Source: a virus
Strand: one strand, 5' to 3'
Length of the DNA: 64,000 nucleotides
IMG/VR virus record: IMGVR_UViG_3300044980_000010
Coordinates: 39,947 to 103,946 of that record
Part shown: one piece after another, positions 1 through 64,000 of the stretch
Position numbering within the stretch: the first letter of the stretch is position 1
Layout of the letters: every line of letters starts with the position of its first letter
The notes under the pieces: generated by a model
Told to the model about the DNA's origin: nothing
Databases searched by the model: none
Seen by the model: the letters and a program-made list of their open reading frames with translations, nothing else
Program-made: the position numbers and the translations under genes

Positions 1-480
1 AAGTTTTACTCCAGCGTGCGACTCAGCATCAGCCGCAAGGAAGCGATCTGGGAAGGCACCAAGGAAAACATCATCGGGCACAGCATTGACCTTCGCTGCG
101 TCAAGAACGGCGGCGGCATTCCGTTCCGGCGCACGCAGATCAACCTGATCTACCCCGGCAAGGGGCGGCAACCGGGATTCGACAAGATCGACAACATGAT
201 CGAGTTCGCGGACGGTCGCGGCCTGTTCGACAAGCGCGGCAGTTGGTACTGGCTCGATCTCGGCAATGTCGAGACAAAAGAAGTGAAGGGCGTACCAGTG
301 CCTGCGCTGAAGGACGGAAAGCCCGTGCCTATAGGGCCAGAAAAAATCGCAAACGGAATGGACAACCTGAAGGCTTTTCTTGGGACCAGACCGGATGTGA
401 TTTCGCTATTGCAAAAACGTGTCACGGCGCTCATCCAGAAAGAAGAAGAGCAACCCGTGGGGGCGGTGCCAAGTGTCTGA
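1..480 (+). CDS. RecA/UvsX-like recombinase, C-terminal part (5' end outside window)
   Basis: The frame is open from base 1 (K-F-Y-S-S-V-R...) without a convincing internal start, so the gene begins upstream and only its last 159 codons are present. The block FYSSVRLSI, then GHSIDLRCVKNGGG, then GLFDKRGSWYW follows the order of the RecA core after loop L2 (RecA: FYASVRLDIRR, the VVKNKVAPPF region, the GAWYS region). RecA-type proteins form ATP-dependent filaments on single-stranded DNA and exchange strands for recombination and repair. The Walker motifs would lie upstream of the window. The stop codon overlaps the GTG start of the next gene, so the two are probably translationally coupled. 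Confidence 0.85.
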   Translation, partial: KFYSSVRLSISRKEAIWEGTKENIIGHSIDLRCVKNGGGIPFRRTQINLIYPGKGRQPGFDKIDNMIEFADGRGLFDKRGSWYWLDLGNVETKEVKGVPVPALKDGKPVPIGPEKIANGMDNLKAFLGTRPDVISLLQKRVTALIQKEEEQPVGAVPSV

Positions 481-1051
481 GCACAGAGGCATCCTCTACA
501 CGTACAGCGGTAAGATTGCGTTCCCCGGTGGAGCGCCCTCACTTCTCGATACAGCCGTCTCGCTGTCGAGAGAGGGACGCTTCGCCGGGGCGGGGCAGAG
601 ATTCTTCCCTGTCGCACTGCACTCATTCGTGGTGGCTGATCTGCTCCCCGTTGGTTTGCAGTTCGATGGACTGATGCACGACTCTCCAGAGGTCATCACT
701 GGCGACACACCGAAGCCAGCGAAGACTGACGAGATCGAACAGTTTGAAGAAGAACTGCTCGCTGCCAAATACACAGAGATGCGTGTAACTTTTCCGAACG
801 AAGGCATCCGGCACACCGTGAAGGAAGCGGATCGCAAGGTCATGCGCGGCGAGGTCTACACTGTGGGCAACCTGTGGCTACAGGAGTTTTACCAACCGTG
901 CCCAGAGGCAGAGGAGTTGATTTTCAAGTACGTCAAGGAATACACCTACGAGGACATGCTTGAGGCAAGCGGTCGAGTGCCCATGGAGTTCATGCGTAGG
1001 TTCCGGCTGTACAGGCTTCAGTTATCACCAGATCGTCTTGTGAAGACGTAA
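473..1051 (+). CDS. HD-domain phosphohydrolase (YfbR/5'-deoxynucleotidase-like)
   Basis: 192 aa from a GTG that overlaps the stop of the RecA-like gene; an ATG 54 bases further upstream would extend deep into that gene and is less likely. The metal-binding signature is visible: H50 in VALHSFVVAD, H69-D70 in LMHDSPEVITGD, with E73 and D78 following. This spacing matches the HD superfamily members that dephosphorylate nucleotides (YfbR type, acting on deoxynucleoside 5'-monophosphates). In a phage it would adjust the nucleotide pool, in line with the two HAD nucleotidases and the dNMP kinase elsewhere in the window. The substrate cannot be read from the sequence. Confidence 0.75.
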   Translation: MSEHRGILYTYSGKIAFPGGAPSLLDTAVSLSREGRFAGAGQRFFPVALHSFVVADLLPVGLQFDGLMHDSPEVITGDTPKPAKTDEIEQFEEELLAAKYTEMRVTFPNEGIRHTVKEADRKVMRGEVYTVGNLWLQEFYQPCPEAEELIFKYVKEYTYEDMLEASGRVPMEFMRRFRLYRLQLSPDRLVKT

Positions 1052-1070
1052 ACTCACACAAGGAGACCCA

Positions 1071-1628
1071 ATGTGCGCTCAACCCAATACCCCGAACACT
1101 CCCAGCACTTCCACCAAGCAGGCGTCCACCAAGCCGGAGCCGAAGTGGTTAACGTTGAAGAAGAAGAACTTGTCTTCAGCCGGAAGGAACGCAAAGCGTA
1201 CCGCCAAGCAATCCTCCAGCAGCGCACAGAAGCCAAACCAGCAGTCACGAAACGAAAAGCGAGCACGGTGGGCAAAGAAAAATAAGCCCACGGCTAAACG
1301 CCCAGCCGCGCCGCGTGGTCCCGTGAAGGAGTACCTGTGCGATTGCCATGGAGAACCCGCCCGAAAGCCCAGAGCCGGGACGAAGGTAGCAGTGCAAGAC
1401 CCCGAGTCGAAAAAGATGAAGGACAAGTTTCTCGGCCTCGGGAAGTGGCGCTGTGCCACTACTGGGAAACGCTGCAAGGTAACTCCTCAGGCTCCGAAGC
1501 CCAAAGAAGTGCCGCAGCCAACAATCGGAGGGACGGTGCCGGACATCATCTATCCGGCCAAGCTACAGACTCCGATGCTCGTTGTGCCACCACCCACGGA
1601 GGTGCTGGATGCGACAACTGCGGTCTAA
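1071..1628 (+). CDS. Lys/Ala/Pro-rich basic protein of unknown function
   Basis: 185 aa with a strong Shine-Dalgarno (AAGGAG, 1060-1065) before ATG 1071. The first ~85 residues are very rich in Lys, Ser, Ala and Gln with the low complexity of histone-H1-like tails, which suggests nucleic-acid contact. A middle part has two Cys pairs (YLCDCHGE and WRCATTGKRCKV), a possible small zinc site; the end is Pro/Thr rich. No family recognised. It follows the HD gene by 19 bases and overlaps the next small gene by 20 bases. Confidence 0.6.
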   Translation: MCAQPNTPNTPSTSTKQASTKPEPKWLTLKKKNLSSAGRNAKRTAKQSSSSAQKPNQQSRNEKRARWAKKNKPTAKRPAAPRGPVKEYLCDCHGEPARKPRAGTKVAVQDPESKKMKDKFLGLGKWRCATTGKRCKVTPQAPKPKEVPQPTIGGTVPDIIYPAKLQTPMLVVPPPTEVLDATTAV

Positions 1629-1803
1629 CGATTGGGAGTATATCGTGGCGGGGGTCAATCTGATCCTCGCCTTCATCCTCATCGCGGCGTGGAAGCGTAC
1701 AGGCAGCGATGCCTACGCTATGGCCTCGGCGTGGTGCTCTGCAACATCAGTGGTCATGCTCGTTCAGATTCTACGGAGGGTTATCCATGACGGTAGGCAT
1801 TAA
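1609..1803 (+). CDS. Small membrane protein, two predicted TM segments
   Basis: 64 aa starting MRQLRSNDWEY; this ATG is chosen because GGAG lies 8-11 bases upstream, whereas the longer frame start at 1582 has none. Hydrophobic stretches at about residues 12-28 and 38-56 predict a two-pass hairpin ending in a basic tail. Size and topology would suit a small holin or an inner-membrane accessory protein, and a lysozyme gene follows 1 kb downstream, but no family is recognised. Confidence 0.6.
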   Translation: MRQLRSNDWEYIVAGVNLILAFILIAAWKRTGSDAYAMASAWCSATSVVMLVQILRRVIHDGRH

Positions 1804-2197
1804 AGGCCAACACATCTTCATCGTTCTGTTCTTCTTGCTCGCGTTGTTCCTGCTGTTTGAGGAAGAATCTAACGGAGCCGTGGGGAAGAGGCACGACAAC
1901 TCGCTTGGCACCATGATGTACATGGACAACCCAATGTCGTACGTAGCTGGCTTAGTCACTGCGATTGCCTACGTCGATGAGGGCAAAGGAATCGTGGTGC
2001 GCGTGCAGCCCATTGGGACGTACAGCCTGTACACCGACGAGAAGCTATTCTGCAATCCCGGCGCGGTCGAGAAGTTCAAGAACGTGGGGAACCCCATGGT
2101 GCTCACCTACCGCACCAAAGCAAGTCGCCTGATCGAAGGTATCGGATGCCACGAGCTAGTGAGCGTAGACGGCTTGAAGCCGAAGGAGATACAATGA
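1787..2197 (+). CDS. Membrane-anchored or secreted protein of unknown function
   Basis: 136 aa from ATG 1787, preceded by GGAGGG at 1775-1780. Residues 9-24 (HIFIVLFFLLALFLLF) form one strong N-terminal hydrophobic helix, a signal anchor or uncleaved signal; the rest is soluble with about one Cys per 35 residues. No family recognised. It overlaps both neighbours by a few bases and so belongs to the same polycistronic run. Confidence 0.6.
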   Translation: MTVGIKGQHIFIVLFFLLALFLLFEEESNGAVGKRHDNSLGTMMYMDNPMSYVAGLVTAIAYVDEGKGIVVRVQPIGTYSLYTDEKLFCNPGAVEKFKNVGNPMVLTYRTKASRLIEGIGCHELVSVDGLKPKEIQ

Positions 2198-2448
2198 ACG
2201 TCACACACACAATGTGCGACCGAGAGTTCTGCAAGCACGACCATGCTCTCAAGAACAGCTTGTTCAAAGAGAGGAAGGCTGATGGTGCCGGGAGCAGCGA
2301 GGACTGGTTCTATGTTTTCGATCTCTGTGCCACCTGTCAACAAACGCTGATCGACGAAATCTTTGAGATCGTTCGCGTACGCCCATTCACCGAAGTGGAT
2401 GCGCTGGCTCTGCTCAAGAAACTCCTTATCAAGTTCAGGGTGGGATAG
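2194..2448 (+). CDS. Small Cys/His-containing protein, possible zinc finger
   Basis: 84 aa from the ATG that overlaps the previous TGA (ATGA), with AAGGAGAT just upstream. CDREFCKHDH near the N-terminus and CATC near residue 49 form a C-x4-C...C-x2-C pattern that could bind one zinc ion. The C-terminal half looks helical. Function unknown. Confidence 0.6.
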   Translation: MNVTHTMCDREFCKHDHALKNSLFKERKADGAGSSEDWFYVFDLCATCQQTLIDEIFEIVRVRPFTEVDALALLKKLLIKFRVG

Positions 2449-2601
2449 ATGCAAACACTGAGCGCAATAGGGAGCGTAGCCTCCATCTTGGGCCTGCTCG
2501 TTTCCCTATACGTTCTGTGGAGAGAGTTGGCTCTGCAAGCCGACGTGACAAAACTCAAGAAGGAAGAAGAGGATTGGCATGACCACAACCCTCGTCCGTA
2601 A
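2449..2601 (+). CDS. 50-aa single-pass membrane peptide
   Basis: MQTLSAIGSV...DWHDHNPRP, 50 aa, starting directly after the previous stop. Residues 5-24 form one hydrophobic helix followed by a charged Lys/Glu segment, so a small bitopic membrane protein is predicted. It lies shortly upstream of the lysozyme gene; a pinholin-like or antiholin-like role is possible but nothing in the sequence proves it. Confidence 0.5.
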   Translation: MQTLSAIGSVASILGLLVSLYVLWRELALQADVTKLKKEEEDWHDHNPRP

Positions 2602-2815
2602 ACAAAGTTTGATCGAGCGGCTGCTTCGATGCAAGCATACCGCTGGAGAGTTCCGGTGCTGCAAGTACATCTGGCACCGCTGGTTTGGAACCGACATGAA
2701 CCGATGGAGCCACTGCTACTACGAAGGGTGGCACACGGACTGCAAAGGCAGCAGGAGATGGGACAATGAATATGCAGTACTCAAAGCAGGGCCTACAACT
2801 CACCGAATCGTTTGA
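2579..2815 (+). CDS. Small Cys/Trp-rich hypothetical protein
   Basis: 78 aa starting at an ATG behind a purine-rich GAAGAAGAGGA. It is rich in Cys, Trp and Arg (C-x8-C-C, WHRWF, YYEGWHTDC). It overlaps the 50-aa gene by 23 bases and the lysozyme by 50, more than is usual here, so the frame may be real only in its first two thirds. No family recognised. Confidence 0.4.
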   Translation: MTTTLVRKQSLIERLLRCKHTAGEFRCCKYIWHRWFGTDMNRWSHCYYEGWHTDCKGSRRWDNEYAVLKAGPTTHRIV

Positions 2816-3206
2816 GTCGTGCAGGCTGACAGCATACCCGGACATCAAAGGCATCTGGACAATCGGCTGGGGTCACACTGGGCCGGAAGTAGTCGAAGGC
2901 TTGGTGTGGACTCAGGACCAGGCCGACAGTCAACTCGTGATCGACCTGCAACGGGCCGAGAACATGGTGAACAACAACGTCACCGTCGATTTGACGCAGG
3001 GGCAGTTCGACGCTCTGGTTGACTTCGCGTTCAACCTCGGCACCAATGCAGAAAAGGGTTCTACGCTGCTAAAGCTGGTCAACGAAAATGACACGCCTGA
3101 TGCTGCGAAAGAGTTCGAGAAGTGGGATCATGCCTCAGGCGTCGTTGTGGCAGGATTGCTGCGCCGTCGCCTAGCGGAGAAGCAGGAGTTCATCAATGGC
3201 GTATAA
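2766..3206 (+). CDS. Endolysin, glycoside hydrolase family 24 (T4-type lysozyme)
   Basis: 146 aa. Catalytic Glu17, Asp26 and Thr32 (FESCRLTAYPD...IWTIGWGHT) have exactly the spacing of the T4 lysozyme triad E11-D20-T26. The TIGWGHT motif and the ALVDFAFNLG helix are characteristic of GH24 muramidases, which cut the MurNAc-GlcNAc bond of peptidoglycan. There is no N-terminal signal or SAR helix, so it needs a holin to leave the cytoplasm. AGGAG at 2753-2757 supports the start. Unusually it sits among early-type + strand genes, apart from the virion genes on the other strand. Confidence 0.93.
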   Translation: MNMQYSKQGLQLTESFESCRLTAYPDIKGIWTIGWGHTGPEVVEGLVWTQDQADSQLVIDLQRAENMVNNNVTVDLTQGQFDALVDFAFNLGTNAEKGSTLLKLVNENDTPDAAKEFEKWDHASGVVVAGLLRRRLAEKQEFINGV

Positions 3207-3726
3207 TGAGAAGGCGTGGAAGATCGTCAAGAACTACCTGCCCACTCACTACATCGGAGCCACTGGACCTTGCTGCGACAGGTGCAGCATGATGCTCCGT
3301 GCTGTGGTTGAAGCACAGATGGTAGCCGAGGCCGATAACCGTACCAGTTGTGCTGTCTCCTACAGGCTGGGCTATGACGCTGGCAAGCACGATGCCCATG
3401 TGGACGATCCAGACATGGACGGCACAGACTTCGCGCATCCGGCATGGTGGCGCGGTCACGAGTACTCCTTTGCAATGATGTGCAGAGAAGTGAATGACAT
3501 TCTGGACGGCAAGAAAGCGAACGTGGGAACTGCCACGCAGCCATGGCAAGCATTGCGGCAACGGCTGTACGACATCCGCACGCTGCTAGGTTTAGCCGAG
3601 CGAGTCATCACGCAGATGCACTTCGACCGAATGAGCCAGTTCTACACGACCATTATGCAGTGGTACAAGGTTCGCCAAGACTACGCAAAGCGCGTGGCTC
3701 AAATCCAAAAGGAGAACACCAAGTGA
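3196..3726 (+). CDS. Hypothetical protein with Cys-pair motif and coiled C-terminus
   Basis: 176 aa, overlapping the lysozyme by 11 bases with CAGGAG upstream. It contains CCDRCS near residue 26 and an acidic DDPDMDGTDF stretch near 75; the C-terminal third looks helical. No recognisable enzyme motif. Position directly after the lysozyme does not by itself imply a lysis role. Confidence 0.6.
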   Translation: MAYNEKAWKIVKNYLPTHYIGATGPCCDRCSMMLRAVVEAQMVAEADNRTSCAVSYRLGYDAGKHDAHVDDPDMDGTDFAHPAWWRGHEYSFAMMCREVNDILDGKKANVGTATQPWQALRQRLYDIRTLLGLAERVITQMHFDRMSQFYTTIMQWYKVRQDYAKRVAQIQKENTK

Positions 3727-4004
3727 TCGTTAAGCACATTGGAGCAGACGGCAGGGTGCGCCGGACGTTTGAAAACGTCAGTAGCATCTACCAGCACCAA
3801 AGCAATCACATCGTCACCGTTAACCGCGCACAACTCTATACCCAGACCGAGGGTGGCGTACCAACAGGGTTGACAGCCATGGAGGTGCCTCTGAAATACC
3901 GCACCGACAGTTTTGGGTGGAGCGTTGAGTACCCCATTTCTCTGATCCACTTGGCTGAAGGAGAATCAGTGGAGAGAGCAGACGATGAGCCTGCACGGGG
4001 TTAA
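3723..4004 (+). CDS. Small hypothetical protein (GTG start)
   Basis: 93 aa from a GTG overlapping the previous TGA, with AAAAGGAG 8 bases upstream. The longer frame begins 60 codons earlier but would run through the preceding gene. The protein alternates short hydrophobic and polar segments typical of beta structure and has no recognised motif. Confidence 0.6.
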   Translation: MIVKHIGADGRVRRTFENVSSIYQHQSNHIVTVNRAQLYTQTEGGVPTGLTAMEVPLKYRTDSFGWSVEYPISLIHLAEGESVERADDEPARG

Positions 4005-4149
4005 CTGGGGCGTTGTCGGAGGCTGGGCCGGAGCGGTGCTCAGTCTCATCTCGGCAGTGGGCTATGCGTACGCCAGAGACTGGCGGCATGCTTTGTACTT
4101 CTTCTTCGCGTTTGGAATAACCGTTGTAGTCATCTGGCCGGGGAGGTAA
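3985..4149 (+). CDS. 54-aa membrane protein with two TM segments
   Basis: MSLHGVNWGV... to WPGR, 54 aa. Hydrophobic segments at about residues 8-28 and 36-52 are separated by a short charged turn (RDWRH), so a two-pass hairpin is predicted. It starts inside the last 20 bases of the previous gene. A holin-like role is possible, since a lysozyme lies 0.8 kb upstream, but this is inference. Confidence 0.55.
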   Translation: MSLHGVNWGVVGGWAGAVLSLISAVGYAYARDWRHALYFFFAFGITVVVIWPGR

Positions 4150-4150
4150 A

Positions 4151-4615
4151 ATGCCGAAGGGCGTGTACGAAAGATCGCCGGGACACCTAAAGAAACTGAC
4201 GGCGCAAGTACTCAGGATCAAGCCTGAGCAAATGCGTGGTGTGTCGCACGGCGGCAAGGCACCACGTGGCTCTGAAGCCTTCAAACAACTATTGCGCGAT
4301 GATCGAAACAGATACTCACGCACACCGAAGGGTCGCTACCAGCATTTGAAGTCCTCAGCGAAGTTACGAGGGCTTGAACTGAACCTCTCCTTGGAGGAGA
4401 TGGAGGAAGTCAGAGCTATAGCCATCTGCTTTTATTGCAGAGGGCCGCTTCCGCAATGTGGGCACGGGTTAGACCGACTCAACAGTGACAAGGGCTACAC
4501 CAAAGAGAACGTAGTGGCCTGCTGTAGCGGCTGCAACCGTAAGAAGGGCAGGCTTGAGGGGATAGGATTCAAGTTCCCACGGACTGTCGCTCTGATGAAG
4601 GAGCTAATGCAATGA
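4151..4615 (+). CDS. HNH endonuclease (homing type)
   Basis: 154 aa. The C-terminal half has the zinc/HNH layout CFYCRGPLP...GLDRLNSDKGYTKENVVACC...CNRKKG: two Cys pairs bracket the beta-beta-alpha-metal motif, with DRLD-like and N residues in the expected places. The N-terminal half is basic and probably binds DNA. Such free-standing HNH genes usually act as homing endonucleases. It is paralogous to the HNH gene at 13107-13514 and shares its ending (PRTVxLMxEL). Confidence 0.85.
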   Translation: MPKGVYERSPGHLKKLTAQVLRIKPEQMRGVSHGGKAPRGSEAFKQLLRDDRNRYSRTPKGRYQHLKSSAKLRGLELNLSLEEMEEVRAIAICFYCRGPLPQCGHGLDRLNSDKGYTKENVVACCSGCNRKKGRLEGIGFKFPRTVALMKELMQ

Positions 4616-5058
4616 ATCGCATATTTATCGACATGGATGGAGTGCTGGTGGACTTCCAGAAGCGCATGGAAGAACGCGGACTCACCGGAGACGAACTGAA
4701 GCGCGAGCAGGGTGCCTACCTTAGCATGCCTCCGTTCCCCGGTGGGCTGGAAGCGGTTCGCTCTCTCATTGGCGCAGGCTTCGAGGTATGGGTTGCCACC
4801 AAGCCGCCTACGGGAATCTGGTGGGCGTACGCGGACAAGGCTGAGTGGGTCATACAGCACCTGCCGGAGTTGAAGCGCCGCATCATCATCACGCATGACA
4901 AAGGTCTGCTGGGCGACGAAGGAGACATACTCGTCGATGACAGGCCACACAAAGCGAACTGCGAGAAGTTCCGTGGTACGCTGATCCGCTTCGGCCAGTT
5001 CCAATGGAAATCTTGGACCGAGGTGCTGGGATACCTGTTGAGCAGGAAGCCACAATGA
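4612..5058 (+). CDS. 5'(3')-deoxyribonucleotidase-like HAD phosphatase
   Basis: 148 aa beginning MNRIFIDMDGVLVDF; D7 and D9 are the nucleophile and acid/base of the HAD superfamily. ATKP (motif II) and ILVDDRP near residue 105 (motif IV, metal binding) follow in order. The size and the DMDGVLVDF form fit the NT5C/5'(3')-nucleotidase family that dephosphorylates dNMPs. It overlaps the HNH gene by 4 bases. A second, divergent member is at 5968-6552. Confidence 0.85.
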   Translation: MNRIFIDMDGVLVDFQKRMEERGLTGDELKREQGAYLSMPPFPGGLEAVRSLIGAGFEVWVATKPPTGIWWAYADKAEWVIQHLPELKRRIIITHDKGLLGDEGDILVDDRPHKANCEKFRGTLIRFGQFQWKSWTEVLGYLLSRKPQ

Positions 5059-5390
5059 TCGGAGAAGACATGGAGTATCCGAAGTGCCCCAAGTGTCCGT
5101 ACAATCAGGATGGACACATCGCACCGTCCACTGTTAAAATAGGAAGCTGGTACTGCCACAAGTGCGGCTCCTACTTCGACAAAATCTCAGGCATCGCTCC
5201 ACCTGCTCCCGAGTTGAAGTCTCTGGTCGTTCTGGAGACCGATGAGAACCTTCGCTGGGCCGCAGAGGAAGTGGAAGGCGCTATCGACAGGGCGCTGGCT
5301 CAGTTCTACGCCGGGATCAACAGCACAGACCGTGAACTGCTGGCGAGCAAGCACATCGCCGTCAATGGCGACTTCAGGAGACCCGAGTGA
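5055..5390 (+). CDS. Zinc-ribbon protein of unknown function
   Basis: 111 aa from the ATG overlapping the previous TGA. CPKCPYN near residue 11 and CHKCGSYF near residue 36 form a two-knuckle C-x2-C...C-x2-C zinc ribbon; the remainder is acidic and helical. Such ribbons occur in small phage nucleic-acid-binding or adaptor proteins. No specific family recognised. Confidence 0.65.
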   Translation: MIGEDMEYPKCPKCPYNQDGHIAPSTVKIGSWYCHKCGSYFDKISGIAPPAPELKSLVVLETDENLRWAAEEVEGAIDRALAQFYAGINSTDRELLASKHIAVNGDFRRPE

Positions 5391-5596
5391 ACGCCAGACA
5401 GCGCACACCAGAGCAGAACGCACGGGTAGAGAGACTGGCGAAGGACTTGCATCGCCACTACCGCGCCGGAGAGAAGGCGCTAGGACCTCCATGGATGGAA
5501 CGCCCACGACCACGGCTGGGATGCGTGCAGCAAGCAGAAGTACTTCCGGCAGAGAGCCGTCAGAGAACTACGCGGCGTGCTATAATGAAGTTGTGA
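5387..5596 (+). CDS. Small hypothetical protein, possibly frameshifted
   Basis: 69 aa from GTG 5387 (overlap GTGA with the previous gene, AGGAG at 5376-5380). The first ~34 codons look natural (RVERLAKDLHRHYRAGEKA). After about 5490 the +1 frame reads DLHGWNAHDHGWDACSKQKY and ends at TAA 5583-5585; its W/H/D/C spacing looks more like a real phage protein end than the annotated frame (PPWMERPRPRLG). An indel, or a +1 shift near CTA-GGA at 5481-5486, would join them. Confidence 0.4.
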   Translation: MNARQRTPEQNARVERLAKDLHRHYRAGEKALGPPWMERPRPRLGCVQQAEVLPAESRQRTTRRAIMKL

Positions 5597-5603
5597 GGAG
5601 TAG

Positions 5604-5963
5604 ATGAAGAACCGTAAGAGTTGGAGACGTAAGAGGTGTGAAGGGTGCAAGAAGAAGTTCTGGGTGAGACTGTGCTACTTGCGCCGAAGGTGGAACGCCG
5701 GAAGATTTTGCAGCATACCATGCAGATCAAAGAAGCCACGCCTTTCGGAGTTGAGCAAGAAGATAGGAAAGAAAGTCGCAAGGCAGTACCGCCAGAAGGA
5801 ACTGTTTCAGAAAACTAGGATAAACGCTCTTAGGAGGCTAGTGCTACAACTCGGTAGCAAGGCTAGGAAGTTCTTCAACGTGAAGTGCAAGGTGTGTAAT
5901 CAACTAGAATACGTGGAACGATGCTTCGGAGTTCGTAAGCACAGCGTAATCTGGAGAGGATAA
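5604..5963 (+). CDS. Basic zinc-finger-like protein of unknown function
   Basis: 119 aa preceded by GTGAGGAGT. Strongly basic, with RRKRCEGCKKKFW, FCSIPCRSKK and CKVCNQLEYVERCF: three Cys pairs suggesting one or two zinc sites and DNA or RNA binding. HNH endonucleases often begin with such a module, but no H-N-H core is present, so it may be a remnant of a homing-type gene or an independent DNA-binding protein. Confidence 0.6.
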   Translation: MKNRKSWRRKRCEGCKKKFWVRLCYLRRRWNAGRFCSIPCRSKKPRLSELSKKIGKKVARQYRQKELFQKTRINALRRLVLQLGSKARKFFNVKCKVCNQLEYVERCFGVRKHSVIWRG

Positions 5964-5967
5964 ATAT

Positions 5968-6552
5968 ATGCGTATTGGGATAGATTGCGACGACGTGTGT
6001 TGTGATTTCCAGAGTTCCTACGTGGCTCTGTTGAATAGGATTTTCGGGAAACCTCCATTGGGGACAGCACCCATTGACTGGGAAGGTTCCAATCTTCAAC
6101 TGAACGCAGAGGAAACAGCACGGTCATGGGCTGAGGTTGCCAAAGTGAAGAACTTCTGGTCAACTCTTGCCCCTCTCCCTTCTTTCGATACAGAGACCAT
6201 CAGGTTGCTACAGACTGCGTTAACTCTGCATGACGTGTTCTTCGTAACCAACCGCTTCGAGACACCGGGAGCCAGCCCGTTGAAGCAGACGAAGTACTGG
6301 CTGTACATCAACGCTTACATCCAAGCGCCAAACGTGCTGATCGCCAAGGACAAAGGCCCCATGGCTTCAGTCCTGCAACTCGATGCCTTCATCGACGACC
6401 GTCCGAAGAACTGCATCGACGTGCTGGCTGCGCGGCCTGCCTGCAAGATTTATCTGGCCGACTCCTCGCACAACCAAGCCTTCAACGATCCGCGCTTCCC
6501 GCGTGTGAAAGACCTGAAGGAGTTCTTGAAGCTGATCTTGGAGGCTAACTAA
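5968..6552 (+). CDS. HAD-superfamily 5'-nucleotidase-like protein
   Basis: 194 aa. MRIGIDCDDVCCDF has the DxD nucleophile pair (D6, D8); FFVTNR is motif II and FIDDRPKN near residue 145 is motif IV. These are the landmarks of the 5'(3')-nucleotidase branch of the HAD fold. It is longer than, and only distantly similar to, the product of 4612-5058, so the phage carries two such enzymes, perhaps with different nucleotide preferences (inference). Confidence 0.75.
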   Translation: MRIGIDCDDVCCDFQSSYVALLNRIFGKPPLGTAPIDWEGSNLQLNAEETARSWAEVAKVKNFWSTLAPLPSFDTETIRLLQTALTLHDVFFVTNRFETPGASPLKQTKYWLYINAYIQAPNVLIAKDKGPMASVLQLDAFIDDRPKNCIDVLAARPACKIYLADSSHNQAFNDPRFPRVKDLKEFLKLILEAN

Positions 6553-6722
6553 TGGCGAAGACGCCTGCCGAGAAGATCGCTGATTTGATTCGCAAGACGA
6601 GCACGGATAACCGTGGCGACTTGTTCCGCGAGATCGCGGTCGCACTGAAGACTAACGGCCAAGCGTACACGGCGAAGGGTTTTGATGTCCTCGCCGTGGT
6701 CTACGAGAAAGGATTCTGCTAA
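6552..6722 (+). CDS. 56-aa hypothetical protein
   Basis: MAKTPAEKIA...VVYEKGFC, 56 aa, with TAATG-type overlaps on both sides. Predicted mostly helical with an N-terminal basic amphipathic part. The tight coupling to both neighbours argues that it is translated. No family recognised. Confidence 0.55.
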   Translation: MAKTPAEKIADLIRKTSTDNRGDLFREIAVALKTNGQAYTAKGFDVLAVVYEKGFC

Positions 6723-7291
6723 TGTTCGGAAACGACATTGAAGGTCGCTACAAGCATGACAGCACGTTCCGGCGCGTCGTGGATCAGATGCGTGCTCTGC
6801 TTAGTGCCTACCACATCACTCCCGGCGAACTGCGCGAGGCTTCCATCCTAGCCGCGACGATGCATGAGTCCGAGAACATACGGCCTCTCTACATCCTCAA
6901 GTATGACCGGGATGCAATGATTTATCCCATGCGCTTTGACATGAACCCTCCCGCTTTGTTTGGTGGCGACTCTCGTACAGGTCGGTGGGTGACGAGCACT
7001 CCCAACGTAACCGAGCAGGACAAGAAGTCTGAGCCTGAGAAACCCAAGTACAAATGCATCTGTAACTACACTGGCACGGTAGCTGCGCTGCATTCTCAGA
7101 CGTGCAAGGATTACAACTGGTCCGTGACTCACCCCTCGCTGTTCACCGAGCACGTGTATGGCGAATGGCACAAAGGTCTGGGCAACGACAATGAGTGGCG
7201 CATGTGTATACGGTGTCAGATGAGCAGCACCTACATCGAGCACAACAAGATCACCACCTGCACTGGCAAGTACGTTCAACCAAAATCATAG
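6722..7291 (+). CDS. Hypothetical protein with C-terminal Cys motifs
   Basis: 189 aa. The N-terminal half (to about residue 70) looks helical, a proline/charged linker follows, and the C-terminal 90 residues hold KCICNYTG, SQTCKDYNW and WRMCIRCQMSS...TTCTGK, enough cysteines for a zinc-binding fold. Its neighbours are the nucleotidase operon upstream and the AAA+ gene downstream. Function unknown. Confidence 0.55.
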   Translation: MFGNDIEGRYKHDSTFRRVVDQMRALLSAYHITPGELREASILAATMHESENIRPLYILKYDRDAMIYPMRFDMNPPALFGGDSRTGRWVTSTPNVTEQDKKSEPEKPKYKCICNYTGTVAALHSQTCKDYNWSVTHPSLFTEHVYGEWHKGLGNDNEWRMCIRCQMSSTYIEHNKITTCTGKYVQPKS

Positions 7292-7299
7292 GAGGCACC

Positions 7300-8376
7300 A
7301 TGGCACTCTTCGGCACAGCCGCTGCACCAAAGAAGCTGGACCTGACAAAACGAAATCCCATTCTCGACCCACTGCTCAAGAAGATGCAGGATCGCCTAGT
7401 AGGGCAAGGTAACGCCGCAGAGGTGCTGGTTGACATGGTGGCGACTCACCTGTCAGGTTTCGGTGCTCCCGGTAGGCCAGCAGGCAATGCGCTGCTCCTT
7501 GGGCCTACAGGCGCTGGCAAGACGCACGCCGTGGAGGTTCTGTGCGAGGGACTTGTAGGGGATGCAAAGGGTCTGATCAAAGTAGATTGTGCCGAGTTTC
7601 AACACTCGCACGAGATCGCCAAGCTGATAGGCTCGCCTCCCGGCTACCTAGGGCACCGCGAGACACCTCCTCTGTTGACTCAGGAGCGCATCAACGCGCT
7701 GCACAAAGAGGGCATGCCGTTATCTGTCATTCTCTTCGATGAGATCGAGAAGGCTTCGGACGCTCTGTGGCAGTTGCTGCTGGGCGTGCTCGACAAAGCC
7801 ACGCTGACTCTAGGTGACAACCGCGTGACTAACTTCGAGCACTGCATCATTCTGATGACCTCCAACCTTGGTGCTAAGGAGATGCACGCCAAGAAGTACG
7901 GCTTCAAACAGAGCGAAGAGATCGAAATCATCAACGATGAGAAGAACGAGGAGATCGCGCTCTCTGCCGCCAAGAAGCACTTCACGGCTGAGTTCATCAA
8001 CCGCCTCGATCACATCGTGACGTTCAATACGTTGACCAAGCCGCAGGTGGCTCAGGTTATGAAGATCGAACTGGACCTGATCCAGAAGATGTTCTGGGAC
8101 AAGGCGAAGTTCATCTACCAACTCACCCCTGCTGCGAAGTACACGATCTTGGAAGAGGGCTACAGCATCGAGTACGGCGCTCGCAATCTGAAGCGCGTCA
8201 TTGAGAAGCGCCTGCGGCTTCCGCTGGCTGGACTAGTGTCCTCTGGGCAGATTTCACCGGGAGCTACACTGGTCATCGACCAAGCCCACCCGAAGGACAA
8301 GCAGTTCGAGTTCATCTCGACCAAGCTGGCCGGGACGAACATCACATTCAAAGATGCCGAGGAGGCAATATTATGA
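7300..8376 (+). CDS. AAA+ ATPase of the ClpA/ClpB D2 type
   Basis: 358 aa from ATG 7300 (GGAGGC just upstream; the earlier frame start lies inside the previous gene). Walker A GPTGAGKT 68-75, pore/substrate region LIGSPPGYLGHRE 109-121, Walker B VILFDE 143-148, sensor 1 TSNLG 187-191, arginine finger in EFINRLD (R235) and sensor 2 YGARNLKRVI 291-300. LIGSPPGY and NRLD are the signature of the second ATPase domain of ClpA/ClpB (Hsp100). Only one AAA+ domain is present, without the N-domain, D1 or middle domain, so it would act as a single-ring unfoldase or remodeller. Confidence 0.9.
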   Translation: MALFGTAAAPKKLDLTKRNPILDPLLKKMQDRLVGQGNAAEVLVDMVATHLSGFGAPGRPAGNALLLGPTGAGKTHAVEVLCEGLVGDAKGLIKVDCAEFQHSHEIAKLIGSPPGYLGHRETPPLLTQERINALHKEGMPLSVILFDEIEKASDALWQLLLGVLDKATLTLGDNRVTNFEHCIILMTSNLGAKEMHAKKYGFKQSEEIEIINDEKNEEIALSAAKKHFTAEFINRLDHIVTFNTLTKPQVAQVMKIELDLIQKMFWDKAKFIYQLTPAAKYTILEEGYSIEYGARNLKRVIEKRLRLPLAGLVSSGQISPGATLVIDQAHPKDKQFEFISTKLAGTNITFKDAEEAIL

Positions 8377-8693
8377 AGAAAACAAAAGTAACCGTAAAGT
8401 CGCTGCGTGAGGAACTGAAGAACGTGCAAGAGAACTTCGACGTGTACCGCGAGAAGACTCGCGCTTACATCTTCGAGAACGCCAGTCTGGGAAACCGCCG
8501 TCGCCTGATGTCGATCACGCCTGCCAACGAAAAAGGCATGATCAACGGTATGACGATTCCAGAACTGGTCATGCTCGTCAACCTCAACGAAGGAACCGGA
8601 GAAGTGGTTCTGTTGGAGACTGAGAACAACAAGAAAGACCTCGTGGTCATAGCCAAGAAGAAAGGGCCGCGCACCCCGGTGGACCTCCTGTGA
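8373..8693 (+). CDS. Hypothetical protein with N-terminal coiled coil
   Basis: 106 aa overlapping the AAA+ gene by ATGA. The first ~35 residues (VKSLREELKNVQENFDVYRE) form a heptad-like helix; the rest looks beta rich. The coupling suggests it may work with the ATPase, for example as an adaptor, but this is inference only. Confidence 0.6.
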   Translation: MKKTKVTVKSLREELKNVQENFDVYREKTRAYIFENASLGNRRRLMSITPANEKGMINGMTIPELVMLVNLNEGTGEVVLLETENNKKDLVVIAKKKGPRTPVDLL

Positions 8694-9550
8694 TAATCGA
8701 CCCTCTCTTCAAAGGAACCGCCCTCAGCAACGAAGGGCTGGACAAGGCAGTGGGCATCGGGGAAGCCTTCACGAAGCTGCTGCAAGTGCTGGACGAAGTT
8801 TGTCCAAAGAGCCGCGAGTTCTCCATCGCTCGCACCAAACTGGAAGAGGCTTCGTTCTACGCAAAGAAATCTCTCACCAACTACGAAGGCAACCGCCAAC
8901 CGTTGCCAGAAGGGAACTCTAACGTGGGATTCACTATCGAGTTCTCATACAACGACGCGCCTTTCACGGCATCCAGCAATGACTCTCTCACCACAAACGG
9001 AGAGAGTCTGGATAACGTGGTATTCCAAGATCGCGCAGCAGCGGAGAAAGAAGCAACTCTGCAAGAACACCAGATGGGAATACGCTACAAATACTGGGTG
9101 GTGAGCACTGGCATTACAGTTGCGCCTAGCACTGGTCTTAAAGTTGTGCCTCGCACTGCGATCTACGACGCCATTACCAAAGAAGATCAGTACGCGCAGG
9201 GCTGGGCAAAGGGCAAGCGCAGCGTGGATGGCACCGTGCCGGACCACCTCGTATCTCGCCAGACAGGCCAGCCGTTCTCTTCCATGGAGTGGGTTATCTT
9301 CGCAGAGAAGTACCTCAACGAAGCAAAGACGGCCTACGCAAACTTCCTGCCTGACATGAACGTGGTCAACATCCGTCTCCTCAAGGCAGCATCACTGCTA
9401 GTCAGTGCATTGCAGTGTTCTGCCTCCCAACAGGATTTGGACAAGATCGCGGGTGTGTCGAGCACTGGGTTCCCCATTCAACATGGAGGACTCTCCGCAT
9501 TCAAACAGTACGCGAAAGACAATCCAGAGTTCGCAGGAGACCGAGCATGA
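8690..9550 (+). CDS. Protein with N-terminal Acb2/Tad1-like helical hairpin
   Basis: 286 aa. Residues ~11-60 (IGEAFTKLLQVLDEVCPKSR then REFSIARTKLEEASFYAKKS) match the pattern of the Acb2/Tad1 hairpin domain: two helices with a P-x-S-R-E...LEEA-x-x-x-A-K-K core. Known members bind cyclic oligonucleotides and so block CBASS or Thoeris anti-phage signalling. The ~220 remaining residues are an unrelated extension: a variable middle and a helical C-terminal part around MEWVIFAEKYLNEAKTAYAN. The domain match is by eye from remembered family features; function in this longer protein is inference. It overlaps both neighbours by 4 bases. Confidence 0.6.
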   Translation: MIIDPLFKGTALSNEGLDKAVGIGEAFTKLLQVLDEVCPKSREFSIARTKLEEASFYAKKSLTNYEGNRQPLPEGNSNVGFTIEFSYNDAPFTASSNDSLTTNGESLDNVVFQDRAAAEKEATLQEHQMGIRYKYWVVSTGITVAPSTGLKVVPRTAIYDAITKEDQYAQGWAKGKRSVDGTVPDHLVSRQTGQPFSSMEWVIFAEKYLNEAKTAYANFLPDMNVVNIRLLKAASLLVSALQCSASQQDLDKIAGVSSTGFPIQHGGLSAFKQYAKDNPEFAGDRA

Positions 9551-10377
9551 GCGACGGAATAAAGACCATAGCATTTGACGAAGCCAGCAACTTTGCTTGC
9601 ACCGCTGCCGAAGAAGTTCGCGGCAAGCTGGTAGTGGGTGAGCCGGAGCAGGAAGAACTGACCATGGAAGAGGATGTCGTCGATGACTTCCTAACTCTGG
9701 AGAGCGACGGAGAGAAGCTGGTACTGGAGGCCGGGGATCAGCAACTGGTCCTAGCCGATTCCGAGTTCCACTCCAAACGCGACATCCGTGAGTTTGCAGA
9801 CGACGTTCGCAACGTGCTCGAATCGCTGGCGTACTCAGTGACCGAGCGCCTACGTCAGCGCATCAGTGCCGAGCGCCGGGAAGAGCAGGCGAAGAACCTC
9901 AGATTCCTGAAGTTCATGCGAAACGTTTACAAAGCGTTAACGGAGAACTCCATTGCAGCAGCACAGAAGAAGGCCCAGTTCAAGTTCGACTTCTTGACCA
10001 AGGTTGCCTCCTCGGCTTTGACTTCGCTCCGGCAGGAGTTGGAAGGTCTGAAGAACGCGCTGGCATCCGAGCGGCAAGAAGTGCGGCGTCTGCTGAACGT
10101 CATCAGCGAGAACAAGCGACCAGCGATCTACCTGATTGCTGAGGAACCATTCATGGGAGTTCGTCAGCCGGGATGGGTTGTGATCGACGCCACATGGAAG
10201 CGCGGCCCAATGCACCTGAACGAGAGCGGTTACTTGGCGACCGCCTCAGAGGACTTCAAGCCAACGGTGTTCTACAAGGAAGAAGACGCCCTGAAAGCCA
10301 TCGAGGACACGCGGAACTTCAACAACGGTTCGCACACGTGGAGCAACAACGTGTACTTCGCCGTCCAGATGGTGTAG
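9547..10377 (+). CDS. Acidic/coiled-coil hypothetical protein, last gene of the + strand run
   Basis: 276 aa from ATG 9547 (overlap ATGA); the frame extends 44 codons upstream but only into the previous gene. Residues ~20-75 are acidic with beta-like repeats (LTLESDGEKLVLEAGDQQLV), 85-200 are a long charged helix with coiled-coil character, and the C-terminal 70 residues look globular. No family recognised. The gene is followed 36 bases later by a strong terminator hairpin. Confidence 0.6.
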   Translation: MSDGIKTIAFDEASNFACTAAEEVRGKLVVGEPEQEELTMEEDVVDDFLTLESDGEKLVLEAGDQQLVLADSEFHSKRDIREFADDVRNVLESLAYSVTERLRQRISAERREEQAKNLRFLKFMRNVYKALTENSIAAAQKKAQFKFDFLTKVASSALTSLRQELEGLKNALASERQEVRRLLNVISENKRPAIYLIAEEPFMGVRQPGWVVIDATWKRGPMHLNESGYLATASEDFKPTVFYKEEDALKAIEDTRNFNNGSHTWSNNVYFAVQMV

Positions 10378-10413
10378 TCAAGTTTTCTTGCAAATAAACT
10401 GGACAAAAAAAAT

Positions 10414-10449
10414 AGCCCCACCGATTCCCGAAAGGGAGTTGGTGGGGCT
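10414..10449. terminator. Bidirectional intrinsic terminator
   Basis: AGCCCCACC (10414-10422) pairs with GGTGGGGCT (10441-10449), and the stem continues inward through ATTCCC/GGGAGT to a GAAA tetraloop, giving about 16 base pairs. TTTTCTTATTT follows on the + strand and a run of As (10405-10412) precedes it, so both strands end in a U tract. It separates convergent genes ending at 10377 (+) and 10454 (-). Confidence 0.93.
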
Positions 10450-10453
10450 TTTC

Positions 10454-10804
10454 TTATTTCCGCATCATTTCTTTGTACCACTGTGGAGGCCACGTGCCGA
10501 AGTGTTCCTGCTTCCAGTCATACAACCATGAAGTGGGATCGTTGGCTTCTACGTAGCGGAACCAGTCGTGGTGATCCAGTCCTTGCCAAGTCTGATGGCC
10601 GTCGCGGTTCCACGAATAGACCTCGTTGTGGGCGCACTGCAAACGGTGTGGGAGAACCACGTCGAACTCTTCAGTGTGAAGAGCGATGTGGAGGGCTTGG
10701 CGGTGAGCACGGCGTACGCCACGGGCTGCAAGGGTCTTGTCGTACTGTGCTGAGTTGTTGCCGCAGATCGCGGCGAAGGGTTGGTGCTTGTAGCTTCTGC
10801 TCAT
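10454..10804 (-). CDS. Hypothetical protein, MSRSYKHxP type
   Basis: 116 aa with AAGGAG 5-10 bases before the ATG. Starts MSRSYKHQPFAAICG; rich in His, Trp and Tyr, ending in a WPPQWYKEMMRK tail. The MSRSYKHxP opening recurs in small phage proteins of unknown function (from memory). It lies downstream of the tRNA array and shares its transcription direction. Confidence 0.6.
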   Translation of the reverse strand: MSRSYKHQPFAAICGNNSAQYDKTLAARGVRRAHRQALHIALHTEEFDVVLPHRLQCAHNEVYSWNRDGHQTWQGLDHHDWFRYVEANDPTSWLYDWKQEHFGTWPPQWYKEMMRK

Positions 10805-10865
10805 GTGACTCCTTAGAAAATCTAAAGTGTCATTGTGAGCCTCCTGTTCTGTCTGCTACGCGAAC

Positions 10866-10892
10866 CTTTAATAACGATTCGCCTTATTAAAG
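10866..10892. repeat. 27-bp AT-rich palindrome after the tRNA array
   Basis: CTTTAATAA and TTATTAAAG form perfect 9-bp arms around a 9-base centre, starting two bases past the encoded CCA of tRNA-Met on the - strand. The arms are too AT rich for a normal terminator; an operator, a processing signal or a protein-binding site are alternatives. Confidence 0.6.
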
Positions 10893-10894
10893 TT

Positions 10895-10972
10895 TGGTTG
10901 CGGTGGAAGGATTTGAACCTCCGTGATCAGGTTATGGGCCTGCGCTGGAACCGGACTCCAGTCTACACCGCA
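10895..10972 (-). tRNA. tRNA-Met (CAT)
   Basis: Acceptor TGCGGTG/CACCGCA, T-arm GGAGG-TTCAAAT-CCTTC, anticodon arm CAGG-CCCATAA-CCTG with anticodon CAT, discriminator A and encoded CCA. Position 33 is C instead of the near-universal T. The 1-72 pair is formed (T-A), unlike bacterial initiators, though the ...CCCATAACC arm looks initiator-like. Last tRNA of the array. Confidence 0.88.
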
Positions 10973-10975
10973 TCA

Positions 10976-11053
10976 TGGTCAGGATGGCAGGATTTGAACC
11001 TGCGACCACTCGCATCCGAGGCGAGGACTCTGGCCAGACTGAGCTACATCCTG
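10976..11053 (-). tRNA. tRNA-Pro (CGG)
   Basis: Acceptor CAGGATG/CATCCTG, D-arm GCTC...GAGT, anticodon arm CTCGC-CTCGGAT-GCGAG (anticodon CGG), T-arm GCAGG-TTCAAAT-CCTGC, discriminator A and encoded CCA. All four stems are intact. Confidence 0.93.
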
Positions 11054-11068
11054 TTGTTGAAAAAAAAA

Positions 11069-11144
11069 TGGTAGGCATGGATGGGATCGAACCACCAACC
11101 AGTGGAATCAGAGTCCACCGTTCTGCCAGTTGAACTACATGCCT
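11069..11144 (-). tRNA. tRNA-Gln (CTG)
   Basis: Acceptor AGGCATG/CATGCCT, anticodon arm GTGGA-CTCTGAT-TCCAC (anticodon CTG), T-loop TTCGATC, discriminator A and encoded CCA. It follows tRNA-Phe in the same direction. Confidence 0.92.
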
Positions 11145-11145
11145 G

Positions 11146-11221
11146 TGGTGGGGATGGATGGAATCGAACCACCGACGCGCAGCTTTTCAGACTGCCGCTC
11201 TACCAACTGAGCTACATCCCC
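11146..11221 (-). tRNA. tRNA-Phe (GAA)
   Basis: Acceptor GGGGATG/CATCCCC, D-arm GCTC...GAGC, anticodon loop CTGAAAA (anticodon GAA), T-loop TTCGATT, discriminator A and encoded CCA. One base separates it from tRNA-Gln. Confidence 0.93.
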
Positions 11222-11228
11222 GTGTTGC

Positions 11229-11606
11229 TTAGGAAACTTCCTGTGCCGATGTGACGTTGCCTGCGGCAGTGCTGATGCTGTTGCCGGACGTTGCCAGCTT
11301 AACAGTAAGTGTTGCGTTCTGGCCGGAGCCACTGATGGCGGTGACCACGCCGATTGCTGTGACCTGATTCCCGACAGCACCGTAGGACTTTCCGTCGATG
11401 CTCACTGCAACGTGGTTTGCGTCCGCCTGATGTTCGTTGGTGTAGGCGTCGTTAGCTTGGATGTTGAAGGTGCTCGCATCGAACGGTGCCTGTACAGTGA
11501 CTGTTGCTTTCGATCCCGTGCCGGACACGGACGATACTCTTGCTGTGATGGAGACGCTATCATTGACAGCGACCGTGGAGCCGTTCTTGTTGATTCCTGT
11601 GCTCAT
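11229..11606 (-). CDS. Beta-rich small protein embedded in the tRNA array
   Basis: 125 aa with AAAGGATC before the ATG. Gly/Ser/Thr/Val-rich, alternating pattern (VSITARVSSVSGTGSKATVTV...VTAIGVVTAISGSGQNATLTV) with two related strand-turn-strand units, suggesting a small beta-sandwich. The same style is seen in the small proteins at 35800-36033 and 53637-53831, so a virion decoration role is possible. It sits between tRNA-Phe and tRNA-Trp on the same strand. Confidence 0.65.
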   Translation of the reverse strand: MSTGINKNGSTVAVNDSVSITARVSSVSGTGSKATVTVQAPFDASTFNIQANDAYTNEHQADANHVAVSIDGKSYGAVGNQVTAIGVVTAISGSGQNATLTVKLATSGNSISTAAGNVTSAQEVS

Positions 11607-11624
11607 GTGTTGATCCTTTCAAAA

Positions 11625-11698
11625 TGGCACCCGAGGTTGGACTTGAACCAACAACGCAGCGTTTTGGAGACGCGCAGTTTGCTTGAGCCTACTCGGGC
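11625..11698 (-). tRNA. tRNA-Trp (CCA)
   Basis: Acceptor GCCCGAG/CTCGGGT (G-T at 1-72), anticodon arm GCGT-CTCCAAA-ACGC (anticodon CCA), T-arm with TTCAAGT loop, discriminator G and encoded CCA. The D-arm is poor: the usual GG of the D-loop is not evident. Confidence 0.8.
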
Positions 11699-11708
11699 AA
11701 AACTTTTA

Positions 11709-11785
11709 TGGAGCGACCGGAGAGATTTGAACTCTCGACCTTCCCCATGGCAAGGGGACGCTCTACCAGACTGAGCTACGGTCGC
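11709..11785 (-). tRNA. tRNA-Gly (GCC)
   Basis: Acceptor GCGACCG/CGGTCGC, D-arm GCTC-AGTCTGGTA-GAGC, anticodon arm TCCCC-TTGCCAT-GGGGA (anticodon GCC), T-arm GAGAG-TTCAAAT-CTCTC, discriminator T and encoded CCA. Its 5' half closely resembles the 5' half of the permuted tRNA at 59799-59923. Confidence 0.93.
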
Positions 11786-11787
11786 GG

Positions 11788-11864
11788 GGTGACGTGTGGA
11801 AGTCGAATCCACCAGAACTGGGTTCACAAGCCAGTGCAACAGTTCCCAGAGTTGCCAACGTCAC
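11788..11864 (-). tRNA. tRNA-His (GTG)
   Basis: Acceptor GTGACGT/ACGTCAC with C73, D-arm GCAA...TTGC with GGG in the loop, anticodon arm CTGGC-TTGTGAA-CCCAG (anticodon GTG; innermost C-C mismatch), T-arm GTGGA-TTCGACT-TCCAC. C73 fits tRNA-His. CCA is not encoded. First tRNA of the array. Confidence 0.8.
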
Positions 11865-11988
11865 AGTTGGTGCGCCTGTCCGGCGCGAAGCGTCTCAAAA
11901 CGAGATTAAATAAGTCCTTTGTTTTCAACAAACCCTCATTGCGAGCGTTTGGTGGCGTTTTGGAGGGACTTTGGCTCCAAACAAGGAA

Positions 11989-12025
11989 AGCCCCATGCGG
12001 AGGCTAAACCTCTCTGCACGGGGCT
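11989..12025 (-). terminator. Hairpin terminator after the 12-kb minus-strand run
   Basis: AGCCCC (11989-11994) pairs with GGGGCT (12020-12025), with inner TGC/GCA and GGAGG/CCTCT pairs around a short loop. On the - strand it is followed by TTCCTTGTTTGG, a moderately U-rich tail. It lies 22 bases past the stop of the gene at 12048. Confidence 0.7.
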
Positions 12026-12047
12026 GGAATGTGGCCTAGCGTTAGGG

Positions 12048-12356
12048 TTATTCTATGGTGCCGATTGGGAATGGAGGCTCGTATTCCACATAAGTTGGAG
12101 CCACCCAAGCAAAGATGTCCTGACGGCCAGCATCACGGGCACTCTTGTTCCTGTAGATCGCGCCGGACGGGCTGACGGGTGCAGTCCTGACTTCCACACG
12201 CTTTACCACGGAACCTTTGACTATGATGAGATCGCAGCTTGCATCTGGCGAGACTGCACGGAACACTTCCCAGCCTCTCGCCATAAGATCGACACATGCA
12301 CGAAGTTCGCTCACTGCACCTGTCGTGCTTGTGTGTTTACGTTCTGGCATCTTCAT
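12048..12356 (-). CDS. PD-(D/E)XK nuclease-like protein
   Basis: 102 aa beginning MKMPERKHTSTTG; the longer frame upstream would overlap the neighbouring gene by 220 bases and is rejected. GAVSELRACVDLMARGWEVF, then SCDLII and VKRVEVRT, give the order E...D...(E-x-R) of a compact PD-(D/E)XK core, as in Holliday-junction resolvase-like and group I intron-associated nucleases. The last catalytic residue is Arg rather than Lys, so activity is uncertain. Confidence 0.6.
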   Translation of the reverse strand: MKMPERKHTSTTGAVSELRACVDLMARGWEVFRAVSPDASCDLIIVKGSVVKRVEVRTAPVSPSGAIYRNKSARDAGRQDIFAWVAPTYVEYEPPFPIGTIE

Positions 12357-12360
12357 TTGA

Positions 12361-13110
12361 TCACAGCCCTGTCTCTGTCTTGATGAACTGACGAGATACA
12401 AACCCTGCGACGTAGCCAATGATGAACCATCGGCGTTTAGAGCGCCTTGCCTCGGCCTTGACCGTGGCGATCTGCGCGGTGCATACCTTGGCGTCATCCA
12501 CAGCCTTCGCCTGAAGGCCCGTGATGAGCACGTCGCGGTCGGAGACCTGTTGGCCTTCTGCCGCAAGCAGGCTCTGTGCATTCTTCAGTTCTTCGGTCTC
12601 GGCGGTGAGTTGCTGCTGGAGCACTGGAGCCTTCTCCAGTTCTACCACTGTGGCAACCGCTCCGCTGTCCGGTAAAGTGACTTGTCCATTAGCCGAGGAC
12701 GCGCTCGCTTCGGGAACAAGCGTGTTCCAACGTTGCGTCAGTTCGGTGGGCGTCAGTGTTTTGTCCACCTGCTGTTGCTTGGAGAGCGCCGTCACCAGCG
12801 TAACCTGTAACTGTTGAAGCTGTGCATCACGCGCTTCGATCTTCGCGTTAAGCGCCGCCGTATCCGCGTCGTGCTGGGCAATCAACTTCGCGGTGGCATC
12901 GTTCTTCTCTTGCTGGACCTGTGCGACGATCTGGGCTTGCTGCGTCATAGCGCGGTCATGGTTAATCAGCAAGGTGTCTACCTTACCGAGGGCGAACCAC
13001 AGGATGAGACCAGCAAAGAACGTAAGAACCAGTCTCTCATGTGCTTTCAAATAAACGCTGATCGGGTGCAGCGAGGACACAATAGGTTGTGGTGTTGGCG
13101 TGGTGCTCAT
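12361..13110 (-). CDS. Membrane protein with long coiled coil (spanin-like candidate)
   Basis: 249 aa with AAAGGAG before the ATG. An N-terminal TM helix (about residues 26-43, LVLTFFAGLILWFAL) is followed by ~170 residues of Gln/Ala/Glu-rich coiled coil (QQAQIVAQVQQEKNDATAKL...) and a second hydrophobic segment near the C-terminus (WFIIGYVAGFVS). An i-spanin (Rz) has the N-terminal TM plus coiled coil, which would fit a lysis role in a diderm host; the second TM is atypical. Function is inference. Confidence 0.5.
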   Translation of the reverse strand: MSTTPTPQPIVSSLHPISVYLKAHERLVLTFFAGLILWFALGKVDTLLINHDRAMTQQAQIVAQVQQEKNDATAKLIAQHDADTAALNAKIEARDAQLQQLQVTLVTALSKQQQVDKTLTPTELTQRWNTLVPEASASSANGQVTLPDSGAVATVVELEKAPVLQQQLTAETEELKNAQSLLAAEGQQVSDRDVLITGLQAKAVDDAKVCTAQIATVKAEARRSKRRWFIIGYVAGFVSRQFIKTETGL

Positions 13111-13514
13111 TTGTTCTCCTTTACAAGTTCAAACATCAGTTCGACGGTTCGCGGATATTCAAAACCAATCTGCTCAAGTCTTCCCTTGCGAGCATTGCAG
13201 CTTTTGTCTCTGCTTCCCTCTTTCATTCCACAGCACGCTACTACGTTGTTCATTGTGTAGCCTTGGTGGTGATCGAGGCGATCTAGGTTGTATCCAAACT
13301 CCGACAATGGACCGGAGCAGTAGTAGCACACTGGGTGTTTCAACATGAAGAACTCGTAGTCCTCCATGGAGATTTCTAGCAGTCTTCCATCGCGTCTTGC
13401 TGCACGCTTCAGTTGTGCATACCTGCCGGGAAATGATCTGCGATACTTTGCAACTACGTCGGGATTTGCGTCCCTCCATTTCCTAGCGTAACTTGCTCCG
13501 AGTCCTTTGCCCAT
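13107..13514 (-). CDS. HNH endonuclease, paralogue of 4151-4615
   Basis: 135 aa. CYYCSGPLSEFGYNLDRLDH, YTMNNVVACC and SCNARKGRLEQIGFEYPRTV repeat the layout of the HNH protein at 4151-4615, including the shared ending. An extra segment of about eight residues (GMKEGSRDKS) lies between the last two Cys knuckles. The N-terminus is basic. The leader is AGGAGACTCAG before ATG. It overlaps the next gene by 4 bases. Confidence 0.85.
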   Translation of the reverse strand: MGKGLGASYARKWRDANPDVVAKYRRSFPGRYAQLKRAARRDGRLLEISMEDYEFFMLKHPVCYYCSGPLSEFGYNLDRLDHHQGYTMNNVVACCGMKEGSRDKSCNARKGRLEQIGFEYPRTVELMFELVKENK

Positions 13515-13523
13515 CTGAGTCTC

Positions 13524-14270
13524 CTAGTTGAATAAATCGAAAAAGCTGTGCGGTATTTTCTTAGGTTCCGGTTCTGTCTCACTCAGTGAGGCGTCACCTT
13601 TACCCACCGCGACGGCTGTGAGTTGTGTTGCGGTGAAGTTCACATCGAAGCTAGCACTAAGCCAGTTGTCGTCCTTTGGACCCCCGACCATGTACGTCGT
13701 GACCGCGATGATCCGTCCATCTTCTCCGTAGATAGCAGAGCCGCTGTCGCCGGGGATCACATGGATGGTGTAGTACACCAAGCCGTCCGCTTGATCCACT
13801 TCGCTGACATCTTGCACTGCAAACGACCTGTACCCTTCTTTGTACTGCGGAGGGTATGCACCACCACCAGAGCCGTAGAGGTAAACGTGCTCGAACGTCC
13901 CGGCTGGATGCGCTCCCGGCTGCAACGGTACGAAGTTGTGAAACTCCTGACCGTCCACGATGTAGATCACGTGGTCTCTACCGTCGATTGTTTTCGACAG
14001 CAGGTGGAACTTCTTCATAGAGAGATCGAGAGTGACCGTGGTGAGGTCAGACTCATTGCAGTGTGCTGCTGTGAGTAGAGCATGTGGTCCTACTGCTGTA
14101 GCTGTGCATTGTCCATCTGGAAACTTGATGCGGTGCTCTGCTCTCTGCTGGATCGTGATTGGGCGTTGAACTGCTACTGACTGAATGGGTCTGTGCTTAA
14201 CAGTGCCCACAACAAGGAGCGTAGCTGCTACAAAGAGCAGTGCGGTCCTGAGGAACTTCTTGAACTGCAT
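13524..14270 (-). CDS. Trypsin-like serine protease with signal anchor
   Basis: 248 aa from the ATG reading MQFKKFLRTA; the frame continues upstream but through the hairpin region. Residues 9-23 form an N-terminal hydrophobic helix (export signal or anchor). The chymotrypsin-fold triad is visible: H70 in LLTAAHC, D99 in DGRDHVIY (most likely candidate) and S176 in VIPGDSGSAIYG. Export would place it in the periplasm or outside. Trypsin-fold proteases are uncommon in phages; a role in envelope or virion processing is inference. Alternative: a recently acquired host-derived gene. Confidence 0.85.
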   Translation of the reverse strand: MQFKKFLRTALLFVAATLLVVGTVKHRPIQSVAVQRPITIQQRAEHRIKFPDGQCTATAVGPHALLTAAHCNESDLTTVTLDLSMKKFHLLSKTIDGRDHVIYIVDGQEFHNFVPLQPGAHPAGTFEHVYLYGSGGGAYPPQYKEGYRSFAVQDVSEVDQADGLVYYTIHVIPGDSGSAIYGEDGRIIAVTTYMVGGPKDDNWLSASFDVNFTATQLTAVAVGKGDASLSETEPEPKKIPHSFFDLFN

Positions 14271-14364
14271 GGTGTAACCCCGGAAGCCGCTCAGTCCAGA
14301 GCACAACGGCTTCGGCCACGTCCGCGTTAAGCGGCCCTCTGTTCGTGGTCTAACGAAAGTCAAA
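14271..14364. other. Short GC-rich intergenic region
   Basis: No gene. It contains an inverted repeat GAAGCCG/CGGCTTC (14283-14313 region) and CCGC/GCGG further on. I find no convincing -35/-10 pair for the protease gene. Confidence 0.5.
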
Positions 14365-14393
14365 GGCTCACCCGTCTCCGTCTGGGGTGAGCC
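14365..14393 (-). terminator. Intrinsic terminator after the dNMP kinase gene
   Basis: GGCTCACCC (14365-14373) and GGGTGAGCC (14385-14393) form a 9-bp stem with an 11-base loop. On the - strand it is followed by TTTGACTTTCGTT. It would end transcripts leaving the dNMP kinase gene and partly isolate the protease gene. Confidence 0.7.
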
Positions 14394-14441
14394 GAAAGGC
14401 CGTAGAAGGTGGGAAAGGTTAACCACCAACGGAAAGCCATG

Positions 14442-14460
14442 CGTCCCCAACTTGGGGACG
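14442..14460. repeat. 19-bp perfect palindrome, copy 1
   Basis: CGTCCCCAACTTGGGGACG: two 9-bp arms around one central base. It begins two bases after the stop of the dNMP kinase gene on the - strand. The identical sequence, with the same two-base gap to a stop codon and the same flanks (TC before, CAT after), occurs at 60884-60902. No U tract follows, so it is not a classical terminator. Confidence 0.9.
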
Positions 14461-14462
14461 GA

Positions 14463-15164
14463 TTACTGCTTGTTACATCCAAACGGGAAGTTGGTCATCA
14501 GTTCGTCGAACGCTGTGACTGCACCTTCCTTGAACTCTTCCAGTGTGCCGTTGTTTTCGAGGATGATGCTCCAGTCCTCAGGCGACGTGTCTGCAAGAGC
14601 CGTTTCCGAGGCATGCGTACTTGGCGGAAGGCCATCGCGCTGCACAAGGACAGTTTCTCCGTACTGCTTCACAAACGCCATCTCGTTCGGAAAGCGCATA
14701 TCCGTGATTAAAGCAATCTGCGGCTTCTCCAGTTCGATGCGCTGGGCCAGTTGCCGCACCCAGTAGTCTGTGTCGATGCTGCGACGATACTCGGTGCCCC
14801 ACCATTGGAGCAAAGGCCGCTGTTTGCCGAGAGGGTATTGTTCATTGAATTCTGGATTCTCATCCAGCACTACCCATTCCGGCAGTTCAATCAAGTTCTC
14901 ATTCGCCTGCACAAAGTGCGTAGGGCGATTTGCAACAAGAAGACTGAACGCGCCACCTGCTCTCGCAAGGGCACCGTCCACTTCTTTACGCAGTGCGTCT
15001 GCAAAGGAGTACTTGCGGATGTCGTAACGATCCACAGTGTTGAGCGTAAGACCTAAACCATCCACTGAGTACGTCAAACCGCGCTGCTTAATGATCTCGG
15101 CAACGGCTGTGTCCTTTCCGCTTCTCGCTCTGTAGCCGAACCCAAATACTACCGAATCTATCAC
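14463..15164 (-). CDS. Deoxynucleoside monophosphate kinase
   Basis: 233 aa from a GTG behind GGAGGAAGACTCA. GFGYRARSGKDTA at 8-20 is a P-loop of the form seen in phage dNMP kinases (T4 gp1 type), and LITDMRFPNE near residue 165 is the second conserved block of that family. The enzyme converts dNMPs to dNDPs for phage DNA synthesis. It is separated from the other nucleotide genes and lies between two minus-strand accessory genes. Confidence 0.85.
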   Translation of the reverse strand: MIDSVVFGFGYRARSGKDTAVAEIIKQRGLTYSVDGLGLTLNTVDRYDIRKYSFADALRKEVDGALARAGGAFSLLVANRPTHFVQANENLIELPEWVVLDENPEFNEQYPLGKQRPLLQWWGTEYRRSIDTDYWVRQLAQRIELEKPQIALITDMRFPNEMAFVKQYGETVLVQRDGLPPSTHASETALADTSPEDWSIILENNGTLEEFKEGAVTAFDELMTNFPFGCNKQ

Positions 15165-15559
15165 TGAGTCTTCCTCCGTTTATGTGGGCAGTAGCCGTAT
15201 AGACCGCGTGCCGAGTTGCAATTGTGACACAACACACGGAAACCTTTTGGGTAACCGTTGCGTTTTAACCAGAACAAAAACTTAGAACCATAAGCATTGA
15301 GTTTCTTTCTATGCTTGTTGCCGCCTTTAATGTGGTCGAAGCACAGGAACTCATACCTTGGCTCACCACAGCACTTGCATTTATTTCCATAGTGTTTAAG
15401 AACCTCTGTTCTTATCCTACGGAGATATTTTGCATCATAGTGTGGATGGCGTTTACGAAAGCGAGCACGCTTGGCTACTAGTTTCTTCCTGTTCTTTTCC
15501 CAGTACTTCTTTTGGGCTTTTGCCATTGCTTTGGGGTGGAGTTTCTTCCACGCTCGCAT
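15161..15559 (-). CDS. HNH-type endonuclease, N-terminus uncertain
   Basis: 132 aa. HYGNKCKCCGE, FLCFDHIKGGNKHR, FLWLKRNGYPKGF and RVLCHNCNSARG...CPH show the Cys-pair-bracketed HNH motif (D-H, then H and N) of a known phage HNH subfamily. In-frame codons upstream of ATG 15559 (KYRKKNKARINAY) look like a natural continuation but contain no start codon back to the preceding TGA. The gene may have lost its original start. It overlaps the dNMP kinase by 4 bases. Confidence 0.8.
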   Translation of the reverse strand: MRAWKKLHPKAMAKAQKKYWEKNRKKLVAKRARFRKRHPHYDAKYLRRIRTEVLKHYGNKCKCCGEPRYEFLCFDHIKGGNKHRKKLNAYGSKFLFWLKRNGYPKGFRVLCHNCNSARGLYGYCPHKRRKTQ

Positions 15560-15616
15560 ATACGCATTGATTCGTGCTTTGTTCTTCTTGCGATATTTTA
15601 AGGTATGCCTTGCGGC

Positions 15617-15790
15617 TCACCGCAGTGTAACCTTTCCAAGCCGCTTCATCTCGGCGTTGAGTTGGTCTTTCGTTAAGCCGTAGTTGCCGGACTTGAACAA
15701 TGCCACGCCGGGGACCACGACCTCTCCCAGTCCGTACGTATAGGCTACGTCGGACTGGGTGCGGATGATGTATTCCTGTTGTTCGCTCAT
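15617..15790 (-). CDS. 57-aa hypothetical protein
   Basis: Starts MSEQQEYIIRTQSD; ATG 15790 overlaps the stop of the upstream gene. The sequence is beta-like in the middle (VVVPGVALFKSGNYGLT) and ends in a short helix. No family recognised. Confidence 0.5.
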   Translation of the reverse strand: MSEQQEYIIRTQSDVAYTYGLGEVVVPGVALFKSGNYGLTKDQLNAEMKRLGKVTLR

Positions 15791-17421
15791 GCTCTCCATT
15801 TGCCGTTCTTCATAGTAACCACTGTGCGCTGCCCGTTTGGGTACTGAATCACGTGACTCCACGACCAGCTTGAAGGCCCCATCGTATAGTCCCAGTCCTG
15901 TGTCAGCTTTGTGGAAGTTCCCGCCACGAAAAGTCCGTGATAGATTCCTGCTGCATGGGTGTGGGCTGTGGTAGCTTTCTTTCCTATTTTTGAAAGACTT
16001 GCTGGGTTGCCGAACATACCGTTCGGACCAAGATGGCCATGACAGCCTAACTCTACTTCACCCACTGTGAAGGACTCATCAGGCAGCAAGAACGCTACTG
16101 CTCCCGGCTTCATTCCCGCTTCCTTCTCCATCACAAACTTCACGAGGTTCACGTTCTTAGCGGACTTCATCTTCTTCAGTTCTTTGAACATGAAGGTCTG
16201 CATACGTAAGAACACTTCGGTGTTTGGTGGATCGACGCGGTAGTCGTACTCTTGCAACCATGCCTTCAACCACGCACGGTCGTGATTCGCGTCTGGGGCG
16301 ACGGTCTTGCACCATGGACGAAGATACTGCTCAAGAACTTCTCTCGTGCGCTTGAACTCTTCCTCCACCCTGTGCAACCCACGCAGCCAGACAGTGAACT
16401 TCTCGTGGATGGCTTTGTGCTTCCGGTTGTGTCTGTTGAAGCCTGCCCCTTCAAAAAGATCATGGAGGAACTGGTACTCAGGTCTGAGTGCGTCCAACAT
16501 TTGCACAGATGCTTCTACCACTGCGGGGTGTGACATTGTTGCGTGCAGATCACCCCAAGTGATCGCAGAGACTCGGGCATCAGTTGCCACGACTTCTCCG
16601 TCTTTGATGCGAACATTCAAGTCTTGAATCTCTTTGCCGTTTTTCCTTGCGGCGACTTGTCGCACCCACCAGTTGCCGTCTGCATCGACCTCTACAACGA
16701 GGCACGCATAGCGGTGATGGTGTTCAGCTTTGATTCCCAGTTTCTTTTGCAGGTAGTTCATCAGTGTGACTGCGCCCGTCGTGTAGATCATCTTCACTGG
16801 AGTTCCCGGCATGGTTGCAATGGACCGCATCTCAATCTTCGTGTGAGGGAAGATAATGCTTGATGCGCCTTCATAGGTCTCCAGACCTGAGATCGGGTTG
16901 TCTTCCGTAGGAAGGATGTTCATGTTGCCACACCACTTCAACCCCGGTGCCAACTCCCGGCGTGCGTCACTGATGTAAGGCTTGATCGCTGGGTCAAACC
17001 ACAGTTCATCCTCGTACGGCCTCTTCGTGCCGTTCTTGACGGCCAAGTTTCCAAAGTTGTTCTGGTTGTACGAGAAGGTTCCCACCAGAATCTTTGCGTC
17101 GTAATACTTCGACAAGGCCAAGACGTTTTTCCAAAAATCTTCATGGACAAACGTGTTGTTCTGAGCAGAGGTCAGAATGTATCTCTTCACTCCCCCAGAG
17201 TTCGGTAACGTTTCTTTGATTTCAGCCGCACGTTGCTTACCGCCTGCAATGGGCTTTTTGATGCCCAGCTTTTGGAGGTGGTGCCACACAGTGCTGCGAG
17301 CCAGCCCTGCGGCTCTCGCAATCTCCGGCACTTTGCCAGCATACCGATCATACAGTTCGGCCACCTTCTTGCGTTGTTCCTCGCCGTGCTGCTGGTGCTT
17401 ACTCTTCTTTTCCTGCTTCAT
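15787..17421 (-). CDS. HTH-metallophosphoesterase fusion protein
   Basis: 544 aa from ATG 17421 (AAGGA 4 bases upstream). The GTG at 17448 lies at the predicted transcription start of the promoter at 17455-17483 and would be leaderless. Residues ~29-51 (VPEIARAAGLARSTVWHHLQ) form a helix-turn-helix. The calcineurin-type phosphoesterase set appears in order: D291/H293 (WGDLH), D321 (HDLFEG), N379-H380 (DANHDRAW), H461/H463 (GCHGHLG), H487/H489 (AHTHAAG). This would bind two metals and cut phosphodiester bonds, DNA being plausible given the HTH. Recognition is from motifs; substrate unknown. Confidence 0.78.
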   Translation of the reverse strand: MKQEKKSKHQQHGEEQRKKVAELYDRYAGKVPEIARAAGLARSTVWHHLQKLGIKKPIAGGKQRAAEIKETLPNSGGVKRYILTSAQNNTFVHEDFWKNVLALSKYYDAKILVGTFSYNQNNFGNLAVKNGTKRPYEDELWFDPAIKPYISDARRELAPGLKWCGNMNILPTEDNPISGLETYEGASSIIFPHTKIEMRSIATMPGTPVKMIYTTGAVTLMNYLQKKLGIKAEHHHRYACLVVEVDADGNWWVRQVAARKNGKEIQDLNVRIKDGEVVATDARVSAITWGDLHATMSHPAVVEASVQMLDALRPEYQFLHDLFEGAGFNRHNRKHKAIHEKFTVWLRGLHRVEEEFKRTREVLEQYLRPWCKTVAPDANHDRAWLKAWLQEYDYRVDPPNTEVFLRMQTFMFKELKKMKSAKNVNLVKFVMEKEAGMKPGAVAFLLPDESFTVGEVELGCHGHLGPNGMFGNPASLSKIGKKATTAHTHAAGIYHGLFVAGTSTKLTQDWDYTMGPSSWSWSHVIQYPNGQRTVVTMKNGKWRA

Positions 17422-17454
17422 CGCGTCCTTAAAGTTGAGATATGCCACGTGTTG

Positions 17455-17483
17455 AGTATACCACGACTCGTGTTGGGTGTCAA
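17455..17483 (-). promoter_or_regulatory. Sigma70 promoter for the HTH-phosphoesterase gene
   Basis: On the - strand TTGACA (17483-17478), a 17-base spacer and TATACT (17460-17455): both boxes near-perfect with ideal spacing. Transcription would start around 17448, 27 bases before ATG 17421. It has the same -35, spacer length and -10 as the promoter at 60305-60333. Confidence 0.88.
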
Positions 17484-17487
17484 CGCC

Positions 17488-17835
17488 TTATTTCTTAGCT
17501 GTGCGGCGTCTGCGGATTGGCTGAACCATTGCTGCTTTCAAGTACCCTGTCTGTTCGGCAAGGTCTAACCGTACTCCGTCTAGGGCCGCTACGGTCTTTC
17601 CCAGCAGTTCTATCTGTTGCACTCCCTGCGATTGCAGCGTTGTGAGGCAGTTGGTACGCTGCTGCACCAGTTCGGCGTGAATAGAGGCTTGTTCAGTTTT
17701 CATGTTATCCCATTCCTTACGAACCTTCCTCACAGGCCACAGAAGAATAGCCATAGTAGCTCCCACCAAAATACTTACGGCTACCTTGTTCAACATTTGC
17801 AATAATTCTGGATTAAGCATTAGATTTGTGTCCAT
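17488..17835 (-). CDS. Small membrane protein with coiled-coil tail
   Basis: 115 aa if started at ATG 17835 (MDTNLMLNPEL); a second ATG at 17820 overlaps the upstream stop and cannot be excluded. One TM helix (VAVSILVGATMAILLW, about residues 17-32) is followed by a charged, Gln-rich helix and a basic RRRR tail. A holin-like or spanin-like accessory is possible; no family recognised. Its stop lies just before the promoter of the next gene. Confidence 0.5.
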   Translation of the reverse strand: MDTNLMLNPELLQMLNKVAVSILVGATMAILLWPVRKVRKEWDNMKTEQASIHAELVQQRTNCLTTLQSQGVQQIELLGKTVAALDGVRLDLAEQTGYLKAAMVQPIRRRRTAKK

Positions 17836-18209
17836 GGCACATCTGTTCCCGGTAGCAATCCTCCCGTAACATCTACGAAGGCTTCCAACTGGTTTCGCAA
17901 GGCAATGACATTCGTCTGTTGTGTAGTAAGAGGGGTTCCTGTTATGGTGCCCCCACCTGACTGCGTGCCATACGTGTAGCTCCATGCCCCGGTAGAGAGG
18001 TTGAACTGCACTGTAAGAGTGTAGCCATTTGCCAAAGCAGCAGGGCCTTGATTAAGGGAGTTGCCCACCAACGCTGTGCCTATTTTGTAGGTAACCGTCA
18101 GTGCTCTTGATTGAAAATCATACAGACAGCTTGTGGCTGCTCCTATCGTGTCTGTTTCTGTAACCCCATTGATTGTGAAAGATACTGGAGTAGTCAATGT
18201 TATACTCAT
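17820..18209 (-). CDS. Beta-rich virion-associated protein candidate
   Basis: 129 aa; ATG overlaps the stop of the fibre gene upstream (TAATG). Ser/Thr/Gly-rich with alternating strands (MSITLTTPVSFTINGV, YTLTVQFNLSTGAWSYTYG) and a C-terminal helix. Coupling to the fibre gene suggests a fibre chaperone, cap or neck component (inference). Confidence 0.5.
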   Translation of the reverse strand: MSITLTTPVSFTINGVTETDTIGAATSCLYDFQSRALTVTYKIGTALVGNSLNQGPAALANGYTLTVQFNLSTGAWSYTYGTQSGGGTITGTPLTTQQTNVIALRNQLEAFVDVTGGLLPGTDVPWTQI

Positions 18210-20056
18210 TACAGGGCCTCACATTTCAAGTGTGCTGAAAAGGTTGCTGTACCAACTGTGCCTGTTAAAGCGATGGCGTATTGAATAGCAACACCTGTCT
18301 TTGCGTAAATGATGATTTCACCATTCAACGTTGAAGTGGTTGTGTTACCGCTGTTGCTTGTTGCCGATGCGCCTGCCTGCGTTGCTAACTGCATCACATC
18401 CGATTGTGCCACCGAATCGTCACCGTCAGTATATGTAATAGTGATTGGACCTAAAACCGGACTGGTCCCCGTGTGGGTGATCTTCAGCCTCGTTGATATA
18501 CGAAACATTCCTGTAACGGTCGGAGTGTAAAGCGTGGTTGCCGAGATAGCCGCAACCTGTCCTGTCAAATCAACCGTTGCCAGTTCAGATGGCACGCCAC
18601 CTGATACCGTCGCAATGTTGTTGTATTTGGTGATTGTTCCGCTTGCGTTGGCAAGTGTAATCTTTCCTACGCTACCGACCCCACCTCCAATGGTTACGTC
18701 AAAATTACCAGACACACTAGAGCTTGAGAACCTAGCAACTTCGGACCCACCGGACACAATGCCTACTTGATTGGTATTTCCTCCACCACCCGGACCAACT
18801 CCCCCAGTTCCTCCCGCCCATCCATACACGCCTAGGGTAGCGGGAGAGACGATCTTAGCAACGCCTATCGATCCGCTGTGCGTGATGTTAAGGCTAGGTA
18901 CTCCGTTCGTCCCAGCAGCAAGAGAAGAACCTATAGACCAAGTATCTTGTGCTGACGCTGAACCGTTCCAGTACTGACTTCCCAATTCTATTAGGGGAGA
19001 TGCGTTGGTAGTCCCTGAGGTAGCGACTGTTGTGTTGTTCCACAGCCAAATTGCATTTGAAGTTTGATTAAAAGTGGTAGTGAAAGCTGCATTCGATAAG
19101 GTTAGGTTGGCTCCGGCGTTGCCTAAAGCTGACCATAATACAGAACCCGATGGAGGTGTAGGTGTAGTTCCTGCAATATCTGCATAGTTTACCTGCGCCC
19201 ATGCTGGAGCAGCAGATATTGTACCATTCCCTGTTTGACTAAGGTACATCTTTGTAGCTGTGGTGTTACCTGCCAAACGCGCTGTAGCAGGTGTTGCGTT
19301 TTCATAAATTATGTCGCCCAGCGTTGTCAGCAAAGAGGTAGCTATGTAAGGAAGCGTTGGCACATCTGCCGCCACCAGTGATCTGTAAGCTGGCGCTCCA
19401 GTGCCGCTTGTAGGCCCTGCCAACACAGAGTTCTGCGCTGCGTTACTCAAAGAAAAAGACAACGCAGGAGTCGTAGCAGATGTAGCTACAGATGTTGTGA
19501 ACAAGGGGCTAAGGCTGCCTGCACTGAACGATGTAACGGTCCCTGATCCAAAACCTGAAATAGCTGAGGCAAGAACTACCGCCCCAGTGCCAGTTACTCC
19601 GTTTGACAAGTCTGAGGCTGATGGTTGAGTTTGTGTAAACACCCCAGTGCTGGAAGTGTACGATGTTAAGAATTGGTGGGATACGGCTGCAATCGTCACA
19701 GGAAGCTGCGGAGTACCTGATATGTCGCTGTACGCTGGTTGCGAAGCTGTGAACATCCCTGTAGTGGAATCATAGCTGCTTAACCAGTTTGAGGTCACCT
19801 CTGCTTTTGTGATTGGCAACTGGGGCGTACCGCTTATCTGAGCGTAGGAATAGTCACCAATCTGCGCTATGACTGCTCCGGTGCGTCCGAATACTGAGGT
19901 AACTGCCCCACCGCCTGTTCCTATAGCTGCATCCGCTAGTACAAAGTTCTCTGCAATTATAGGGTCCATACCTATGATTGTAAACCCTACGTTTAGTGTT
20001 TTTGGGTTTGAACTTTGAACGTAGTATGATGGTAGTCCATCGTAGCCTTGTGGCAT
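18209..20056 (-). CDS. Tail fibre / receptor-binding protein candidate
   Basis: 615 aa, very rich in Gly, Ser, Thr and Ala. The segment VTSVFGRTGAV...GDYSYAQISGTPQLP, and its partial repeat DISGTPQLP 41 residues later, is typical of phage tail fibre shafts. A Gly-rich stretch (GGTGGVGPGGGGN) near residue 425 and a beta-rich C-terminal domain follow. It would form a trimeric shaft with a C-terminal adhesin. A second, unrelated-looking fibre gene is at 40016-42034. Confidence 0.7.
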   Translation of the reverse strand: MPQGYDGLPSYYVQSSNPKTLNVGFTIIGMDPIIAENFVLADAAIGTGGGAVTSVFGRTGAVIAQIGDYSYAQISGTPQLPITKAEVTSNWLSSYDSTTGMFTASQPAYSDISGTPQLPVTIAAVSHQFLTSYTSSTGVFTQTQPSASDLSNGVTGTGAVVLASAISGFGSGTVTSFSAGSLSPLFTTSVATSATTPALSFSLSNAAQNSVLAGPTSGTGAPAYRSLVAADVPTLPYIATSLLTTLGDIIYENATPATARLAGNTTATKMYLSQTGNGTISAAPAWAQVNYADIAGTTPTPPSGSVLWSALGNAGANLTLSNAAFTTTFNQTSNAIWLWNNTTVATSGTTNASPLIELGSQYWNGSASAQDTWSIGSSLAAGTNGVPSLNITHSGSIGVAKIVSPATLGVYGWAGGTGGVGPGGGGNTNQVGIVSGGSEVARFSSSSVSGNFDVTIGGGVGSVGKITLANASGTITKYNNIATVSGGVPSELATVDLTGQVAAISATTLYTPTVTGMFRISTRLKITHTGTSPVLGPITITYTDGDDSVAQSDVMQLATQAGASATSNSGNTTTSTLNGEIIIYAKTGVAIQYAIALTGTVGTATFSAHLKCEAL

Positions 20057-20061
20057 AGTAT

Positions 20062-20622
20062 TTAACCTCTGGTTGCTTGCCGGAGAATCTGCTTCAAGTG
20101 GTCCGACATCAATGGTGTGTCCGGCGTGTTGCCATCGGTGCCTTGTACGGCTTCGCCGGGGTTAGCGGCGTTGAGAGGTGGCACTGGGTGCTCCACGTTG
20201 ATCTCTGTGGTGCTAGAAGGTTCAGACGGTGGGGCCGTAGCCGCGCTCTGCATTGCCTTCTTGTGCTGCTCTTCAATGAACTCTTGTTTGTTGATCTCAT
20301 CGACCAACCACTGCAACTTTGATTCTTGCAGTTTGCGTGCCTCTTCGGCTGCGGCCAGAGAGTTTTCCAAAGCGATACGCGCTCTGGTTACTTCCTGAGC
20401 ACGCTCTTGAGCCTCGGCTTCTTCTTTGGCCTTCTTGGCTTCACGCTTCTTCTCTGCCTCTTGGTACTCTGCCAGCCGTTGCTGGCGTTCAGCTTCCGCG
20501 AGTTGTGCGCGTTCGGCCACTTCTTTGCTGAACTGCTCTGCTTGCTCTTTGCGCTGCTTGTCGAGTGCTTCGATGCGCTCTGAAAGCTGGCGCTGTAGTT
20601 CCTCTACGTTCACGTTTTCCAC
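20062..20622 (-). CDS. Coiled-coil protein, Glu/Gln/Ala rich
   Basis: 186 aa from a GTG (leader AGGAGACTCA). Residues 1-125 are an almost uninterrupted charged helix (KEVAERAQLAEAERQQRLAE...), the rest is Pro/Thr-rich and ends in a short helix. It lies 6 bases upstream of the fibre gene. A structural rod or assembly factor is possible; no family recognised. Confidence 0.55.
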   Translation of the reverse strand: MENVNVEELQRQLSERIEALDKQRKEQAEQFSKEVAERAQLAEAERQQRLAEYQEAEKKREAKKAKEEAEAQERAQEVTRARIALENSLAAAEEARKLQESKLQWLVDEINKQEFIEEQHKKAMQSAATAPPSEPSSTTEINVEHPVPPLNAANPGEAVQGTDGNTPDTPLMSDHLKQILRQATRG

Positions 20623-20648
20623 ACTGAGTCTCCTGAGTTAAATGTCTA

Positions 20649-20665
20649 CCCCGGCTGTGACGGGG
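20649..20665 (-). terminator. Short intercistronic hairpin
   Basis: CCCCG (20649-20653) pairs with CGGGG (20661-20665) across a 7-base loop, 30 bases downstream of the gene at 20695. No real U tract follows, so at most a weak terminator or an mRNA-stabilising hairpin. Confidence 0.35.
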
Positions 20666-20694
20666 CTTGCTAGGAGTTTCACCTAATACCGAGA

Positions 20695-21447
20695 TTAAAT
20701 CTCGATCTTTCCTATTGCCAGACCTGAACCAATGATCGAAGTGAACTTGAATCGCAAGAAGCGATAGTTCACAATGTTTGCTCCACCGGGGTTCGATGTG
20801 ATCGTGCCGGGGGTTGCACTGGGGGCAATGTTGTCAGAGCCAGTCTGGAACGTTTCGCTGGTGCCTGCACCAGTGACTGCTGAGAACGTGTGGATGGTCT
20901 TGTACTCGCTGTCCACGTCGAAGTCCGATCCTTGCAGAACGGCTACGATGCCTGACAGGCTTCCACCTGAAGGCAGGTTCAATGTCGCAGTGAGGGACTT
21001 TCCTTCTTGCATCTCTGGGTTGTTGAACGGGATCGCAACCGGGACGGATGCGTACGAAGAACCAGAGACCGTTTCTCCAACTTCTGGCTGAGGGATGAAT
21101 ACCTGTCCGCCGTCTGGAGTCGAAGACTGAGTGGTGCTGGCGATGGTGTAGGTAACGGTGCAAATGCCAGCGTCCGTGGTAGACACAACGGTGATGGAGG
21201 CGTTTGTGACGTTGAAGTTCGCGCTGTTAGCGCAACCCACAACTGTGATCAGGGCACCAGTGACTGGCACGTTGCCAGACACAATGCGGAACACCAGAGT
21301 TCCAGTCGTGGTAGCCGCGCTGTTGCTCTGGACATACCCTAGAGTTGGTCCGGTCTTGTCGTTCCAGCTTCCCAGCAGGTACGACGGGGTTCCGGCTACA
21401 GCCAACTGAGGAGATGGCTTGAATGGTGATGCAATGTACTGAGACAT
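20695..21447 (-). CDS. Virion structural protein candidate (be beta-rich)
   Basis: 250 aa, Ser/Thr/Gly/Val-rich with many short strands and few charged residues. The C-terminal 80 residues (NYRFLRFKFTSIIGSGLAIG) resemble the closing strands of a jelly-roll domain. It sits between the 1849-aa gene and the coiled-coil/fibre genes. A tail or head decoration protein is likely from context, not from a recognised family. Confidence 0.55.
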   Translation of the reverse strand: MSQYIASPFKPSPQLAVAGTPSYLLGSWNDKTGPTLGYVQSNSAATTTGTLVFRIVSGNVPVTGALITVVGCANSANFNVTNASITVVSTTDAGICTVTYTIASTTQSSTPDGGQVFIPQPEVGETVSGSSYASVPVAIPFNNPEMQEGKSLTATLNLPSGGSLSGIVAVLQGSDFDVDSEYKTIHTFSAVTGAGTSETFQTGSDNIAPSATPGTITSNPGGANIVNYRFLRFKFTSIIGSGLAIGKIEI

Positions 21448-21493
21448 TTGTGTTGATTCCTTCCGACCGATTCTACGGTCTCATTCACGTTGT

Positions 21494-21513
21494 GGGGCTG
21501 GGTGAGCAGCCCC
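21494..21513 (-). terminator. Intercistronic hairpin after the 1849-aa gene
   Basis: GGGGCTG (21494-21500) and CAGCCCC (21507-21513): a 7-bp stem with a 6-base loop only 7 bases beyond the stop codon. No U tract follows on the - strand. Confidence 0.4.
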
Positions 21514-21519
21514 TTGCGG

Positions 21520-24500
21520 TTAGCGTACGCTTCCGAGTGGCGACTTCTTTTTCTTCTCACCAAGTTTGGTTAGACCAGACTCTTCATTCTCGAAGTCTGC
21601 TGGGTCGAACCGAGTCGCTTCATCACGGGGTTGGATCGTGTGTCCCGCGCCGGGGTTGTTTCGGTGCTCGAAGGCTGGGTTTTCTTTGAAGAGATTTCCT
21701 TGGACGCTTTTCGGTTCGGGGATTGCTCCTCGCCCTCTAGCTTCTTCGATGCGATCCCTAAGTTGCCCAACACTGTGAGCAGTAGTTGGCGAACCTCTGC
21801 CGGAGACTTGGGGCTTTTCTCCGATGGCTTCGAGTTTGCTGTCGAGTTGTTCAAGATTGACTCCTAGTCCTTTCAGAAGGTCTCGGGTTTCGAGATCGTT
21901 TGCAAGAAGGTCTTTGAAGTCCTCGGAGTAATGACGTACCAACTCTGGGTCTTCTGTTCCCTTCTCGGTTAAGGCTTGCGTGAATGACCAGATTGCGGCT
22001 TGCGCTTCTTCTGGCTCCCAACCCAGTTCTTCGGCTGCTGCGCGAGTTGCAACGGACAGTGGGTGATAGTTCTCCGGCTTCGACAGTGCTGATTTGTCGA
22101 TGCCTCCGAACAGTCCCATCCAGCTATCGTTCGTTACGTGCTTCGTACCCGTGCTCTTGCCGTCGATCCATTTTCTCAAGTTCTCCGCGAAGGATGGTGC
22201 CTTGAATGCCTGATTCTTCGTCAGGTCCGGCCACATCGGTTCTCCGTTAAGAGCCTTGATGATGTTGGGCACCTTGGTCTCAGGGAGGGTGAGATTCTTC
22301 AACAAAAGATTCTCAGCTTTCCACTTGGGTCCGGTAGGTGCGTAGTCCCAGTGCATTGAGGCACCTTTTGCCATGCCTCGTGCTCTTGGGCTACCATCTT
22401 CTTTCCACGCTTTGTCAGTCTCTTCACCAAACTTCTTCCACTTATCCAGATCGAACTTCGGACGACCAGCGTCGTTCCATTCTTTCCAGAAGCCAAGGGT
22501 CTCACGCAGGTTCATTGCTACGGACTGCTGTGGTGAACTGCCAGCCAGCACGCCCATGAACTTTTGCTTGTCACCCTCTTTGAAGTAGTCCGGTGCCTCT
22601 TCATGCATTGCGTCGAATGCCGCTGTGCTGCGGCTATACCATTTTCTAGCGCCTTCGCCCTGCTTGGCAATGTCCACATATTCTTGGACTGTCGGGATGT
22701 CCACCATGTTCTTGACGAACTTCTCGGTGCCAGCGTTGCGCGGTTTACCTGTTGCAGTGGTAGTGATGCTTGCCTTCTCTTCTGGTGTCAGGTGTTCTTG
22801 TGCCAGATCGGGGAGACGTTCCTGCAACTGCTCCGGCGTAAGGGGTGTGCCCTTCGCCATTTTCGTTCCTGCCTTAGCAGAGCCTACGCTTTGCTCACCA
22901 CCGGGACCAGTTCCGCCCTCGCGGTACTTGTCCATATCCACAGTGTACTGTACCTGACCGTCTTTGAAGTCCTTCTTGGTGATGGCTTCAGGATAGTCAG
23001 CAGCCAACTTAGACCAGACGCCTTTCTCGGCGTTGGAGTTGCTGATGTCACTGCGTACAGTGTGAGTATCTTCGCTCACGCTGTCCAGAAGGTGCTTCAT
23101 TTGGTCGTAGCCTCTGCCAGCACCTCTCAGGTTCTTGTCATACACCTGATCGGATCGAACAGTGACTTCGCCATCAGCCGTGTCTTGTGCAGACACTTCA
23201 CCAATCTTCTTTCCGCTGTCATCTTTTGTGGTGACACGGTGTTGTTGGTTGCTGTTCTCGATGCCCTCTGGTTTATGCTCGTAGGTCAAATCCTCGGCAT
23301 GTCGGTTGGTGGCTTGATACGTGGGCTTTGTGCGCGGTTCCTCTTCCTTGTCGAAGTCCACAGACACGCTGAATGGCTTTCCAGCCACGGTGCTGTGATA
23401 GTCCTGCTTCTCTGCCTCTGGACTCTCTAAGATTCCAGTGGAAGGATGAACAGTGTTCTTCGCTAGGTCGTGAATACCCTGCTTCGTCATCACAGAGGCT
23501 TGGCCGAACTTGCGGCTAACCTTTGCGGCGTCTTCAGGCGTAATGTCAGGAACGAAGAATGAGTTCTCCTTCTGTCCCTCTACATCTTTCACGTGGCCTT
23601 CGATTGGTGTGGGCTTGTAGCCCATCTTCTCCAACTCTGCCTTCATCTCTCGGTTCTTCTGCGCGTTCTGCTCAGGTGTCGCTCTTTCGTTGTTCGGGTT
23701 CTCGGCGGTGAGGAGAGCGTAGTCCTTACCAGACTTGATGTGGTCGATCACAGCTTTCGGATCGGGCGCATCTTCGTTGAATCGCTCAGGAAGTATTCCC
23801 GCCTTCTGCTCAGGAAACTCATTGCCGCCGTTGAAGAAGGCAGCTACTTGTCCTTTGGTCTCAGTGGTCATGGCAGGGATGGCTTCTTTGCTCATCGTCT
23901 GGCGGTGAGTGTCAAATGCGTTTTGCTCACCTTTCTCGCTGAAGTCGTTGTCATGCATCAGGTGCCCAATGGCATCATGCACGGCGCGGAACATCACGTT
24001 ATACGTCTCTCCAGTCTTGGGGTCAACTTGTGCCAGCGGGTGATCCTTCGGTAGCTCGTTGCCACCTCTGAACACCTTCAGACGCTTGTTATCCTTGAAG
24101 TCCTTCTTCATTTCGTCGTAGGACTTGTATGGGTCTTCGTCTTGTGGCTCCAGCTTGATTCCAGCTTTCGTCAGGGCGTCCCATTGCTTTTTGGCGTCGT
24201 CAATCAGCGCCGCGTAGCTTTTCTTCACCTCTGGATTGTTGGGATCATGCTTCATATCGTCATAGGCCCTTGCGATCTCTTTTCGCCGTGGGTCCACTTC
24301 GGTTTTGTTGTCCTTAACTTCTCCAAGACCTTGCTGCTTGTTGTACTCTTGGACGGTCTTCTTCAGATCAACAGGCTTTGCAGCTTCGGCCTTCATCTTC
24401 TGCGCTCTGTCCATAATGTCAGACAGCTTCGCATCAGGGCCTAACTCCTTCATAGCTGCTTGCACGTGGTCAGTATCTTTTGAGGAGGTCTCGGCAACAT

Positions 24501-27069
24501 GGTTCTTCAGTCGCTCTGCCTCTTCATCCACGCCTTGTGATCCTCCGCTGACTTTTGGGTTGCCATACTCACCGACTGGACCGCGCAACCGTGGGAACAA
24601 CTTAGCCGCACGATCTGCACGCGCTTTTGCCGATTGGTCACGGTTTGCAAAGCCCGGTTCTTTCTCGGCCTGTTCAGCAGCACGCCCGAGGTTGATTTTC
24701 TCATCCTCTCCTAGCTGCTCCGTGATGTCCTTGGCAAGCTGATCTCTCTCAGTGCGATGACGACCTGCGTCACGCGCTTTGAAGTCATACTCGTCAGGAT
24801 TCAACCCATGCGCTGTTGCCAGCTTTCTCAGGTTCTCGTCACTCAGTTCGTTTACTTTCTGTTGCACCGCTGGGTGATACTCAGCCGCGCTCTTTACAGG
24901 CTCGCGGCCCTCTACTCCAGCAGGTACGATCTCTTCTTTCTTGGCAGCATAGCCAGTTGGCTCTTCTTTTGGAAGAGTGGGTTTGCCTTTGGTCTCAGCG
25001 CGTGTTGGCTCAGGGTTTGCCTTGCGTGCTTGGTCCCCGATGTCTCCATTGGAACCTTTTGCCTCTGGAGAGACCAGTTCGTCGCGGCGTTTGATTACAC
25101 CCTTAACGCTGGCGTCAGGCCCTAACTCTTTGCGTGCTTGCTCCATCGCCTTAGCGTAGGCGTCCGTGTCGATGCGACCTTCGTCTTCTCCGCTTACTGC
25201 CTGCTGGAAGAGTTTGTCGTTCATCTGCTTCAGGACTCTGCGTTCAGACTGTCTCCGCTCTTCACCTTCGTGCGGTTCGTCTGTTACGCGCCGTTCGCTT
25301 GCTCGCTTCTCAGTGGGCGCTTCGTCAACCTTTGCGGCAGGGAAGTTCTTATTGGTCCCGGTGTCGGTCTTCAGTGCTTCCTGTAGAAGCCTTCCAACGC
25401 GACCTTCAAGTGTTTCATCGTTGTCGATTACTTTGCCCTCTTTGACCTTCAGTGAGCGTAGATCAGCGGCGGTGCCCGTCTGTGGCTTCGGTGCTTCAGG
25501 CTCCGGCAGTTTGATCTTTGGCAGTCCGCCTGCTGGTACTTTTGGCCCTTCTGGCGTCCCTTCGGTCAGTAGTAACGGTTTTCCCATCACACCCTGATCT
25601 CCGGCCAGAGCGATGCGACCGTATGATGGGCGTGGCGCTGGCTTCGGCTCTTGTGGGAACGTCTCTGGCTGCACTTGGCCGGGAGTCTTCACGTTGATCG
25701 GAGTCTTCTCTCCCAACTTAGTCAGCTTAGGCTCCTTGAGCACATTCTGCCAGCTTCCTTCTTTTCCCTCGACCCACTCCATGTCAGGGGAAGTCGGCTC
25801 AGGTCTTACTTGCCCTAAGCGAGACAGTACAGGCTTTGCTGCTACCGCCTCGGTGGGAACTTCTGGCTCTGGAGCAGGCGCTGGGATAACCTTAGCCGCC
25901 GTACGTCCTACCGCTCCACCTATCTGCTGTGGAATCGTAGGCTGTGCAGCTTTCTTCTTTGCTAGGTCTTCTTTTGCCAACTCATGGTGGGCCTCTGCCT
26001 CATCCAGTGCATCCTTCGCTTTGGTCACCTCGTTGACAATCTTCTCTGGTGATCCAATACCTTGTGCGTGGGACGCTTGGTATTTGTTGTGCTCTGCCAA
26101 CGCGGCTTTGTGTTTTGCTTCGGCTGCTTCTCGTACTTTTGCTAGTGCCTGTACGTTCTCTTCAGCCTGCTTCACTTCGGGAGTTTTTGTTAGCTCCTCC
26201 ACTTTTGCGTTGACTCGATCTTTGATTCCCTCTTTCAGTGCTCCGGTGCCCTTCTCGAACGCATACAGTGACGCGATCTGCGCTAGTGCTCCACCAAGGT
26301 CACCCTTTTGGGCTTGGCTGGTAATAGCCATTGCGAGTGGGCCGATGGCTGGGACATATTCACCCAGCGTACCGTGCAAGAATGCAGAGATTGCGTGGCC
26401 TGCGGCCTCTGGGCCTTGGCTCTTGAAGTACTCCTCCATCTCCTTTTCGGAGGCTTCGCGCTCTGCCATGGAAGGCGCTGTGACGTACTTCGCCATCAGT
26501 GTGTGTGCCTTGGGATCAGCAAACCCTGCTGTGTCTCCCTTATCGGGAACTACCACAGGAGCGTTGCCTGCTAAATCCTGCACGCCTTCCTTGATGAACT
26601 TTCCAATGCCGTGTGCGGCGCTGCCTACCTGATACCCTAGGTGCTCTGGGGTAAATCCCAAGTTGGCTGCTTCTGGTGAAGCTGTGGTCGTCTGCCCCTT
26701 AGAAGCATTCGACTCTTCATCACCCATGACGCCGTGATACAAACCTCGCACGCCTCGCGCAGCTTTCACCAGCATTGCTTGGTCTTGCGGTAGTGCTCCA
26801 CCTTCGTCCACCTGCGTCAGTAGGTCTTGCTTTGGCGCAGGTGGTGCGACGGCTCCCTTAACGACAGGCGGCGCTGTGTGCGTAGCGTGCGGTGTAGGAG
26901 TAGCCTTTGGTGCTGAAGGTGCAGCAGGAGGAGTTACAGGGCGCAGAGTGGCCCCCTCAGGCAATCCTTCTACCTGAGAGGGGTCAGACGCTGCTGGTTG
27001 GGCGGGCTGCACGGGGCGTAGCGTTGCACCTTCGGGTAGTCCCTCGATTTGCTGCTGGTCGTCTGCCAT
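21520..27069 (-). CDS. Giant polyvalent (internal virion?) protein
   Basis: 1849 aa with AGGAGG before the ATG. It opens with a tandem repeat (EGLPEGATLRPV twice, residues ~8-20 and ~33-45), then long Ala/Lys/Glu-rich helical linkers. Near residue 1030 lies MFRAVHDAIGHLMHDNDFSE, near 1320 NLRGAGRGYDQMKHLLDSV with THTVRSDISNSNAEKGVW (GNAT-acetyltransferase-like), and near 1515 a VLAGSSPQQSVAMNLRETLG block known to me from other phage polyvalent proteins. Such multi-domain proteins are thought to be packaged and injected with the DNA. Role here is inference from size, context and these blocks. Confidence 0.6.
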   Translation of the reverse strand: MADDQQQIEGLPEGATLRPVQPAQPAASDPSQVEGLPEGATLRPVTPPAAPSAPKATPTPHATHTAPPVVKGAVAPPAPKQDLLTQVDEGGALPQDQAMLVKAARGVRGLYHGVMGDEESNASKGQTTTASPEAANLGFTPEHLGYQVGSAAHGIGKFIKEGVQDLAGNAPVVVPDKGDTAGFADPKAHTLMAKYVTAPSMAEREASEKEMEEYFKSQGPEAAGHAISAFLHGTLGEYVPAIGPLAMAITSQAQKGDLGGALAQIASLYAFEKGTGALKEGIKDRVNAKVEELTKTPEVKQAEENVQALAKVREAAEAKHKAALAEHNKYQASHAQGIGSPEKIVNEVTKAKDALDEAEAHHELAKEDLAKKKAAQPTIPQQIGGAVGRTAAKVIPAPAPEPEVPTEAVAAKPVLSRLGQVRPEPTSPDMEWVEGKEGSWQNVLKEPKLTKLGEKTPINVKTPGQVQPETFPQEPKPAPRPSYGRIALAGDQGVMGKPLLLTEGTPEGPKVPAGGLPKIKLPEPEAPKPQTGTAADLRSLKVKEGKVIDNDETLEGRVGRLLQEALKTDTGTNKNFPAAKVDEAPTEKRASERRVTDEPHEGEERRQSERRVLKQMNDKLFQQAVSGEDEGRIDTDAYAKAMEQARKELGPDASVKGVIKRRDELVSPEAKGSNGDIGDQARKANPEPTRAETKGKPTLPKEEPTGYAAKKEEIVPAGVEGREPVKSAAEYHPAVQQKVNELSDENLRKLATAHGLNPDEYDFKARDAGRHRTERDQLAKDITEQLGEDEKINLGRAAEQAEKEPGFANRDQSAKARADRAAKLFPRLRGPVGEYGNPKVSGGSQGVDEEAERLKNHVAETSSKDTDHVQAAMKELGPDAKLSDIMDRAQKMKAEAAKPVDLKKTVQEYNKQQGLGEVKDNKTEVDPRRKEIARAYDDMKHDPNNPEVKKSYAALIDDAKKQWDALTKAGIKLEPQDEDPYKSYDEMKKDFKDNKRLKVFRGGNELPKDHPLAQVDPKTGETYNVMFRAVHDAIGHLMHDNDFSEKGEQNAFDTHRQTMSKEAIPAMTTETKGQVAAFFNGGNEFPEQKAGILPERFNEDAPDPKAVIDHIKSGKDYALLTAENPNNERATPEQNAQKNREMKAELEKMGYKPTPIEGHVKDVEGQKENSFFVPDITPEDAAKVSRKFGQASVMTKQGIHDLAKNTVHPSTGILESPEAEKQDYHSTVAGKPFSVSVDFDKEEEPRTKPTYQATNRHAEDLTYEHKPEGIENSNQQHRVTTKDDSGKKIGEVSAQDTADGEVTVRSDQVYDKNLRGAGRGYDQMKHLLDSVSEDTHTVRSDISNSNAEKGVWSKLAADYPEAITKKDFKDGQVQYTVDMDKYREGGTGPGGEQSVGSAKAGTKMAKGTPLTPEQLQERLPDLAQEHLTPEEKASITTTATGKPRNAGTEKFVKNMVDIPTVQEYVDIAKQGEGARKWYSRSTAAFDAMHEEAPDYFKEGDKQKFMGVLAGSSPQQSVAMNLRETLGFWKEWNDAGRPKFDLDKWKKFGEETDKAWKEDGSPRARGMAKGASMHWDYAPTGPKWKAENLLLKNLTLPETKVPNIIKALNGEPMWPDLTKNQAFKAPSFAENLRKWIDGKSTGTKHVTNDSWMGLFGGIDKSALSKPENYHPLSVATRAAAEELGWEPEEAQAAIWSFTQALTEKGTEDPELVRHYSEDFKDLLANDLETRDLLKGLGVNLEQLDSKLEAIGEKPQVSGRGSPTTAHSVGQLRDRIEEARGRGAIPEPKSVQGNLFKENPAFEHRNNPGAGHTIQPRDEATRFDPADFENEESGLTKLGEKKKKSPLGSVR

Positions 27070-27087
27070 AAATCCTCCTGCTAGATT

Positions 27088-29628
27088 TTACTGCTGTAGC
27101 GGAACATACTTCTTCTTGCCGTCTGGTCCCGCCACGGTGTGGCCTACCACTTTTCCGTTCACAACAACCTCGTCCTGCGCGTTGGCCGGAGCGGCTGGTG
27201 TGGTCTTCTCCTCCGCTTTCGGCTTATGGAAAGACACATTGTCAGAGTTACGCATTGCCACCTGATCCAGATAGTTCTGGAATGCAGGGCCTGACTCCTC
27301 AGCGTTGAGGAACGGTTTTGGAATGGTGTGCATCTCAGTCTGAATGATGACTGGGTTGCGAGGGATAGTGCCTTGCGATGCTTTCATGTTGGCGAAGTGA
27401 GCCATCATCGTTGTGTAGTAGTCCGCAATCAGTTGGCGACCAGCAGGACTCAAATCCTGATACTGGTTCTTGGTCAGCGTACCCTTCATCAACTTCTCAG
27501 AGTACCCAGTGACTGGGTGTCCTAGCAGATCATCGAACCCACCAGCGATCAACTTGCTGATGTAGTCGGGCTTCTCTGCGTCCTCTGTGATGGTCGTCAT
27601 CGTGGTGATGTCATCCGGCGTCAGCTTGCCTTCTCCAATGTGTTTCTGATACTGGGTAAGGGCCTTCTGAATCGTGTGGAATGTGCTGTCTTTCTCACGA
27701 TCCTTCTCAGCTTGACCAGCAGAGACTTCGTATCCCTGCTCAGGTGTTAGACCAGCAGTCTTTGCTTCGGCTGTGGTCATTGCCTTGCGTCCGGTGGGCG
27801 TGTCGTAGTAGTACAACTTGCCCTGCATCTTGTTCTCAGTCTTCGCTGCTGACTGTGTGGCCGGAGCGTTTCCGTTCGACCCTAGGTATCCGATTGCTTC
27901 TCGATACTCTTGGTCGTCGATGACTCCGCTGACGTGCGCGGCTTTGATTGCGTCCATCTGCTGGCCGGGATCGGCGGCTTCTGCTGTGCCGATCTTTGCC
28001 AGAGTTTTCTGGAAGGATGCTTTGGCTTCCCCAGCGTTCTGCTTTGGTGCCAGAGCGCCTTTGTAGATGATGTCGCCAGTCTTCTCGTTGTAGAAGGCCG
28101 TCTGTGGCACGCCTTTGAGTTCCCCATCAGCTTTGGGATCAATAGCGCCGCCTGTTACCTGCTTATACCCTGCGGTCTCCAGCTTTTTGTTGGCTGCATT
28201 CTCCGCTGCATTCTGCGCTGAGGCTTCCTTGACTTGCTCACGAGCGCCTTGGGCCTCTACTCCACGGTTAACTTCTGAGCCGGGAATAGTAGACACGATT
28301 GCTGACAAACCGGGAGCGCGTTGCGCCACCATCTCAGCCACATGTCCAATCTTTCCCAACACACCGGGGTGCGCTGACTCTTTGGAACCCCATGGGTGAG
28401 CCTGCTCGTAAGCCAGCTTCGCTTCTTTGATCCGCGCCGCTTGCTCTCGGTACTGTGGATCATTCGACTTCGCCGCCATGTCCATCGCTTCTTGGTAGGC
28501 TTTGTCGTACGTAGCGATCTTTTGCTGGTACGCTTCCTTTCCAGTTGGCGCTGGACCTGTTGGTTCCGGCGACACAATGGGCTTCAGTCCGCCCTGCGTT
28601 GCCGCTCCCTGATTGGGTGCTTTTGGAGCAGACATGTCGTCTTCAAATTTTCCCTGATATGGTGATCCTTGGTTAAACTCTTTTGGAGTTCTCAGGGATT
28701 CCATAGAAGGCATGCCGTTCTTCTGTAGCCACTTATCAGCTAGGATATGTCCATAGGTGACTTTGGGCTTCTCTTCTTTCGGTGCTGGGGATGCGCCTGT
28801 GGCTGTAGACGCGCCCTCTGCTGGGACTTCCTTAGCTCCCTGCTCTGCGGCCTTGGCAGTGGCTTTGTCGTCCATCACCTTGCTGTAGGGCTTCAACTTC
28901 AGAGATGCTTCCCTTAGCATGTCAGGCTGTACATCTGCCGCAACCGGGTTAGATATGTCTCCCTCTGGTGTTTTTAATGGAGCATTATCTATGTTTACTT
29001 TTGTGCCTTTTGGTAGGCGATCTGTATCAGAATACTTTGGTTCTAGGTTGTCGGAGTCTACTGCTTTTATGCCTTTTGGGTTTGGTATTACTCGTCCTTG
29101 GAAGTCTGCTGGGGCACCGTGGTCTTCCTCTGGGTGATCAATGCGGTACTGCTCTGCCTCTTCTGGTGTTAGCACCTTCTCGTCCTTGTGGACTACAGCT
29201 ACCTGATCCTCTGGAACATCTCCTCCACCATCGTACGATGGTAGCGGTTCCTTTAGGCTCTGAGGTATGATGGGCTTCATCGGAGACTTCATTGCTTCTT
29301 GTGCAAGCGATCTTCTAGCCGCTGGTGCAGGAGTTGCCGGGGCTTGAGGAACCTCTACTTGCGTGAGGTTTCCGTCTTTGTCTACATCAAATCGCTTTTC
29401 CCCCGGTCGTGATCCATACTTGTTAAGAGGATCGTTAGCCGAATGAGCAGGCTCAGTTCCCGGCTGCGGTGCCTCTTCTTTAGCAGGCTGGGCTGGCAAT
29501 GTCATGGCGTCGATCTGCTGCTGTTTTTCGCGCAGTGCCATTTGCTCACTCTCATTGGGAGGGATCGACTTCAGCGTAGAGATTGCGTTCTTCGCTGTGT
29601 CTCCTAATTTCTTCAAAACGTCTGCCAT
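27088..29628 (-). CDS. Large virion or ejection protein candidate
   Basis: 846 aa from the ATG reading MADVLKKLGD (AGGAGA upstream); 17 extra in-frame codons upstream belong to the previous gene. Low-complexity Pro/Ala/Glu-rich N-terminal third with VPEDQVAVVHKDEKVLTPEE, then mostly helical sequence. Placed directly before the 1849-aa gene and after a 213-aa helical protein, the trio resembles the internal-core/ejection gene sets of podoviruses. No enzyme motif recognised. Confidence 0.5.
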   Translation of the reverse strand: MADVLKKLGDTAKNAISTLKSIPPNESEQMALREKQQQIDAMTLPAQPAKEEAPQPGTEPAHSANDPLNKYGSRPGEKRFDVDKDGNLTQVEVPQAPATPAPAARRSLAQEAMKSPMKPIIPQSLKEPLPSYDGGGDVPEDQVAVVHKDEKVLTPEEAEQYRIDHPEEDHGAPADFQGRVIPNPKGIKAVDSDNLEPKYSDTDRLPKGTKVNIDNAPLKTPEGDISNPVAADVQPDMLREASLKLKPYSKVMDDKATAKAAEQGAKEVPAEGASTATGASPAPKEEKPKVTYGHILADKWLQKNGMPSMESLRTPKEFNQGSPYQGKFEDDMSAPKAPNQGAATQGGLKPIVSPEPTGPAPTGKEAYQQKIATYDKAYQEAMDMAAKSNDPQYREQAARIKEAKLAYEQAHPWGSKESAHPGVLGKIGHVAEMVAQRAPGLSAIVSTIPGSEVNRGVEAQGAREQVKEASAQNAAENAANKKLETAGYKQVTGGAIDPKADGELKGVPQTAFYNEKTGDIIYKGALAPKQNAGEAKASFQKTLAKIGTAEAADPGQQMDAIKAAHVSGVIDDQEYREAIGYLGSNGNAPATQSAAKTENKMQGKLYYYDTPTGRKAMTTAEAKTAGLTPEQGYEVSAGQAEKDREKDSTFHTIQKALTQYQKHIGEGKLTPDDITTMTTITEDAEKPDYISKLIAGGFDDLLGHPVTGYSEKLMKGTLTKNQYQDLSPAGRQLIADYYTTMMAHFANMKASQGTIPRNPVIIQTEMHTIPKPFLNAEESGPAFQNYLDQVAMRNSDNVSFHKPKAEEKTTPAAPANAQDEVVVNGKVVGHTVAGPDGKKKYVPLQQ

Positions 29629-29641
29629 GATCTCTCCTAGA

Positions 29642-30283
29642 TTATATATTCTGTAAAGCCTTTGCTGCCCCTGCTCCACCTGTGATGTCGCCTGCTACGC
29701 TACCACCAAAGTTAGCTAGCTGTGTAAGTTGGCCCAACCAGCTTTGTCCTTGTGTGGCTTGTTCTGTGGCTACGTCTTCATTCGCTTGTTTCATTGCTCC
29801 AAGCTGTCCGCTGACGTTGGTGCCATACAAACCTTGCATGCCTGCTGCGCCTTGTTGGCGCAACTGTTGAGCGCCCATCACATCCTGCGCTGCGATTCCT
29901 TCTGAAGTGCCTGCGGCAGACTTGGCTTTATCTCGTGCCATTTCGTCCAACGACTTCGTTAGAGTAGTGGCATTGCCTGTACGTGCTGCGTTGGCTTTCA
30001 TCTCTCCCTCTGCCCCACCGAATGCTCCACCTGCGCCAGCTTCTGCATGCGTCAGTAGTTCATTTTGTTGGTTGGGGTCCAGAGAGTGTGTTGCTCTCAT
30101 CTCTTGTGCGAAAAACGGGTTTAGCGTGGCACTCTCAGTGGCTGCATCGGAGCCTAAGTTTCCAGCAAGCTGCTGCGCTTGATTCTCGTTCGCTCTGGCC
30201 GTAGCGTTGTACTGACCCCCGCCTAGACCTAGGAACATCGGGATCACACCTTGAAATAGTAATGCCAAAATCAGTTTCATCAT
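29642..30283 (-). CDS. Ala/Gln/Gly-rich helical virion protein candidate
   Basis: 213 aa. The N-terminus is hydrophobic (MMKLILALLFQGVIPMFLGL), then the protein is rich in Ala, Gln and Gly with amphipathic helices (ATRANENQAQQLAGNL-like) and ends in a Gly-rich hydrophobic tail. Similar composition is seen in podovirus core proteins of the T7 gp14 type that can enter membranes during ejection; this is analogy, not homology. Confidence 0.5.
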   Translation of the reverse strand: MMKLILALLFQGVIPMFLGLGGGQYNATARANENQAQQLAGNLGSDAATESATLNPFFAQEMRATHSLDPNQQNELLTHAEAGAGGAFGGAEGEMKANAARTGNATTLTKSLDEMARDKAKSAAGTSEGIAAQDVMGAQQLRQQGAAGMQGLYGTNVSGQLGAMKQANEDVATEQATQGQSWLGQLTQLANFGGSVAGDITGGAGAAKALQNI

Positions 30284-30293
30284 TGAAAGTTCC

Positions 30294-30929
30294 TTAGGAG
30301 ACGTTCCTTTTTGGGCCGGGGGCCGGACGGTCTAGCACAACACCCAGACCGTGACCACCTTGTTGCCCGTTTGGTGCTGCTGTTCCACTACCTGTGGATG
30401 TGAGAAGTGACGTAGCACTTGGGTTGGTTCCACCCGTCATCTTGATTTGAATAGCTCCTCCCAAGTTGCCATGAACTGTGGGAGCACATGGGTCTCCGCC
30501 CGGATATTGTGCATAGGAACGCAAATAATATACGTTTGGGGTAACCCCATCATTTTGGTTGGTGGGCAAATGCAGAAAAGCCGAACGTGAACATCCATGG
30601 TCTATAACATGTGGAGAAGGAAAGTTTGGGTCCGTATCAACTTCGCTGATGTACCTTACACCTTTTGAAATAGCTTGGTTATGGTTTAATGTCCAGTGCA
30701 AAATCTCAGATGGACAAGTCATAACAGAGCCTGACAGAGTGCCCTGAACATTAATACTATCAATACGAGGAGGTGGCGGGACTTTACCCACCGCCGCTAC
30801 ACCTGCATGCTTTGCGACCGCATTGATGGCGTCAATCATTTTACTCAACAACGAGCCATTATAAGGGTCTTTCTGGCTGATAAAGTTTAGCTCTCTACCA
30901 CCCTGAAGCACTTCATTCTCGCCGCGCAT
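30294..30929 (-). CDS. Structural protein candidate of unknown family
   Basis: 211 aa with TAGGAG before the ATG. Mixed alpha/beta in the first third; then polar, Gly/Pro-rich sequence with single Cys residues (MTCPSEILHW, HGCSRSAFLH, GGDPCAPTVHG). The C-terminal 60 residues are Gly/Ser/Thr-rich. It lies between the 1588-aa tail protein and the helical 213-aa protein, so probably part of the particle. Confidence 0.5.
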   Translation of the reverse strand: MRGENEVLQGGRELNFISQKDPYNGSLLSKMIDAINAVAKHAGVAAVGKVPPPPRIDSINVQGTLSGSVMTCPSEILHWTLNHNQAISKGVRYISEVDTDPNFPSPHVIDHGCSRSAFLHLPTNQNDGVTPNVYYLRSYAQYPGGDPCAPTVHGNLGGAIQIKMTGGTNPSATSLLTSTGSGTAAPNGQQGGHGLGVVLDRPAPGPKRNVS

Positions 30930-30973
30930 GTGTTCTCCTAAATGTGTGGGGAGGGCCTAGCCCTCCCTCGGTC

Positions 30974-33900
30974 TTACATGATGCCAGAGTTGCCTCCACC
31001 TGTTGGGTTGAGGGTGCTCCATGCATCCGCTTTGCCTGTCAACAACAGCTTACTGAGGTTGAACGACGATCCTACCGCGTTCGTAGACACCTCGATAAAT
31101 GCTCTGTTGCCTCTCACGTTGATGGGACGGAAGTAGTCATCCTGCACTGGGTCTACCAGAGGGATGCCAATAGGCACTTTGTACGGGTACTTCGGAGTCA
31201 GCGTGTTAGGTAGAATACGGATGCTCGCGTTCGTAGCCGCACTGTTGACCGTTTGCACGCCTGTGATCGAGGCTTGCAGCACGGTGTATCTCTTTGCGTG
31301 GAATCCGAAGATCGGCAGTGTTGCTGCCTTCGCTGCGTTCACAAACCCATACGTGGTGTACAAGCTGTTGATCGCTACGCCGTCGTCAGACAGTTGGTCT
31401 GTTGATAGTTGATAAATCTTCGAGGAGCCTATACCGTTGCAGATGTAGAGAGGTTGCGACTCTCCGTCTTCTTGCAAGATGAACTCCATGGCTGGTGTTG
31501 CAATCTGCCAGATCGCCCACTTACGTTTCATATCCACTGCTGCCAATGTTCCGAACATCGTGGTGTGGACTTCTGGAGAGGTTACCATCTCCTCGAATGT
31601 TGCCAGACCTTGGTAGTTCATCATCAGCATCACATTAGGTGATGTCGGCGTCGGGTTGTATGGAGCGTTGGGCAACCACTTCACTGAAGGCAGAGCCTTC
31701 CCGGTGGTCGGGTTGGTGCCCGTAGGTAGTGGGATTGCACAGTAGAGACGCTTGCTCACCACGTCGTTCCTAAGAACGATAGTGTTGCCTGCCTCCCAGT
31801 TGATTGCTTCCCAGAGGTTCCACAGTTCTTGTGAAATCTTTGTCGGTTGTCCGCCATTGAATCCGAAGATTCCGTTGCGACATGCCGTTACCATCCACTC
31901 TTCACCTACATCGTAGGAACTGATGCCGATTGTTCCAACCTTGTTGGAGACCTCGTGCAGTCCCCAACCTCCCGGTTCAGAGTTCGGGTTGTCTTGAGTG
32001 GAGTACATGCTGCCAGTCTTTAATAGATACAGAAGATCGTGCAGCACGAATGCACCCATTACAGGTTGAGCGTTTTCTGAAGTTGTGTCGATAACTCCTC
32101 CGGTAGAGGAACCATCAATCGACTCGGGCTGGCCCACATATGAACCGTAGACTTGAGCCTTCAAATATGGCGTAATCGTCTCGAATACTTCGACGCGATC
32201 AATCTCGCAGTCAACTTGGGGACCAGCGTTCTTCAAGTATACCCGCAGTAAAAGTCCTGTGGGCACACTTGTTGCGAATGGCGTCGTTAAAATCGTACCT
32301 TGAAACACTGCAACGTTGCTCGTCATGCTTGCCAGAGGGACTGTAAAAGTTCCGAAAGCAGCCGTCTGCAACGAAGGGTCAGCCAGATCAATAACCAAGC
32401 TACCAGTTGTGCGGCCAGACGGTGCGCTACATGCCACTCTTACTGAGTAGGTCGTAGCAGGCAGAATGATAGGAACCTGATATGCATCTTGGAAAGCCGA
32501 TTGCGAGATCAAGCCGATTGTAGGCTCGATAAAGCTAAGGCTTTGGTTCTGAATATACAGAGACATTCCTGTCACTGTGCTAATCAGAAGGGTTTGATCT
32601 GCTGTGTTGGCGATGTCCCAACCGAGCGGTTGTAGGTTGCCGCCGGGATTTGGAAGATAGCCGCCATCAAAGGTAAGATTGTTGAAGTTGTCAACTTTGT
32701 TCAGTTGCAGGCCATAGAACATTCGCTGTGCGTACGGAACACACCATGCCGAACTTCCTAGTTCGATAAGATTGAACAGATTGTCACCCTGCACGTCTAC
32801 TTCTCTAGAGTTCAGAAGTACGGCATCAGTAAAGCTGAAGTGAACAGGCCCTGTAGTTGTGTTGTCGTTGATGATGGTTGATGTGTACTGCTGAGGTGTT
32901 ATGCCAGCAATGGTGACTGGCTCCTCTATAACATAGAAGTTAGCTCCCGGTACTCCATCTTGTCCTGCCTCCGTAAGCGCAATGCCTCTTGCTATAACAT
33001 TTGGTGGCCCTATGGGGATGAACGACGCTGTGATGAAGTTAGCGTTTTGTGGAACAGTGAAGGTAATTGGTGGAGAAGGTGCCGTCTCATAACCGTTCTC
33101 TGTGATGAAGAAAACCACTCCCTGACGAATGCCAGAACTGATAGGCTGTAGTGCGCCGCCGACGATAGTAACTTGTCCGCCTGAACCAGTCCCGTATATC
33201 GGGTTGGTAGATGTTCCGACTGTAAGTGTTCCGGGGTCGAAGGTGAAGGACGTACCGTAGGTGACTGCGGTGCCGGACTCAGCTTGGAACGCTATTGCTC
33301 CCGGTGGGAAACCGTCGATGTCGAAGGTGCCAGAGCCTGAGCCAATAACGTTTGAGATCACACCTGTGGTGTTGAACACAGATGAGTTCGTACAACCTAA
33401 GATTGTTGCCAACTGCCCAGCGGTTGGTGCCGTTACTCCCGGCGCTGAACCGACTGCGATTGACCACCCATAGGTTGCCACACCAAGCGAAGACATGACG
33501 GTGGACGTGATGTCCAGAGTAGTCTCGGCCAGAGGTTGCACAACCTGCCAGTCAGAGTTCCAGCCTCCCGGAGTAGCGCCTGTGATCTGGAATCCTGCTC
33601 CACTGCTAATACCTGTTATGGCTGTGTCAGTGGTTACAGTTGCCAGTGTGATCTGCCAGCTACCTGTGTTTCCGGGGCCGTTCGGTCCTGACCCTCCGGG
33701 TCCACCGTATCTGGCATTACCAGAAGAGGTGAATTGTACAGTAAGGTAGGGAACACCGTGCACGCCACCAGATTCATGCGGTGGGTGATTCACACCGTGA
33801 CCTGTTAGCAGGTACGTACCGCCTCCAATGATGGGACAATCTGGTGTGAAATAGATGTATGGGTTAGGATATCCTTGCCCAATCAAGCGTAGAAGAGTTG

Positions 33901-35740
33901 GGTCTTCTGGAGAATCTTGCCCAGCGTAGTACACAGTGATGGTATCTCCCGGTGTGCTTGGGTTGCCTTGTGCGCTCCACAGAAGTTCCTGACCGTCGCA
34001 TGACACTGATGGATTCTGCGTGATCGTGGTGATCGTGTAGCTGTACGCCGGGATTGCGGTTCCGGTTACAGATGATCCGGGGTCGTCCGCATGCACCAAA
34101 CTGACTGAGAAAGATGTCAAAGTTGGAGCCGGAGTGCTGAGTACAGAGTATGAGTTTCCATTCAGGTAGCTCACTACGCCTGCAATCGTGTACAGCGATC
34201 CAACTACAGGAGTGAAGCCTGTGTTCGGAGTCGTGAAGGTAACTATGTCTGATGCCAGCACATACGCTGTGATGCTAAGTGTTCCTGTCCCCGAACCAGT
34301 AGATGCCTTGAACTGTGGCGGTGCGCCGGGGCCTACCTGAGACAGAGCGTCAAACGTCAAACCGTTGTAGACTCTCGGTCGATCTGTGCCGATTGATAGG
34401 TCAGAGAAACAGATGTTCTCCTTGCTGTTGAACGTCGCGCTCTTTGCGAACGAGTTTGGCAAGAACCCAGTCTGCAACACAGAAAGTTGATTAGGTAGGT
34501 TGGTTACATCTTCCTGCCACATGATCCCTGTGTCGTCCAGCGCGAGCGTGTATGTCTGTTCGTTGTTTTGTATGTAGGTCTTAACGTAGTTGAAGTTCGA
34601 CAGACCGGGAGTTAGGAACACTTTCAAGTTCGCATTTTGAACGTGAGTATTTCCGTTACCTGTGGCGACTATTTGGTATCCGAAATCAACGTTGTTGATG
34701 TCAGAGAACAACCAAGATGTTCCCCACTGGTCTGTGGGAGAGCCGATGTTTACAGTTTCTGGTGAAACCCCTATTGGACCGAAATCCTCAGGGGTGCCTA
34801 CTGGCACTCCACCTTTCAGCATCTGCACTGTGATATGATTTGCCCCTGTACTGCTTGAGACAGTTAGTGTCACCTGCAACCCCGCGATTCCAGAAGTAGA
34901 AGGAATGGCATAAGAAAAATCCGTAGCTTGCAGTGCATCGGATTGGGCGGTAATCGTGTAGTACACCGTGATGCTGACAGAATTCAGAGAAATCGTAGAT
35001 GTGCCTGACCCAGTAAGAGCCTGCGCTGTGAACAACACTTGGAAGTTGGTGCTGTTCAACAAAGCTAACATAGCTGTCTCACTCAGTGTCCACAGATCAT
35101 TGGCAGCGCCTAGGGTGTAAGATATAGGTATTGCATTTATGTTAGGTGTAAGTTCTTGAACACCTTGCACGACGCCTGCGTTTGCCAAGTTTACCAAAAT
35201 CTTTGTAGTGCCAGTTCCTCCAAATACTTTTGCTTTGAAATTGACCTGAACGCCCTGCACTAATGCTCCGGCTGGAAGACTTGAATTAAGCGCACCTGTG
35301 ATCAAAGGGTTAGATTGCACTGTGCCGCTTGTATGCGTAAGCACTACAGAGGCAAATGAAAAACCTGTACTTAGTGCGTCTGTAGGATTAGACCAACCTG
35401 TCCCTACTGAAGTGGTTGGTATATCTGTGGTGATCACAGAAGATGTAGCCTGAGCAGTTGCAAAAGAAGAGCTACCTAGAACCCCATCCGGGTTAGTCCA
35501 TGGAACTGTGCTTGGGTTAGTGACATCGGTTGCGATGCCAGCCAGTTTGCTTACTGACTCACCAGCGAACGAGTACACAGACTGTAGTCCGGCGCGAGTG
35601 AACACGCTGCCGATGATGAAGTCTACGTCCCAGCACCGAGGGCTGGCACCTTCGGGAAGGTCTTGCGGGTTGCAGTTGGTGATTAGACCGCCCATCGTAT
35701 CCAGTGTGGCAGTGCCCAACTGTTCTAAGTTGTGTCCCAA
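30974..35740 (-). CDS. Large tail/neck structural protein (1588 aa)
   Basis: Starts at a TTG with GGAGG 7 bases upstream; no ATG or GTG is available near this site. The N-terminal MGGLITNCNPQDLPEGASPR...GSVFTRAGL segment has the form of podovirus tail-nozzle/stabilisation proteins, in which a conserved GGL...LPEGASP block opens a beta-propeller. The rest is beta-rich (Gly/Thr/Ser/Val/Pro) with fibronectin-like repeats. At twice the length of T7 gp12 it would be one of the largest parts of the tail. Family assignment is tentative. Confidence 0.5.
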   Translation of the reverse strand: MGHNLEQLGTATLDTMGGLITNCNPQDLPEGASPRCWDVDFIIGSVFTRAGLQSVYSFAGESVSKLAGIATDVTNPSTVPWTNPDGVLGSSSFATAQATSSVITTDIPTTSVGTGWSNPTDALSTGFSFASVVLTHTSGTVQSNPLITGALNSSLPAGALVQGVQVNFKAKVFGGTGTTKILVNLANAGVVQGVQELTPNINAIPISYTLGAANDLWTLSETAMLALLNSTNFQVLFTAQALTGSGTSTISLNSVSITVYYTITAQSDALQATDFSYAIPSTSGIAGLQVTLTVSSSTGANHITVQMLKGGVPVGTPEDFGPIGVSPETVNIGSPTDQWGTSWLFSDINNVDFGYQIVATGNGNTHVQNANLKVFLTPGLSNFNYVKTYIQNNEQTYTLALDDTGIMWQEDVTNLPNQLSVLQTGFLPNSFAKSATFNSKENICFSDLSIGTDRPRVYNGLTFDALSQVGPGAPPQFKASTGSGTGTLSITAYVLASDIVTFTTPNTGFTPVVGSLYTIAGVVSYLNGNSYSVLSTPAPTLTSFSVSLVHADDPGSSVTGTAIPAYSYTITTITQNPSVSCDGQELLWSAQGNPSTPGDTITVYYAGQDSPEDPTLLRLIGQGYPNPYIYFTPDCPIIGGGTYLLTGHGVNHPPHESGGVHGVPYLTVQFTSSGNARYGGPGGSGPNGPGNTGSWQITLATVTTDTAITGISSGAGFQITGATPGGWNSDWQVVQPLAETTLDITSTVMSSLGVATYGWSIAVGSAPGVTAPTAGQLATILGCTNSSVFNTTGVISNVIGSGSGTFDIDGFPPGAIAFQAESGTAVTYGTSFTFDPGTLTVGTSTNPIYGTGSGGQVTIVGGALQPISSGIRQGVVFFITENGYETAPSPPITFTVPQNANFITASFIPIGPPNVIARGIALTEAGQDGVPGANFYVIEEPVTIAGITPQQYTSTIINDNTTTGPVHFSFTDAVLLNSREVDVQGDNLFNLIELGSSAWCVPYAQRMFYGLQLNKVDNFNNLTFDGGYLPNPGGNLQPLGWDIANTADQTLLISTVTGMSLYIQNQSLSFIEPTIGLISQSAFQDAYQVPIILPATTYSVRVACSAPSGRTTGSLVIDLADPSLQTAAFGTFTVPLASMTSNVAVFQGTILTTPFATSVPTGLLLRVYLKNAGPQVDCEIDRVEVFETITPYLKAQVYGSYVGQPESIDGSSTGGVIDTTSENAQPVMGAFVLHDLLYLLKTGSMYSTQDNPNSEPGGWGLHEVSNKVGTIGISSYDVGEEWMVTACRNGIFGFNGGQPTKISQELWNLWEAINWEAGNTIVLRNDVVSKRLYCAIPLPTGTNPTTGKALPSVKWLPNAPYNPTPTSPNVMLMMNYQGLATFEEMVTSPEVHTTMFGTLAAVDMKRKWAIWQIATPAMEFILQEDGESQPLYICNGIGSSKIYQLSTDQLSDDGVAINSLYTTYGFVNAAKAATLPIFGFHAKRYTVLQASITGVQTVNSAATNASIRILPNTLTPKYPYKVPIGIPLVDPVQDDYFRPINVRGNRAFIEVSTNAVGSSFNLSKLLLTGKADAWSTLNPTGGGNSGIM

Positions 35741-35760
35741 GGTATCCTCCTATAAATGTT

Positions 35761-35779
35761 TGGGCCGATTCTCACGGCC
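35761..35779 (-). terminator. Intercistronic hairpin before the 1588-aa gene
   Basis: GGGCCG and CGGCCC flank a 7-base loop between the gene at 35800 and the TTG start at 35740; AAACATTTATAGGAGG follows on the - strand. Possibly a weak terminator or a processing/stability hairpin. Confidence 0.35.
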
Positions 35780-35799
35780 CTTCCTGTCTCTACAGGTGA

Positions 35800-36033
35800 T
35801 TATGCCTGCTGCGAGTTACCTGCGCGTCGGCACTGCACAGGCGACACAATCAACGTCACGTTTGCCTGCTCGCCAACGTTGCCGGGAGTTTCAACAGTCA
35901 GTGTTACCTGATCTGCTGCTCCACCCGTTCCGTTTGCGCCAGAGGTGGCGATTGATGTGACTATGCACCGAACCATAACGTAGTCTCCTACGATGAACGG
36001 TGCTCCGAAGATGTCTCGTTCTTGAACTGCCAT
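35800..36033 (-). CDS. Small beta-strand protein
   Basis: 77 aa with GGAGGATGGATC before the ATG. MAVQERDIFGAPFIVGDYVM...VTLTVETPGNVGEQANVTLI is an OB/SH3-like pattern similar in style to the 64-aa product of 53637-53831. Probably a small virion component; no family recognised. Confidence 0.55.
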   Translation of the reverse strand: MAVQERDIFGAPFIVGDYVMVRCIVTSIATSGANGTGGAADQVTLTVETPGNVGEQANVTLIVSPVQCRRAGNSQQA

Positions 36034-36045
36034 GATCCATCCTCC

Positions 36046-36426
36046 TTACAACCGAATCCAAGTTGCCTTGCCAATGACAACATCGTTCAGAACTCCGGCT
36101 GGAAGAAGCTGACTCTGTGTCAATTCGACTCCTGCGGCAGTGAAAATCTGAATGGTGTCGCTTGGGTAGCAGTAGTGGTACAAATACCCACCCTGCTCGA
36201 AGGAACCAGTGAACACTGAATCCTCACCCTGAATGGTGGCTTGCAAGAACTGCCCTGCCGCCGTGTCAATACTGAGAGAGTTTGCCAGTGCTACGAGTCC
36301 AGCGGGAAGCCCACCAGTGTCGTAGAAATCTGATCCACCAAAAGTCACTTGGAAGAACAGCGAGGTGGTCTTGCTGTCGAACGTCGGCCCACAAACGGGC
36401 GTGAGTGTTACTGAGGCTAATGCCAT
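36046..36426 (-). CDS. Small beta-rich structural protein candidate
   Basis: 126 aa; alternating hydrophobic/polar strands (ALASVTLTPV, TSLFFQVTFGGSDFY, SVFTGSFEQGGYLYHYCYP) suggest a compact beta domain. It lies between the glycosyltransferases and the large tail protein and follows the virion direction. Unknown family. Confidence 0.5.
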   Translation of the reverse strand: MALASVTLTPVCGPTFDSKTTSLFFQVTFGGSDFYDTGGLPAGLVALANSLSIDTAAGQFLQATIQGEDSVFTGSFEQGGYLYHYCYPSDTIQIFTAAGVELTQSQLLPAGVLNDVVIGKATWIRL

Positions 36427-36497
36427 AATGCACTTCTTTCCCCGATTTACGAGATGGTTCTCGATTTACGGATACTAGGAGAGTCGGACCCTCCCGG

Positions 36498-37211
36498 TTA
36501 TTTCTTCGCAGTCACTTCGACCGCGAAAACTCGATAGAACTCTTTGATCTTGTCCGCAGTGCTGTACTTCGTTCCGCCGTTAGGCTCAAAGTAGATGCAC
36601 CATGCAAACGTCCCCGGCACAGGCTCTCGGCGGATGCGTGTTGCAACCCGTCCCGGCACTGTGCGCTTGTCGATACTTGGTAAGGTCCGGCACACAGTCA
36701 CGTAATAACGAGGATCGCACGTTAGAGTGACCTCGTACTTGTACAGTGTTCCTGCCACCCAGCCTTCGTCGTAGTTGTCATTTGGCAACGGTTCACTTGC
36801 TACCAACTCCATGCCGATCCTGTTCAGCCAGTAGGCGAACCCGCTAGGTACAAAGTATGGGCGCTGCGGGTTTGGTCTGTGTCCATCCGCTCCGGTGAAC
36901 ACATTGTTCTCGTAGCCGGACGCCAGAAGCAGGGCTGGGTCTAAGACCACATCGTCGTCCAGCTTCAGCATGAAATCGTAGCCTTCGGCCACTGCCCACT
37001 TCGCAATGCTCTGTACTTTCTCTGGGAGACCTTGGTATGAGTCGTCGCAGTCCAGAACTACTTCTCCGGGTGAGTAAACTGAGTCTCCGCGACCTAGAAA
37101 GAAGCGCACGTCAGTTCCCTGCGGAACCAAAGGCAACCACGTTCTTCGTATCGCTTCTTGCCACTCTTTTCTTACGTGGCAACTAACTACTGCAATCAAA
37201 CTTCGCGCCAT
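36498..37211 (-). CDS. Glycosyltransferase, GT31-like
   Basis: 237 aa from MARSLIAVVSC (GGAGGAGG upstream). IRRTWLPL near residue 22, VRFFLGRGD, and MLKLDDDVVL (DDD 85-87) reproduce the order of the beta-1,3-galactosyltransferase family GT31: an R-x-TW segment, an FxxG segment and a DxD metal/nucleotide-sugar site. FVPSGFAYWLNR is the acceptor-side block. It is a paralogue of the product of 37196-38155 and of the C-terminal half of 38152-39696. It may decorate host surface, phage DNA or virion protein (inference). Confidence 0.75.
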   Translation of the reverse strand: MARSLIAVVSCHVRKEWQEAIRRTWLPLVPQGTDVRFFLGRGDSVYSPGEVVLDCDDSYQGLPEKVQSIAKWAVAEGYDFMLKLDDDVVLDPALLLASGYENNVFTGADGHRPNPQRPYFVPSGFAYWLNRIGMELVASEPLPNDNYDEGWVAGTLYKYEVTLTCDPRYYVTVCRTLPSIDKRTVPGRVATRIRREPVPGTFAWCIYFEPNGGTKYSTADKIKEFYRVFAVEVTAKK

Positions 37212-38155
37212 GATCCTCCTCCGAAACATCTCCGGTCAAACCAGACGATACTCGGATCGGCGTAAACCTTTCGGAACTCAGCAATCACTTCCTCCGGTGG
37301 AGTGCAGTGGTAGCCTTTCCAAACAAGGTGCATGCAAAACGCAAATGTGCCGGGAGTAGCTTGCACCTCTGTGAACTTGCTTCGCACCAGCCATCCGTCT
37401 TTACGGTGTGCCTCATTTGGCGACACTGACATTCCAGACGGTGAAGGTTCCGTGAGTGGGACAAGAGTTCGTTCGCGTACAGATCGAACCCTTCCGAGTC
37501 GTCCAGCCCTTGGTACTATGTGTTGAACTTCTTTCCAGACGTACTGTGTGTTGAGCGGTGCCTCTTGCGGCATCGGCTCCTCTGGATTGTAGCCTGTGTG
37601 GATGAAGTAGCGATTGTCGTGGAACATGTTTATTCCCTGTTCCCCAAGCACATGCGCTACCCAGCACTCATCGTTGCGACCATGCGCTGGCAAAGCTGCG
37701 TCACGTAGAAGAGCCATGCCTTTGCGACTGACCCAATAGCAGAATCCCCAAGGTGTGATGTACTTGCCTGTGGTCTGTCTGCAATCATTTCGTCCGCAGG
37801 TGCTGCACGTATCTTTGTGGAAATCGCCGTTGTCGCTGCCAACAAAATCATGCTGCTCAAAACCTGAGGCTAGCAACTCCGTGGGCTTGACCACAACATC
37901 GTCGTCGCACTTCAAAAAGTAGTCGTACCCGTTATCGTAGGCCCACCGAGCAACGGCTCTGACTTTTTCAATCAGCCCGTTATAAGTGTCGTCCACAGGT
38001 AAGAAAACCTCGTCGCCATTCATGTGCTCGCAGCCCTCTGTTCCAAGGAAGAACCTGTAGTCCACTCCTTTTGGCAACTGCGTAAGCCACGTCTCTCTGA
38101 TCACATCGCGCATCTGAGATTTGCTATGTGAAATGATCGCAATCAGTGGCTTCAT
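37196..38155 (-). CDS. Glycosyltransferase, GT31-like (longer paralogue)
   Basis: 319 aa. MKPLIAIISHSKSQMRDVIR-ETW, VDYRFFLG, then FLKCDDDVVVK with DDD at 84-86, and TPWGFCYWVSRKGM. A Cys-rich insert (TCSTCGRNDCRQ) after the DxD could bind zinc. Its start overlaps the previous stop (ATGA) and its end overlaps the next GT by 16 bases, so the three genes are translationally coupled. Confidence 0.78.
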   Translation of the reverse strand: MKPLIAIISHSKSQMRDVIRETWLTQLPKGVDYRFFLGTEGCEHMNGDEVFLPVDDTYNGLIEKVRAVARWAYDNGYDYFLKCDDDVVVKPTELLASGFEQHDFVGSDNGDFHKDTCSTCGRNDCRQTTGKYITPWGFCYWVSRKGMALLRDAALPAHGRNDECWVAHVLGEQGINMFHDNRYFIHTGYNPEEPMPQEAPLNTQYVWKEVQHIVPRAGRLGRVRSVRERTLVPLTEPSPSGMSVSPNEAHRKDGWLVRSKFTEVQATPGTFAFCMHLVWKGYHCTPPEEVIAEFRKVYADPSIVWFDRRCFGGGSWREV

Positions 38156-39696
38156 TTTGAATATCTCCGTTGGATTCTTCCATCCGGCCTTCGTACGATT
38201 GGTCCGATACGTAGGATCGGCCTAGGTGCAGCCTTCCTCTCCCTCGGCGTACATTCCGGCATGATAGTGACCGGGACCGCGCCTTCTCGTACAGGCAGTG
38301 TGTTCATGTCCACAGGCCACTTCTCTGCTGTGATCCTCATCCATTCCGGTTTGTAGGTTCCGGGGAGAAAGGTCATGTGCATCGCAATGGTATCGTCCTG
38401 TAGAACGTCGCTGTCGTAAGCGTACCGAGTGTCATGGTGACCGTAGATGCCGTGCTCTGCCAGAACCATGCCTACCCACTCATCATCGTGAGTGCTGGTG
38501 ACTGGTGCATTGGCGATGATCTCACACGCTTTTCGACTGAGCCAAAATCCCGGTCCTCCGTGCGCGTAAGGGTTGCCATTCCAAAGGTTCCCGATGTAGT
38601 CGTGACCTTTGAACTCGCTGGTGCTCAAGCGGTACACATCGACGTAAACATCGTCGCATGGAGTGAAGACGTAATCGTACCCTTCACGGATGGCGTATCT
38701 GCAAATCTCCCGCAGCTTGTAGGGCATGTGAAAATAATCGTCTGGACAAGGCACAATCTCTTCGTCGATTTTTGGTGTGATCTCTGTGATCACCTCTTGT
38801 CGTCTGCCTACATAACAGCTTCCGTACTCTGAAGTCTTTGTCACCGTGGTCTCATCGACAGGTGTGCCATCGCCAATGAAGAACCTGTACTCGTAGTTGT
38901 ACAGGCGCACGTCTTTTGCCCACGTGTCCCTTACTGCTTGATTGTCGCCGCGAATGGCATCGCGCACGCAACTGCGTATTGCAATCAGAACTTGGTTCTC
39001 CAAGAAGTTTCCGTCCGTTCCTCGTCCCCACTTTTTAGTGTAGGCTCTGCGGTTCATTTCAGCCAGAACGTCTTGATTAGGGAGGCGCTTGTAGCTAGAA
39101 CTGCACTCACCCTTTCCATGGCCGTGTTTTACGATGGAAGAGGAGGTGACGGCCAACTTGAAACCTTCGCTCTTAGCTCTGCGGCAGAAATCAACATCAT
39201 CACTGCCGTATCCTGTGAACCTCTCATCGAGAAACCCAACCTTCTCGAACACTTTTCTGGTGATGAGAACACAGACGAACGTTACGAACATGTCGTTCAC
39301 CACTTGCAGTTCCGCTTGCGGATATGCCTGTGCTGGGTTGCATGCGTAGCCTTCGATTGCTGGAGAAAGAATGCCAACTGAAGGGTTGGATTGAAGGGCC
39401 TCGTACATGCACCGCAACGTGGTGTCATGCGTGAAGATCACGTCATCGTTCAGCAACATCACAGCGTCCACTGCTGGGTCTTTTAGAGCCTCGCTGACGC
39501 CTTGGTTCACATTGCGTGCGTAGACGAACCCCTCAGGAGACCCTTGCAGGCAGAGCCAGTCAGGGTGCTGAGGGGTTGTGATCTCGTTCCCGTCGCGCAC
39601 CAGAATCTTGCGTACGCCGGGAGTGTTCGTGTTCAGGTTTTCGTAGCACACAGAGAAAATGTCTGCGTGCTTTGATGGGATTACGATTGCCAGCAT
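38152..39696 (-). CDS. Bifunctional glycosyltransferase: GT2-like plus GT31-like
   Basis: 514 aa from MLAIVIPSKH (leader GGAGACTCAG). Residues 1-225 are a GT-A fold of the GT2 type: VIPSKH opening, MLLNDDVIF (NDD 83-85) and FLDERFTGYGSDDVDFCRRA, the usual ED/DD-x-D catalytic block. Residues ~235-514 restart with LIAIRSCVRDAIRG...VRDTW, YRFFIGDG and FTPCDDVYVD, the same plan as the two following GT31-like genes. So this protein joins two transferases in one chain, and the C-terminal unit is probably the source or product of tandem duplication. Confidence 0.78.
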   Translation of the reverse strand: MLAIVIPSKHADIFSVCYENLNTNTPGVRKILVRDGNEITTPQHPDWLCLQGSPEGFVYARNVNQGVSEALKDPAVDAVMLLNDDVIFTHDTTLRCMYEALQSNPSVGILSPAIEGYACNPAQAYPQAELQVVNDMFVTFVCVLITRKVFEKVGFLDERFTGYGSDDVDFCRRAKSEGFKLAVTSSSIVKHGHGKGECSSSYKRLPNQDVLAEMNRRAYTKKWGRGTDGNFLENQVLIAIRSCVRDAIRGDNQAVRDTWAKDVRLYNYEYRFFIGDGTPVDETTVTKTSEYGSCYVGRRQEVITEITPKIDEEIVPCPDDYFHMPYKLREICRYAIREGYDYVFTPCDDVYVDVYRLSTSEFKGHDYIGNLWNGNPYAHGGPGFWLSRKACEIIANAPVTSTHDDEWVGMVLAEHGIYGHHDTRYAYDSDVLQDDTIAMHMTFLPGTYKPEWMRITAEKWPVDMNTLPVREGAVPVTIMPECTPRERKAAPRPILRIGPIVRRPDGRIQRRYSK

Positions 39697-39707
39697 CTGA
39701 GTCTCCG

Positions 39708-40007
39708 TTACTTCTTTTCTTCTTCCACTTCTGCGATCTTGTCCCCGGTCTTTTTGAACATCTCCGTGAACTTCATAATGCCGTACGGTGATGCCGCAAA
39801 GGTTGCCAGAGCACCGATGATGAGAGGAAGACCACCTACCCAAACCTGTAGCTTGTCTACAGGCTGGCTCATCATGTGCCTGACCATCCACCAGATCAGA
39901 GCCATGGAAGATACCGACAACCACGCGCTGGTGATGCGAGAGGAACTGGGGCCGTTCTCATCGCTGAAGGCTTTACCTAGCCACGGCCAAACTTTACTAA
40001 TATCCAT
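39708..40007 (-). CDS. Holin candidate (two TM segments)
   Basis: 99 aa with AAGGAGG before the ATG. Two hydrophobic helices (WLSVSSMALIWWMVRHMM and WVGGLPLIIGALATFAASPY) are joined by a short polar loop and followed by a charged C-terminal tail (KKTGDKIAEVEEEKK): class II holin architecture. It sits in the late operon between a fibre and the glycosyltransferases. Its lysozyme partner would be the early-region GH24 at 2766. Confidence 0.6.
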   Translation of the reverse strand: MDISKVWPWLGKAFSDENGPSSSRITSAWLSVSSMALIWWMVRHMMSQPVDKLQVWVGGLPLIIGALATFAASPYGIMKFTEMFKKTGDKIAEVEEEKK

Positions 40008-40015
40008 ATTCCTCC

Positions 40016-42034
40016 TTACGCCACTGTTATGCTTTTGTAAAACACATAAGTGTCTGACGTAGGTGTTGCCGGGGTATTAAGAATGTTAGTTGGGTTGGTG
40101 TTGTTTATACTGGAGTATATAGCACCAAGGTTAGCGTTAAACGGACCATTCTGCCAGTATCCGGGGTCTCCAGTTGTGTTGTCAAAGTAAATCAAAAGAT
40201 AGTAATCGTGATTTACGTCCACTTGGATGTTTATAGGATCAGTGGTCACAGTTGTGGTGTACGTAGCAGATGCAGAACCGCTGTTAAATGTTACTGGAAC
40301 TACTGAGGTCACTACTCCGCTGTCGGCAGGGCAAATTGCTATGCTGCATGCGTCTAGTTTTACAGTGTTTCCATTAAACGATGAGAGTGTAACTTTCCAA
40401 CTTGCAGGTAGACAAATAGCCATTCTACCTGAAAGCATATTAGAACAAGTGTTTCCACCAAAAGCACCCTGTGCAAAATTGCCTGTGCTCCAACCGCTAT
40501 ATGCTCCCAACCACACATTGCTGCCAGAGGTAGGTGTATTGACCCACTTTACACCTGAAACAGTCGATGACAGTTGCTGTCCGTATGTACCAACACTGCC
40601 TGTAGAGTCCTCAATGGGTCCACCAAAGTGAGAAGGCCCACCTGCAACCCATATTGAATAAGGGCTTGGTGTAGCTGGTGTTACAGGTTGATTCTCTATG
40701 TACAGTCCAAAATATGCACTAGCCACACCAGAAAATGTAAAATTCCCTGTATCGGCTGCTGGCCCGTAGTTGCTGTGGGAAAAATTTGCAACTACTGTAG
40801 TATTACTTGTTGTGCCTGTTACTTGCACTGTTTGGCCATTAAGGAATGTAGCTGTACCCACGTTGTAGAAGGTAATAAAATCGTTAACTTGAGCAAACCC
40901 AAAAGGGTTCAAACCTACGATTGTAAGTACTCCTCCTGAAACCTGAACAGAACTTATAGTTCCTTGTAGTTCATTTGTAGCTGCTTCCACATACAGCCCA
41001 GCATACTGCGTTATTCCTCCGCGCCCTAGGTTTACATGTGTCTGCACGCCTCGTGCTGTTCCTAGGTTTCCTCCGTGCGTAGTAAACTCTGCTTGATGGC
41101 CAATGGCTGTGGTGATTGGAGAACCGTAATCAAGATCACTTCCTATGTTAGATAGGAAAACTACCGCACTGCCCATTGTTCCTGCACCGTCATTGACTAC
41201 GCTTACGTTAACTCCGAACACATTTGCAACTGACCCGCTTGTAGAGGAGAATATATTCGCAGTAAAGGCTTGGATTGTGGAAACTGTGTCGGTAGCAGTG
41301 TGGTTTAAAGCTAGGCTTATACCTTCAATGCTTTGTGGCCCGTATACACCAGTCTCTTGATACTGTGCAGACCAAAATGTATAACTGTTATCGTCACCTG
41401 CCGCAGTGTTTTCGCACTTTAGGCTTGTCTTTAGTACTGTGTACCCGTTGTCGTCGTTTGAAATCTGACGTAGGTATATACCAGTATCCTGAGAAGTTCC
41501 TGAATCGCTGCCAATCAACAGTGTGGAGTTGGTGTAGTCCCAAGCAAACGCCGAGCTAGCAGCAAAAACTCCAGTACTGTTATATTGTATCTGCGTGTCT
41601 GCCCCAGCCGCTGCTCCCCCTCCGCTAATGGTTACTCCCCCTGCACCGTCTGCCGTTACAGAGATTTGTCCTGACCCTTTTATGTTTAGCAAAGACTGAA
41701 CTGTGTTGGGCACTCCGTTGGTTTGTAGAATAAGAGAACTGCCTGCTCCGGCACCAATGAGCTGATCTGGGAAAACTTGTTGTGTCTTACCGAACTGAAT
41801 CAGAACTATTGTGTAGAGTCCTGACGCCACATATCCGTAGGCGTGCCCGAAGCCATCAGCCACTAGCGGCTGCGTAATAGGAGTGACAGAGCCAGAATCA
41901 GCGTAAAGCTGTGCGAGTGGGCTAGGCGGTACTGTAGTGGTCACGGCAGGCTGTGTGCAGATATAGACCTGAGTCCCGGCTGCTGCGGGTCCAACTGCGG
42001 AACGGACCCATGTATCAAATCTTGCTAAAGGCAT
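40016..42034 (-). CDS. Tail fibre / adhesin candidate
   Basis: 672 aa with AAGGAG before the ATG. The N-terminal ~105 residues (PLARFDTWVRSAVGPAAAGT...VYICTQPA, LYADSGS..., YGYVASGLYTIVLIQFGKTQ) match the style of phage fibre attachment domains; the rest is Gly/Ser/Thr/Asn-rich with beta repeats and a C-terminal jelly-roll-like section (DVNHDYYLLIYFDNTTG). Likely receptor binding. Specificity unknown. Confidence 0.65.
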   Translation of the reverse strand: MPLARFDTWVRSAVGPAAAGTQVYICTQPAVTTTVPPSPLAQLYADSGSVTPITQPLVADGFGHAYGYVASGLYTIVLIQFGKTQQVFPDQLIGAGAGSSLILQTNGVPNTVQSLLNIKGSGQISVTADGAGGVTISGGGAAAGADTQIQYNSTGVFAASSAFAWDYTNSTLLIGSDSGTSQDTGIYLRQISNDDNGYTVLKTSLKCENTAAGDDNSYTFWSAQYQETGVYGPQSIEGISLALNHTATDTVSTIQAFTANIFSSTSGSVANVFGVNVSVVNDGAGTMGSAVVFLSNIGSDLDYGSPITTAIGHQAEFTTHGGNLGTARGVQTHVNLGRGGITQYAGLYVEAATNELQGTISSVQVSGGVLTIVGLNPFGFAQVNDFITFYNVGTATFLNGQTVQVTGTTSNTTVVANFSHSNYGPAADTGNFTFSGVASAYFGLYIENQPVTPATPSPYSIWVAGGPSHFGGPIEDSTGSVGTYGQQLSSTVSGVKWVNTPTSGSNVWLGAYSGWSTGNFAQGAFGGNTCSNMLSGRMAICLPASWKVTLSSFNGNTVKLDACSIAICPADSGVVTSVVPVTFNSGSASATYTTTVTTDPINIQVDVNHDYYLLIYFDNTTGDPGYWQNGPFNANLGAIYSSINNTNPTNILNTPATPTSDTYVFYKSITVA

Positions 42035-42058
42035 TGTATCTCCTTGGGACTGCCTCCC

Positions 42059-42907
42059 TTACCATGAGAGGAATGTGAACTCGTTGTTGAGGTCGCCGTC
42101 GCTGTTGCCGTACGGGATGCGTGCGAAGTCTTGATTTTGCATCCGGCGAACGTTGGCGTTCTTCAACTGGAACATCTGATTTTTTGACTCTGCCAGTAGA
42201 TCAGCAAGCCCCGGTGATCCCAACATTCTTGCATACTTCACGGCTGTGAGGTAGGCGATTGCGTCTGTGCAATCTGGGATGGGCACGTATGTCGAATCGA
42301 AATCCAAATCCGAACTGAAGAACTGAGGCAGTGAGCAGTAGTAGCGAAGACGAATGTCGCGCTGTGTAGTTGCTCCTCTGAAGTTAAGCCGTCCATTGCG
42401 CCACTCCCACTGCGCGAAGATCGGACCTTGGAAGCAACTGTCCAAACCACCGGACGGTGCATCCATTAGAACAAAAGGATTATTGGTGCCAGTGCTGCGC
42501 TCCCAAACTTTTGTTGGGTATAAGCAGTCTGCCGGGAGAATGAGATTCGGCCATAGCTCAAGGCCATCGAAGTACCCCTCAGGTGCCAAGAACGTCTGCA
42601 CGGTGGGATCGCACTGCCCTAGTCCTTGAGATGGACTGTTGATTATAGGGAGGCCAGTGAGTATCACATTGTCTTTGATGAGCACTGGATCACCAACGTT
42701 GCGGAGTTCTCTGTAGACCTCTCGGATGGAACTGTTGAGGAACGGCTGGGTGAATGGTGAGATCGTTGGATCGTTCGTGAAGATTTGACCTTCACCGGGA
42801 GTGTCGGTCGCGCCTGCTTGGGTATCGTTCACCAAGGATCGTACGAGGTCCATGATCGTTGCTAAACTCGTGGTCTGTTGACCTACGTTGATTGTCGGGC
42901 TAGACAT
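42059..42907 (-). CDS. Head-tail adaptor-like structural protein
   Basis: 282 aa with TAGGAG before the ATG. Helical N-terminus (LATIMDLVRSLVNDTQ), then FLNSSIREVYRELRNVGDPV, and beta-rich middle with LPADCLYPTKVWERS...RLRYYCSLPQFF, then a helical end (AYLTAVKYARMLGSPGLADL). This arrangement is like the connector/adaptor proteins that sit below the portal in podoviruses. Assignment rests on arrangement and context. Confidence 0.45.
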   Translation of the reverse strand: MSSPTINVGQQTTSLATIMDLVRSLVNDTQAGATDTPGEGQIFTNDPTISPFTQPFLNSSIREVYRELRNVGDPVLIKDNVILTGLPIINSPSQGLGQCDPTVQTFLAPEGYFDGLELWPNLILPADCLYPTKVWERSTGTNNPFVLMDAPSGGLDSCFQGPIFAQWEWRNGRLNFRGATTQRDIRLRYYCSLPQFFSSDLDFDSTYVPIPDCTDAIAYLTAVKYARMLGSPGLADLLAESKNQMFQLKNANVRRMQNQDFARIPYGNSDGDLNNEFTFLSW

Positions 42908-42930
42908 GTTGTCTCCTATAAACTAACAAA

Positions 42931-42995
42931 GGGGAGTGGATCAAAGATTACGGCCACTGGACTCAGATCAGCGACGGGTCTTCTCTCCACTCCCC
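42931..42995. repeat. 10-bp inverted repeat in the 43-kb intergenic region
   Basis: GGGGAGTGGA (42931-42940) and TCCACTCCCC (42986-42995) are exact complements 45 bases apart in the untranslated leader of the adaptor gene. As RNA this would fold into a long-stem structure shortly before the Shine-Dalgarno of the gene starting at 42907. Confidence 0.6.
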
Positions 42996-43030
42996 TAAGA
43001 TTGATACAGAAATAGCATGGCACCACCAAA

Positions 43031-43047
43031 CCCCACCGAAGGCGGGG
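43031..43047 (-). terminator. Hairpin after the 43135-43950 gene
   Basis: CCCCACC and GGCGGGG form a hairpin with a GAA loop (43031-43047). On the - strand TTTGGTGGT follows. A weak intrinsic terminator or an attenuator between the capsid-side genes and the tail genes. Confidence 0.45.
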
Positions 43048-43134
43048 GACTCAGAACCCAGCGTTGCGGGTGGAGTCGGTAATGCCAAGATCGTGTTACC
43101 AAAATGTGCGCGGCGTTGTTCTGCCGCGACTGAC

Positions 43135-43950
43135 TTACTGCTGCACCTTTGGTTGCTTTGGTGCGTACTTCTCGTTTTCCGTCGCTTCGTAGGCTTGAGC
43201 GCGGCTGCGTACACCAGCCTTGATCGCTGCATCCCAATCCCCGACGCACAGGCCACCGCCTTCGAGGGCGTGGAACGGTGCTCCAACGTTTGCAGGCGAG
43301 CCGCAACGTGGGCAGTTCTCTTTGTGGACGGCCTTGTTGTGCCACGTGAACGTCTCGTGGAAGTAGTCCGCTGCGGCGTGATGCGCCGGACTCAGGACCG
43401 CTGACAGGCTCTGTGGGTTCGATACCTCAACCGCACGCGCTTCTTGCAGCAGGCTCTTGTAGTGTGCTTCCAAGCGCCGCGTTGCTGCCGCCAGTTCCTT
43501 CTCCGTTGGCTCTTCCTTCAGAGACCAGAACACTCCCAGCTTTCCAAGGTTGTTTCCAACCGTGAACGTCTGCGTGATCACAGCGTCCTGATCCAGTGAA
43601 AGGTTGTCAGGATTGATGATGTCCATCGCCATGCGCCGTCCGTCGATCACAACGATGTCGATGTCGTTGGAGTCGATGTTGCCCTTCGGGAACTTGAAGG
43701 GCGAAGGCAGCTTGGTGATTCGAGCGTATTTCTCGCTCTCAGCGCGAGCCGGGATGATCATTTCTTTGATCAGCGGCAGGCGCGATACTTTGTACTCCTG
43801 CTTTGCGATGTTGAACAGGTAGACGAAGAAATCGGCTGGACGACTCAACATATAATCTGCTGTTGAGAAGTTCCAATCGACGTTGTTCGCCCTAGTCATT
43901 GCCGTGCTGAGATCACCACGGGTAGTAGGTGCGCTACAGGTTGGTTCCAT
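43135..43950 (-). CDS. Paralogue A of a phage structural/accessory pair
   Basis: 271 aa. The middle carries VVIDGRRMAMDIINPDNLSL, then VGNNLGKLGVFWS and ATRRLEAHYKSLL, all of which recur in the product of 45807-46571, so the two are paralogues. A C-terminal addition has NCPRCGSPANVG, half of a zinc ribbon, with a further single Cys near GGLCVGDW. No known family; context (between adaptor and capsid) suggests a particle protein. Confidence 0.6.
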   Translation of the reverse strand: MEPTCSAPTTRGDLSTAMTRANNVDWNFSTADYMLSRPADFFVYLFNIAKQEYKVSRLPLIKEMIIPARAESEKYARITKLPSPFKFPKGNIDSNDIDIVVIDGRRMAMDIINPDNLSLDQDAVITQTFTVGNNLGKLGVFWSLKEEPTEKELAAATRRLEAHYKSLLQEARAVEVSNPQSLSAVLSPAHHAAADYFHETFTWHNKAVHKENCPRCGSPANVGAPFHALEGGGLCVGDWDAAIKAGVRSRAQAYEATENEKYAPKQPKVQQ

Positions 43951-43985
43951 TGTGAGTCCTTCTGACGCTGTGCGTCATTCTGAGT

Positions 43986-44717
43986 TTATACCGGATCAGG
44001 AGATACAGAGAGACCGCGCCCGAGTCGGCTCGCGTTGGTCATCATCTTGTTCCAGTTCCGTTGCATCTGTTCGATCTTCTTGTCAACCAGAGCAGTTCTG
44101 CACCCCTGCTTCTGGTAGGACACTGCGTTGCCTTTGAATGCCAGAGAGTTTGATCGCATCACATCTTCAATCATGTCGATGTCTGCTTTGTCTTCTCTCT
44201 CCTTCAAATCATCCATCACAGCTTTGGTCTTTTCCCAACTGATGTCTTTGGCTTGTGTGATGATTGGCACTACCGTGTCCAGCAGGAACGTGTTGAGCGG
44301 CATCATTTCAAAGTACATCCTGCCGTTTCTCATCTCGCTCCAGCGTAGGTTGTACAGCATCTGGTATCGACCACTGTATGGGTACTCTCCCAGAGTTTGC
44401 AACCCAGAGTCTTCGTCGTAGTTCTGGACGTAGTAGAGTTCTGGTGTTCCATACTCAAGAGAGTCATGCCATTGCAGCAGCGCCCAGCATGGTACGCCAC
44501 CTCCGATTAGAAGGTCTCGGTATCCTGTGTAGGACACTTGATCTTCTCCGGCCCACGCACCGCCTGCGCGATACATGGAATGTGGGTCACCACCTTGCGA
44601 CCATACCAACAAAAAGTTTGGCTCGTCGTATCGGTTAACCCCTCCGATGTCTGTGAGGCGTTCTTGGAACTCCTCAGGGCATAGGTACTGCTGATAGCTA
44701 GCTGTTGGGCTGGGCAT
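43986..44717 (-). CDS. Hypothetical protein of the capsid region
   Basis: 243 aa from MPSPTASYQQYLCP; overlaps the previous gene by 20 bases. Rich in aromatic residues (YDEPNFLLVWSQGG, PCWALLQWHDSLEYG) in the first half, helical with Lys/Asp/Glu in the second (EKTKAVMDDLKEREDKADID). No family recognised. Confidence 0.55.
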   Translation of the reverse strand: MPSPTASYQQYLCPEEFQERLTDIGGVNRYDEPNFLLVWSQGGDPHSMYRAGGAWAGEDQVSYTGYRDLLIGGGVPCWALLQWHDSLEYGTPELYYVQNYDEDSGLQTLGEYPYSGRYQMLYNLRWSEMRNGRMYFEMMPLNTFLLDTVVPIITQAKDISWEKTKAVMDDLKEREDKADIDMIEDVMRSNSLAFKGNAVSYQKQGCRTALVDKKIEQMQRNWNKMMTNASRLGRGLSVSPDPV

Positions 44718-45054
44718 CTGTCGCCTGTCCCTGCTGTGGAGACTCCTCGTTAGGGGGCGTTGGGTTCTCTCCACGGGCTACTGCGGCTTTCAGCGCCGCA
44801 CGCTGTGCCTTCAACTGTTCAGTCTTGACCAGCACGTAGGCATCGACCTCTGTGCGATCCACGATGCCGAGTTTCTTTTCACAGATGAAGTTAATCAAGA
44901 TGGCTGCTGTGTCTGCCATTCCCATCAACTCGTTGTCGTTTGAGGCCAGCTTCATAAACAACTTATGAGCCTCGCGCCGCGTCATCGGTGCATCCCAGTA
45001 CTTATCGTAGGGTTGTGTGATGGGTGAATCGCTGCTGAGAATGAGGTTAGACAT
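44698..45054 (-). CDS. Hypothetical helical protein
   Basis: 118 aa from MSNLILSSDS (GGAAGG upstream), overlapping the GroES-like gene by 8 bases. It is mainly helical with a Pro/Gln-rich tail. Its place next to the GroES-like gene suggests a partner in capsid assembly, but nothing more can be seen. Confidence 0.5.
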   Translation of the reverse strand: MSNLILSSDSPITQPYDKYWDAPMTRREAHKLFMKLASNDNELMGMADTAAILINFICEKKLGIVDRTEVDAYVLVKTEQLKAQRAALKAAVARGENPTPPNEESPQQGQATDAQPNS

Positions 45055-45790
45055 TGTTGCCTTCCAATCCCGGCTCAGAAGCAGCCGTTTCCCGCTCGAT
45101 TCCACGGACATCCTGTACACGCACTACGCGCAAACCTTCTGGGTCTGGCTCATAGTTCATCTGTACCGAGTCACAGAGGACTTTTACTTTCTCTTCGTCC
45201 ATGTGGAAGACTTCTGAGTTGTAGTCACCATAAGTGACCTTATCTCCCACGCAAACCACTTCGCTCATCTGAATGCGCTGCCCACCAAGGATTACGAACT
45301 GCCCTGTGGCCAAGACGATGCCGATGTTTGAGTGCTGCCTGTACTTTGCTGCGATGACCAGTCCTGTTTTCGTGTTGAGAACGCTTCCGTCCTCCATGAT
45401 CTTCATGTCTGGGCTGTCAGCACACCGCTTGATGAGGATGCGGTCGAGAATGGGTGTGAACGAGTCATACTTCTTCTCAGGCCATTTCTTTTCAGCTACA
45501 GGAGCGGCTTTTACTTCTTCCACTTCCTGCGAGTAGCTTCTGCGGCGGTCGATGACTTCGATTCCTGCCCCCAACTCTTCCACGAGGGCGATGGGCTGAC
45601 GCTCAAAGCGTTCACCCTTCAGAATCTTCTCGTCATACTCCGCGATATCTGCGTCTGTGACGCCGTACTTTTCCTTCACGATGTCCCGGCGAACCCTGAG
45701 ATCATACTCAAAGTCCGAAAGTTCACCACCACCCGCAGCAAACTGTGCGCTGCGTGCGCCGCGTGCCAATACATCTCCACCGTTGTTCAT
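45047..45790 (-). CDS. GroES-like co-chaperonin domain protein
   Basis: 247 aa (leader AGGAGACTCA). The first ~105 residues are an extra charged region. From about residue 111, DSFTPILDRILIKRC, then NIGIVLATGQFVILGGQRIQ, VGDKVTYGDYNSEVF and MDEEKVKVL give the Cpn10 layout: DRILIK opening strand, GIVLATG, VGDKVTYG. GroES caps GroEL; phage versions such as T4 gp31 adapt the chaperonin to large capsid proteins. No GroEL gene is in the window, so it would act with the host chaperonin (inference). Confidence 0.72.
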   Translation of the reverse strand: MNNGGDVLARGARSAQFAAGGGELSDFEYDLRVRRDIVKEKYGVTDADIAEYDEKILKGERFERQPIALVEELGAGIEVIDRRRSYSQEVEEVKAAPVAEKKWPEKKYDSFTPILDRILIKRCADSPDMKIMEDGSVLNTKTGLVIAAKYRQHSNIGIVLATGQFVILGGQRIQMSEVVCVGDKVTYGDYNSEVFHMDEEKVKVLCDSVQMNYEPDPEGLRVVRVQDVRGIERETAASEPGLEGNNV

Positions 45791-45806
45791 TGAGTCTCCT
45801 GAGTCG

Positions 45807-46571
45807 TTACCGAGTTGATCTCGGACCTTCTACGTAGTCCACTGCTGCCTTCACTTCCACCACGGGTACGCCAAGTGTTCCGGCTGCTGCTGTGATTCGC
45901 ACGATGTTTGCGCGATCAATAACTTCTTGGTAGTACTTCTTCAAACGCTTGTGTGCCGCCTTGATTTCTTTCTTCAAGGGAGGGTTGTGAGTAGAGAAGA
46001 ATACACCCTTTTTTCCGAAGTCGTTTCCTACAGCGGACGACCACTGCAAGTAAGAGGCTTGATCCTGATCTTGATCTAAGCCCAAGTTGGAGGGGTTGAT
46101 CAAGTCCATGGCAACCCTTCGTCCGTCCATGAAGAAGTAATCTGTCTCTCCACTCTCCACGTTCGGCTTTGGTTGCACCACAACTAGCGGAAGGCTTGTG
46201 GCTACCGTGTACTCTTCATCAGGAGGGCATGCTGGAATCTTCAACCTCTTGATGAGGGCGTTCCCTAAGCTGTGCTCTTGTCTGCTGATGTTGTAAATCC
46301 AAACTTTTTCTGCTCTGCCTAAGATGTCGAACAGATTCAACTGATTGATACACAGATCAGTGTGAAGGTTCGTTGAGTCAGTCATAGCTTTAGACAGTTG
46401 CTCGTCGCGCAACTTCGTTACAGTCATTGTGGCGACGATCTCTGAGTTTATTGAGGCGCTTTCACTTGGCAGCGGCTCGATTGGGTCAATGATCAGTTCC
46501 GCTGCTGATTGTCCGGCGATTAGGTTGTACATCTCGGCGGCTTTACTGCGGATTAGTTCTAGTCCAGTCAT
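45807..46571 (-). CDS. Paralogue B of a phage structural/accessory pair
   Basis: 254 aa. FFMDGRRVAMDLINPSNLGL, VGNDFGKKGVFFS and AHKRLKKYYQEVI align with VVIDGRRMAMDIINPDNLSL, VGNNLGKLGVFWS and ATRRLEAHYKSLL of the 43135-43950 product. It lacks the Cys-containing tail of that protein. The two copies flank the GroES-like and two other genes. Leader GAGACTCAG before ATG. Unknown family. Confidence 0.6.
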   Translation of the reverse strand: MTGLELIRSKAAEMYNLIAGQSAAELIIDPIEPLPSESASINSEIVATMTVTKLRDEQLSKAMTDSTNLHTDLCINQLNLFDILGRAEKVWIYNISRQEHSLGNALIKRLKIPACPPDEEYTVATSLPLVVVQPKPNVESGETDYFFMDGRRVAMDLINPSNLGLDQDQDQASYLQWSSAVGNDFGKKGVFFSTHNPPLKKEIKAAHKRLKKYYQEVIDRANIVRITAAAGTLGVPVVEVKAAVDYVEGPRSTR

Positions 46572-46732
46572 CTGAGTCTCTTTTCCTTACCTAGAGTTTA
46601 CGTCTAACCGATGTTTTGGCTTCTATCCTCCCCGGCCAACCAGACCCGCACGTTTGCGCGAGAGGTCTGGGGCCAAGGAAATCGCTCGCTCCATCGCAAA
46701 ATGGCCGAGACGAAGATCGAGTACAAAGCGTT

Positions 46733-46756
46733 AGGGGCCTGTTGCAACAAGCCCCT
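46733..46756 (-). terminator. Hairpin after the capsid gene
   Basis: AGGGGCCTGTTG pairs with CAACAAGCCCCT almost perfectly (46733-46756), 14 bases beyond the capsid stop codon. No U tract follows, so it may stabilise the capsid mRNA 3' end rather than stop transcription. A second inverted repeat CCAGACC/GGTCTGG lies about 80 bases further on. Confidence 0.5.
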
Positions 46757-46769
46757 CGCTAGGGTTCCA

Positions 46770-48101
46770 TTAGACCGTTGGAACAGCGGCGTTCTGGATG
46801 TACAAACCAGCGCGTGGAGCCGCGTTCGCCAAGTTGAAGCAGGTGTTGTAGGCGAACATGTGGCTCGTCAGGTACGTGCCATTTGTGGTGCCCACGTCTG
46901 GGACTGGGGCCACAACGTTGCCGCCGCCGAAATCGTACAGTTCCAGAGGAGACAACTCACCGATGTACCAGTTCTCCATGATCAGGAGGTCCATGCGGTT
47001 TGCAGTCGCGGTCGCGCTCTTGTGGTACTTGCGTCCACCGAACGTGTCCGAGAAGTAACGCTTGGACATATCCAGAGTCTTGTCGCCCTTGACTTCCTGA
47101 GCGTTCACGATCTGGACGTTGTACATCAGGTTGCTCTGAGCAAATGCCTGCTCAAGAGGACCGTACCAAATGCCAGACTTCAGGGACTCTGCGTCTGGAC
47201 CGAGTGCGCGGGTCAGGAGCACTTCGGCGCGTTGTGCGATGCCGGGGGTCAGTGCCGCACCGTTCAGGTTGATGGTGGGGGTGCTGAGACGACCGGGGTA
47301 CGCATTGCGGTTCAGTCCACCGATGGTTCCGGTGTTGCTGTTCACGTTCCAAGCCTTGATGCCCAGAATCGAGTTGCCGCTGCCGTACGACGCACCAGCC
47401 ACAACGATGTAGTCGGTCACAACGACATCGGAAGGAAGAACGGTGCTGAAGTACAGGGTGTTGCTGGGGCCGTCAGAGTAGCTGATGGTTGCCGAGGTGA
47501 CTCCACCAGTGCGCTGCACACCACCCGTGCTGTAGAACTTCACGACCTGTTGGTCGGTGAAGGCCACGGCGACGTTGATGCCAGTGATGCTGGCGGTCTG
47601 GGCTGCGGGAGAACCGCCGCTCAGAACGATGGTCGCAGTCGAGGGAATCTGGTCGATCATGCCCGTACCGTCCGAGTTGATCAAGCCTTCAATGCCCTGC
47701 ATCGCGCTGTCCAGCGAGTTCTTCATTTCCTGCGCCTTCACGGCGAACAGGCCCTTCTGCTTCGAGTCGGTGGAAGCCTGAGCTAGCCACGAAATCTCGC
47801 AGACGTTGAAGAGATACACTGGGGCCAGAGCAAAGGAAGCCCACTGCGAACCGCTGCCACGGAGCATGCTGTCTGCGTTGCCCGTGCCTTGTGTGATTGC
47901 CGCACCCGCCTGTACCCGGAAAGGCACGCGGAAGGATGCACGCTGAGTCCCGCCAGCGTTCGACTGGTTGGACACAGGAATTTTGGTCGCTTCATTCTTG
48001 AAGAGACTGTATGCGGTGCTGCCATGGAAAACCAGATCGGGGATTTCCTTTGCAAACGCATCGAGTTCAACTGCTTCTACTGCTGCTTCTAGTAATGCCA
48101 T
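46770..48101 (-). CDS. Major capsid protein
   Basis: 443 aa, beta-rich, few Cys, many Ala/Gly/Ser/Thr, as expected of an HK97-fold shell protein. The N-terminal helix (EAAVEAVELDAFAKEIPDLV) is followed by GTQRASFRVPFRVQAGA, resembling the E-loop region, and an axial part with TYLTSHMFAYNTCFNLAN near the end. It lies after portal and scaffold-like genes, in the canonical order, and is followed by a hairpin. Identified from composition and position rather than a signature motif. Confidence 0.72.
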   Translation of the reverse strand: MALLEAAVEAVELDAFAKEIPDLVFHGSTAYSLFKNEATKIPVSNQSNAGGTQRASFRVPFRVQAGAAITQGTGNADSMLRGSGSQWASFALAPVYLFNVCEISWLAQASTDSKQKGLFAVKAQEMKNSLDSAMQGIEGLINSDGTGMIDQIPSTATIVLSGGSPAAQTASITGINVAVAFTDQQVVKFYSTGGVQRTGGVTSATISYSDGPSNTLYFSTVLPSDVVVTDYIVVAGASYGSGNSILGIKAWNVNSNTGTIGGLNRNAYPGRLSTPTINLNGAALTPGIAQRAEVLLTRALGPDAESLKSGIWYGPLEQAFAQSNLMYNVQIVNAQEVKGDKTLDMSKRYFSDTFGGRKYHKSATATANRMDLLIMENWYIGELSPLELYDFGGGNVVAPVPDVGTTNGTYLTSHMFAYNTCFNLANAAPRAGLYIQNAAVPTV

Positions 48102-48406
48102 AAAACTTACCTACTGGTGTTGCGAAAGTTCCACGTAAAATGGTTGAGCCTCTGAGCGAGTTCTACCGGAACTGTTCCGCTGAGTCATTCAACTGCGTTT
48201 GCTTCAACAAAGTTTGTCGCGCCCATTTTATTAGGCGTTGTCGCCGCCGTCGCGCCAACCTTTGGCATAGAGATGTGTCTCCGAAGTGCCCTGTCTGCTA
48301 TCACTCGTTTTCACGCGCTGCTTAGATAGAGAACTTCGGAGGCACATTTCGGTGTCTCCTGCGTAACTGACCAACACGCTTTCAACGCTGCGTGCTTTCC
48401 AGCTTG
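48102..48406 (-). other. 305-bp leader region of the capsid gene
   Basis: No gene longer than 38 codons. CTCCGAAGT and ACTTCGGAG (around 48276 and 48333) are a 9-bp inverted repeat about 50 bases apart. I see no sigma70-type promoter; the length and structure suggest an untranslated leader controlling capsid expression. Confidence 0.5.
48231..48347 (-). CDS. Possible 38-aa peptide upstream of the capsid gene
   Basis: ATG 48347 has CAGGAG 9 bases upstream and the frame MCLRSSLSKQRVK... stops at TAA 48231-48233. Two further tiny frames (13 and 25 aa) follow with TAATAAAATG and GAATGA junctions before the capsid ATG, so translation could be relayed. Short, basic, no family. Could equally be part of a structured leader. 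Confidence 0.3.
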   Translation of the reverse strand: MCLRSSLSKQRVKTSDSRQGTSETHLYAKGWRDGGDNA

Positions 48407-48610
48407 TTATGCCGCTGGAGTTGCTGGTGCGGCAGGTGCTGCTGATGCAGCGGGAGCAATGGCTGCAACTACAGTTGCATTCAGTGCGACCACTGTGGCA
48501 TCTGCTGCGTCAACTTCAGACTGTGGAACAGATGCTTCGGATTGTGCGACCAAAGCCGCAACGTTTGCAGACAAAGTTGCAATGTCTGAGTTCAGTTGTG
48601 TAATTGCCAT
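48407..48610 (-). CDS. 67-aa Ala/Val-rich protein
   Basis: Started at ATG 48610 because TAGGAGATTAACA (AGGAG, 8-base spacing) precedes it; in-frame starts further upstream lack such a site. An N-terminal heptad-type helix (ITQLNSDIATLSANVAALVA) is followed by an Ala/Pro-rich tail. Lies between scaffold and capsid genes; a minor head protein or assembly peptide is possible. Confidence 0.55.
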   Translation of the reverse strand: MAITQLNSDIATLSANVAALVAQSEASVPQSEVDAADATVVALNATVVAAIAPAASAAPAAPATPAA

Positions 48611-48648
48611 TGTTAATCTCCTAAGTTCTTCTAACAGTTTTTTGAACA

Positions 48649-50151
48649 TTATTTCCGCCAAGTTATGAACTTGAACGACTTGCCGTCGCCGGACTTCACA
48701 AATCCACGCCCCATGATCTGGAGAGTGATGAGGTCCGATGCTGAGTAGTCTTTCCCGCCAACCTTGATAGCTTCGCGGACAAGATTCTCTGGACGGCTGG
48801 CGACGTAGATCGGTTTGCCAGTGGCTACCGACTGCACCGCTGCCTTTGTGGCTGTTTCTTTCTTCACCACAGCAGCCGCTGCCTTGCCTGCTGCACTGCC
48901 GCCCTTTGCGTAGCCGGGGTAGCGGTTCTGAATGGTCTTGGTCACGATGTCCGTTGCGATGGAGTCCACCTTTGCTTGGTGGTACTGGAGCATCTTCGCA
49001 CGGTCTGGGTTTTTCGATTTCCACATCGCGTTCATCTGTGTCTGATAAGCCTTGTCGGCTTTCAGCGCAGCGTACAGACGGTCCTTGATTCCGTTTCCGA
49101 GATCAACCTTCGTCTCATACGGGAAGTCCTTGAAGAATGGCATCTTCAGGAAGCCGCCAAGAACTTTGCCCAGAGAACGGTTGTTGTGTTTGTCACACTC
49201 TTCCGCAACTCCAGACTCGAACTTCTTGCGATCTTCCGTGGCCGCATCGGTCTTGGTCTTCTCAAACGCCGCTTTCTCAGCGAGGAACTTCTTGCGCTCT
49301 GGCGTTTCTGCTGGTGTAGCTGTACGCGCTTTCGCATCCTTGTCCAGATCGGTGTACCAATCTGTGATGCTCTTCACGAGGTCCGTGATTTTTGCAATGT
49401 TCGGGACTACTTTTCCCGTTCCATCTTTCTCCGTTAGCGCAGCATTGAACTGGCTAACAAAGGAGTCCATGTGGACTTCCTTCAGCGCGTCTGCAACCAC
49501 TGGAATAGTGGTGTTATAGAACGCATCGGAGTCGTGCGCTTTCAACTTCTGCAACAGAGACGGAGCCAACTGCCCAAGAGCCTCTGGATGGTTGTTGGCT
49601 TTCAAATCTTCGATCACGTTGTCCCACAGCTTGGGGTCTGCCGCGTAGAGCAGTTCGTCCGTCGCTGTAACCGTGTCGATCATACCTTGCATCTTCTCGT
49701 AGCCTTCGGGTCCACCTACTGAGTCGATGAACGCTTTGGCTTCCTGCATCTCAGAAACACCTTTGGGGAAGATTTGCTTTGCAGCATTCCACCGCTCAAA
49801 GGAGCCGTGCAGTTGCTTCACCACTTCTGCATTTTTTGGATCGGCGTCACGCATCGCTTTCAAAGCTGCGCGAACGTTGGCGGGTGTGGCGTCTGTCGGA
49901 GTCGTGTTTGCTTTCGCAGCAGCTTCGGTCTTGAACTTCTCCTGCTCTTCTGGAGTCTTCTCGGTGCCGTCTGCGTTGTGTGTTTCGGTCTCTTTGCCCT
50001 CAGTGGGTTCAGTAGAGGGTGTTTCCTCACTGCCTGCTGCTGGGGTCACTTCTGAGTCTACTTCAGGGGCTGGAGTTGAGTCCACTTCAGCGGCTGGTGT
50101 CGCATCCACTGTTGCATCCAGTGAAGCGAAATCTACTAAGGCGTCTGCCAT
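48649..50151 (-). CDS. Scaffolding protein candidate
   Basis: 500 aa with AGAAGGA before the ATG. The first ~90 residues are acidic low-complexity Pro/Thr/Glu/Ala repeats (TPAAEVDSTPAPEVDSEV...). The rest is helical and charged with little beta structure, ending in a basic tail (KSFKFITWRK). Position between portal and capsid and the helical, charged composition are typical of capsid scaffolds. Not proven by a family match. Confidence 0.55.
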   Translation of the reverse strand: MADALVDFASLDATVDATPAAEVDSTPAPEVDSEVTPAAGSEETPSTEPTEGKETETHNADGTEKTPEEQEKFKTEAAAKANTTPTDATPANVRAALKAMRDADPKNAEVVKQLHGSFERWNAAKQIFPKGVSEMQEAKAFIDSVGGPEGYEKMQGMIDTVTATDELLYAADPKLWDNVIEDLKANNHPEALGQLAPSLLQKLKAHDSDAFYNTTIPVVADALKEVHMDSFVSQFNAALTEKDGTGKVVPNIAKITDLVKSITDWYTDLDKDAKARTATPAETPERKKFLAEKAAFEKTKTDAATEDRKKFESGVAEECDKHNNRSLGKVLGGFLKMPFFKDFPYETKVDLGNGIKDRLYAALKADKAYQTQMNAMWKSKNPDRAKMLQYHQAKVDSIATDIVTKTIQNRYPGYAKGGSAAGKAAAAVVKKETATKAAVQSVATGKPIYVASRPENLVREAIKVGGKDYSASDLITLQIMGRGFVKSGDGKSFKFITWRK

Positions 50152-50184
50152 TGTGAGTCCTTCTGTTCTGAGTTTTGGAGCCTC

Positions 50185-50208
50185 GGGGCCACGTTGTTCT
50201 GTGGCCCC
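50185..50208 (-). terminator. Strong hairpin between portal and scaffold genes
   Basis: GGGGCCAC (50185-50192) and GTGGCCCC (50201-50208) give an 8-bp GC stem with an 8-base loop 10 bases after the portal stop codon. GAGGCTCC follows rather than a U tract, so a processing or stability hairpin is more likely than a terminator. Confidence 0.45.
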
Positions 50209-50217
50209 TCGTTGGTA

Positions 50218-52815
50218 TTACTCTTGCACTACAGGTTGCTTCAGTGCCTCGGGGATAGCCTTGCTTGCCACTTTGTGGTTCAGGGCTGTCTCCTGCTGCT
50301 GGTCGAACATCTGAGGCGTGGCGTTGATATTCATCTTCGCCAAAGCCTGAGCAGCAATGGGTGGTGGCATTTTCGACACATCGACGCTGATCGACTCGCT
50401 GGGTGGTTTTCCCGGTGGTTGATTTGCTGCCGCGATCTTCTTTGCCATCGCCACGTGTTCCGTCCAGTGCAGGTGAACGTTCTCGTAGCCTGCACGTTGT
50501 TTCTCTGTACCGTGTTTGAATTTCTGTCCCTCGGTGGAGTTCATCCACTCGAAACATTCGTTCGCTTCTACGGCGTGGTTCTCGCTCTCGTCCTGTGCAA
50601 CTGGAATGGTGCTCACAAGCTGAGGCAAAGACTGCATGCCCTGCGTGACTTTATCCACCATAGCCAACGCTTCGGGTGGAACCTGTTGTCCACTCTGCGC
50701 GTGCTGTTGCATCTCACCCTTGATCTTATCCAGACCTTGCTGCATCTGTAGAACCTGAGGGTTGGGCATTGGCCCTTGTCGCAGCAGTAGCTCAAACTCG
50801 CTCTGCTGTTTAGTGACGGACGATGCTCCTGCCACCTTGTAGTTCTTCATGCGTAATGCGCTAGCGGTCTCAGCCAAGTTAGACGGGCTGAAAATCCACT
50901 GAGCCAACGCTGGATTCGAGGCGCTCTTGTCCACCAGACCCATGATCTTCGTCTCTTTCTGCTGCCAAGACTCAGGGAACGCAGGGTTGCTCTCGGCGTA
51001 GCAAAGAACGTTGCCGCCAAGCAGGTTTGCTGTGTTCACCGAAACGTTTCCACGTCCCGGTCCAAGGTTCTGTGTGATCTGTTTGCCGTCACGGCACTCT
51101 GCGGCGCAGCGTACAGCTTGACCAGCGGCCTGCGCGAACATGTCCTGAATGTTGTTCCATGGACAACCTACGCGCTGTAATGCTTGGTCTCTCTGAATAA
51201 CTGCGTTGCCTACTGTGTTCTCTCCTGTGTTGTTTCCAAACAGAGATGGCAGTGCGCCCGAGATTTCCTCAGACAGAGTTGTGATGAACCATTTGATGAA
51301 GTCCGGCAGCGCAGGTTGATGCTGCGGTGTAGGCTCCACCATGATGTACTGTGACTCTACGGTCAATCCCGGTTGTGGCTGGAATGGGCCGATGCTGCCG
51401 GGAACGTTGGGTTCAGTTTTGATAGCATCCATGTCGAACGCTTCGGCATTCATCCATTTCTTGGGGATGGTTCTTTTGAAGAAGTCATCCAACAAGTCTA
51501 CCCAGTCGTTGATTCTCTTCTGGACAGAGATGAGGGCCGTTCCCATCGCTCTTCGGTTCTGGCCTTTACCCGCTGTCGGGTGGCCGATGACCAAGTGGTC
51601 ATCCATCTTCTCATTGCGGGAGAAGGCGTATTCTTGTCCTGCACGCGCCAGTAAGCACCCGTCTGGGAATGCCTCCAGCAGTTCTGCTTTGGCTTCGTCA
51701 CCCACCGATGCATCCAAGAACATTGAAGGCCGTAGCCAAGTGAACTTGACTGTGGTGTGACGACTTAGTGAGTCGCCTGTGACGTACGCTCCTAATACCG
51801 CTTGTCGAACGTTCTCGCGTGCAATGCGGTCCAGTTGTGTTGACGATTGACCATCAGTTCCTGTGGTGATCTTTGAAGCTATCCACGGGAACATTCCGCG
51901 CACCAGAGCAACGTCGTAGTCCAAAAACAACTGGACGAACGGCATCTCGGAGAAGTTATCTACGGAAATGGGAACTTTGTGATCCAGCTTCCCGTGTACC
52001 GTTGTCACTTCCATACCGAGTGGTTTCTTTGCTCCGTTGCCTACTCCACTTTCAGAGAGTAGACCGTCGATCTCGTCTCCACCAGTTGACTCGGACTCTG
52101 TAACCTCTAGAAAGTCTTCTTGTCCTTCTTGGCCTGTTGGCTCGTCGTCTGGAGGCGCTAGCTCGTCTTGTGGAACGGTTGGTGTAGTTCTGTCCTCTTC
52201 AAACCCATACTTCTGACCGTTCAGTTCGTACCGTGTCCACATGAGGACTCGATCTTCATTCCAGAAAACTCTGGCGCACTGAACTAGGAGGTCGTGAAGG
52301 TTATTGTTGCGTGCCCAGATGTCTTTGAATCTATCGGCCTCTTCCGCCGCGATCTTGTCTGGACCCCACTCTGGGTTTGCTGGGAAGAACTCTACCTTTG
52401 GCACCTCACGAGATAAAGCCGAGACGATGATGTCGCCTTTCGGGCCGTATACGTTGGTGTCATAAATGCTGTTGTGATTTCTCTCGTTGGCTTTCTTTCC
52501 CTGACCGCCACCGGGGAGTTCCCAGCCACCGCGCTTACCGCGCAGTAGGTGCTGGTAGCCGCGCTCAAAATGCAACGCCTCCCAAGCCTGCTCAACTTCC
52601 ATGCGTCGTGCTGCTACATCGCACTTAGACACTAGATCATCTAAGCCGAGGAGCGCACCGCGTGCTGTTTCACTCAAATCCGCGAAAGGCTCAGGGCTGT
52701 ACGGGAAAGGAGCATACACGCCGAGGGGACTGTCGTTCGGGTTTTCCGGTTGTTCGGAACCCTTCTTGCCTTCTGTCCCTGCCCCTGTAACTTCGGGCAC
52801 GTCGTTTTCAGCCAT
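50218..52815 (-). CDS. Portal protein
   Basis: 865 aa with CAGGAG before the ATG. After an acidic N-terminus, the sequence RMEVEQAWEALHFERGYQHL...NERNHNSIYDTNVYGPKGDI and VSVDNFSEMPFV/LDYDVALVRGMFPW-type blocks, then a long helical C-terminal part (LQMQQGLDKIKGEMQQHAQS) fit the stem-crown-barrel plan of phage portals. Its order (TerL, small genes, portal, scaffold, capsid) is canonical. The large size (over 800 aa) is at the upper end for portals, with a helical barrel extension. Confidence 0.82.
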   Translation of the reverse strand: MAENDVPEVTGAGTEGKKGSEQPENPNDSPLGVYAPFPYSPEPFADLSETARGALLGLDDLVSKCDVAARRMEVEQAWEALHFERGYQHLLRGKRGGWELPGGGQGKKANERNHNSIYDTNVYGPKGDIIVSALSREVPKVEFFPANPEWGPDKIAAEEADRFKDIWARNNNLHDLLVQCARVFWNEDRVLMWTRYELNGQKYGFEEDRTTPTVPQDELAPPDDEPTGQEGQEDFLEVTESESTGGDEIDGLLSESGVGNGAKKPLGMEVTTVHGKLDHKVPISVDNFSEMPFVQLFLDYDVALVRGMFPWIASKITTGTDGQSSTQLDRIARENVRQAVLGAYVTGDSLSRHTTVKFTWLRPSMFLDASVGDEAKAELLEAFPDGCLLARAGQEYAFSRNEKMDDHLVIGHPTAGKGQNRRAMGTALISVQKRINDWVDLLDDFFKRTIPKKWMNAEAFDMDAIKTEPNVPGSIGPFQPQPGLTVESQYIMVEPTPQHQPALPDFIKWFITTLSEEISGALPSLFGNNTGENTVGNAVIQRDQALQRVGCPWNNIQDMFAQAAGQAVRCAAECRDGKQITQNLGPGRGNVSVNTANLLGGNVLCYAESNPAFPESWQQKETKIMGLVDKSASNPALAQWIFSPSNLAETASALRMKNYKVAGASSVTKQQSEFELLLRQGPMPNPQVLQMQQGLDKIKGEMQQHAQSGQQVPPEALAMVDKVTQGMQSLPQLVSTIPVAQDESENHAVEANECFEWMNSTEGQKFKHGTEKQRAGYENVHLHWTEHVAMAKKIAAANQPPGKPPSESISVDVSKMPPPIAAQALAKMNINATPQMFDQQQETALNHKVASKAIPEALKQPVVQE

Positions 52816-52838
52816 TGCTCATCTCCTGTGTGCCGCGC

Positions 52839-53045
52839 TTAGTGCTTCATTGCCTTGAAGCCTTTTGCACTGGCTTTCATGTGCTTCAAGTGCGAACTGT
52901 CACCAGCGTGTGGTGTGAGGTCGCTCGCCGGAATCTTTTCATCCTTGGGAATGCCAAGGGCTTCGTGCAGCCCACCGGGATGCTTGACGGTAAATCCGCC
53001 CTTATCTCCCAGATTGACTTTGTGTGCTTTGTGGCCGATTGCCAT
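52839..53045 (-). CDS. 68-aa His/Lys-rich protein
   Basis: TAGGAG before the ATG. MAIGHKAHKVNLGDKGGF, then KHPGGLHEALGIPKDEKIP and a basic KHMKASAKGFKAMKH tail. This type of short Lys/His-rich protein with GIPxDEKIP is familiar from other phage head regions, function unknown (from memory). Confidence 0.65.
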   Translation of the reverse strand: MAIGHKAHKVNLGDKGGFTVKHPGGLHEALGIPKDEKIPASDLTPHAGDSSHLKHMKASAKGFKAMKH

Positions 53046-53053
53046 ACCTTCTC

Positions 53054-53233
53054 CTACGCGGCTCGAAGAGAGCCTTTTACCAACTGACCACCGGAGTCAA
53101 CTTTTGGTTTCTTCCGGCGCGGAGGCGTCATAGGCGCTTCGCCTTCCAACCAGCTTGGTAGTGGAGTGGAGTTCAGTGAAGCGGTCTCCGCAGGTACATC
53201 TTGTTTCTTCTTTGGGTATCCGAGGCCAATCAT
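53054..53233 (-). CDS. 59-aa basic protein
   Basis: MIGLGYPKKKQDVPAETASL...RRKKPKVDSGGQ, 59 aa. AAGGAG lies 8 bases before the ATG and the start overlaps the stop of the next upstream gene (TAATG). Basic, proline-rich, no recognised motif. One of a chain of six small genes between portal and TerL. Confidence 0.6.
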   Translation of the reverse strand: MIGLGYPKKKQDVPAETASLNSTPLPSWLEGEAPMTPPRRKKPKVDSGGQLVKGSLRAA

Positions 53234-53463
53234 TACTTCTTCTCCTTGGCGTCCCAGAAACGGCAGTAAGCAACTGCGTGAACTTTAACGTCTCCGTTCG
53301 GCAAGCGTGGCCGCTCAGACAACTCTTTCATCTTGGGTCCATCGCAGCCGCTCTCCTCGCGTTTGAAATGCTCGCAGTTGAAGCAGTGCTCAGAACTTCC
53401 GGGGTGATGAGACTGGTAGCCAGTCTTTGGTTCTTTGATGATGGAGAATGCATACTTAGCCAT
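53233..53463 (-). CDS. 76-aa Cys-rich protein (HiPIP-like pattern)
   Basis: Started at MAKYAFSIIKEP (AAGGAG upstream). CFNCEHFKREESGCDGP...AVAYCRFW contains four Cys in a C-x2-C...C...C order with aromatic neighbours, reminiscent of high-potential iron-sulfur or zinc sites seen in small phage head-region proteins. Cofactor cannot be decided. Confidence 0.6.
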   Translation of the reverse strand: MAKYAFSIIKEPKTGYQSHHPGSSEHCFNCEHFKREESGCDGPKMKELSERPRLPNGDVKVHAVAYCRFWDAKEKK

Positions 53464-53626
53464 TGCTGTTCTCCTTCTTCCGACCGAATCCCGGTGCTTT
53501 GCGTTTCCGCTCTGGCAGATTCTTGAAATCAGTGGCGCGGTCCCACTCTGCCAGCTTTCCTTCACCGCCTACTTTTTCAGGGTGCGCGTGGAGGAACCGC
53601 TGTTGTGCTCCAGAAACGAACGGCAT
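53456..53626 (-). CDS. 56-aa protein, MPFxSxAQxRF type
   Basis: MPFVSGAQQRFLHAHPEKVG...DRATDFKNLPERK, with AAGGAG 8 bases before the ATG. The F-x-S-x-A-Q-x-R-F opening and LPER end are shared by many small phage proteins of unknown function (from memory). Overlaps the next gene by 8 bases. Confidence 0.65.
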   Translation of the reverse strand: MPFVSGAQQRFLHAHPEKVGGEGKLAEWDRATDFKNLPERKRKAPGFGRKKENSNG

Positions 53627-53636
53627 AAACCGCTCC

Positions 53637-53831
53637 TTAGGACTTGATCTTCTGCTGCCGAATGTCACAACAGGAGACATTGACGGTGACCGTTTCGGGA
53701 CCGTATGCTTCAGTCAGTAGAATGGTAGCCACTCCGTTGCTCACGGACTGCACGACTCCTGACAACTGCACACCGTTACCGACCGAAACCAATCGACCGT
53801 TTGCATCTGTGTTTGTGGTTGGTGCTGCCAT
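53637..53831 (-). CDS. 64-aa beta protein
   Basis: AAGGAG before the ATG. LVSVGNGVQLSGVVQSVSNG VATILLTEAYG split by one turn looks like a small SH3/OB barrel; similar in style to the products of 11229-11606 and 35800-36033. Likely a minor head component. Confidence 0.55.
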   Translation of the reverse strand: MAAPTTNTDANGRLVSVGNGVQLSGVVQSVSNGVATILLTEAYGPETVTVNVSCCDIRQQKIKS

Positions 53832-53841
53832 GTGATTCTCC

Positions 53842-54321
53842 TTAGCTTAGGTCTGGCATTGCAAAGCCGTCTTCCTCAGACGTTGCGCTCTGCTGTGCTT
53901 TTCCTTTGCTGAGATACGGGCTGTCCTTCTCTTCGTTCTCTTCTTTGCCTGCGGGTGGTACTGCTGCAAGCTGGCGAGCCTCTTCGTGCGCTTTGTGCGC
54001 GTGCTCGTGAACGTTGGTGTGGGTGTGTCCGTCCTTGTGATGAGAAGTCACAGTGTGGCGTCCGGCCTCTTCATCGTGGTGGATGATGACCTTGTGCGCC
54101 TTTCCGTGCTCCGCAACCACGGGATGCTGCTCTTCCTCGTGCTCGTGCTGTTCAGAAGGTTCGCCACCCTCTTTTTCACCAGCCTCGAACTCGGGCGTCT
54201 CTTTGGCTTCGTGCTCAGGCGACTCACTGTGCATACCGTCTTCGGTGTGGTCTTCATCATACTTCTTACCAGCGAAGATTGACCCAAAGCGTTTGCCGGG
54301 AGTTTTCTTAGATTCGTACAT
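53842..54321 (-). CDS. His/Glu-rich acidic protein
   Basis: 159 aa from MYESKKTPGKRF, chosen because GGAG lies 6-9 bases upstream; earlier ATGs at 54333 and 54342 have no such site. The middle is extremely rich in Glu and His (EQHEHEEEQHPVVAEHGKAH, HHKDGHTHTNVHEHAHKAHE), suggesting metal binding or a flexible, disordered role. Its start lies in the last bases of the Endo VII gene. Confidence 0.6.
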   Translation of the reverse strand: MYESKKTPGKRFGSIFAGKKYDEDHTEDGMHSESPEHEAKETPEFEAGEKEGGEPSEQHEHEEEQHPVVAEHGKAHKVIIHHDEEAGRHTVTSHHKDGHTHTNVHEHAHKAHEEARQLAAVPPAGKEENEEKDSPYLSKGKAQQSATSEEDGFAMPDLS

Positions 54322-54706
54322 GTTGTTCTCCATGCTTCTCAAGATACTCTGCTGCTAAACGGCAGAGGTTTGGATCGTCCTCAAGTAAACCTATCGCCAA
54401 ATTGCAATCCCTATGAATGAAGTCTCTCAATTTGTTTGTTCGATGGTCGTGATCCAAATGAGCACGTTCTTTGCCCAGAGGTCTCTTGCAGAGACCACAT
54501 AGGTCTCCATCTTTTCTTTGCTTCTCACGCTTTTCAGCGTATTGCTTGGGAGTCAACCCGAAGCGTTCTCCTCGGCGGTCTCTTTTGACTAAGTGTGCAG
54601 GTCGGTACTTCTTCTGATAGCACCTCTTACATAAGCCTTTGGCTTGGTAAGGAAGTCTTGGGTGACACTTTGGAATGCTTCTTGATCCCGGTATTCCTGT
54701 TGGCAT
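54308..54706 (-). CDS. Recombination endonuclease VII-like (HNH) protein
   Basis: 132 aa. LCKRCYQKKY near residue 26 and DLCGLCKRPLGKERAHLDHD with HRTNKLRDFIHRDCNLAIGL and LLEDDPNLCRLAAEYL match the Endo VII family (T4 gp49), a His-Asn-His nuclease with two Cys-pair zinc sites that resolves branched DNA. It could serve packaging or, as an inserted HNH gene, homing; two hairpins (54727-54757 and 54760-54782) lie just upstream, and it interrupts the small-gene chain. Confidence 0.85.
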   Translation of the reverse strand: MPTGIPGSRSIPKCHPRLPYQAKGLCKRCYQKKYRPAHLVKRDRRGERFGLTPKQYAEKREKQRKDGDLCGLCKRPLGKERAHLDHDHRTNKLRDFIHRDCNLAIGLLEDDPNLCRLAAEYLEKHGEQHVRI

Positions 54707-54726
54707 TTCTAACTCCTATACAGTTC

Positions 54727-54782
54727 GAGCCGGAAGTGGTATAGGCACTCCCGGCTCTACGCTGGGTAATTAGTCCAGCGTT
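54727..54782 (-). repeat. Two tandem hairpins upstream of the Endo VII gene
   Basis: GAGCCGG...CCGGCTC (54727-54757, with inner AGTG/CACT) and CGCTGG...CCAGCG (54760-54782 region). They fill the 79-base gap between the gene ending at 54786 and the Endo VII start. Neither has a U tract on the - strand. Confidence 0.6.
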
Positions 54783-54785
54783 TCC

Positions 54786-55001
54786 TTATTTCTTGTCGTT
54801 CCCAAGCAGTTCGCTCACCTTTGCAGCGAGAGCGGCCTTGGTGTTGCAAACGTACTTGTCAGGCTCGACCCAAGGAGAAGGAACCCAACCCTTTTTCTGG
54901 GATAAGGTCTTCTTCGGTTCGTAGCTTGCTTCGATCTCAAAACCGTTCTTTGCAACGGTGATGCAGATGCGAGTCAGCTTGCCTTTATCTTTCTCTGCCA
55001 T
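54786..55001 (-). CDS. 71-aa hypothetical protein
   Basis: Started at MAEKDKGKLTRICITVAK (GGGGGAAG upstream). Beta-alpha pattern (LTRICITVAKNGFEIEASYE, then a C-terminal helix AALAAKVSELLG). No family recognised. Confidence 0.6.
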   Translation of the reverse strand: MAEKDKGKLTRICITVAKNGFEIEASYEPKKTLSQKKGWVPSPWVEPDKYVCNTKAALAAKVSELLGNDKK

Positions 55002-55050
55002 GGTTCTTCCCCCGGCGCAGCTTGGCGCTTCACAACAGTCCATGCTTCAC

Positions 55051-55434
55051 CTATTTCTTGGCGGCTGCTGCCGCTGCTTCTGCTGCCTCTTGCTCTTCAG
55101 CAAGTTCTTTCTCGATCCTTGCGTTGTGCTCGTCTTGCTCTGCCTGCCACGAGGTTTTAACAGGTGGTGCAGTAAAGCTAGCGAAGCTGGGCTTCTCTGG
55201 TTTCTTTGCAGTAGGGTCAATGCCTACGCGCCGATTGATATTCAGTTCGTACATACCAATCTTTGCAGTCAGCAGTGCTTTCTCTGCACGCAGATCAGCA
55301 ATCACTCCGTCCTTGTCCTGACGAAGCTGCTGCATGTCCGTACGGAGCAACATTAAATCCTGCTCCAGACGTTGGACTAAGGAAGAGTAAAATAACTCAT
55401 CCCATGTGTCTCTGATCCATGCGCCGATGTTCAT
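55051..55434 (-). CDS. Coiled-coil protein following TerL
   Basis: 127 aa from MNIGAWIRDTWDELFYSS, overlapping the TerL stop (ATGA). An N-terminal amphipathic segment precedes a heptad helix (LVQRLEQDLMLLRTDMQQLR) and an Ala/Glu-rich tail. Coupled to TerL, so a packaging accessory is possible (inference). Confidence 0.55.
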   Translation of the reverse strand: MNIGAWIRDTWDELFYSSLVQRLEQDLMLLRTDMQQLRQDKDGVIADLRAEKALLTAKIGMYELNINRRVGIDPTAKKPEKPSFASFTAPPVKTSWQAEQDEHNARIEKELAEEQEAAEAAAAAAKK

Positions 55435-57110
55435 CCCTGATCCTGCTTTCCCATCCACACGGGTTGTTCCGGTGGTCTGAATGATGCGGTCCTGTTCGCA
55501 GCTTCAGCGTCCAGTTTCATCTTCAAAAAGTGTGCGGCCAGAGGATCAGTCTTTTTCAGCTTATCGACTCGCTCTTTCTCTGCTTGTGCGGCTGGCTTCT
55601 TGCGTGCGGCTAGGTGTCCGTACAATCCGTAACGGAAACCGTCGTAGCAGTCGTCGCCTTTAGCATCGACTTTGAGCACGTCATCAAGTAGGTCTGGGTT
55701 TCGCATCAACGACGGGATTGCAAGAATGATTTCCTTGCAGGTGTCGAGGATTACTAGCTCACCCTTCTTAATGGCGTTGTACATCAGGGACGCGGAACCG
55801 ATACGATCTCGCGTAGCTGACGTGACTGGCGGGAGTCCCACTTGCTTCAACGCTCGTGAGTACTCATCCGCAGGTGTTCTGTTGTCCATCTGGCGATTGA
55901 ACTTTTCGTGAGAGAAGTAAATCGCGTTCAGTTTGACGGGTTGACCGTTAGGGAGGTGGCATTTCGATTTGATGAGAGATGCTAACTCATCCATCGTTTT
56001 TCCACCCGTCACTACCAGTTCAGCAAAACACACAGTCTTGAGTCTGTAGTTTTCTCCAACTGAGTCCTTGACCATCGCCTTTGTGAATAGATAAGTGGCG
56101 TTGGCGTGCTGCATTCCCCAGTCTTCTCCTGCCCACACTGGCTGGTAGTCTTGCCAGACGATTGAGTCAGGGTCTTCTCTGAGGTTGATTACGTGGTAAG
56201 AAGGATCGAAGCAGTCGAAGTATTGTCCCTCGACAGAACCATCGTACCCGTATAGAACTTTGTCGCGCTTCGCCTTCGGCATCGACATGAGACGTGCGAT
56301 GATGCCGGGGTCGCGTGCGAGCAGTTCTGGGTTGTCCATTACTGTCGAACGCTGATAGGCGTATTTGCTTGGGTCATAAATCTTGACCCACTCACCAGAT
56401 TCCTGAACCCACCATGTGCCATCCACAGGATCGCGCTTGGCTTCCTCGCCGGGATTCCAAGGCTCCTGCTGTACAAACAAGGTGCGGTAGTATTCGTAGT
56501 GAGGGCCTAACGGGTTTGTGCAGCCCACGATTGCCGGGATGGGCAGGTTACCTGCTTCATCTCTCTCGCAACCTGCGTTGACGATGTTTCTGGAGTAGAG
56601 CATCATCCATGCATCGGGTGAGAACTGTCCACACTCGTCAACGAGAATAGCTGGGTACGCTTGGCCTAAGTACTGCTCGATGTCTCGATCTTTGTTGTTC
56701 TGACAGTGACCGAACACGATGCGCGATCCATTCTTCAACGTCGCTACGTGCTTTGTTTGGTCGTAGTCATATAGTTCCGGTGGCATGAAGGTTTTGAAAT
56801 CTGAGATAGCACCAGACTCCAACTCCTTAAACGTACGCCGCAGCACAAGCAGGTTGCAGTTATTCCACTGCAAGCAGTAGTGCATCACGAAGTACATTAA
56901 CCAACCACACGTTTTGCCTGAACGGATGCCGCCAGTACTGAGGCACTGTTCTGCCGCAGGCTGTACGTACACTTTGCCGTTACGCATCACGTTCCGTAGC
57001 AGTTCTGTCTGCTTCGCTTGGAACCTGAAAATCTTGTCAAAGTTCAGCGTCCCGTCCGCGTTCAGGTACGGCTTTGTTTCTACCGCGTCTGTAATCTTTT
57101 TTCGGGGCAC
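55431..57110 (-). CDS. terL: Terminase large subunit
   Basis: 559 aa from GTG 57110 (AGAGG upstream). ATPase: Walker A-like STGGIRSGKT at 58-67, Walker B AILVDE 154-159, then a coupling motif region (AIVGCTNPLG). Nuclease: acidic WAGEDWG near residue 325 and KGDDCYDGFRYGLYG near 505 supply the RNase H-type metal ligands. This motor translocates DNA into the prohead and cuts it. Its best partner is the small protein encoded just upstream. Confidence 0.97.
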   Translation of the reverse strand: MPRKKITDAVETKPYLNADGTLNFDKIFRFQAKQTELLRNVMRNGKVYVQPAAEQCLSTGGIRSGKTCGWLMYFVMHYCLQWNNCNLLVLRRTFKELESGAISDFKTFMPPELYDYDQTKHVATLKNGSRIVFGHCQNNKDRDIEQYLGQAYPAILVDECGQFSPDAWMMLYSRNIVNAGCERDEAGNLPIPAIVGCTNPLGPHYEYYRTLFVQQEPWNPGEEAKRDPVDGTWWVQESGEWVKIYDPSKYAYQRSTVMDNPELLARDPGIIARLMSMPKAKRDKVLYGYDGSVEGQYFDCFDPSYHVINLREDPDSIVWQDYQPVWAGEDWGMQHANATYLFTKAMVKDSVGENYRLKTVCFAELVVTGGKTMDELASLIKSKCHLPNGQPVKLNAIYFSHEKFNRQMDNRTPADEYSRALKQVGLPPVTSATRDRIGSASLMYNAIKKGELVILDTCKEIILAIPSLMRNPDLLDDVLKVDAKGDDCYDGFRYGLYGHLAARKKPAAQAEKERVDKLKKTDPLAAHFLKMKLDAEAANRTASFRPPEQPVWMGKQDQG

Positions 57111-57120
57111 TGAGTTGCCT

Positions 57121-57630
57121 CTAGTTCTGTTGGATGACCACAGCGTCTACGAACGACGGCTGAGTCTTCTCTGCCAGCTTCTTGCTTTCGTCCACTACTT
57201 GTGGGTGCATGAGTTCTGGTGAGACAACGATGATCGTCTTCACGGGTTGATTCGTGAGTTTGTCTAACTCCTGCTCTGAGGGTGCAGGTTTTCCGAGTGC
57301 GCTGAGTCGCATAATCTCGAATGCTTTTACTGCCGCCATCATTGCCTTTGGATCGTCGCTGTCATTCTGAGCGATGCGGACGATGTTCAAAAAGGCATGC
57401 ATGTACTCCGTGAGTCCTTCTTTGGTTGGACTCGCTGAGTTTAGAAGTTTGCGCTCTGCGCGTGTGAACTCTATCGTGGGGAGCAGGGGCTTCGGCTTCT
57501 TTGCGAAGGTGCCTCCTTTGGTCCTCACCATCTCTCGTGTTCCGCCTTCTTTGGTCTTGACGATAACGAGTGATGTCTCAGGCGGGGTTGATTCCGCCTG
57601 AGTTTTATCTTTTGCTACTGAGTCCGGCAT
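57121..57630 (-). CDS. Small terminase subunit candidate
   Basis: 169 aa with AAGGAG before the ATG, 10 bases upstream of TerL. A variable charged N-terminus is followed by a helical core (FTRAERKLLNSASPTKEGLT, MHAFLNIVRIAQND) and a C-terminal strand region (KTIIVVSPELMHP). Position and helical core fit TerS; a DNA-binding HTH is not obvious. Assigned by context. Confidence 0.5.
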   Translation of the reverse strand: MPDSVAKDKTQAESTPPETSLVIVKTKEGGTREMVRTKGGTFAKKPKPLLPTIEFTRAERKLLNSASPTKEGLTEYMHAFLNIVRIAQNDSDDPKAMMAAVKAFEIMRLSALGKPAPSEQELDKLTNQPVKTIIVVSPELMHPQVVDESKKLAEKTQPSFVDAVVIQQN

Positions 57631-57638
57631 GGTGCTCC

Positions 57639-58088
57639 TTACAGTTTCTTGAACACATTGACTGCGCCGTCAAACACGTACTCGGCTTTGCTGAGACCGT
57701 ACTTCACGAACAGGTTCTCCACAAACTCCGTGTAGGCTTTCGACTTTGCATCCGCGATCTTCTGGAGGCGCTGGATTTCCATCTGCGCTTTCAGGAACTC
57801 CAGTTCCGCTTCACGAAGGAACAACTTCTCATCCGTGACGACGTTGACCAGAGCGGCCTTCACTTTCTCTTCGACCTTCTCTACAACCGCGACTGCTTCG
57901 CCTTCGACTTTCTTGGCTTCGGCCACAACGGCTGCGGCTACGGTCTTCACTTCGCCTTCAGCGGCTGCGACGGTTCCTTCTACGGCCTTTTCGACTTCGC
58001 TGGTCTTCGTTTCAACTTCAGTCTCGACGGTTTTGACTTCTCCGGCGACGGCTGCTTCTGCTGCCTTCACTTCGGTTTCGATGCTCAT
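57639..58088 (-). CDS. Glu/Val/Ala coiled-coil protein
   Basis: 149 aa (leader AGGAGACTCAG). Residues 1-85 are a repetitive helix of Glu, Val, Ala and Lys (EVKTVETEVETKTSEVEKAV...), likely a long amphipathic or coiled-coil rod; the C-terminal 60 residues are a normal helical domain (LREAELEFLKAQMEIQRLQK). Could be a head-assembly or DNA-condensing protein; no family recognised. Confidence 0.6.
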   Translation of the reverse strand: MSIETEVKAAEAAVAGEVKTVETEVETKTSEVEKAVEGTVAAAEGEVKTVAAAVVAEAKKVEGEAVAVVEKVEEKVKAALVNVVTDEKLFLREAELEFLKAQMEIQRLQKIADAKSKAYTEFVENLFVKYGLSKAEYVFDGAVNVFKKL

Positions 58089-58109
58089 TCTGAGTCTCCT
58101 TGTGTTTTA

Positions 58110-58526
58110 TTAGAAGAGCGTAACGCCCTTCCGTACCGCACCTTTCCTGAACAAACCCCGTGCAGTAAGGGTCTCGTGCCAATCTGAAAACGCTTTTCCG
58201 TGCTCGTCGCGGTTGTCTGTCGCAACATGTACCATCTCGTGCGCCAGAGTGTTAAGGACTGCGGTGAGTCCGGGGTTCTTAGGTTTGCTGATCACGATGA
58301 TCCATTTGTGTCGGCCTTCTCCCGGCCACAGCCACCCGAAGTATTTCTTATCACAGCCTTCTTCTTCAAGGTTGTCTTGCTCGTTCGCCCAGCGCACGCA
58401 TACGTTGCTTGGCAATACGTCGAAGAAAAATCTGTGCCTGATGAGGTTGTACCAACGCTTGAGACTTTTAGTGGATCGCACTGCTCTGTCCCCAGCCCAC
58501 AGCGTCTTCGACGCATTCGGGTCCAT
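58110..58526 (-). CDS. SprT-like zinc metalloprotease
   Basis: 138 aa from ATG 58526; a GTG at 58544 lies inside the terminator stem and is rejected. HEMVH at 96-100 with H109 (DNRDEHGKAF) is the H-E-x-x-H...H metal site of the SprT/Wss1-like family, and RWYNLIRHRFF near residue 25 matches its N-terminal helix. SprT-type proteins cut DNA-protein crosslinks or act in unknown host processes. The gene begins only ten bases after the intrinsic terminator of the RNA unit. Confidence 0.8.
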   Translation of the reverse strand: MDPNASKTLWAGDRAVRSTKSLKRWYNLIRHRFFFDVLPSNVCVRWANEQDNLEEEGCDKKYFGWLWPGEGRHKWIIVISKPKNPGLTAVLNTLAHEMVHVATDNRDEHGKAFSDWHETLTARGLFRKGAVRKGVTLF

Positions 58527-58535
58527 AAACGACAA

Positions 58536-58561
58536 AACCCACACCTCGAAAGGTGTGGGTT
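58536..58561 (-). terminator. Intrinsic terminator of the tRNA/ncRNA unit
   Basis: AACCCACACCT (58536-58546) and AGGTGTGGGTT (58551-58561) form an 11-bp stem around a 4-base loop. On the - strand TTTTGTCGTTT-like sequence follows at once. It marks the 3' end of the RNA unit that begins near 60297. Some read-through into the SprT and terminase genes is possible, as no other strong promoter was seen upstream of them. Confidence 0.88.
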
Positions 58562-59076
58562 AGATTTGTTACGCAAAGGAGATCGCTTTCGCGCCCTCCA
58601 AGCTAAGAATGTTTCCTGTTACCAGCCAGAGGTGCTTCGCCAGCACTTGGTCTCACATAGTTTTCGGGACAGGGTACTCCCGATAGGAGAGTGACTAACG
58701 GCTCTGCGCGAACTCTTTGCGGATACGCCGCGTGAGGATCGCTGCCGCTTCATCTCAACGCCCTTTCGTACGCTCCGGGTCCAGAGCACAGATTCAGTTG
58801 GCCTCGGCGGAATCTTTACGCCTTGTGCAGCACCGTGGGTGATCTTTCCCAGCAACTGCTGCGTGCATGCTTACGGTGAACCGAGGTTAGCTCCTGCCGG
58901 AGTATCGACTGTCACTCAACATGCTTGCGCGTTCATCACGCGACTTTCGATGTATGCCTCTACCTCGGAGTGAGGTGCGTGCCAGACTACACCAACATCG
59001 AATATCTTTGGGAGCCGATTGCTCGACTGTTGCCTCCTTTGCTTTCGCATTGGACCCACTCTTGGTACTAAACTTT
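58562..59076 (-). ncRNA. Structured noncoding region B (large RNA candidate, 3' part)
   Basis: 515 bases without a convincing gene on either strand (the only frame, 78 codons from a TTG, has no Shine-Dalgarno). It is full of short GC hairpins on the - strand: GCGG/CCGC (58719-58731), GGAG-CGC-GAAA-GCG-CTCC with a GNRA loop (58578-58599), CCTC/GAGG, CTCC/GGAG, CGCG/CGCG and GCAGCA/TGCTGC. The tract ends directly at the intrinsic terminator. Candidate for a large ornate RNA of the GOLLD or ROOL type; a covariance-model search is needed to name it. Confidence 0.6.
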
Positions 59077-59152
59077 TGGCTGGCCCCAGAGGTCTCGAAC
59101 CTCCACCACACGTGTTAACAGCACGTTGCTCTGCCGATTAAGCTAGAGGCCA
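59077..59152 (-). tRNA. tRNA-Asn (GTT)
   Basis: Acceptor TGGCCTC/GGGGCCA, D-arm GCTT...GAGC, anticodon arm ACGTG-CTGTTAA-CACGT (anticodon GTT), T-loop TTCGAGA, discriminator G and encoded CCA. The stop codon of the HNH gene (59143-59145) lies inside its positions 8-10, so the two genes overlap by 10 bases. Confidence 0.93.
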
Positions 59153-59439
59153 TCCTCTACTTCACGATGACAGTTCGCGCAGATAAGAACACATTTCTTC
59201 GCCTCTGCTAAAAGTCTGGACCAACTGTAGGTCAAGCCCTCAGAGCATATCGCAAAAGATTTGTCTTCAGGATTCGTGTGATGAAACTCCAGTGCTCTCC
59301 AACACCTGCTATATCCACAGATGCTGCATTTGCCACCGAACAGTTCCTTCAACTTCCTAATCTTGTTCTTCCTCCACCGCTGAACGTTCTCAGTCAACTT
59401 CTTTTTCTGTTCAGGTGAAGAATCTTTCCATCTAGACAT
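59143..59439 (-). CDS. Small HNH endonuclease within the RNA unit
   Basis: 98 aa. GGKCSICGYSRCWRALEFHH, TNPEDKSF, then CVLICANCHREVED: the C-x2-C...H-H...N...C-x2-C-H pattern of a compact HNH nuclease. The N-terminus is basic. Its start codon lies in a stem (CATCGAA/TTCGATG), which may control translation. Such genes are commonly parasitic elements in tRNAs or introns; here it separates the two structured RNA tracts and ends inside tRNA-Asn. Confidence 0.85.
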   Translation of the reverse strand: MSRWKDSSPEQKKKLTENVQRWRKNKIRKLKELFGGKCSICGYSRCWRALEFHHTNPEDKSFAICSEGLTYSWSRLLAEAKKCVLICANCHREVEDGL

Positions 59440-59798
59440 CGAAACACCTTTCTTCGATGCCTGCCGTCACAGCCACTCGGTTTGAGTCCGAGAACTCACC
59501 ACGCTCCGTTCGTTAGTCGGAGCACTTCAATCTTTGGTCGGCTGGGCGAGGGGCGTGTCTCGCATACGTCCGGCCCATCGCCGGATGCTTACCACATATT
59601 CAGCTACTCAGCCGTCATAAACTTTATCGGTGGATTATTGTACCGTTCGCCACCGTTGACGTGTTTTCCCCTGTCCGCACAGGGCCGCTTAGGTATACAC
59701 GCTTGCAACTCAAACTCTGCCTCGCCTCCTCACGGACTGGCTGGGCGTCAGGCTTCGGCTATGGCGCTTTCACGCGAGCCGTCTGAAGCTAAGACATC
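59440..59798 (-). ncRNA. Structured noncoding region A (large RNA candidate, 5' part)
   Basis: 359 bases without a gene, directly after the 5' half of the permuted tRNA. - strand hairpins include CGGCT-CGC...GCG...AGCCG, CCCTGT-GCGG-ACAGGG, CGGTGG/CCACCG, GCAT-TCCGGC...GCCGGA-ATGC, GCGAG/CTCGC, GCTCCG/CGGAGC and CTCGG-ACTCAAA-CCGAG. CGCCCAGCC occurs twice. I could not build a group I intron core (P, Q, R, S elements) from it. RNA identity unknown. Confidence 0.6.
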
Positions 59799-59923
59799 AA
59801 GGGGAATGCTCTACCAGACTGAGCTACGTCGCGCATCCGCGAGTCCGCGTTGCTCTCGCTTTAACGGGAGACATTGGATGCTGGAGGCGACGACAGGATT
59901 TGAACCTGCGACCTTTCCCAGAT
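59799..59923 (-). tRNA. Circularly permuted tRNA (3' half precedes 5' half)
   Basis: On the - strand the first part (59923-59882) reads ATCT-GGGAA, AGGTC, T-arm GCAGG-TTCAAAT-CCTGT, CGTCGCC, T, CCA: a complete tRNA 3' half. A 48-base linker follows, and then (59833-59799) CGCGACG-TA, D-arm GCTC-AGTCTGGTA-GAGC, A, TTCCC-CTT: a complete 5' half. GCGACG pairs with CGTCGC (position 1-72 is C-C) and TTCCC with GGGAA. The linker closes itself by GCATCC/GGATGC and GCGAG/CTCGC. If the break is sealed by joining CTT to ATCT, the loop is CTTATCT (anticodon TAT). GACCA-GAAA-TGGTC-AACG precedes the 3' half. Confidence 0.72.
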
Positions 59924-59947
59924 CGTTGACCATTTCTGGTCGAACTT

Positions 59948-60021
59948 TGGTGGACCCTAAGGGAATCGAACCCATATTCGCCGCGTGCAAGGCGGCAGTC
60001 CTCCCGTTAAACGAAAGGCCC
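59948..60021 (-). tRNA. tRNA-Ala (TGC)
   Basis: Acceptor GGGCCTT/AGGGTCC, anticodon arm GCCGC-CTTGCAC-GCGGC (anticodon TGC), T-loop TTCGATT, discriminator A and encoded CCA. D-stem GTTT/GGAC uses wobble pairs. Only 24 bases separate its CCA end from the permuted tRNA. Confidence 0.9.
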
Positions 60022-60304
60022 ACGTGTAAACTTTTAATGAGTGCGCGACGAAGGCCGCTAGGGCAACAACGTCGCGCTCCTCGGTGCATCTATGTCGTAT
60101 GCGTCTCTTTGGTTGCGCTAGACTGATGCAAACTTTGGACGTGGCGGCTTGTTGCGCCGCCTGCTGTACAGCTACGTCTCAGTGATCTCTATGCCGGGGC
60201 CTCACTACTCTGAAAGGAGAATGACAGAGGAGACCCCGGCGTGCTTCGCGGCATTACGCCGCAGGTGCGGAAGAGAACTTGGCCGTGTTTTTCGGCTCAC
60301 ATCC
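60022..60304 (-). ncRNA. Structured leader of the RNA unit
   Basis: From the predicted start near 60297 to tRNA-Ala no gene is evident. Hairpins: GCGGC-ATTAC-GCCGC (60048 side apart, at 60248-60262), GCCGGGG/CCCCGGC (60193-60240), GGCGGC-TTGTTGC-GCCGCC (60143-60161) and GCGCGACG/CGTCGCGC (60043-60077). The octamer GCGCGACG is the same one that opens the 5' half of the permuted tRNA. Confidence 0.5.
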
Positions 60305-60333
60305 AGTATACAGCCAGCCACCATCATTGTCAA
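60305..60333 (-). promoter_or_regulatory. Sigma70 promoter of the tRNA/ncRNA unit
   Basis: TTGACA (60333-60328), a 17-base spacer and TATACT (60310-60305) on the - strand, identical in boxes and spacing to the promoter at 17455-17483. It faces tRNA-Ala, the permuted tRNA and the structured RNA, and is divergent to the + strand promoter at 60474. Confidence 0.9.
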
Positions 60334-60473
60334 GCACAAAGTTTCTCAGGTTGAGACATGTCGGCGGCGCAGGATATTTCGGACATGCTTTTTAGGACCG
60401 CAGCGTTTATTTTCAATGACTTGTGTGAACCATCTCGACCGTAAGTCTGCGTTCTAAAGAACTTAACCCCGGT
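60334..60473. other. Control region between divergent promoters
   Basis: About 140 bases between the two -35 boxes. GACATGTC and a nearby GGACATG form a partial repeat around 60354-60390. No gene. Candidate site for a regulator that switches between the RNA unit and the replication genes. Confidence 0.4.
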
Positions 60474-60502
60474 TTGACAGGTTGGGAAACGCATGATACT
60501 CT
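60474..60502 (+). promoter_or_regulatory. Probable sigma70 promoter for the DNA polymerase operon
   Basis: TTGACA (60474-60479), a 17-base spacer ending in TGA (extended -10 form TG-n) and TACTCT (60497-60502). The -35 is perfect, the -10 weaker. It faces the small basic gene and the DNA polymerase. Confidence 0.65.
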
Positions 60503-60543
60503 AATCCTGTCCCTCCCCGGCAGACACTATGCATGTACTAGCA

Positions 60544-60565
60544 GGGTCATAACTTAGACCCTTTT
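60544..60565 (+). terminator. Possible attenuator in the polymerase leader
   Basis: GGGTC (60544-60548) and GACCC (60557-60561) with an 8-base loop, followed by TTTT. It lies between the promoter and the first gene, so a weak attenuator is possible. The stem has only five pairs. Confidence 0.35.
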
Positions 60566-60641
60566 GAACCCTTTATTATCAATCTGTTAGAGGATTACTG
60601 GGATTGCTAAGTCATTGAAAGGAAAGGCAACATATAAGCTG

Positions 60642-60881
60642 ATGACTGCAAAAGAGCGGCAAACCCGCAGCAAACACAGGCAGAAGCTGGGATTGAAGCT
60701 GGCTCTCTGGCGGCAGCGCGTGAAGGACATGGAAGTCGCGCTAGCCCGAGGTGCGCCGGACGCTGCAAAGAAGATGGCCTTCTGTCGGCAGGAACAGGCG
60801 AAGGCCGAGAAGGCCCTGAGAAATCTCGAAGTCGGTGTCCGGCTCCAGCGCGTCTGGGCTAGCGGAACTTCCGACATGTGA
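60642..60881 (+). CDS. Small basic helical protein
   Basis: 79 aa from ATG 60642; a TTG nine codons upstream (60615) is an alternative, and neither has an ideal Shine-Dalgarno. Very basic and helical (KERQTRSKHRQKLGLKLALW, RQEQAKAEKALRNLEVGVRL), so nucleic-acid binding is likely. First gene of the DNA polymerase operon. The 19-bp palindrome begins two bases after its stop. Confidence 0.5.
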   Translation: MTAKERQTRSKHRQKLGLKLALWRQRVKDMEVALARGAPDAAKKMAFCRQEQAKAEKALRNLEVGVRLQRVWASGTSDM

Positions 60882-60883
60882 TC

Positions 60884-60902
60884 CGTCCCCAACTTGGGGA
60901 CG
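60884..60902. repeat. 19-bp perfect palindrome, copy 2
   Basis: CGTCCCCAACTTGGGGACG, identical to 14442-14460, again two bases after a stop codon and in the same orientation to the gene it follows. It sits in the 74-base gap before the DNA polymerase start. Confidence 0.9.
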
Positions 60903-60955
60903 CATACCCACCCACACCATTTCCCAAAAGTCAACTAGGAGTGTACAATAACTGC

Positions 60956-63571
60956 ATGCCCGAACTTGTGAAACAACTGCGTGCGCTTGATTTGAGCACA
61001 CTGCAACCTCATCTCAATGTGACTGTTATCCATGATGAGGCAGGACTGCTGTTGCTGAAGGATTACATCGCTCGTAAAAGAGCGAAGGGAGATTTTGCAC
61101 TGGGCCTCGATACTGAGACCAACATGTGCGACGACTTCTGGTTTCGACGTGTACGTACAATCCAGATTGGTGATCGAGAAGAGCAGTTCGTAATCGACCT
61201 CTTGAGTTTTGCGAAGACCAAAGAAAGATTGATGGCTACGCAGGGAGAATACGGCGTTAACTGCGCCGGGGTGTACGATGCGATCTTTGCTGTGCTTGAC
61301 CCAGTGTTGTGCGGCGACGAGTTCCTGAAAGTTGGGCAGAACCTTTCATTTGAGTACATGGTGTTCTGGTTCAACTTTGGAAAACGCATCTGGCATCTGT
61401 ACTCGACAGATTTTGCAGAGCGCGTGATTCAAGCTGGCACGATCTCTCTGAAGAAGATGGCTGAGTTCTCCATGGCGTCTATCGCCGCTCGTCACTTTGG
61501 CCTGCTGATCGACAAGACCGAGCAGGAAGGTTTCGATCTGGAAACCCCGCTGACTCAGAAGCAGATCGACTACGCTGCATTCGACGTTCGCTTTCCTCAC
61601 GCCATGCGTCAGGCACAAGTGAACATTATGACTGCGGACCAACTGCTCACTACCGCGCAGATCGAGAACGATGCGCTGGGCACGTTCGCAGACATGCATC
61701 TCAACGGTCAGAACTTGGACGACGAACGCTGGAAGCTGCGTATTCAGCACACAGTGGAGCGCCGCGTCGAAGAGTTAAAGATTCTCGATGCTGGGTTCAT
61801 GCCTATTGTGGGCAACAAGCACAACCAAATCGACGAGCCGGAGATCGAACGGCGTTACAAGCATTGGAAGGAAGACTTCGAGTTGCCAACGCAGCAAGAA
61901 GTTGACCTTGCTGCCCAGAAACGACTGGAACCAGACAAAACGAAGAAGGCCGAGATTGGCTTGCTCTTGAAGGCAGAGGAAAAGAAACGCGCCGCCGAGA
62001 AAGCAAAAGCCCGTGAGTCGTACAGCGAACTCAGCAAGGCTCGCACCAAAGTGAACAACAAGTTGGAGTCGTGCGAGGGCGAAGCCTACATCAACTACGA
62101 CTCACGAGATCAGTTGCTCGCGGCATTGCAACAGATGCTGGGAATGCGAACGATCAAGGACACGACGGACGATACGCTGCTGCGTTTCAACGACCGACCG
62201 TTGATCCAGACTCTCAGAAAATACAAGAAGGGAAAAAAGGATACAGGCACCTACGGGTTGCAGTGGACTCAGCGTTGGATTACGAAGCCTCTGTCAAAAG
62301 AAGGCTGGCGTCACCCAATCGACGGTCGCCTGCATTGTTTGTTCAATCAGCTTGAGGCTGAAACCGGACGCACATCTTCATCGAAGCCTAACGCGCAGAA
62401 CTTGCCGAAGGACGATGAGGTTCGCGCATGTTTCATCTGCGATCCTCCAAACCCCCTGATTCGTGTTTCTGTATGCCACGATGCGGACACGTATTTGGTC
62501 GATAGCAAGTACACTTGCACAGTGTGTAAGGAATACTGCGATACCAAAGACGAAGAGATGTGTATCGTCACGTGCGACATGTCTGGTGCCGAACTCCGCA
62601 TCATTGCGGAACTGGCGCAAGCTAAGACATGGATTATGGCCTTCAACAAGGGCTGGGACGTTCACTCTGTTTCCACGGAGATTCTGGAGCCGGAGAAGTG
62701 GCCTGCACTTGCTTGCAAAGGTGGAGAGAAGTTCTTCGACAAGGAGAAGGGCAAAGAAGTGACTTTGCCGCCCTGCGCCTACTATGCCTTAGATGGCAAC
62801 GGCGAGATGAAGCGGCAGAAGTGCAAGTGCCCTGAGCACGGAGAACTGCGCCAGAAAACAAAGTCCATCAACTTCCTACTGTGCTACGGTGGTGGTCCTG
62901 ATGCGCTGGCTGATGAACTTGGGATCACCGTAGACGCTGCAAAAGAACTGATGCGCCAGCACGAGGTGGCATTCCCCGATGTCTGGGGATACCTAGAACG
63001 TTCTGGTCGTCTGGCTCAACAAGAAAAGCAAGCGCGTGACATGTTTGGTCGCCGCCGCTCATTCCCAACTCCTACCGAGGAGATGGCGAAGGAGTGGTTT
63101 GAAGCTGAGAACGAAGAGAAGCTGAGACTGCCGGAGGAATCCGCAGCCCAGAACGTCTTCAACTTCAAAGCTGCTCAGTTGCGCGAGCCTACGAAGGAAG
63201 AGGAATACAAGCTGACGCACCGTTCTCCTGATTACAAGGAGATCAAGTGGGGAATCCGAGCACTCATCGGCTCCATTGGGCGTCGTGGAAAGAATCACTG
63301 CATTCAGGGAACGAATGCATCCATCATCAAACGCGCCATGGGATGTGGTTTTGACAAAGACCACAAGCCTTACTTGTGGCACACACTACCGCAGTTCCGC
63401 GCAAAGGTGCAGAACATGGTTCACGACGAACTGGTCATCGGGTGCCCAAAGAGATTCGGGAAGCTGGTGGCAGAACTCATCGCAGATGCATTCAAACGCG
63501 CTGCTGCTGAGGTCATGCATCAAGTAGTGATGGAAGCTGACTACCACATCGCAAATCGCTGGATGAAATAG
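60956..63571 (+). CDS. Family A DNA polymerase with 3'-5' exonuclease domain
   Basis: 871 aa from ATG 60956 (AGGAG at 60937-60941; the nearer GTG is too close to it). Exonuclease: GLDTETN (DxE, about residue 52), GQNLSFEYMVFW and a Y-A-A-F-D-V motif near 205. Polymerase: motif A CDMSGAELR near 542, motif B KSINFLLCYGGG near 637 and motif C VHDELV near 822. This is the phage replicase. The middle (residues ~270-400) is an insert with charged helical sequence, longer than in E. coli Pol I. A Cys-containing stretch (FICDPP, TVCKEYC) precedes motif A. Confidence 0.96.
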   Translation: MPELVKQLRALDLSTLQPHLNVTVIHDEAGLLLLKDYIARKRAKGDFALGLDTETNMCDDFWFRRVRTIQIGDREEQFVIDLLSFAKTKERLMATQGEYGVNCAGVYDAIFAVLDPVLCGDEFLKVGQNLSFEYMVFWFNFGKRIWHLYSTDFAERVIQAGTISLKKMAEFSMASIAARHFGLLIDKTEQEGFDLETPLTQKQIDYAAFDVRFPHAMRQAQVNIMTADQLLTTAQIENDALGTFADMHLNGQNLDDERWKLRIQHTVERRVEELKILDAGFMPIVGNKHNQIDEPEIERRYKHWKEDFELPTQQEVDLAAQKRLEPDKTKKAEIGLLLKAEEKKRAAEKAKARESYSELSKARTKVNNKLESCEGEAYINYDSRDQLLAALQQMLGMRTIKDTTDDTLLRFNDRPLIQTLRKYKKGKKDTGTYGLQWTQRWITKPLSKEGWRHPIDGRLHCLFNQLEAETGRTSSSKPNAQNLPKDDEVRACFICDPPNPLIRVSVCHDADTYLVDSKYTCTVCKEYCDTKDEEMCIVTCDMSGAELRIIAELAQAKTWIMAFNKGWDVHSVSTEILEPEKWPALACKGGEKFFDKEKGKEVTLPPCAYYALDGNGEMKRQKCKCPEHGELRQKTKSINFLLCYGGGPDALADELGITVDAAKELMRQHEVAFPDVWGYLERSGRLAQQEKQARDMFGRRRSFPTPTEEMAKEWFEAENEEKLRLPEESAAQNVFNFKAAQLREPTKEEEYKLTHRSPDYKEIKWGIRALIGSIGRRGKNHCIQGTNASIIKRAMGCGFDKDHKPYLWHTLPQFRAKVQNMVHDELVIGCPKRFGKLVAELIADAFKRAAAEVMHQVVMEADYHIANRWMK

Positions 63572-63578
63572 GAGACCC

Positions 63579-63818
63579 ATGGCCTACGTAAACTGCGCTC
63601 AATGCCCAGCACAAGCCTTCTCAACGGGAAGGTTTGTGTATCTGGGGTATTTGGAAGAGTTCCTTTGCATCTCAAAGCACAAGACCTACATCGAGAAGGA
63701 GAACCATGTCGAACGAGACTCAGTACCGGACGGAAGAGAGGGCATTGAAGGTGTTCCACAGCGATCTGGAGACGAAGCAACACTGGATCAGCCACGAGTT
63801 AGTGGCGCAGGCGATTAA
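63579..63818 (+). CDS. Small Cys-containing protein, 3' end uncertain
   Basis: GGAGACCC lies just before ATG 63579. MAYVNCAQCPAQAFSTGRFV, then EEFLCISKHKTYIEKEN: the first 42 residues look coding and hold three Cys. The rest of the 79-aa frame overlaps the MazG-like gene by 113 bases, unusual for this genome, so the true product may be shorter or frameshifted. Confidence 0.35.
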   Translation: MAYVNCAQCPAQAFSTGRFVYLGYLEEFLCISKHKTYIEKENHVERDSVPDGREGIEGVPQRSGDEATLDQPRVSGAGD

Positions 63819-64000
63819 CACCATCGCCGGAGTCTGCCGCGTAGAGGGCGACAAGTGGTACTACGATGCACTGAGAAACCCTTTGCCTCGTCCTCGACCG
63901 TTCGATCAACGCGCAGCACTCATCCACAGCGAAATCTCAGAAGCCTTCGAGGGGTGGCGTAAGGATTTGATGGACGAACACCTGCCTCATCGCAAAGCCA
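63706..64000 (+). CDS. MazG-like nucleotide pyrophosphohydrolase (3' end outside window)
   Basis: 98 codons are visible from ATG 63706 (AAGGAG upstream). QRAALIHSEISEAFEGWRKD with LMDEHLPHRKA has the E-x-x-E/A...R-K-D helix pattern and LPHR end that phage MazG-like proteins share; members hydrolyse NTPs to NMPs. The catalytic E-E-x-x-E-x-x-D set is only partly inside the window. Fits the nucleotide-pool theme of the + strand genes. Confidence 0.7.
   Translation, partial: MSNETQYRTEERALKVFHSDLETKQHWISHELVAQAINTIAGVCRVEGDKWYYDALRNPLPRPRPFDQRAALIHSEISEAFEGWRKDLMDEHLPHRKA

What the first reader, a model, noticed from the sequence alone, without database searches (positions are those of the whole stretch)
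59799..59923. Circularly permuted tRNA gene in a phage
Seen: on the - strand a complete tRNA 3' half (T-arm, acceptor strand, CCA) is followed after 48 bases by a complete 5' half (acceptor strand, D-arm, anticodon stem). Both stems that must bridge the halves are complementary: GCGACG/CGTCGC (acceptor) and TTCCC/GGGAA (anticodon). The linker has its own stems. Known: permuted tRNA genes exist in some algae and archaea, where circular precursors are processed by splicing then RNase P/tRNase Z. Bacterial permutation is known for tmRNA. A phage copy implies a circular RNA intermediate or RNA ligation. Inference: a permuted intron-exon arrangement could do this, since joining after U34 (CTT) and after a G (AACG|ATCT) gives a 7-base loop and obeys group I splice-site rules; GACCA-GAAA-TGGTC resembles a P9 hairpin. 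The group I core was not found.
Basis: partly seen in the sequence, partly recalled or inferred. Interest (0 to 1): 0.9.

Follow-up and report, generated by a model that had tools for sequence, protein, structure and literature searches.

The report
Phage RNA with tRNA-mimic module
The "back-to-front tRNA gene" in this phage is a real, conserved RNA structure, but it looks like a tRNA look-alike of the kind found in bacterial Y RNAs rather than a gene that makes a working tRNA, and it is unusual because it lacks the parts that tie Y RNAs to their partner protein Ro.

Summary
On the minus strand at 59802-59919 lies a permuted tRNA body (T-arm, acceptor, D-arm) closed by an anticodon-type stem. 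It is not chance: four other lineages of the same virus group carry it, a covariance model built without the window finds it at 70 bits (E 5e-19; tandem-tRNA decoys reach at most 27), and 13 of 26 pairs change on both sides across five sequences.

The layout matches the tRNA-like module of bacterial Y RNAs (YrlA, Rfam RF02553; 34.7 bits here, below the curated cut-off). In other viruses such modules sit beside the Ro (TROVE) gene in 10 of 10 Ro loci examined. A tRNA product is unlikely: the relatives' modules cannot form an anticodon loop with U33, share no anticodon, have no CCA, and carry a conserved hairpin on the acceptor stem.

It is not a full Y RNA either: no Ro-binding basal stem is seen, and no Ro gene was found in this record or 16 relatives (many are fragments). 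I call it a Ro-less, YrlA-like tRNA mimic in a modular array of small phage RNAs, probably a decoy or dock for tRNA-binding proteins (function inferred). The phage also encodes RtcB and a second RNA ligase.

The parts
59802..59919 (-). Permuted tRNA-like module M1 (closing stem to closing stem)
59893..59909 (-). T-arm GCAGG-TTCAAAT-CCTGT
59886..59892 (-). acceptor stem, 3' strand CGTCGCC
   Evidence: covarying helix 3
   Evidence: covarying helix 4
59827..59832 (-). acceptor stem, 5' strand GCGACG
59808..59824 (-). D-arm GCTC-AGTCTGGTA-GAGC
59915..59919 (-). closing (anticodon-type) stem, 5' strand GGGAA
   Evidence: covarying helix 1
59802..59806 (-). closing (anticodon-type) stem, 3' strand TTCCC
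59928..59941 (-). GACCA-GAAA-TGGTC hairpin just upstream; not seen upstream of the module in the relatives
59948..60021 (-). tRNA-Ala (TGC) directly upstream
60305..60333 (-). promoter-like match TTGACA-17-TATACT (11 of 12), possible promoter of the tRNA-Ala/M1 row
   Evidence: consensus match only
59715..59798 (-). element E2, possible H-type pseudoknot GTCT/AGAC with GCTTC/GAAGC; similar element in L053, L002 and L030
   Evidence: by eye
59628..59706 (-). element E1a, also in L001, L009 and L053
59535..59616 (-). element E1b, covarying fold with invariant ACCA end
59077..59152 (-). tRNA-Asn (GTT) downstream

Best explanation
It is a phage noncoding RNA whose core is a YrlA-type tRNA mimic: a tRNA elbow (T-arm, D-arm, variable loop, acceptor helix) written in permuted order, with the anticodon stem left open as the base of the module and the acceptor stem capped by a hairpin extension. 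Shown: anatomy, conservation, compensatory changes, similarity to the YrlA model, absence of a conserved anticodon loop or CCA. Inferred: it is co-transcribed with tRNA-Ala, released by tRNA 3' processing, and acts as a folded RNA that tRNA-binding proteins take for a tRNA, as a decoy or docking module, without being charged or translated. In the known bacterial case the module docks PNPase to Ro/Rsr; here no Ro partner or Ro stem was found, so a Ro-independent decoy or dock is the leading guess (about even odds against other uses of tRNA mimicry).
For: YrlA match over exactly this stretch. Five lineages with the same tRNA spacing, 13 of 26 pairs with double-sided changes, leave-one-out model E 5e-19. 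No U33 or shared anticodon in the relatives. Second module with 2-4 nt acceptor loop in L051 and L008, the compact YrlA shape, 46.5 bits. Permuted modules in other viruses go with Ro genes: 15 of 29 records against 2 of 32 controls, and within 1.5 kb in 10 of 10 Ro loci. Forza, a named phage with an annotated Ro-like gene, carries a YrlA match of 52.1 bits that model R1 also finds (46.3 bits).
Against: YrlA score below the curated cut-off (34.7 against 69), and tandem tRNAs reach 27 bits. No Ro stem, no Ro gene. Single-sequence folding not better than shuffles. Only five distinct sequences. Function untested; RtcB and a second ligase leave RNA joining possible.
Confidence: 0.75

Rival explanations
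1. Permuted tRNA gene: the precursor is cut and ligated at the anticodon loop (RtcB, an RNA ligase or a permuted intron), RNase P and tRNase Z remove the linker, and a functional tRNA (e.g. anticodon UAU) results.
For: In the window alone a 7-base loop with U33 can be written (CTTATCT) and TCCA follows the acceptor. Joined bodies pass ARAGORN in all five lineages. The phage encodes RtcB and an ATP-grasp RNA ligase.
Against: No U33 in any of the four relatives, pyrimidine at 37 in the window, no shared anticodon; no CCA in relatives; acceptor capped by a covarying extension; no group I core; RtcB was found in 1 of 16 relatives' records, one that lacks the module (records are fragments).
Confidence: 0.07
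2. A true Ro-binding Y RNA whose Ro protein comes from the host or lies in missing genome, with a divergent basal stem that I failed to recognise.
For: Viral permuted modules usually lie next to Ro genes. Forza's YrlA also scores below the Rfam cut-off. The records are incomplete or unproven as complete.
Against: No outer helix beyond the closing stem shared by the five lineages; in L051 and L008 the module begins 4-6 nt after the tRNA-Ala CCA. No TROVE in this 104-kb record or 16 relatives.
Confidence: 0.15
3. Remains of two unrelated decayed tRNAs that happen to stand 3' half before 5' half.
For: It lies in a tRNA region, and tandem tRNAs do give weak YrlA hits (27 bits).
Against: Five lineages keep the same geometry with compensatory changes in the stems that bridge the halves.
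Confidence: 0.01
4. Two-piece (permuted) tmRNA.
For: Permuted tmRNA genes also place the acceptor piece first (established knowledge; PMC10085705).
Against: ARAGORN and Rfam report no tmRNA; the canonical D-arm is unlike tmRNA (own knowledge).
Confidence: 0.02

Closest known systems
YrlA bacterial Y RNA (Rfam RF02553; tRNA-like module, PDB 6CU1 as cited in PMC8394870)
   Same: Permuted order T-arm, acceptor helix, D-arm; closing stem at the anticodon-stem position; size about 120 nt; one module in an RNA that is not a tRNA
   Different: No Ro-binding basal stem, no Ro gene found, long acceptor extension, exact tRNA spacing of the closing stem, tandem copies in two relatives, score half the Rfam cut-off
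Ro/YrlA pairs in phages (e.g. Gordonia phage Forza; YrlA in phages mentioned in PMC7765460)
   Same: Permuted tRNA-like module in a phage tRNA array
   Different: Forza has a Ro-like gene nearby and a short acceptor loop; here neither
Circularly permuted tRNA genes of algae and archaea
   Same: 3' half before 5' half, complementary bridging stems
   Different: No conserved anticodon loop or CCA; acceptor capped; no evidence of a mature tRNA
Permuted (two-piece) tmRNA
   Same: Acceptor piece upstream of the 5' piece
   Different: tmRNA lacks a canonical D-stem and carries a tag reading frame (own knowledge); ARAGORN and Rfam found no tmRNA

Membership tests
YrlA / bacterial Y RNA | tRNA-like module with T-arm, acceptor hairpin, D-arm in that order | tested here: met
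YrlA / bacterial Y RNA | Rfam RF02553 score at or above the curated cut-off (69 bits) | tested here: not met
   34.7 bits; the Ro-associated control in Forza also fails (52.1)
YrlA / bacterial Y RNA | basal stem of the 5' and 3' ends that binds Ro/Rsr | tested here: not met
   no shared outer helix in five lineages (read by eye on the sequences)
YrlA / bacterial Y RNA | Ro/Rsr (TROVE) gene in the genome | tested here: not met
   none in this record or 16 relatives; many records are fragments and the host is unknown
YrlA / bacterial Y RNA | binding of Rsr and PNPase; modification by DusA and TruB | not testable with these tools
   properties from PMC8394870
Circularly permuted tRNA gene | 3' half before 5' half with complementary acceptor and anticodon stems | tested here: met
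Circularly permuted tRNA gene | joined halves give an anticodon loop with U33 and a usable anticodon, conserved in relatives | tested here: not met
   U33 possible only in the window
Circularly permuted tRNA gene | mature or circular tRNA product | not testable with these tools
   no RNA data
Group I permuted intron-exon | group I catalytic core flanking the exons | tested here: not met
   no match; a strongly divergent core is not excluded
tmRNA | tmRNA model or ARAGORN tmRNA match | tested here: not met

The most novel reading that the evidence does not exclude
A Ro-independent class of phage RNAs built on permuted tRNA modules, single or in tandem, with a capped acceptor stem, carried as exchangeable cassettes in phage tRNA arrays and acting as decoys or docks for host tRNA-handling proteins such as anticodon nucleases.
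Probability: 0.35. Interest if true: 0.72.

Novelty: new variant of a known kind. Interest (0 to 1): 0.52.

Why it matters
Phages are known to carry tRNAs and sometimes Ro with YrlA-like RNAs. A tRNA mimic kept by selection without Ro, an anticodon loop or a CCA end would separate tRNA mimicry from the Ro machine and point to a decoy or docking use in phage infection. It also warns that 'permuted tRNA genes' found in bacteria and phages should first be tested against the Y RNA architecture, which standard annotation misses: no YrlA match over the curated cut-off was reported in any of the 16 viral loci scanned.

Tried and rejected
Group I core: no hit in whole-window, permissive local and whole-record searches. 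Decayed tRNAs: rejected by covariation. tmRNA: no hit. The genome-contig scan with a relaxed pattern was too loose to use. The E1b pattern outside this virus group gave only chance coding matches. A DNA search against named phages found only the tRNA-Asn. A second relative search with the DNA polymerase returned contigs already in hand. The long-loop pattern scan outside the group gave mostly tandem tRNAs. Single-sequence folding is uninformative. Two primary YrlA papers (PMC4201824, PMC6281776) are not held, so YrlA facts come from papers that cite them.

Full report
What is there. The minus strand at 59919-59802 holds a permuted tRNA body: closing (anticodon-type) stem, 5-nt variable loop, T-arm, acceptor 3' strand, a stretch of 53 nt, acceptor 5' strand, D-arm, one base, closing stem. 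ARAGORN calls normal tRNA-Ala (59948-60021) and tRNA-Asn (59077-59152) on either side. The window is part of a 103,946-base IMG/VR record; terminase and A-family DNA polymerase are recognised in it.

It is conserved. Fifty-four viral relatives were fetched with the terminase. Four lineages besides the window carry the module: L051/L075, L008, L053/L087 and L009/L072 (L010 and L011 carry the same one as L009). A descriptor of the permuted body found these five in 857 kb of sequence, plus one false positive between two ordinary tRNAs. On the alignment 94.6% of pair cells are paired and 13 of 26 pairs change on both sides; no shuffle of 500 reaches this and sliding the partner strand destroys it. 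The changes fall mainly in the closing stem, the acceptor and its extension, that is, in the stems that bridge the two halves. A covariance model built from the four relatives alone scores the window 70.1 bits (E 5e-19), while the window's tandem tRNAs reach at most 27 bits. One close relative, L001 (terminase 90% identical), lacks the module: there tRNA-Ala is followed at once, after the shared spacer CCACCAAAGTT, by the next element.

What it resembles. A permissive Rfam scan gives YrlA, the bacterial Y RNA family, over exactly this stretch (34.7 bits; cut-off 69). The YrlA consensus itself runs T-arm, acceptor hairpin, D-arm. The score must be read with care, because tandem tRNAs imitate this order (27 bits at window 11085-11201). 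Two controls help. Gordonia phage Forza carries an annotated Ro-like gene and, in its tRNA array, an unannotated YrlA match of 52.1 bits, also under the cut-off. Ro (TROVE) genes are in 15 of 29 module-bearing records against 2 of 32 control records (the 29 include L344 and L349 and two or three that the ARAGORN filter had scored as tandem), and in all ten Ro loci fetched the module lies within 1.5 kb of the Ro match. So permuted tRNA-like modules in viruses are often Y RNAs. That several phages carry YrlA has been stated before (PMC7765460), and jumbo phages with TROVE proteins are known (PMC7824862).

Why not a tRNA gene. Joining the halves in silico gives a tRNA body in all five lineages, but U33 can be made only in the window, position 37 there is a pyrimidine, and the possible anticodons have nothing in common. 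No relative has CCA after the acceptor. The acceptor is capped by a covarying extension with a shared apical sequence in the four relatives (AGCAGA...GGCGYGG). In L051 and L008 a second module follows whose acceptor loop is 2-4 nt, with no room for tRNA ends. Against my view: the phage encodes RtcB (370.8 bits) and an ATP-grasp RNA ligase, so joining of RNA ends is possible in principle. RtcB turned up in one of 16 relatives' records, and that one lacks the module, but the module-bearing records are short fragments.

Why not simply a Y RNA. The Ro-binding stem of Y RNAs is formed by the RNA ends outside the closing stem. I found no such helix shared by the five lineages; in L051 and L008 the module starts within about six bases of the CCA of tRNA-Ala. 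No TROVE gene was found in the record or in 16 relatives. I therefore do not file it under YrlA, while holding that it works like the tRNA-mimic module of YrlA.

How it may work (inferred). A promoter-like match lies at 60333-60305 on the same strand. The RNA could be released from tRNA-Ala by normal 3' processing. What selection keeps is the tRNA elbow: canonical T- and D-loops, 5-nt variable loop, and perhaps the 15-48 tertiary pair (U-A in L075, G-C elsewhere; read by eye, one instance). What is missing is anticodon and CCA. That suits a decoy or dock for proteins that grip the elbow. For YrlA, docking of PNPase and modification by DusA and TruB are reported (PMC8394870), and competitive inhibition of an anticodon nuclease has been proposed (PMC7790460). 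The two RNA ligases fit a phage that meets RNA-cleaving defences, but nothing here shows which protein is bound.

Surroundings. The module sits in a row of small conserved elements (E2, E1a, E1b) that occur in different combinations in related phages, often joined by AAAGTT. E1b has a fold in which 7 of 19 predicted pairs show double-sided changes, and an invariant ACCA end. This looks like a set of exchangeable RNA cassettes.

Noticed in passing
L353-L356, L359-L361 (viral Ro loci); also L254, L284, L292, L344, L349: Many viral permuted modules carry an anticodon-like stem-loop 5' of the variable loop, with U33 and A37 in all seven Ro-adjacent cases seen (e.g. CGA-TTGTTAA-TCG, CTC-CTGATAA-GAG, CCA-CTTTTAA-TGG): a complete cloverleaf permuted between D-arm and anticodon arm, often preceded by GGTTACTTC (read by eye).
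   Followed up: partly
window 59535-59616 (-): E1b, a second conserved small RNA element with covarying stems and an invariant ACCA end, in at least seven related phages; no Rfam match.
   Followed up: partly
window 59715-59798 (-): E2, a likely H-type pseudoknot whose pairing partners change together in L053 and L030.
   Followed up: no
L009 about 5593-6545: An insertion between E1a and E1b with terminal inverted repeats (GGGAATTATATACTTGACTTCC), flanked by repeated AAAGTTATGGG.
   Followed up: no
G000 17231-18358 and 37049-37555 (same record, outside the window): The phage encodes RtcB and an ATP-grasp RNA ligase, an RNA-repair set.
   Followed up: partly
window 59143-59439 (-): Small ORF with an HNH-endonuclease-like cysteine/histidine pattern (by eye; no Pfam match) ending just before tRNA-Asn; a similar ORF is in L031.
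   Followed up: no
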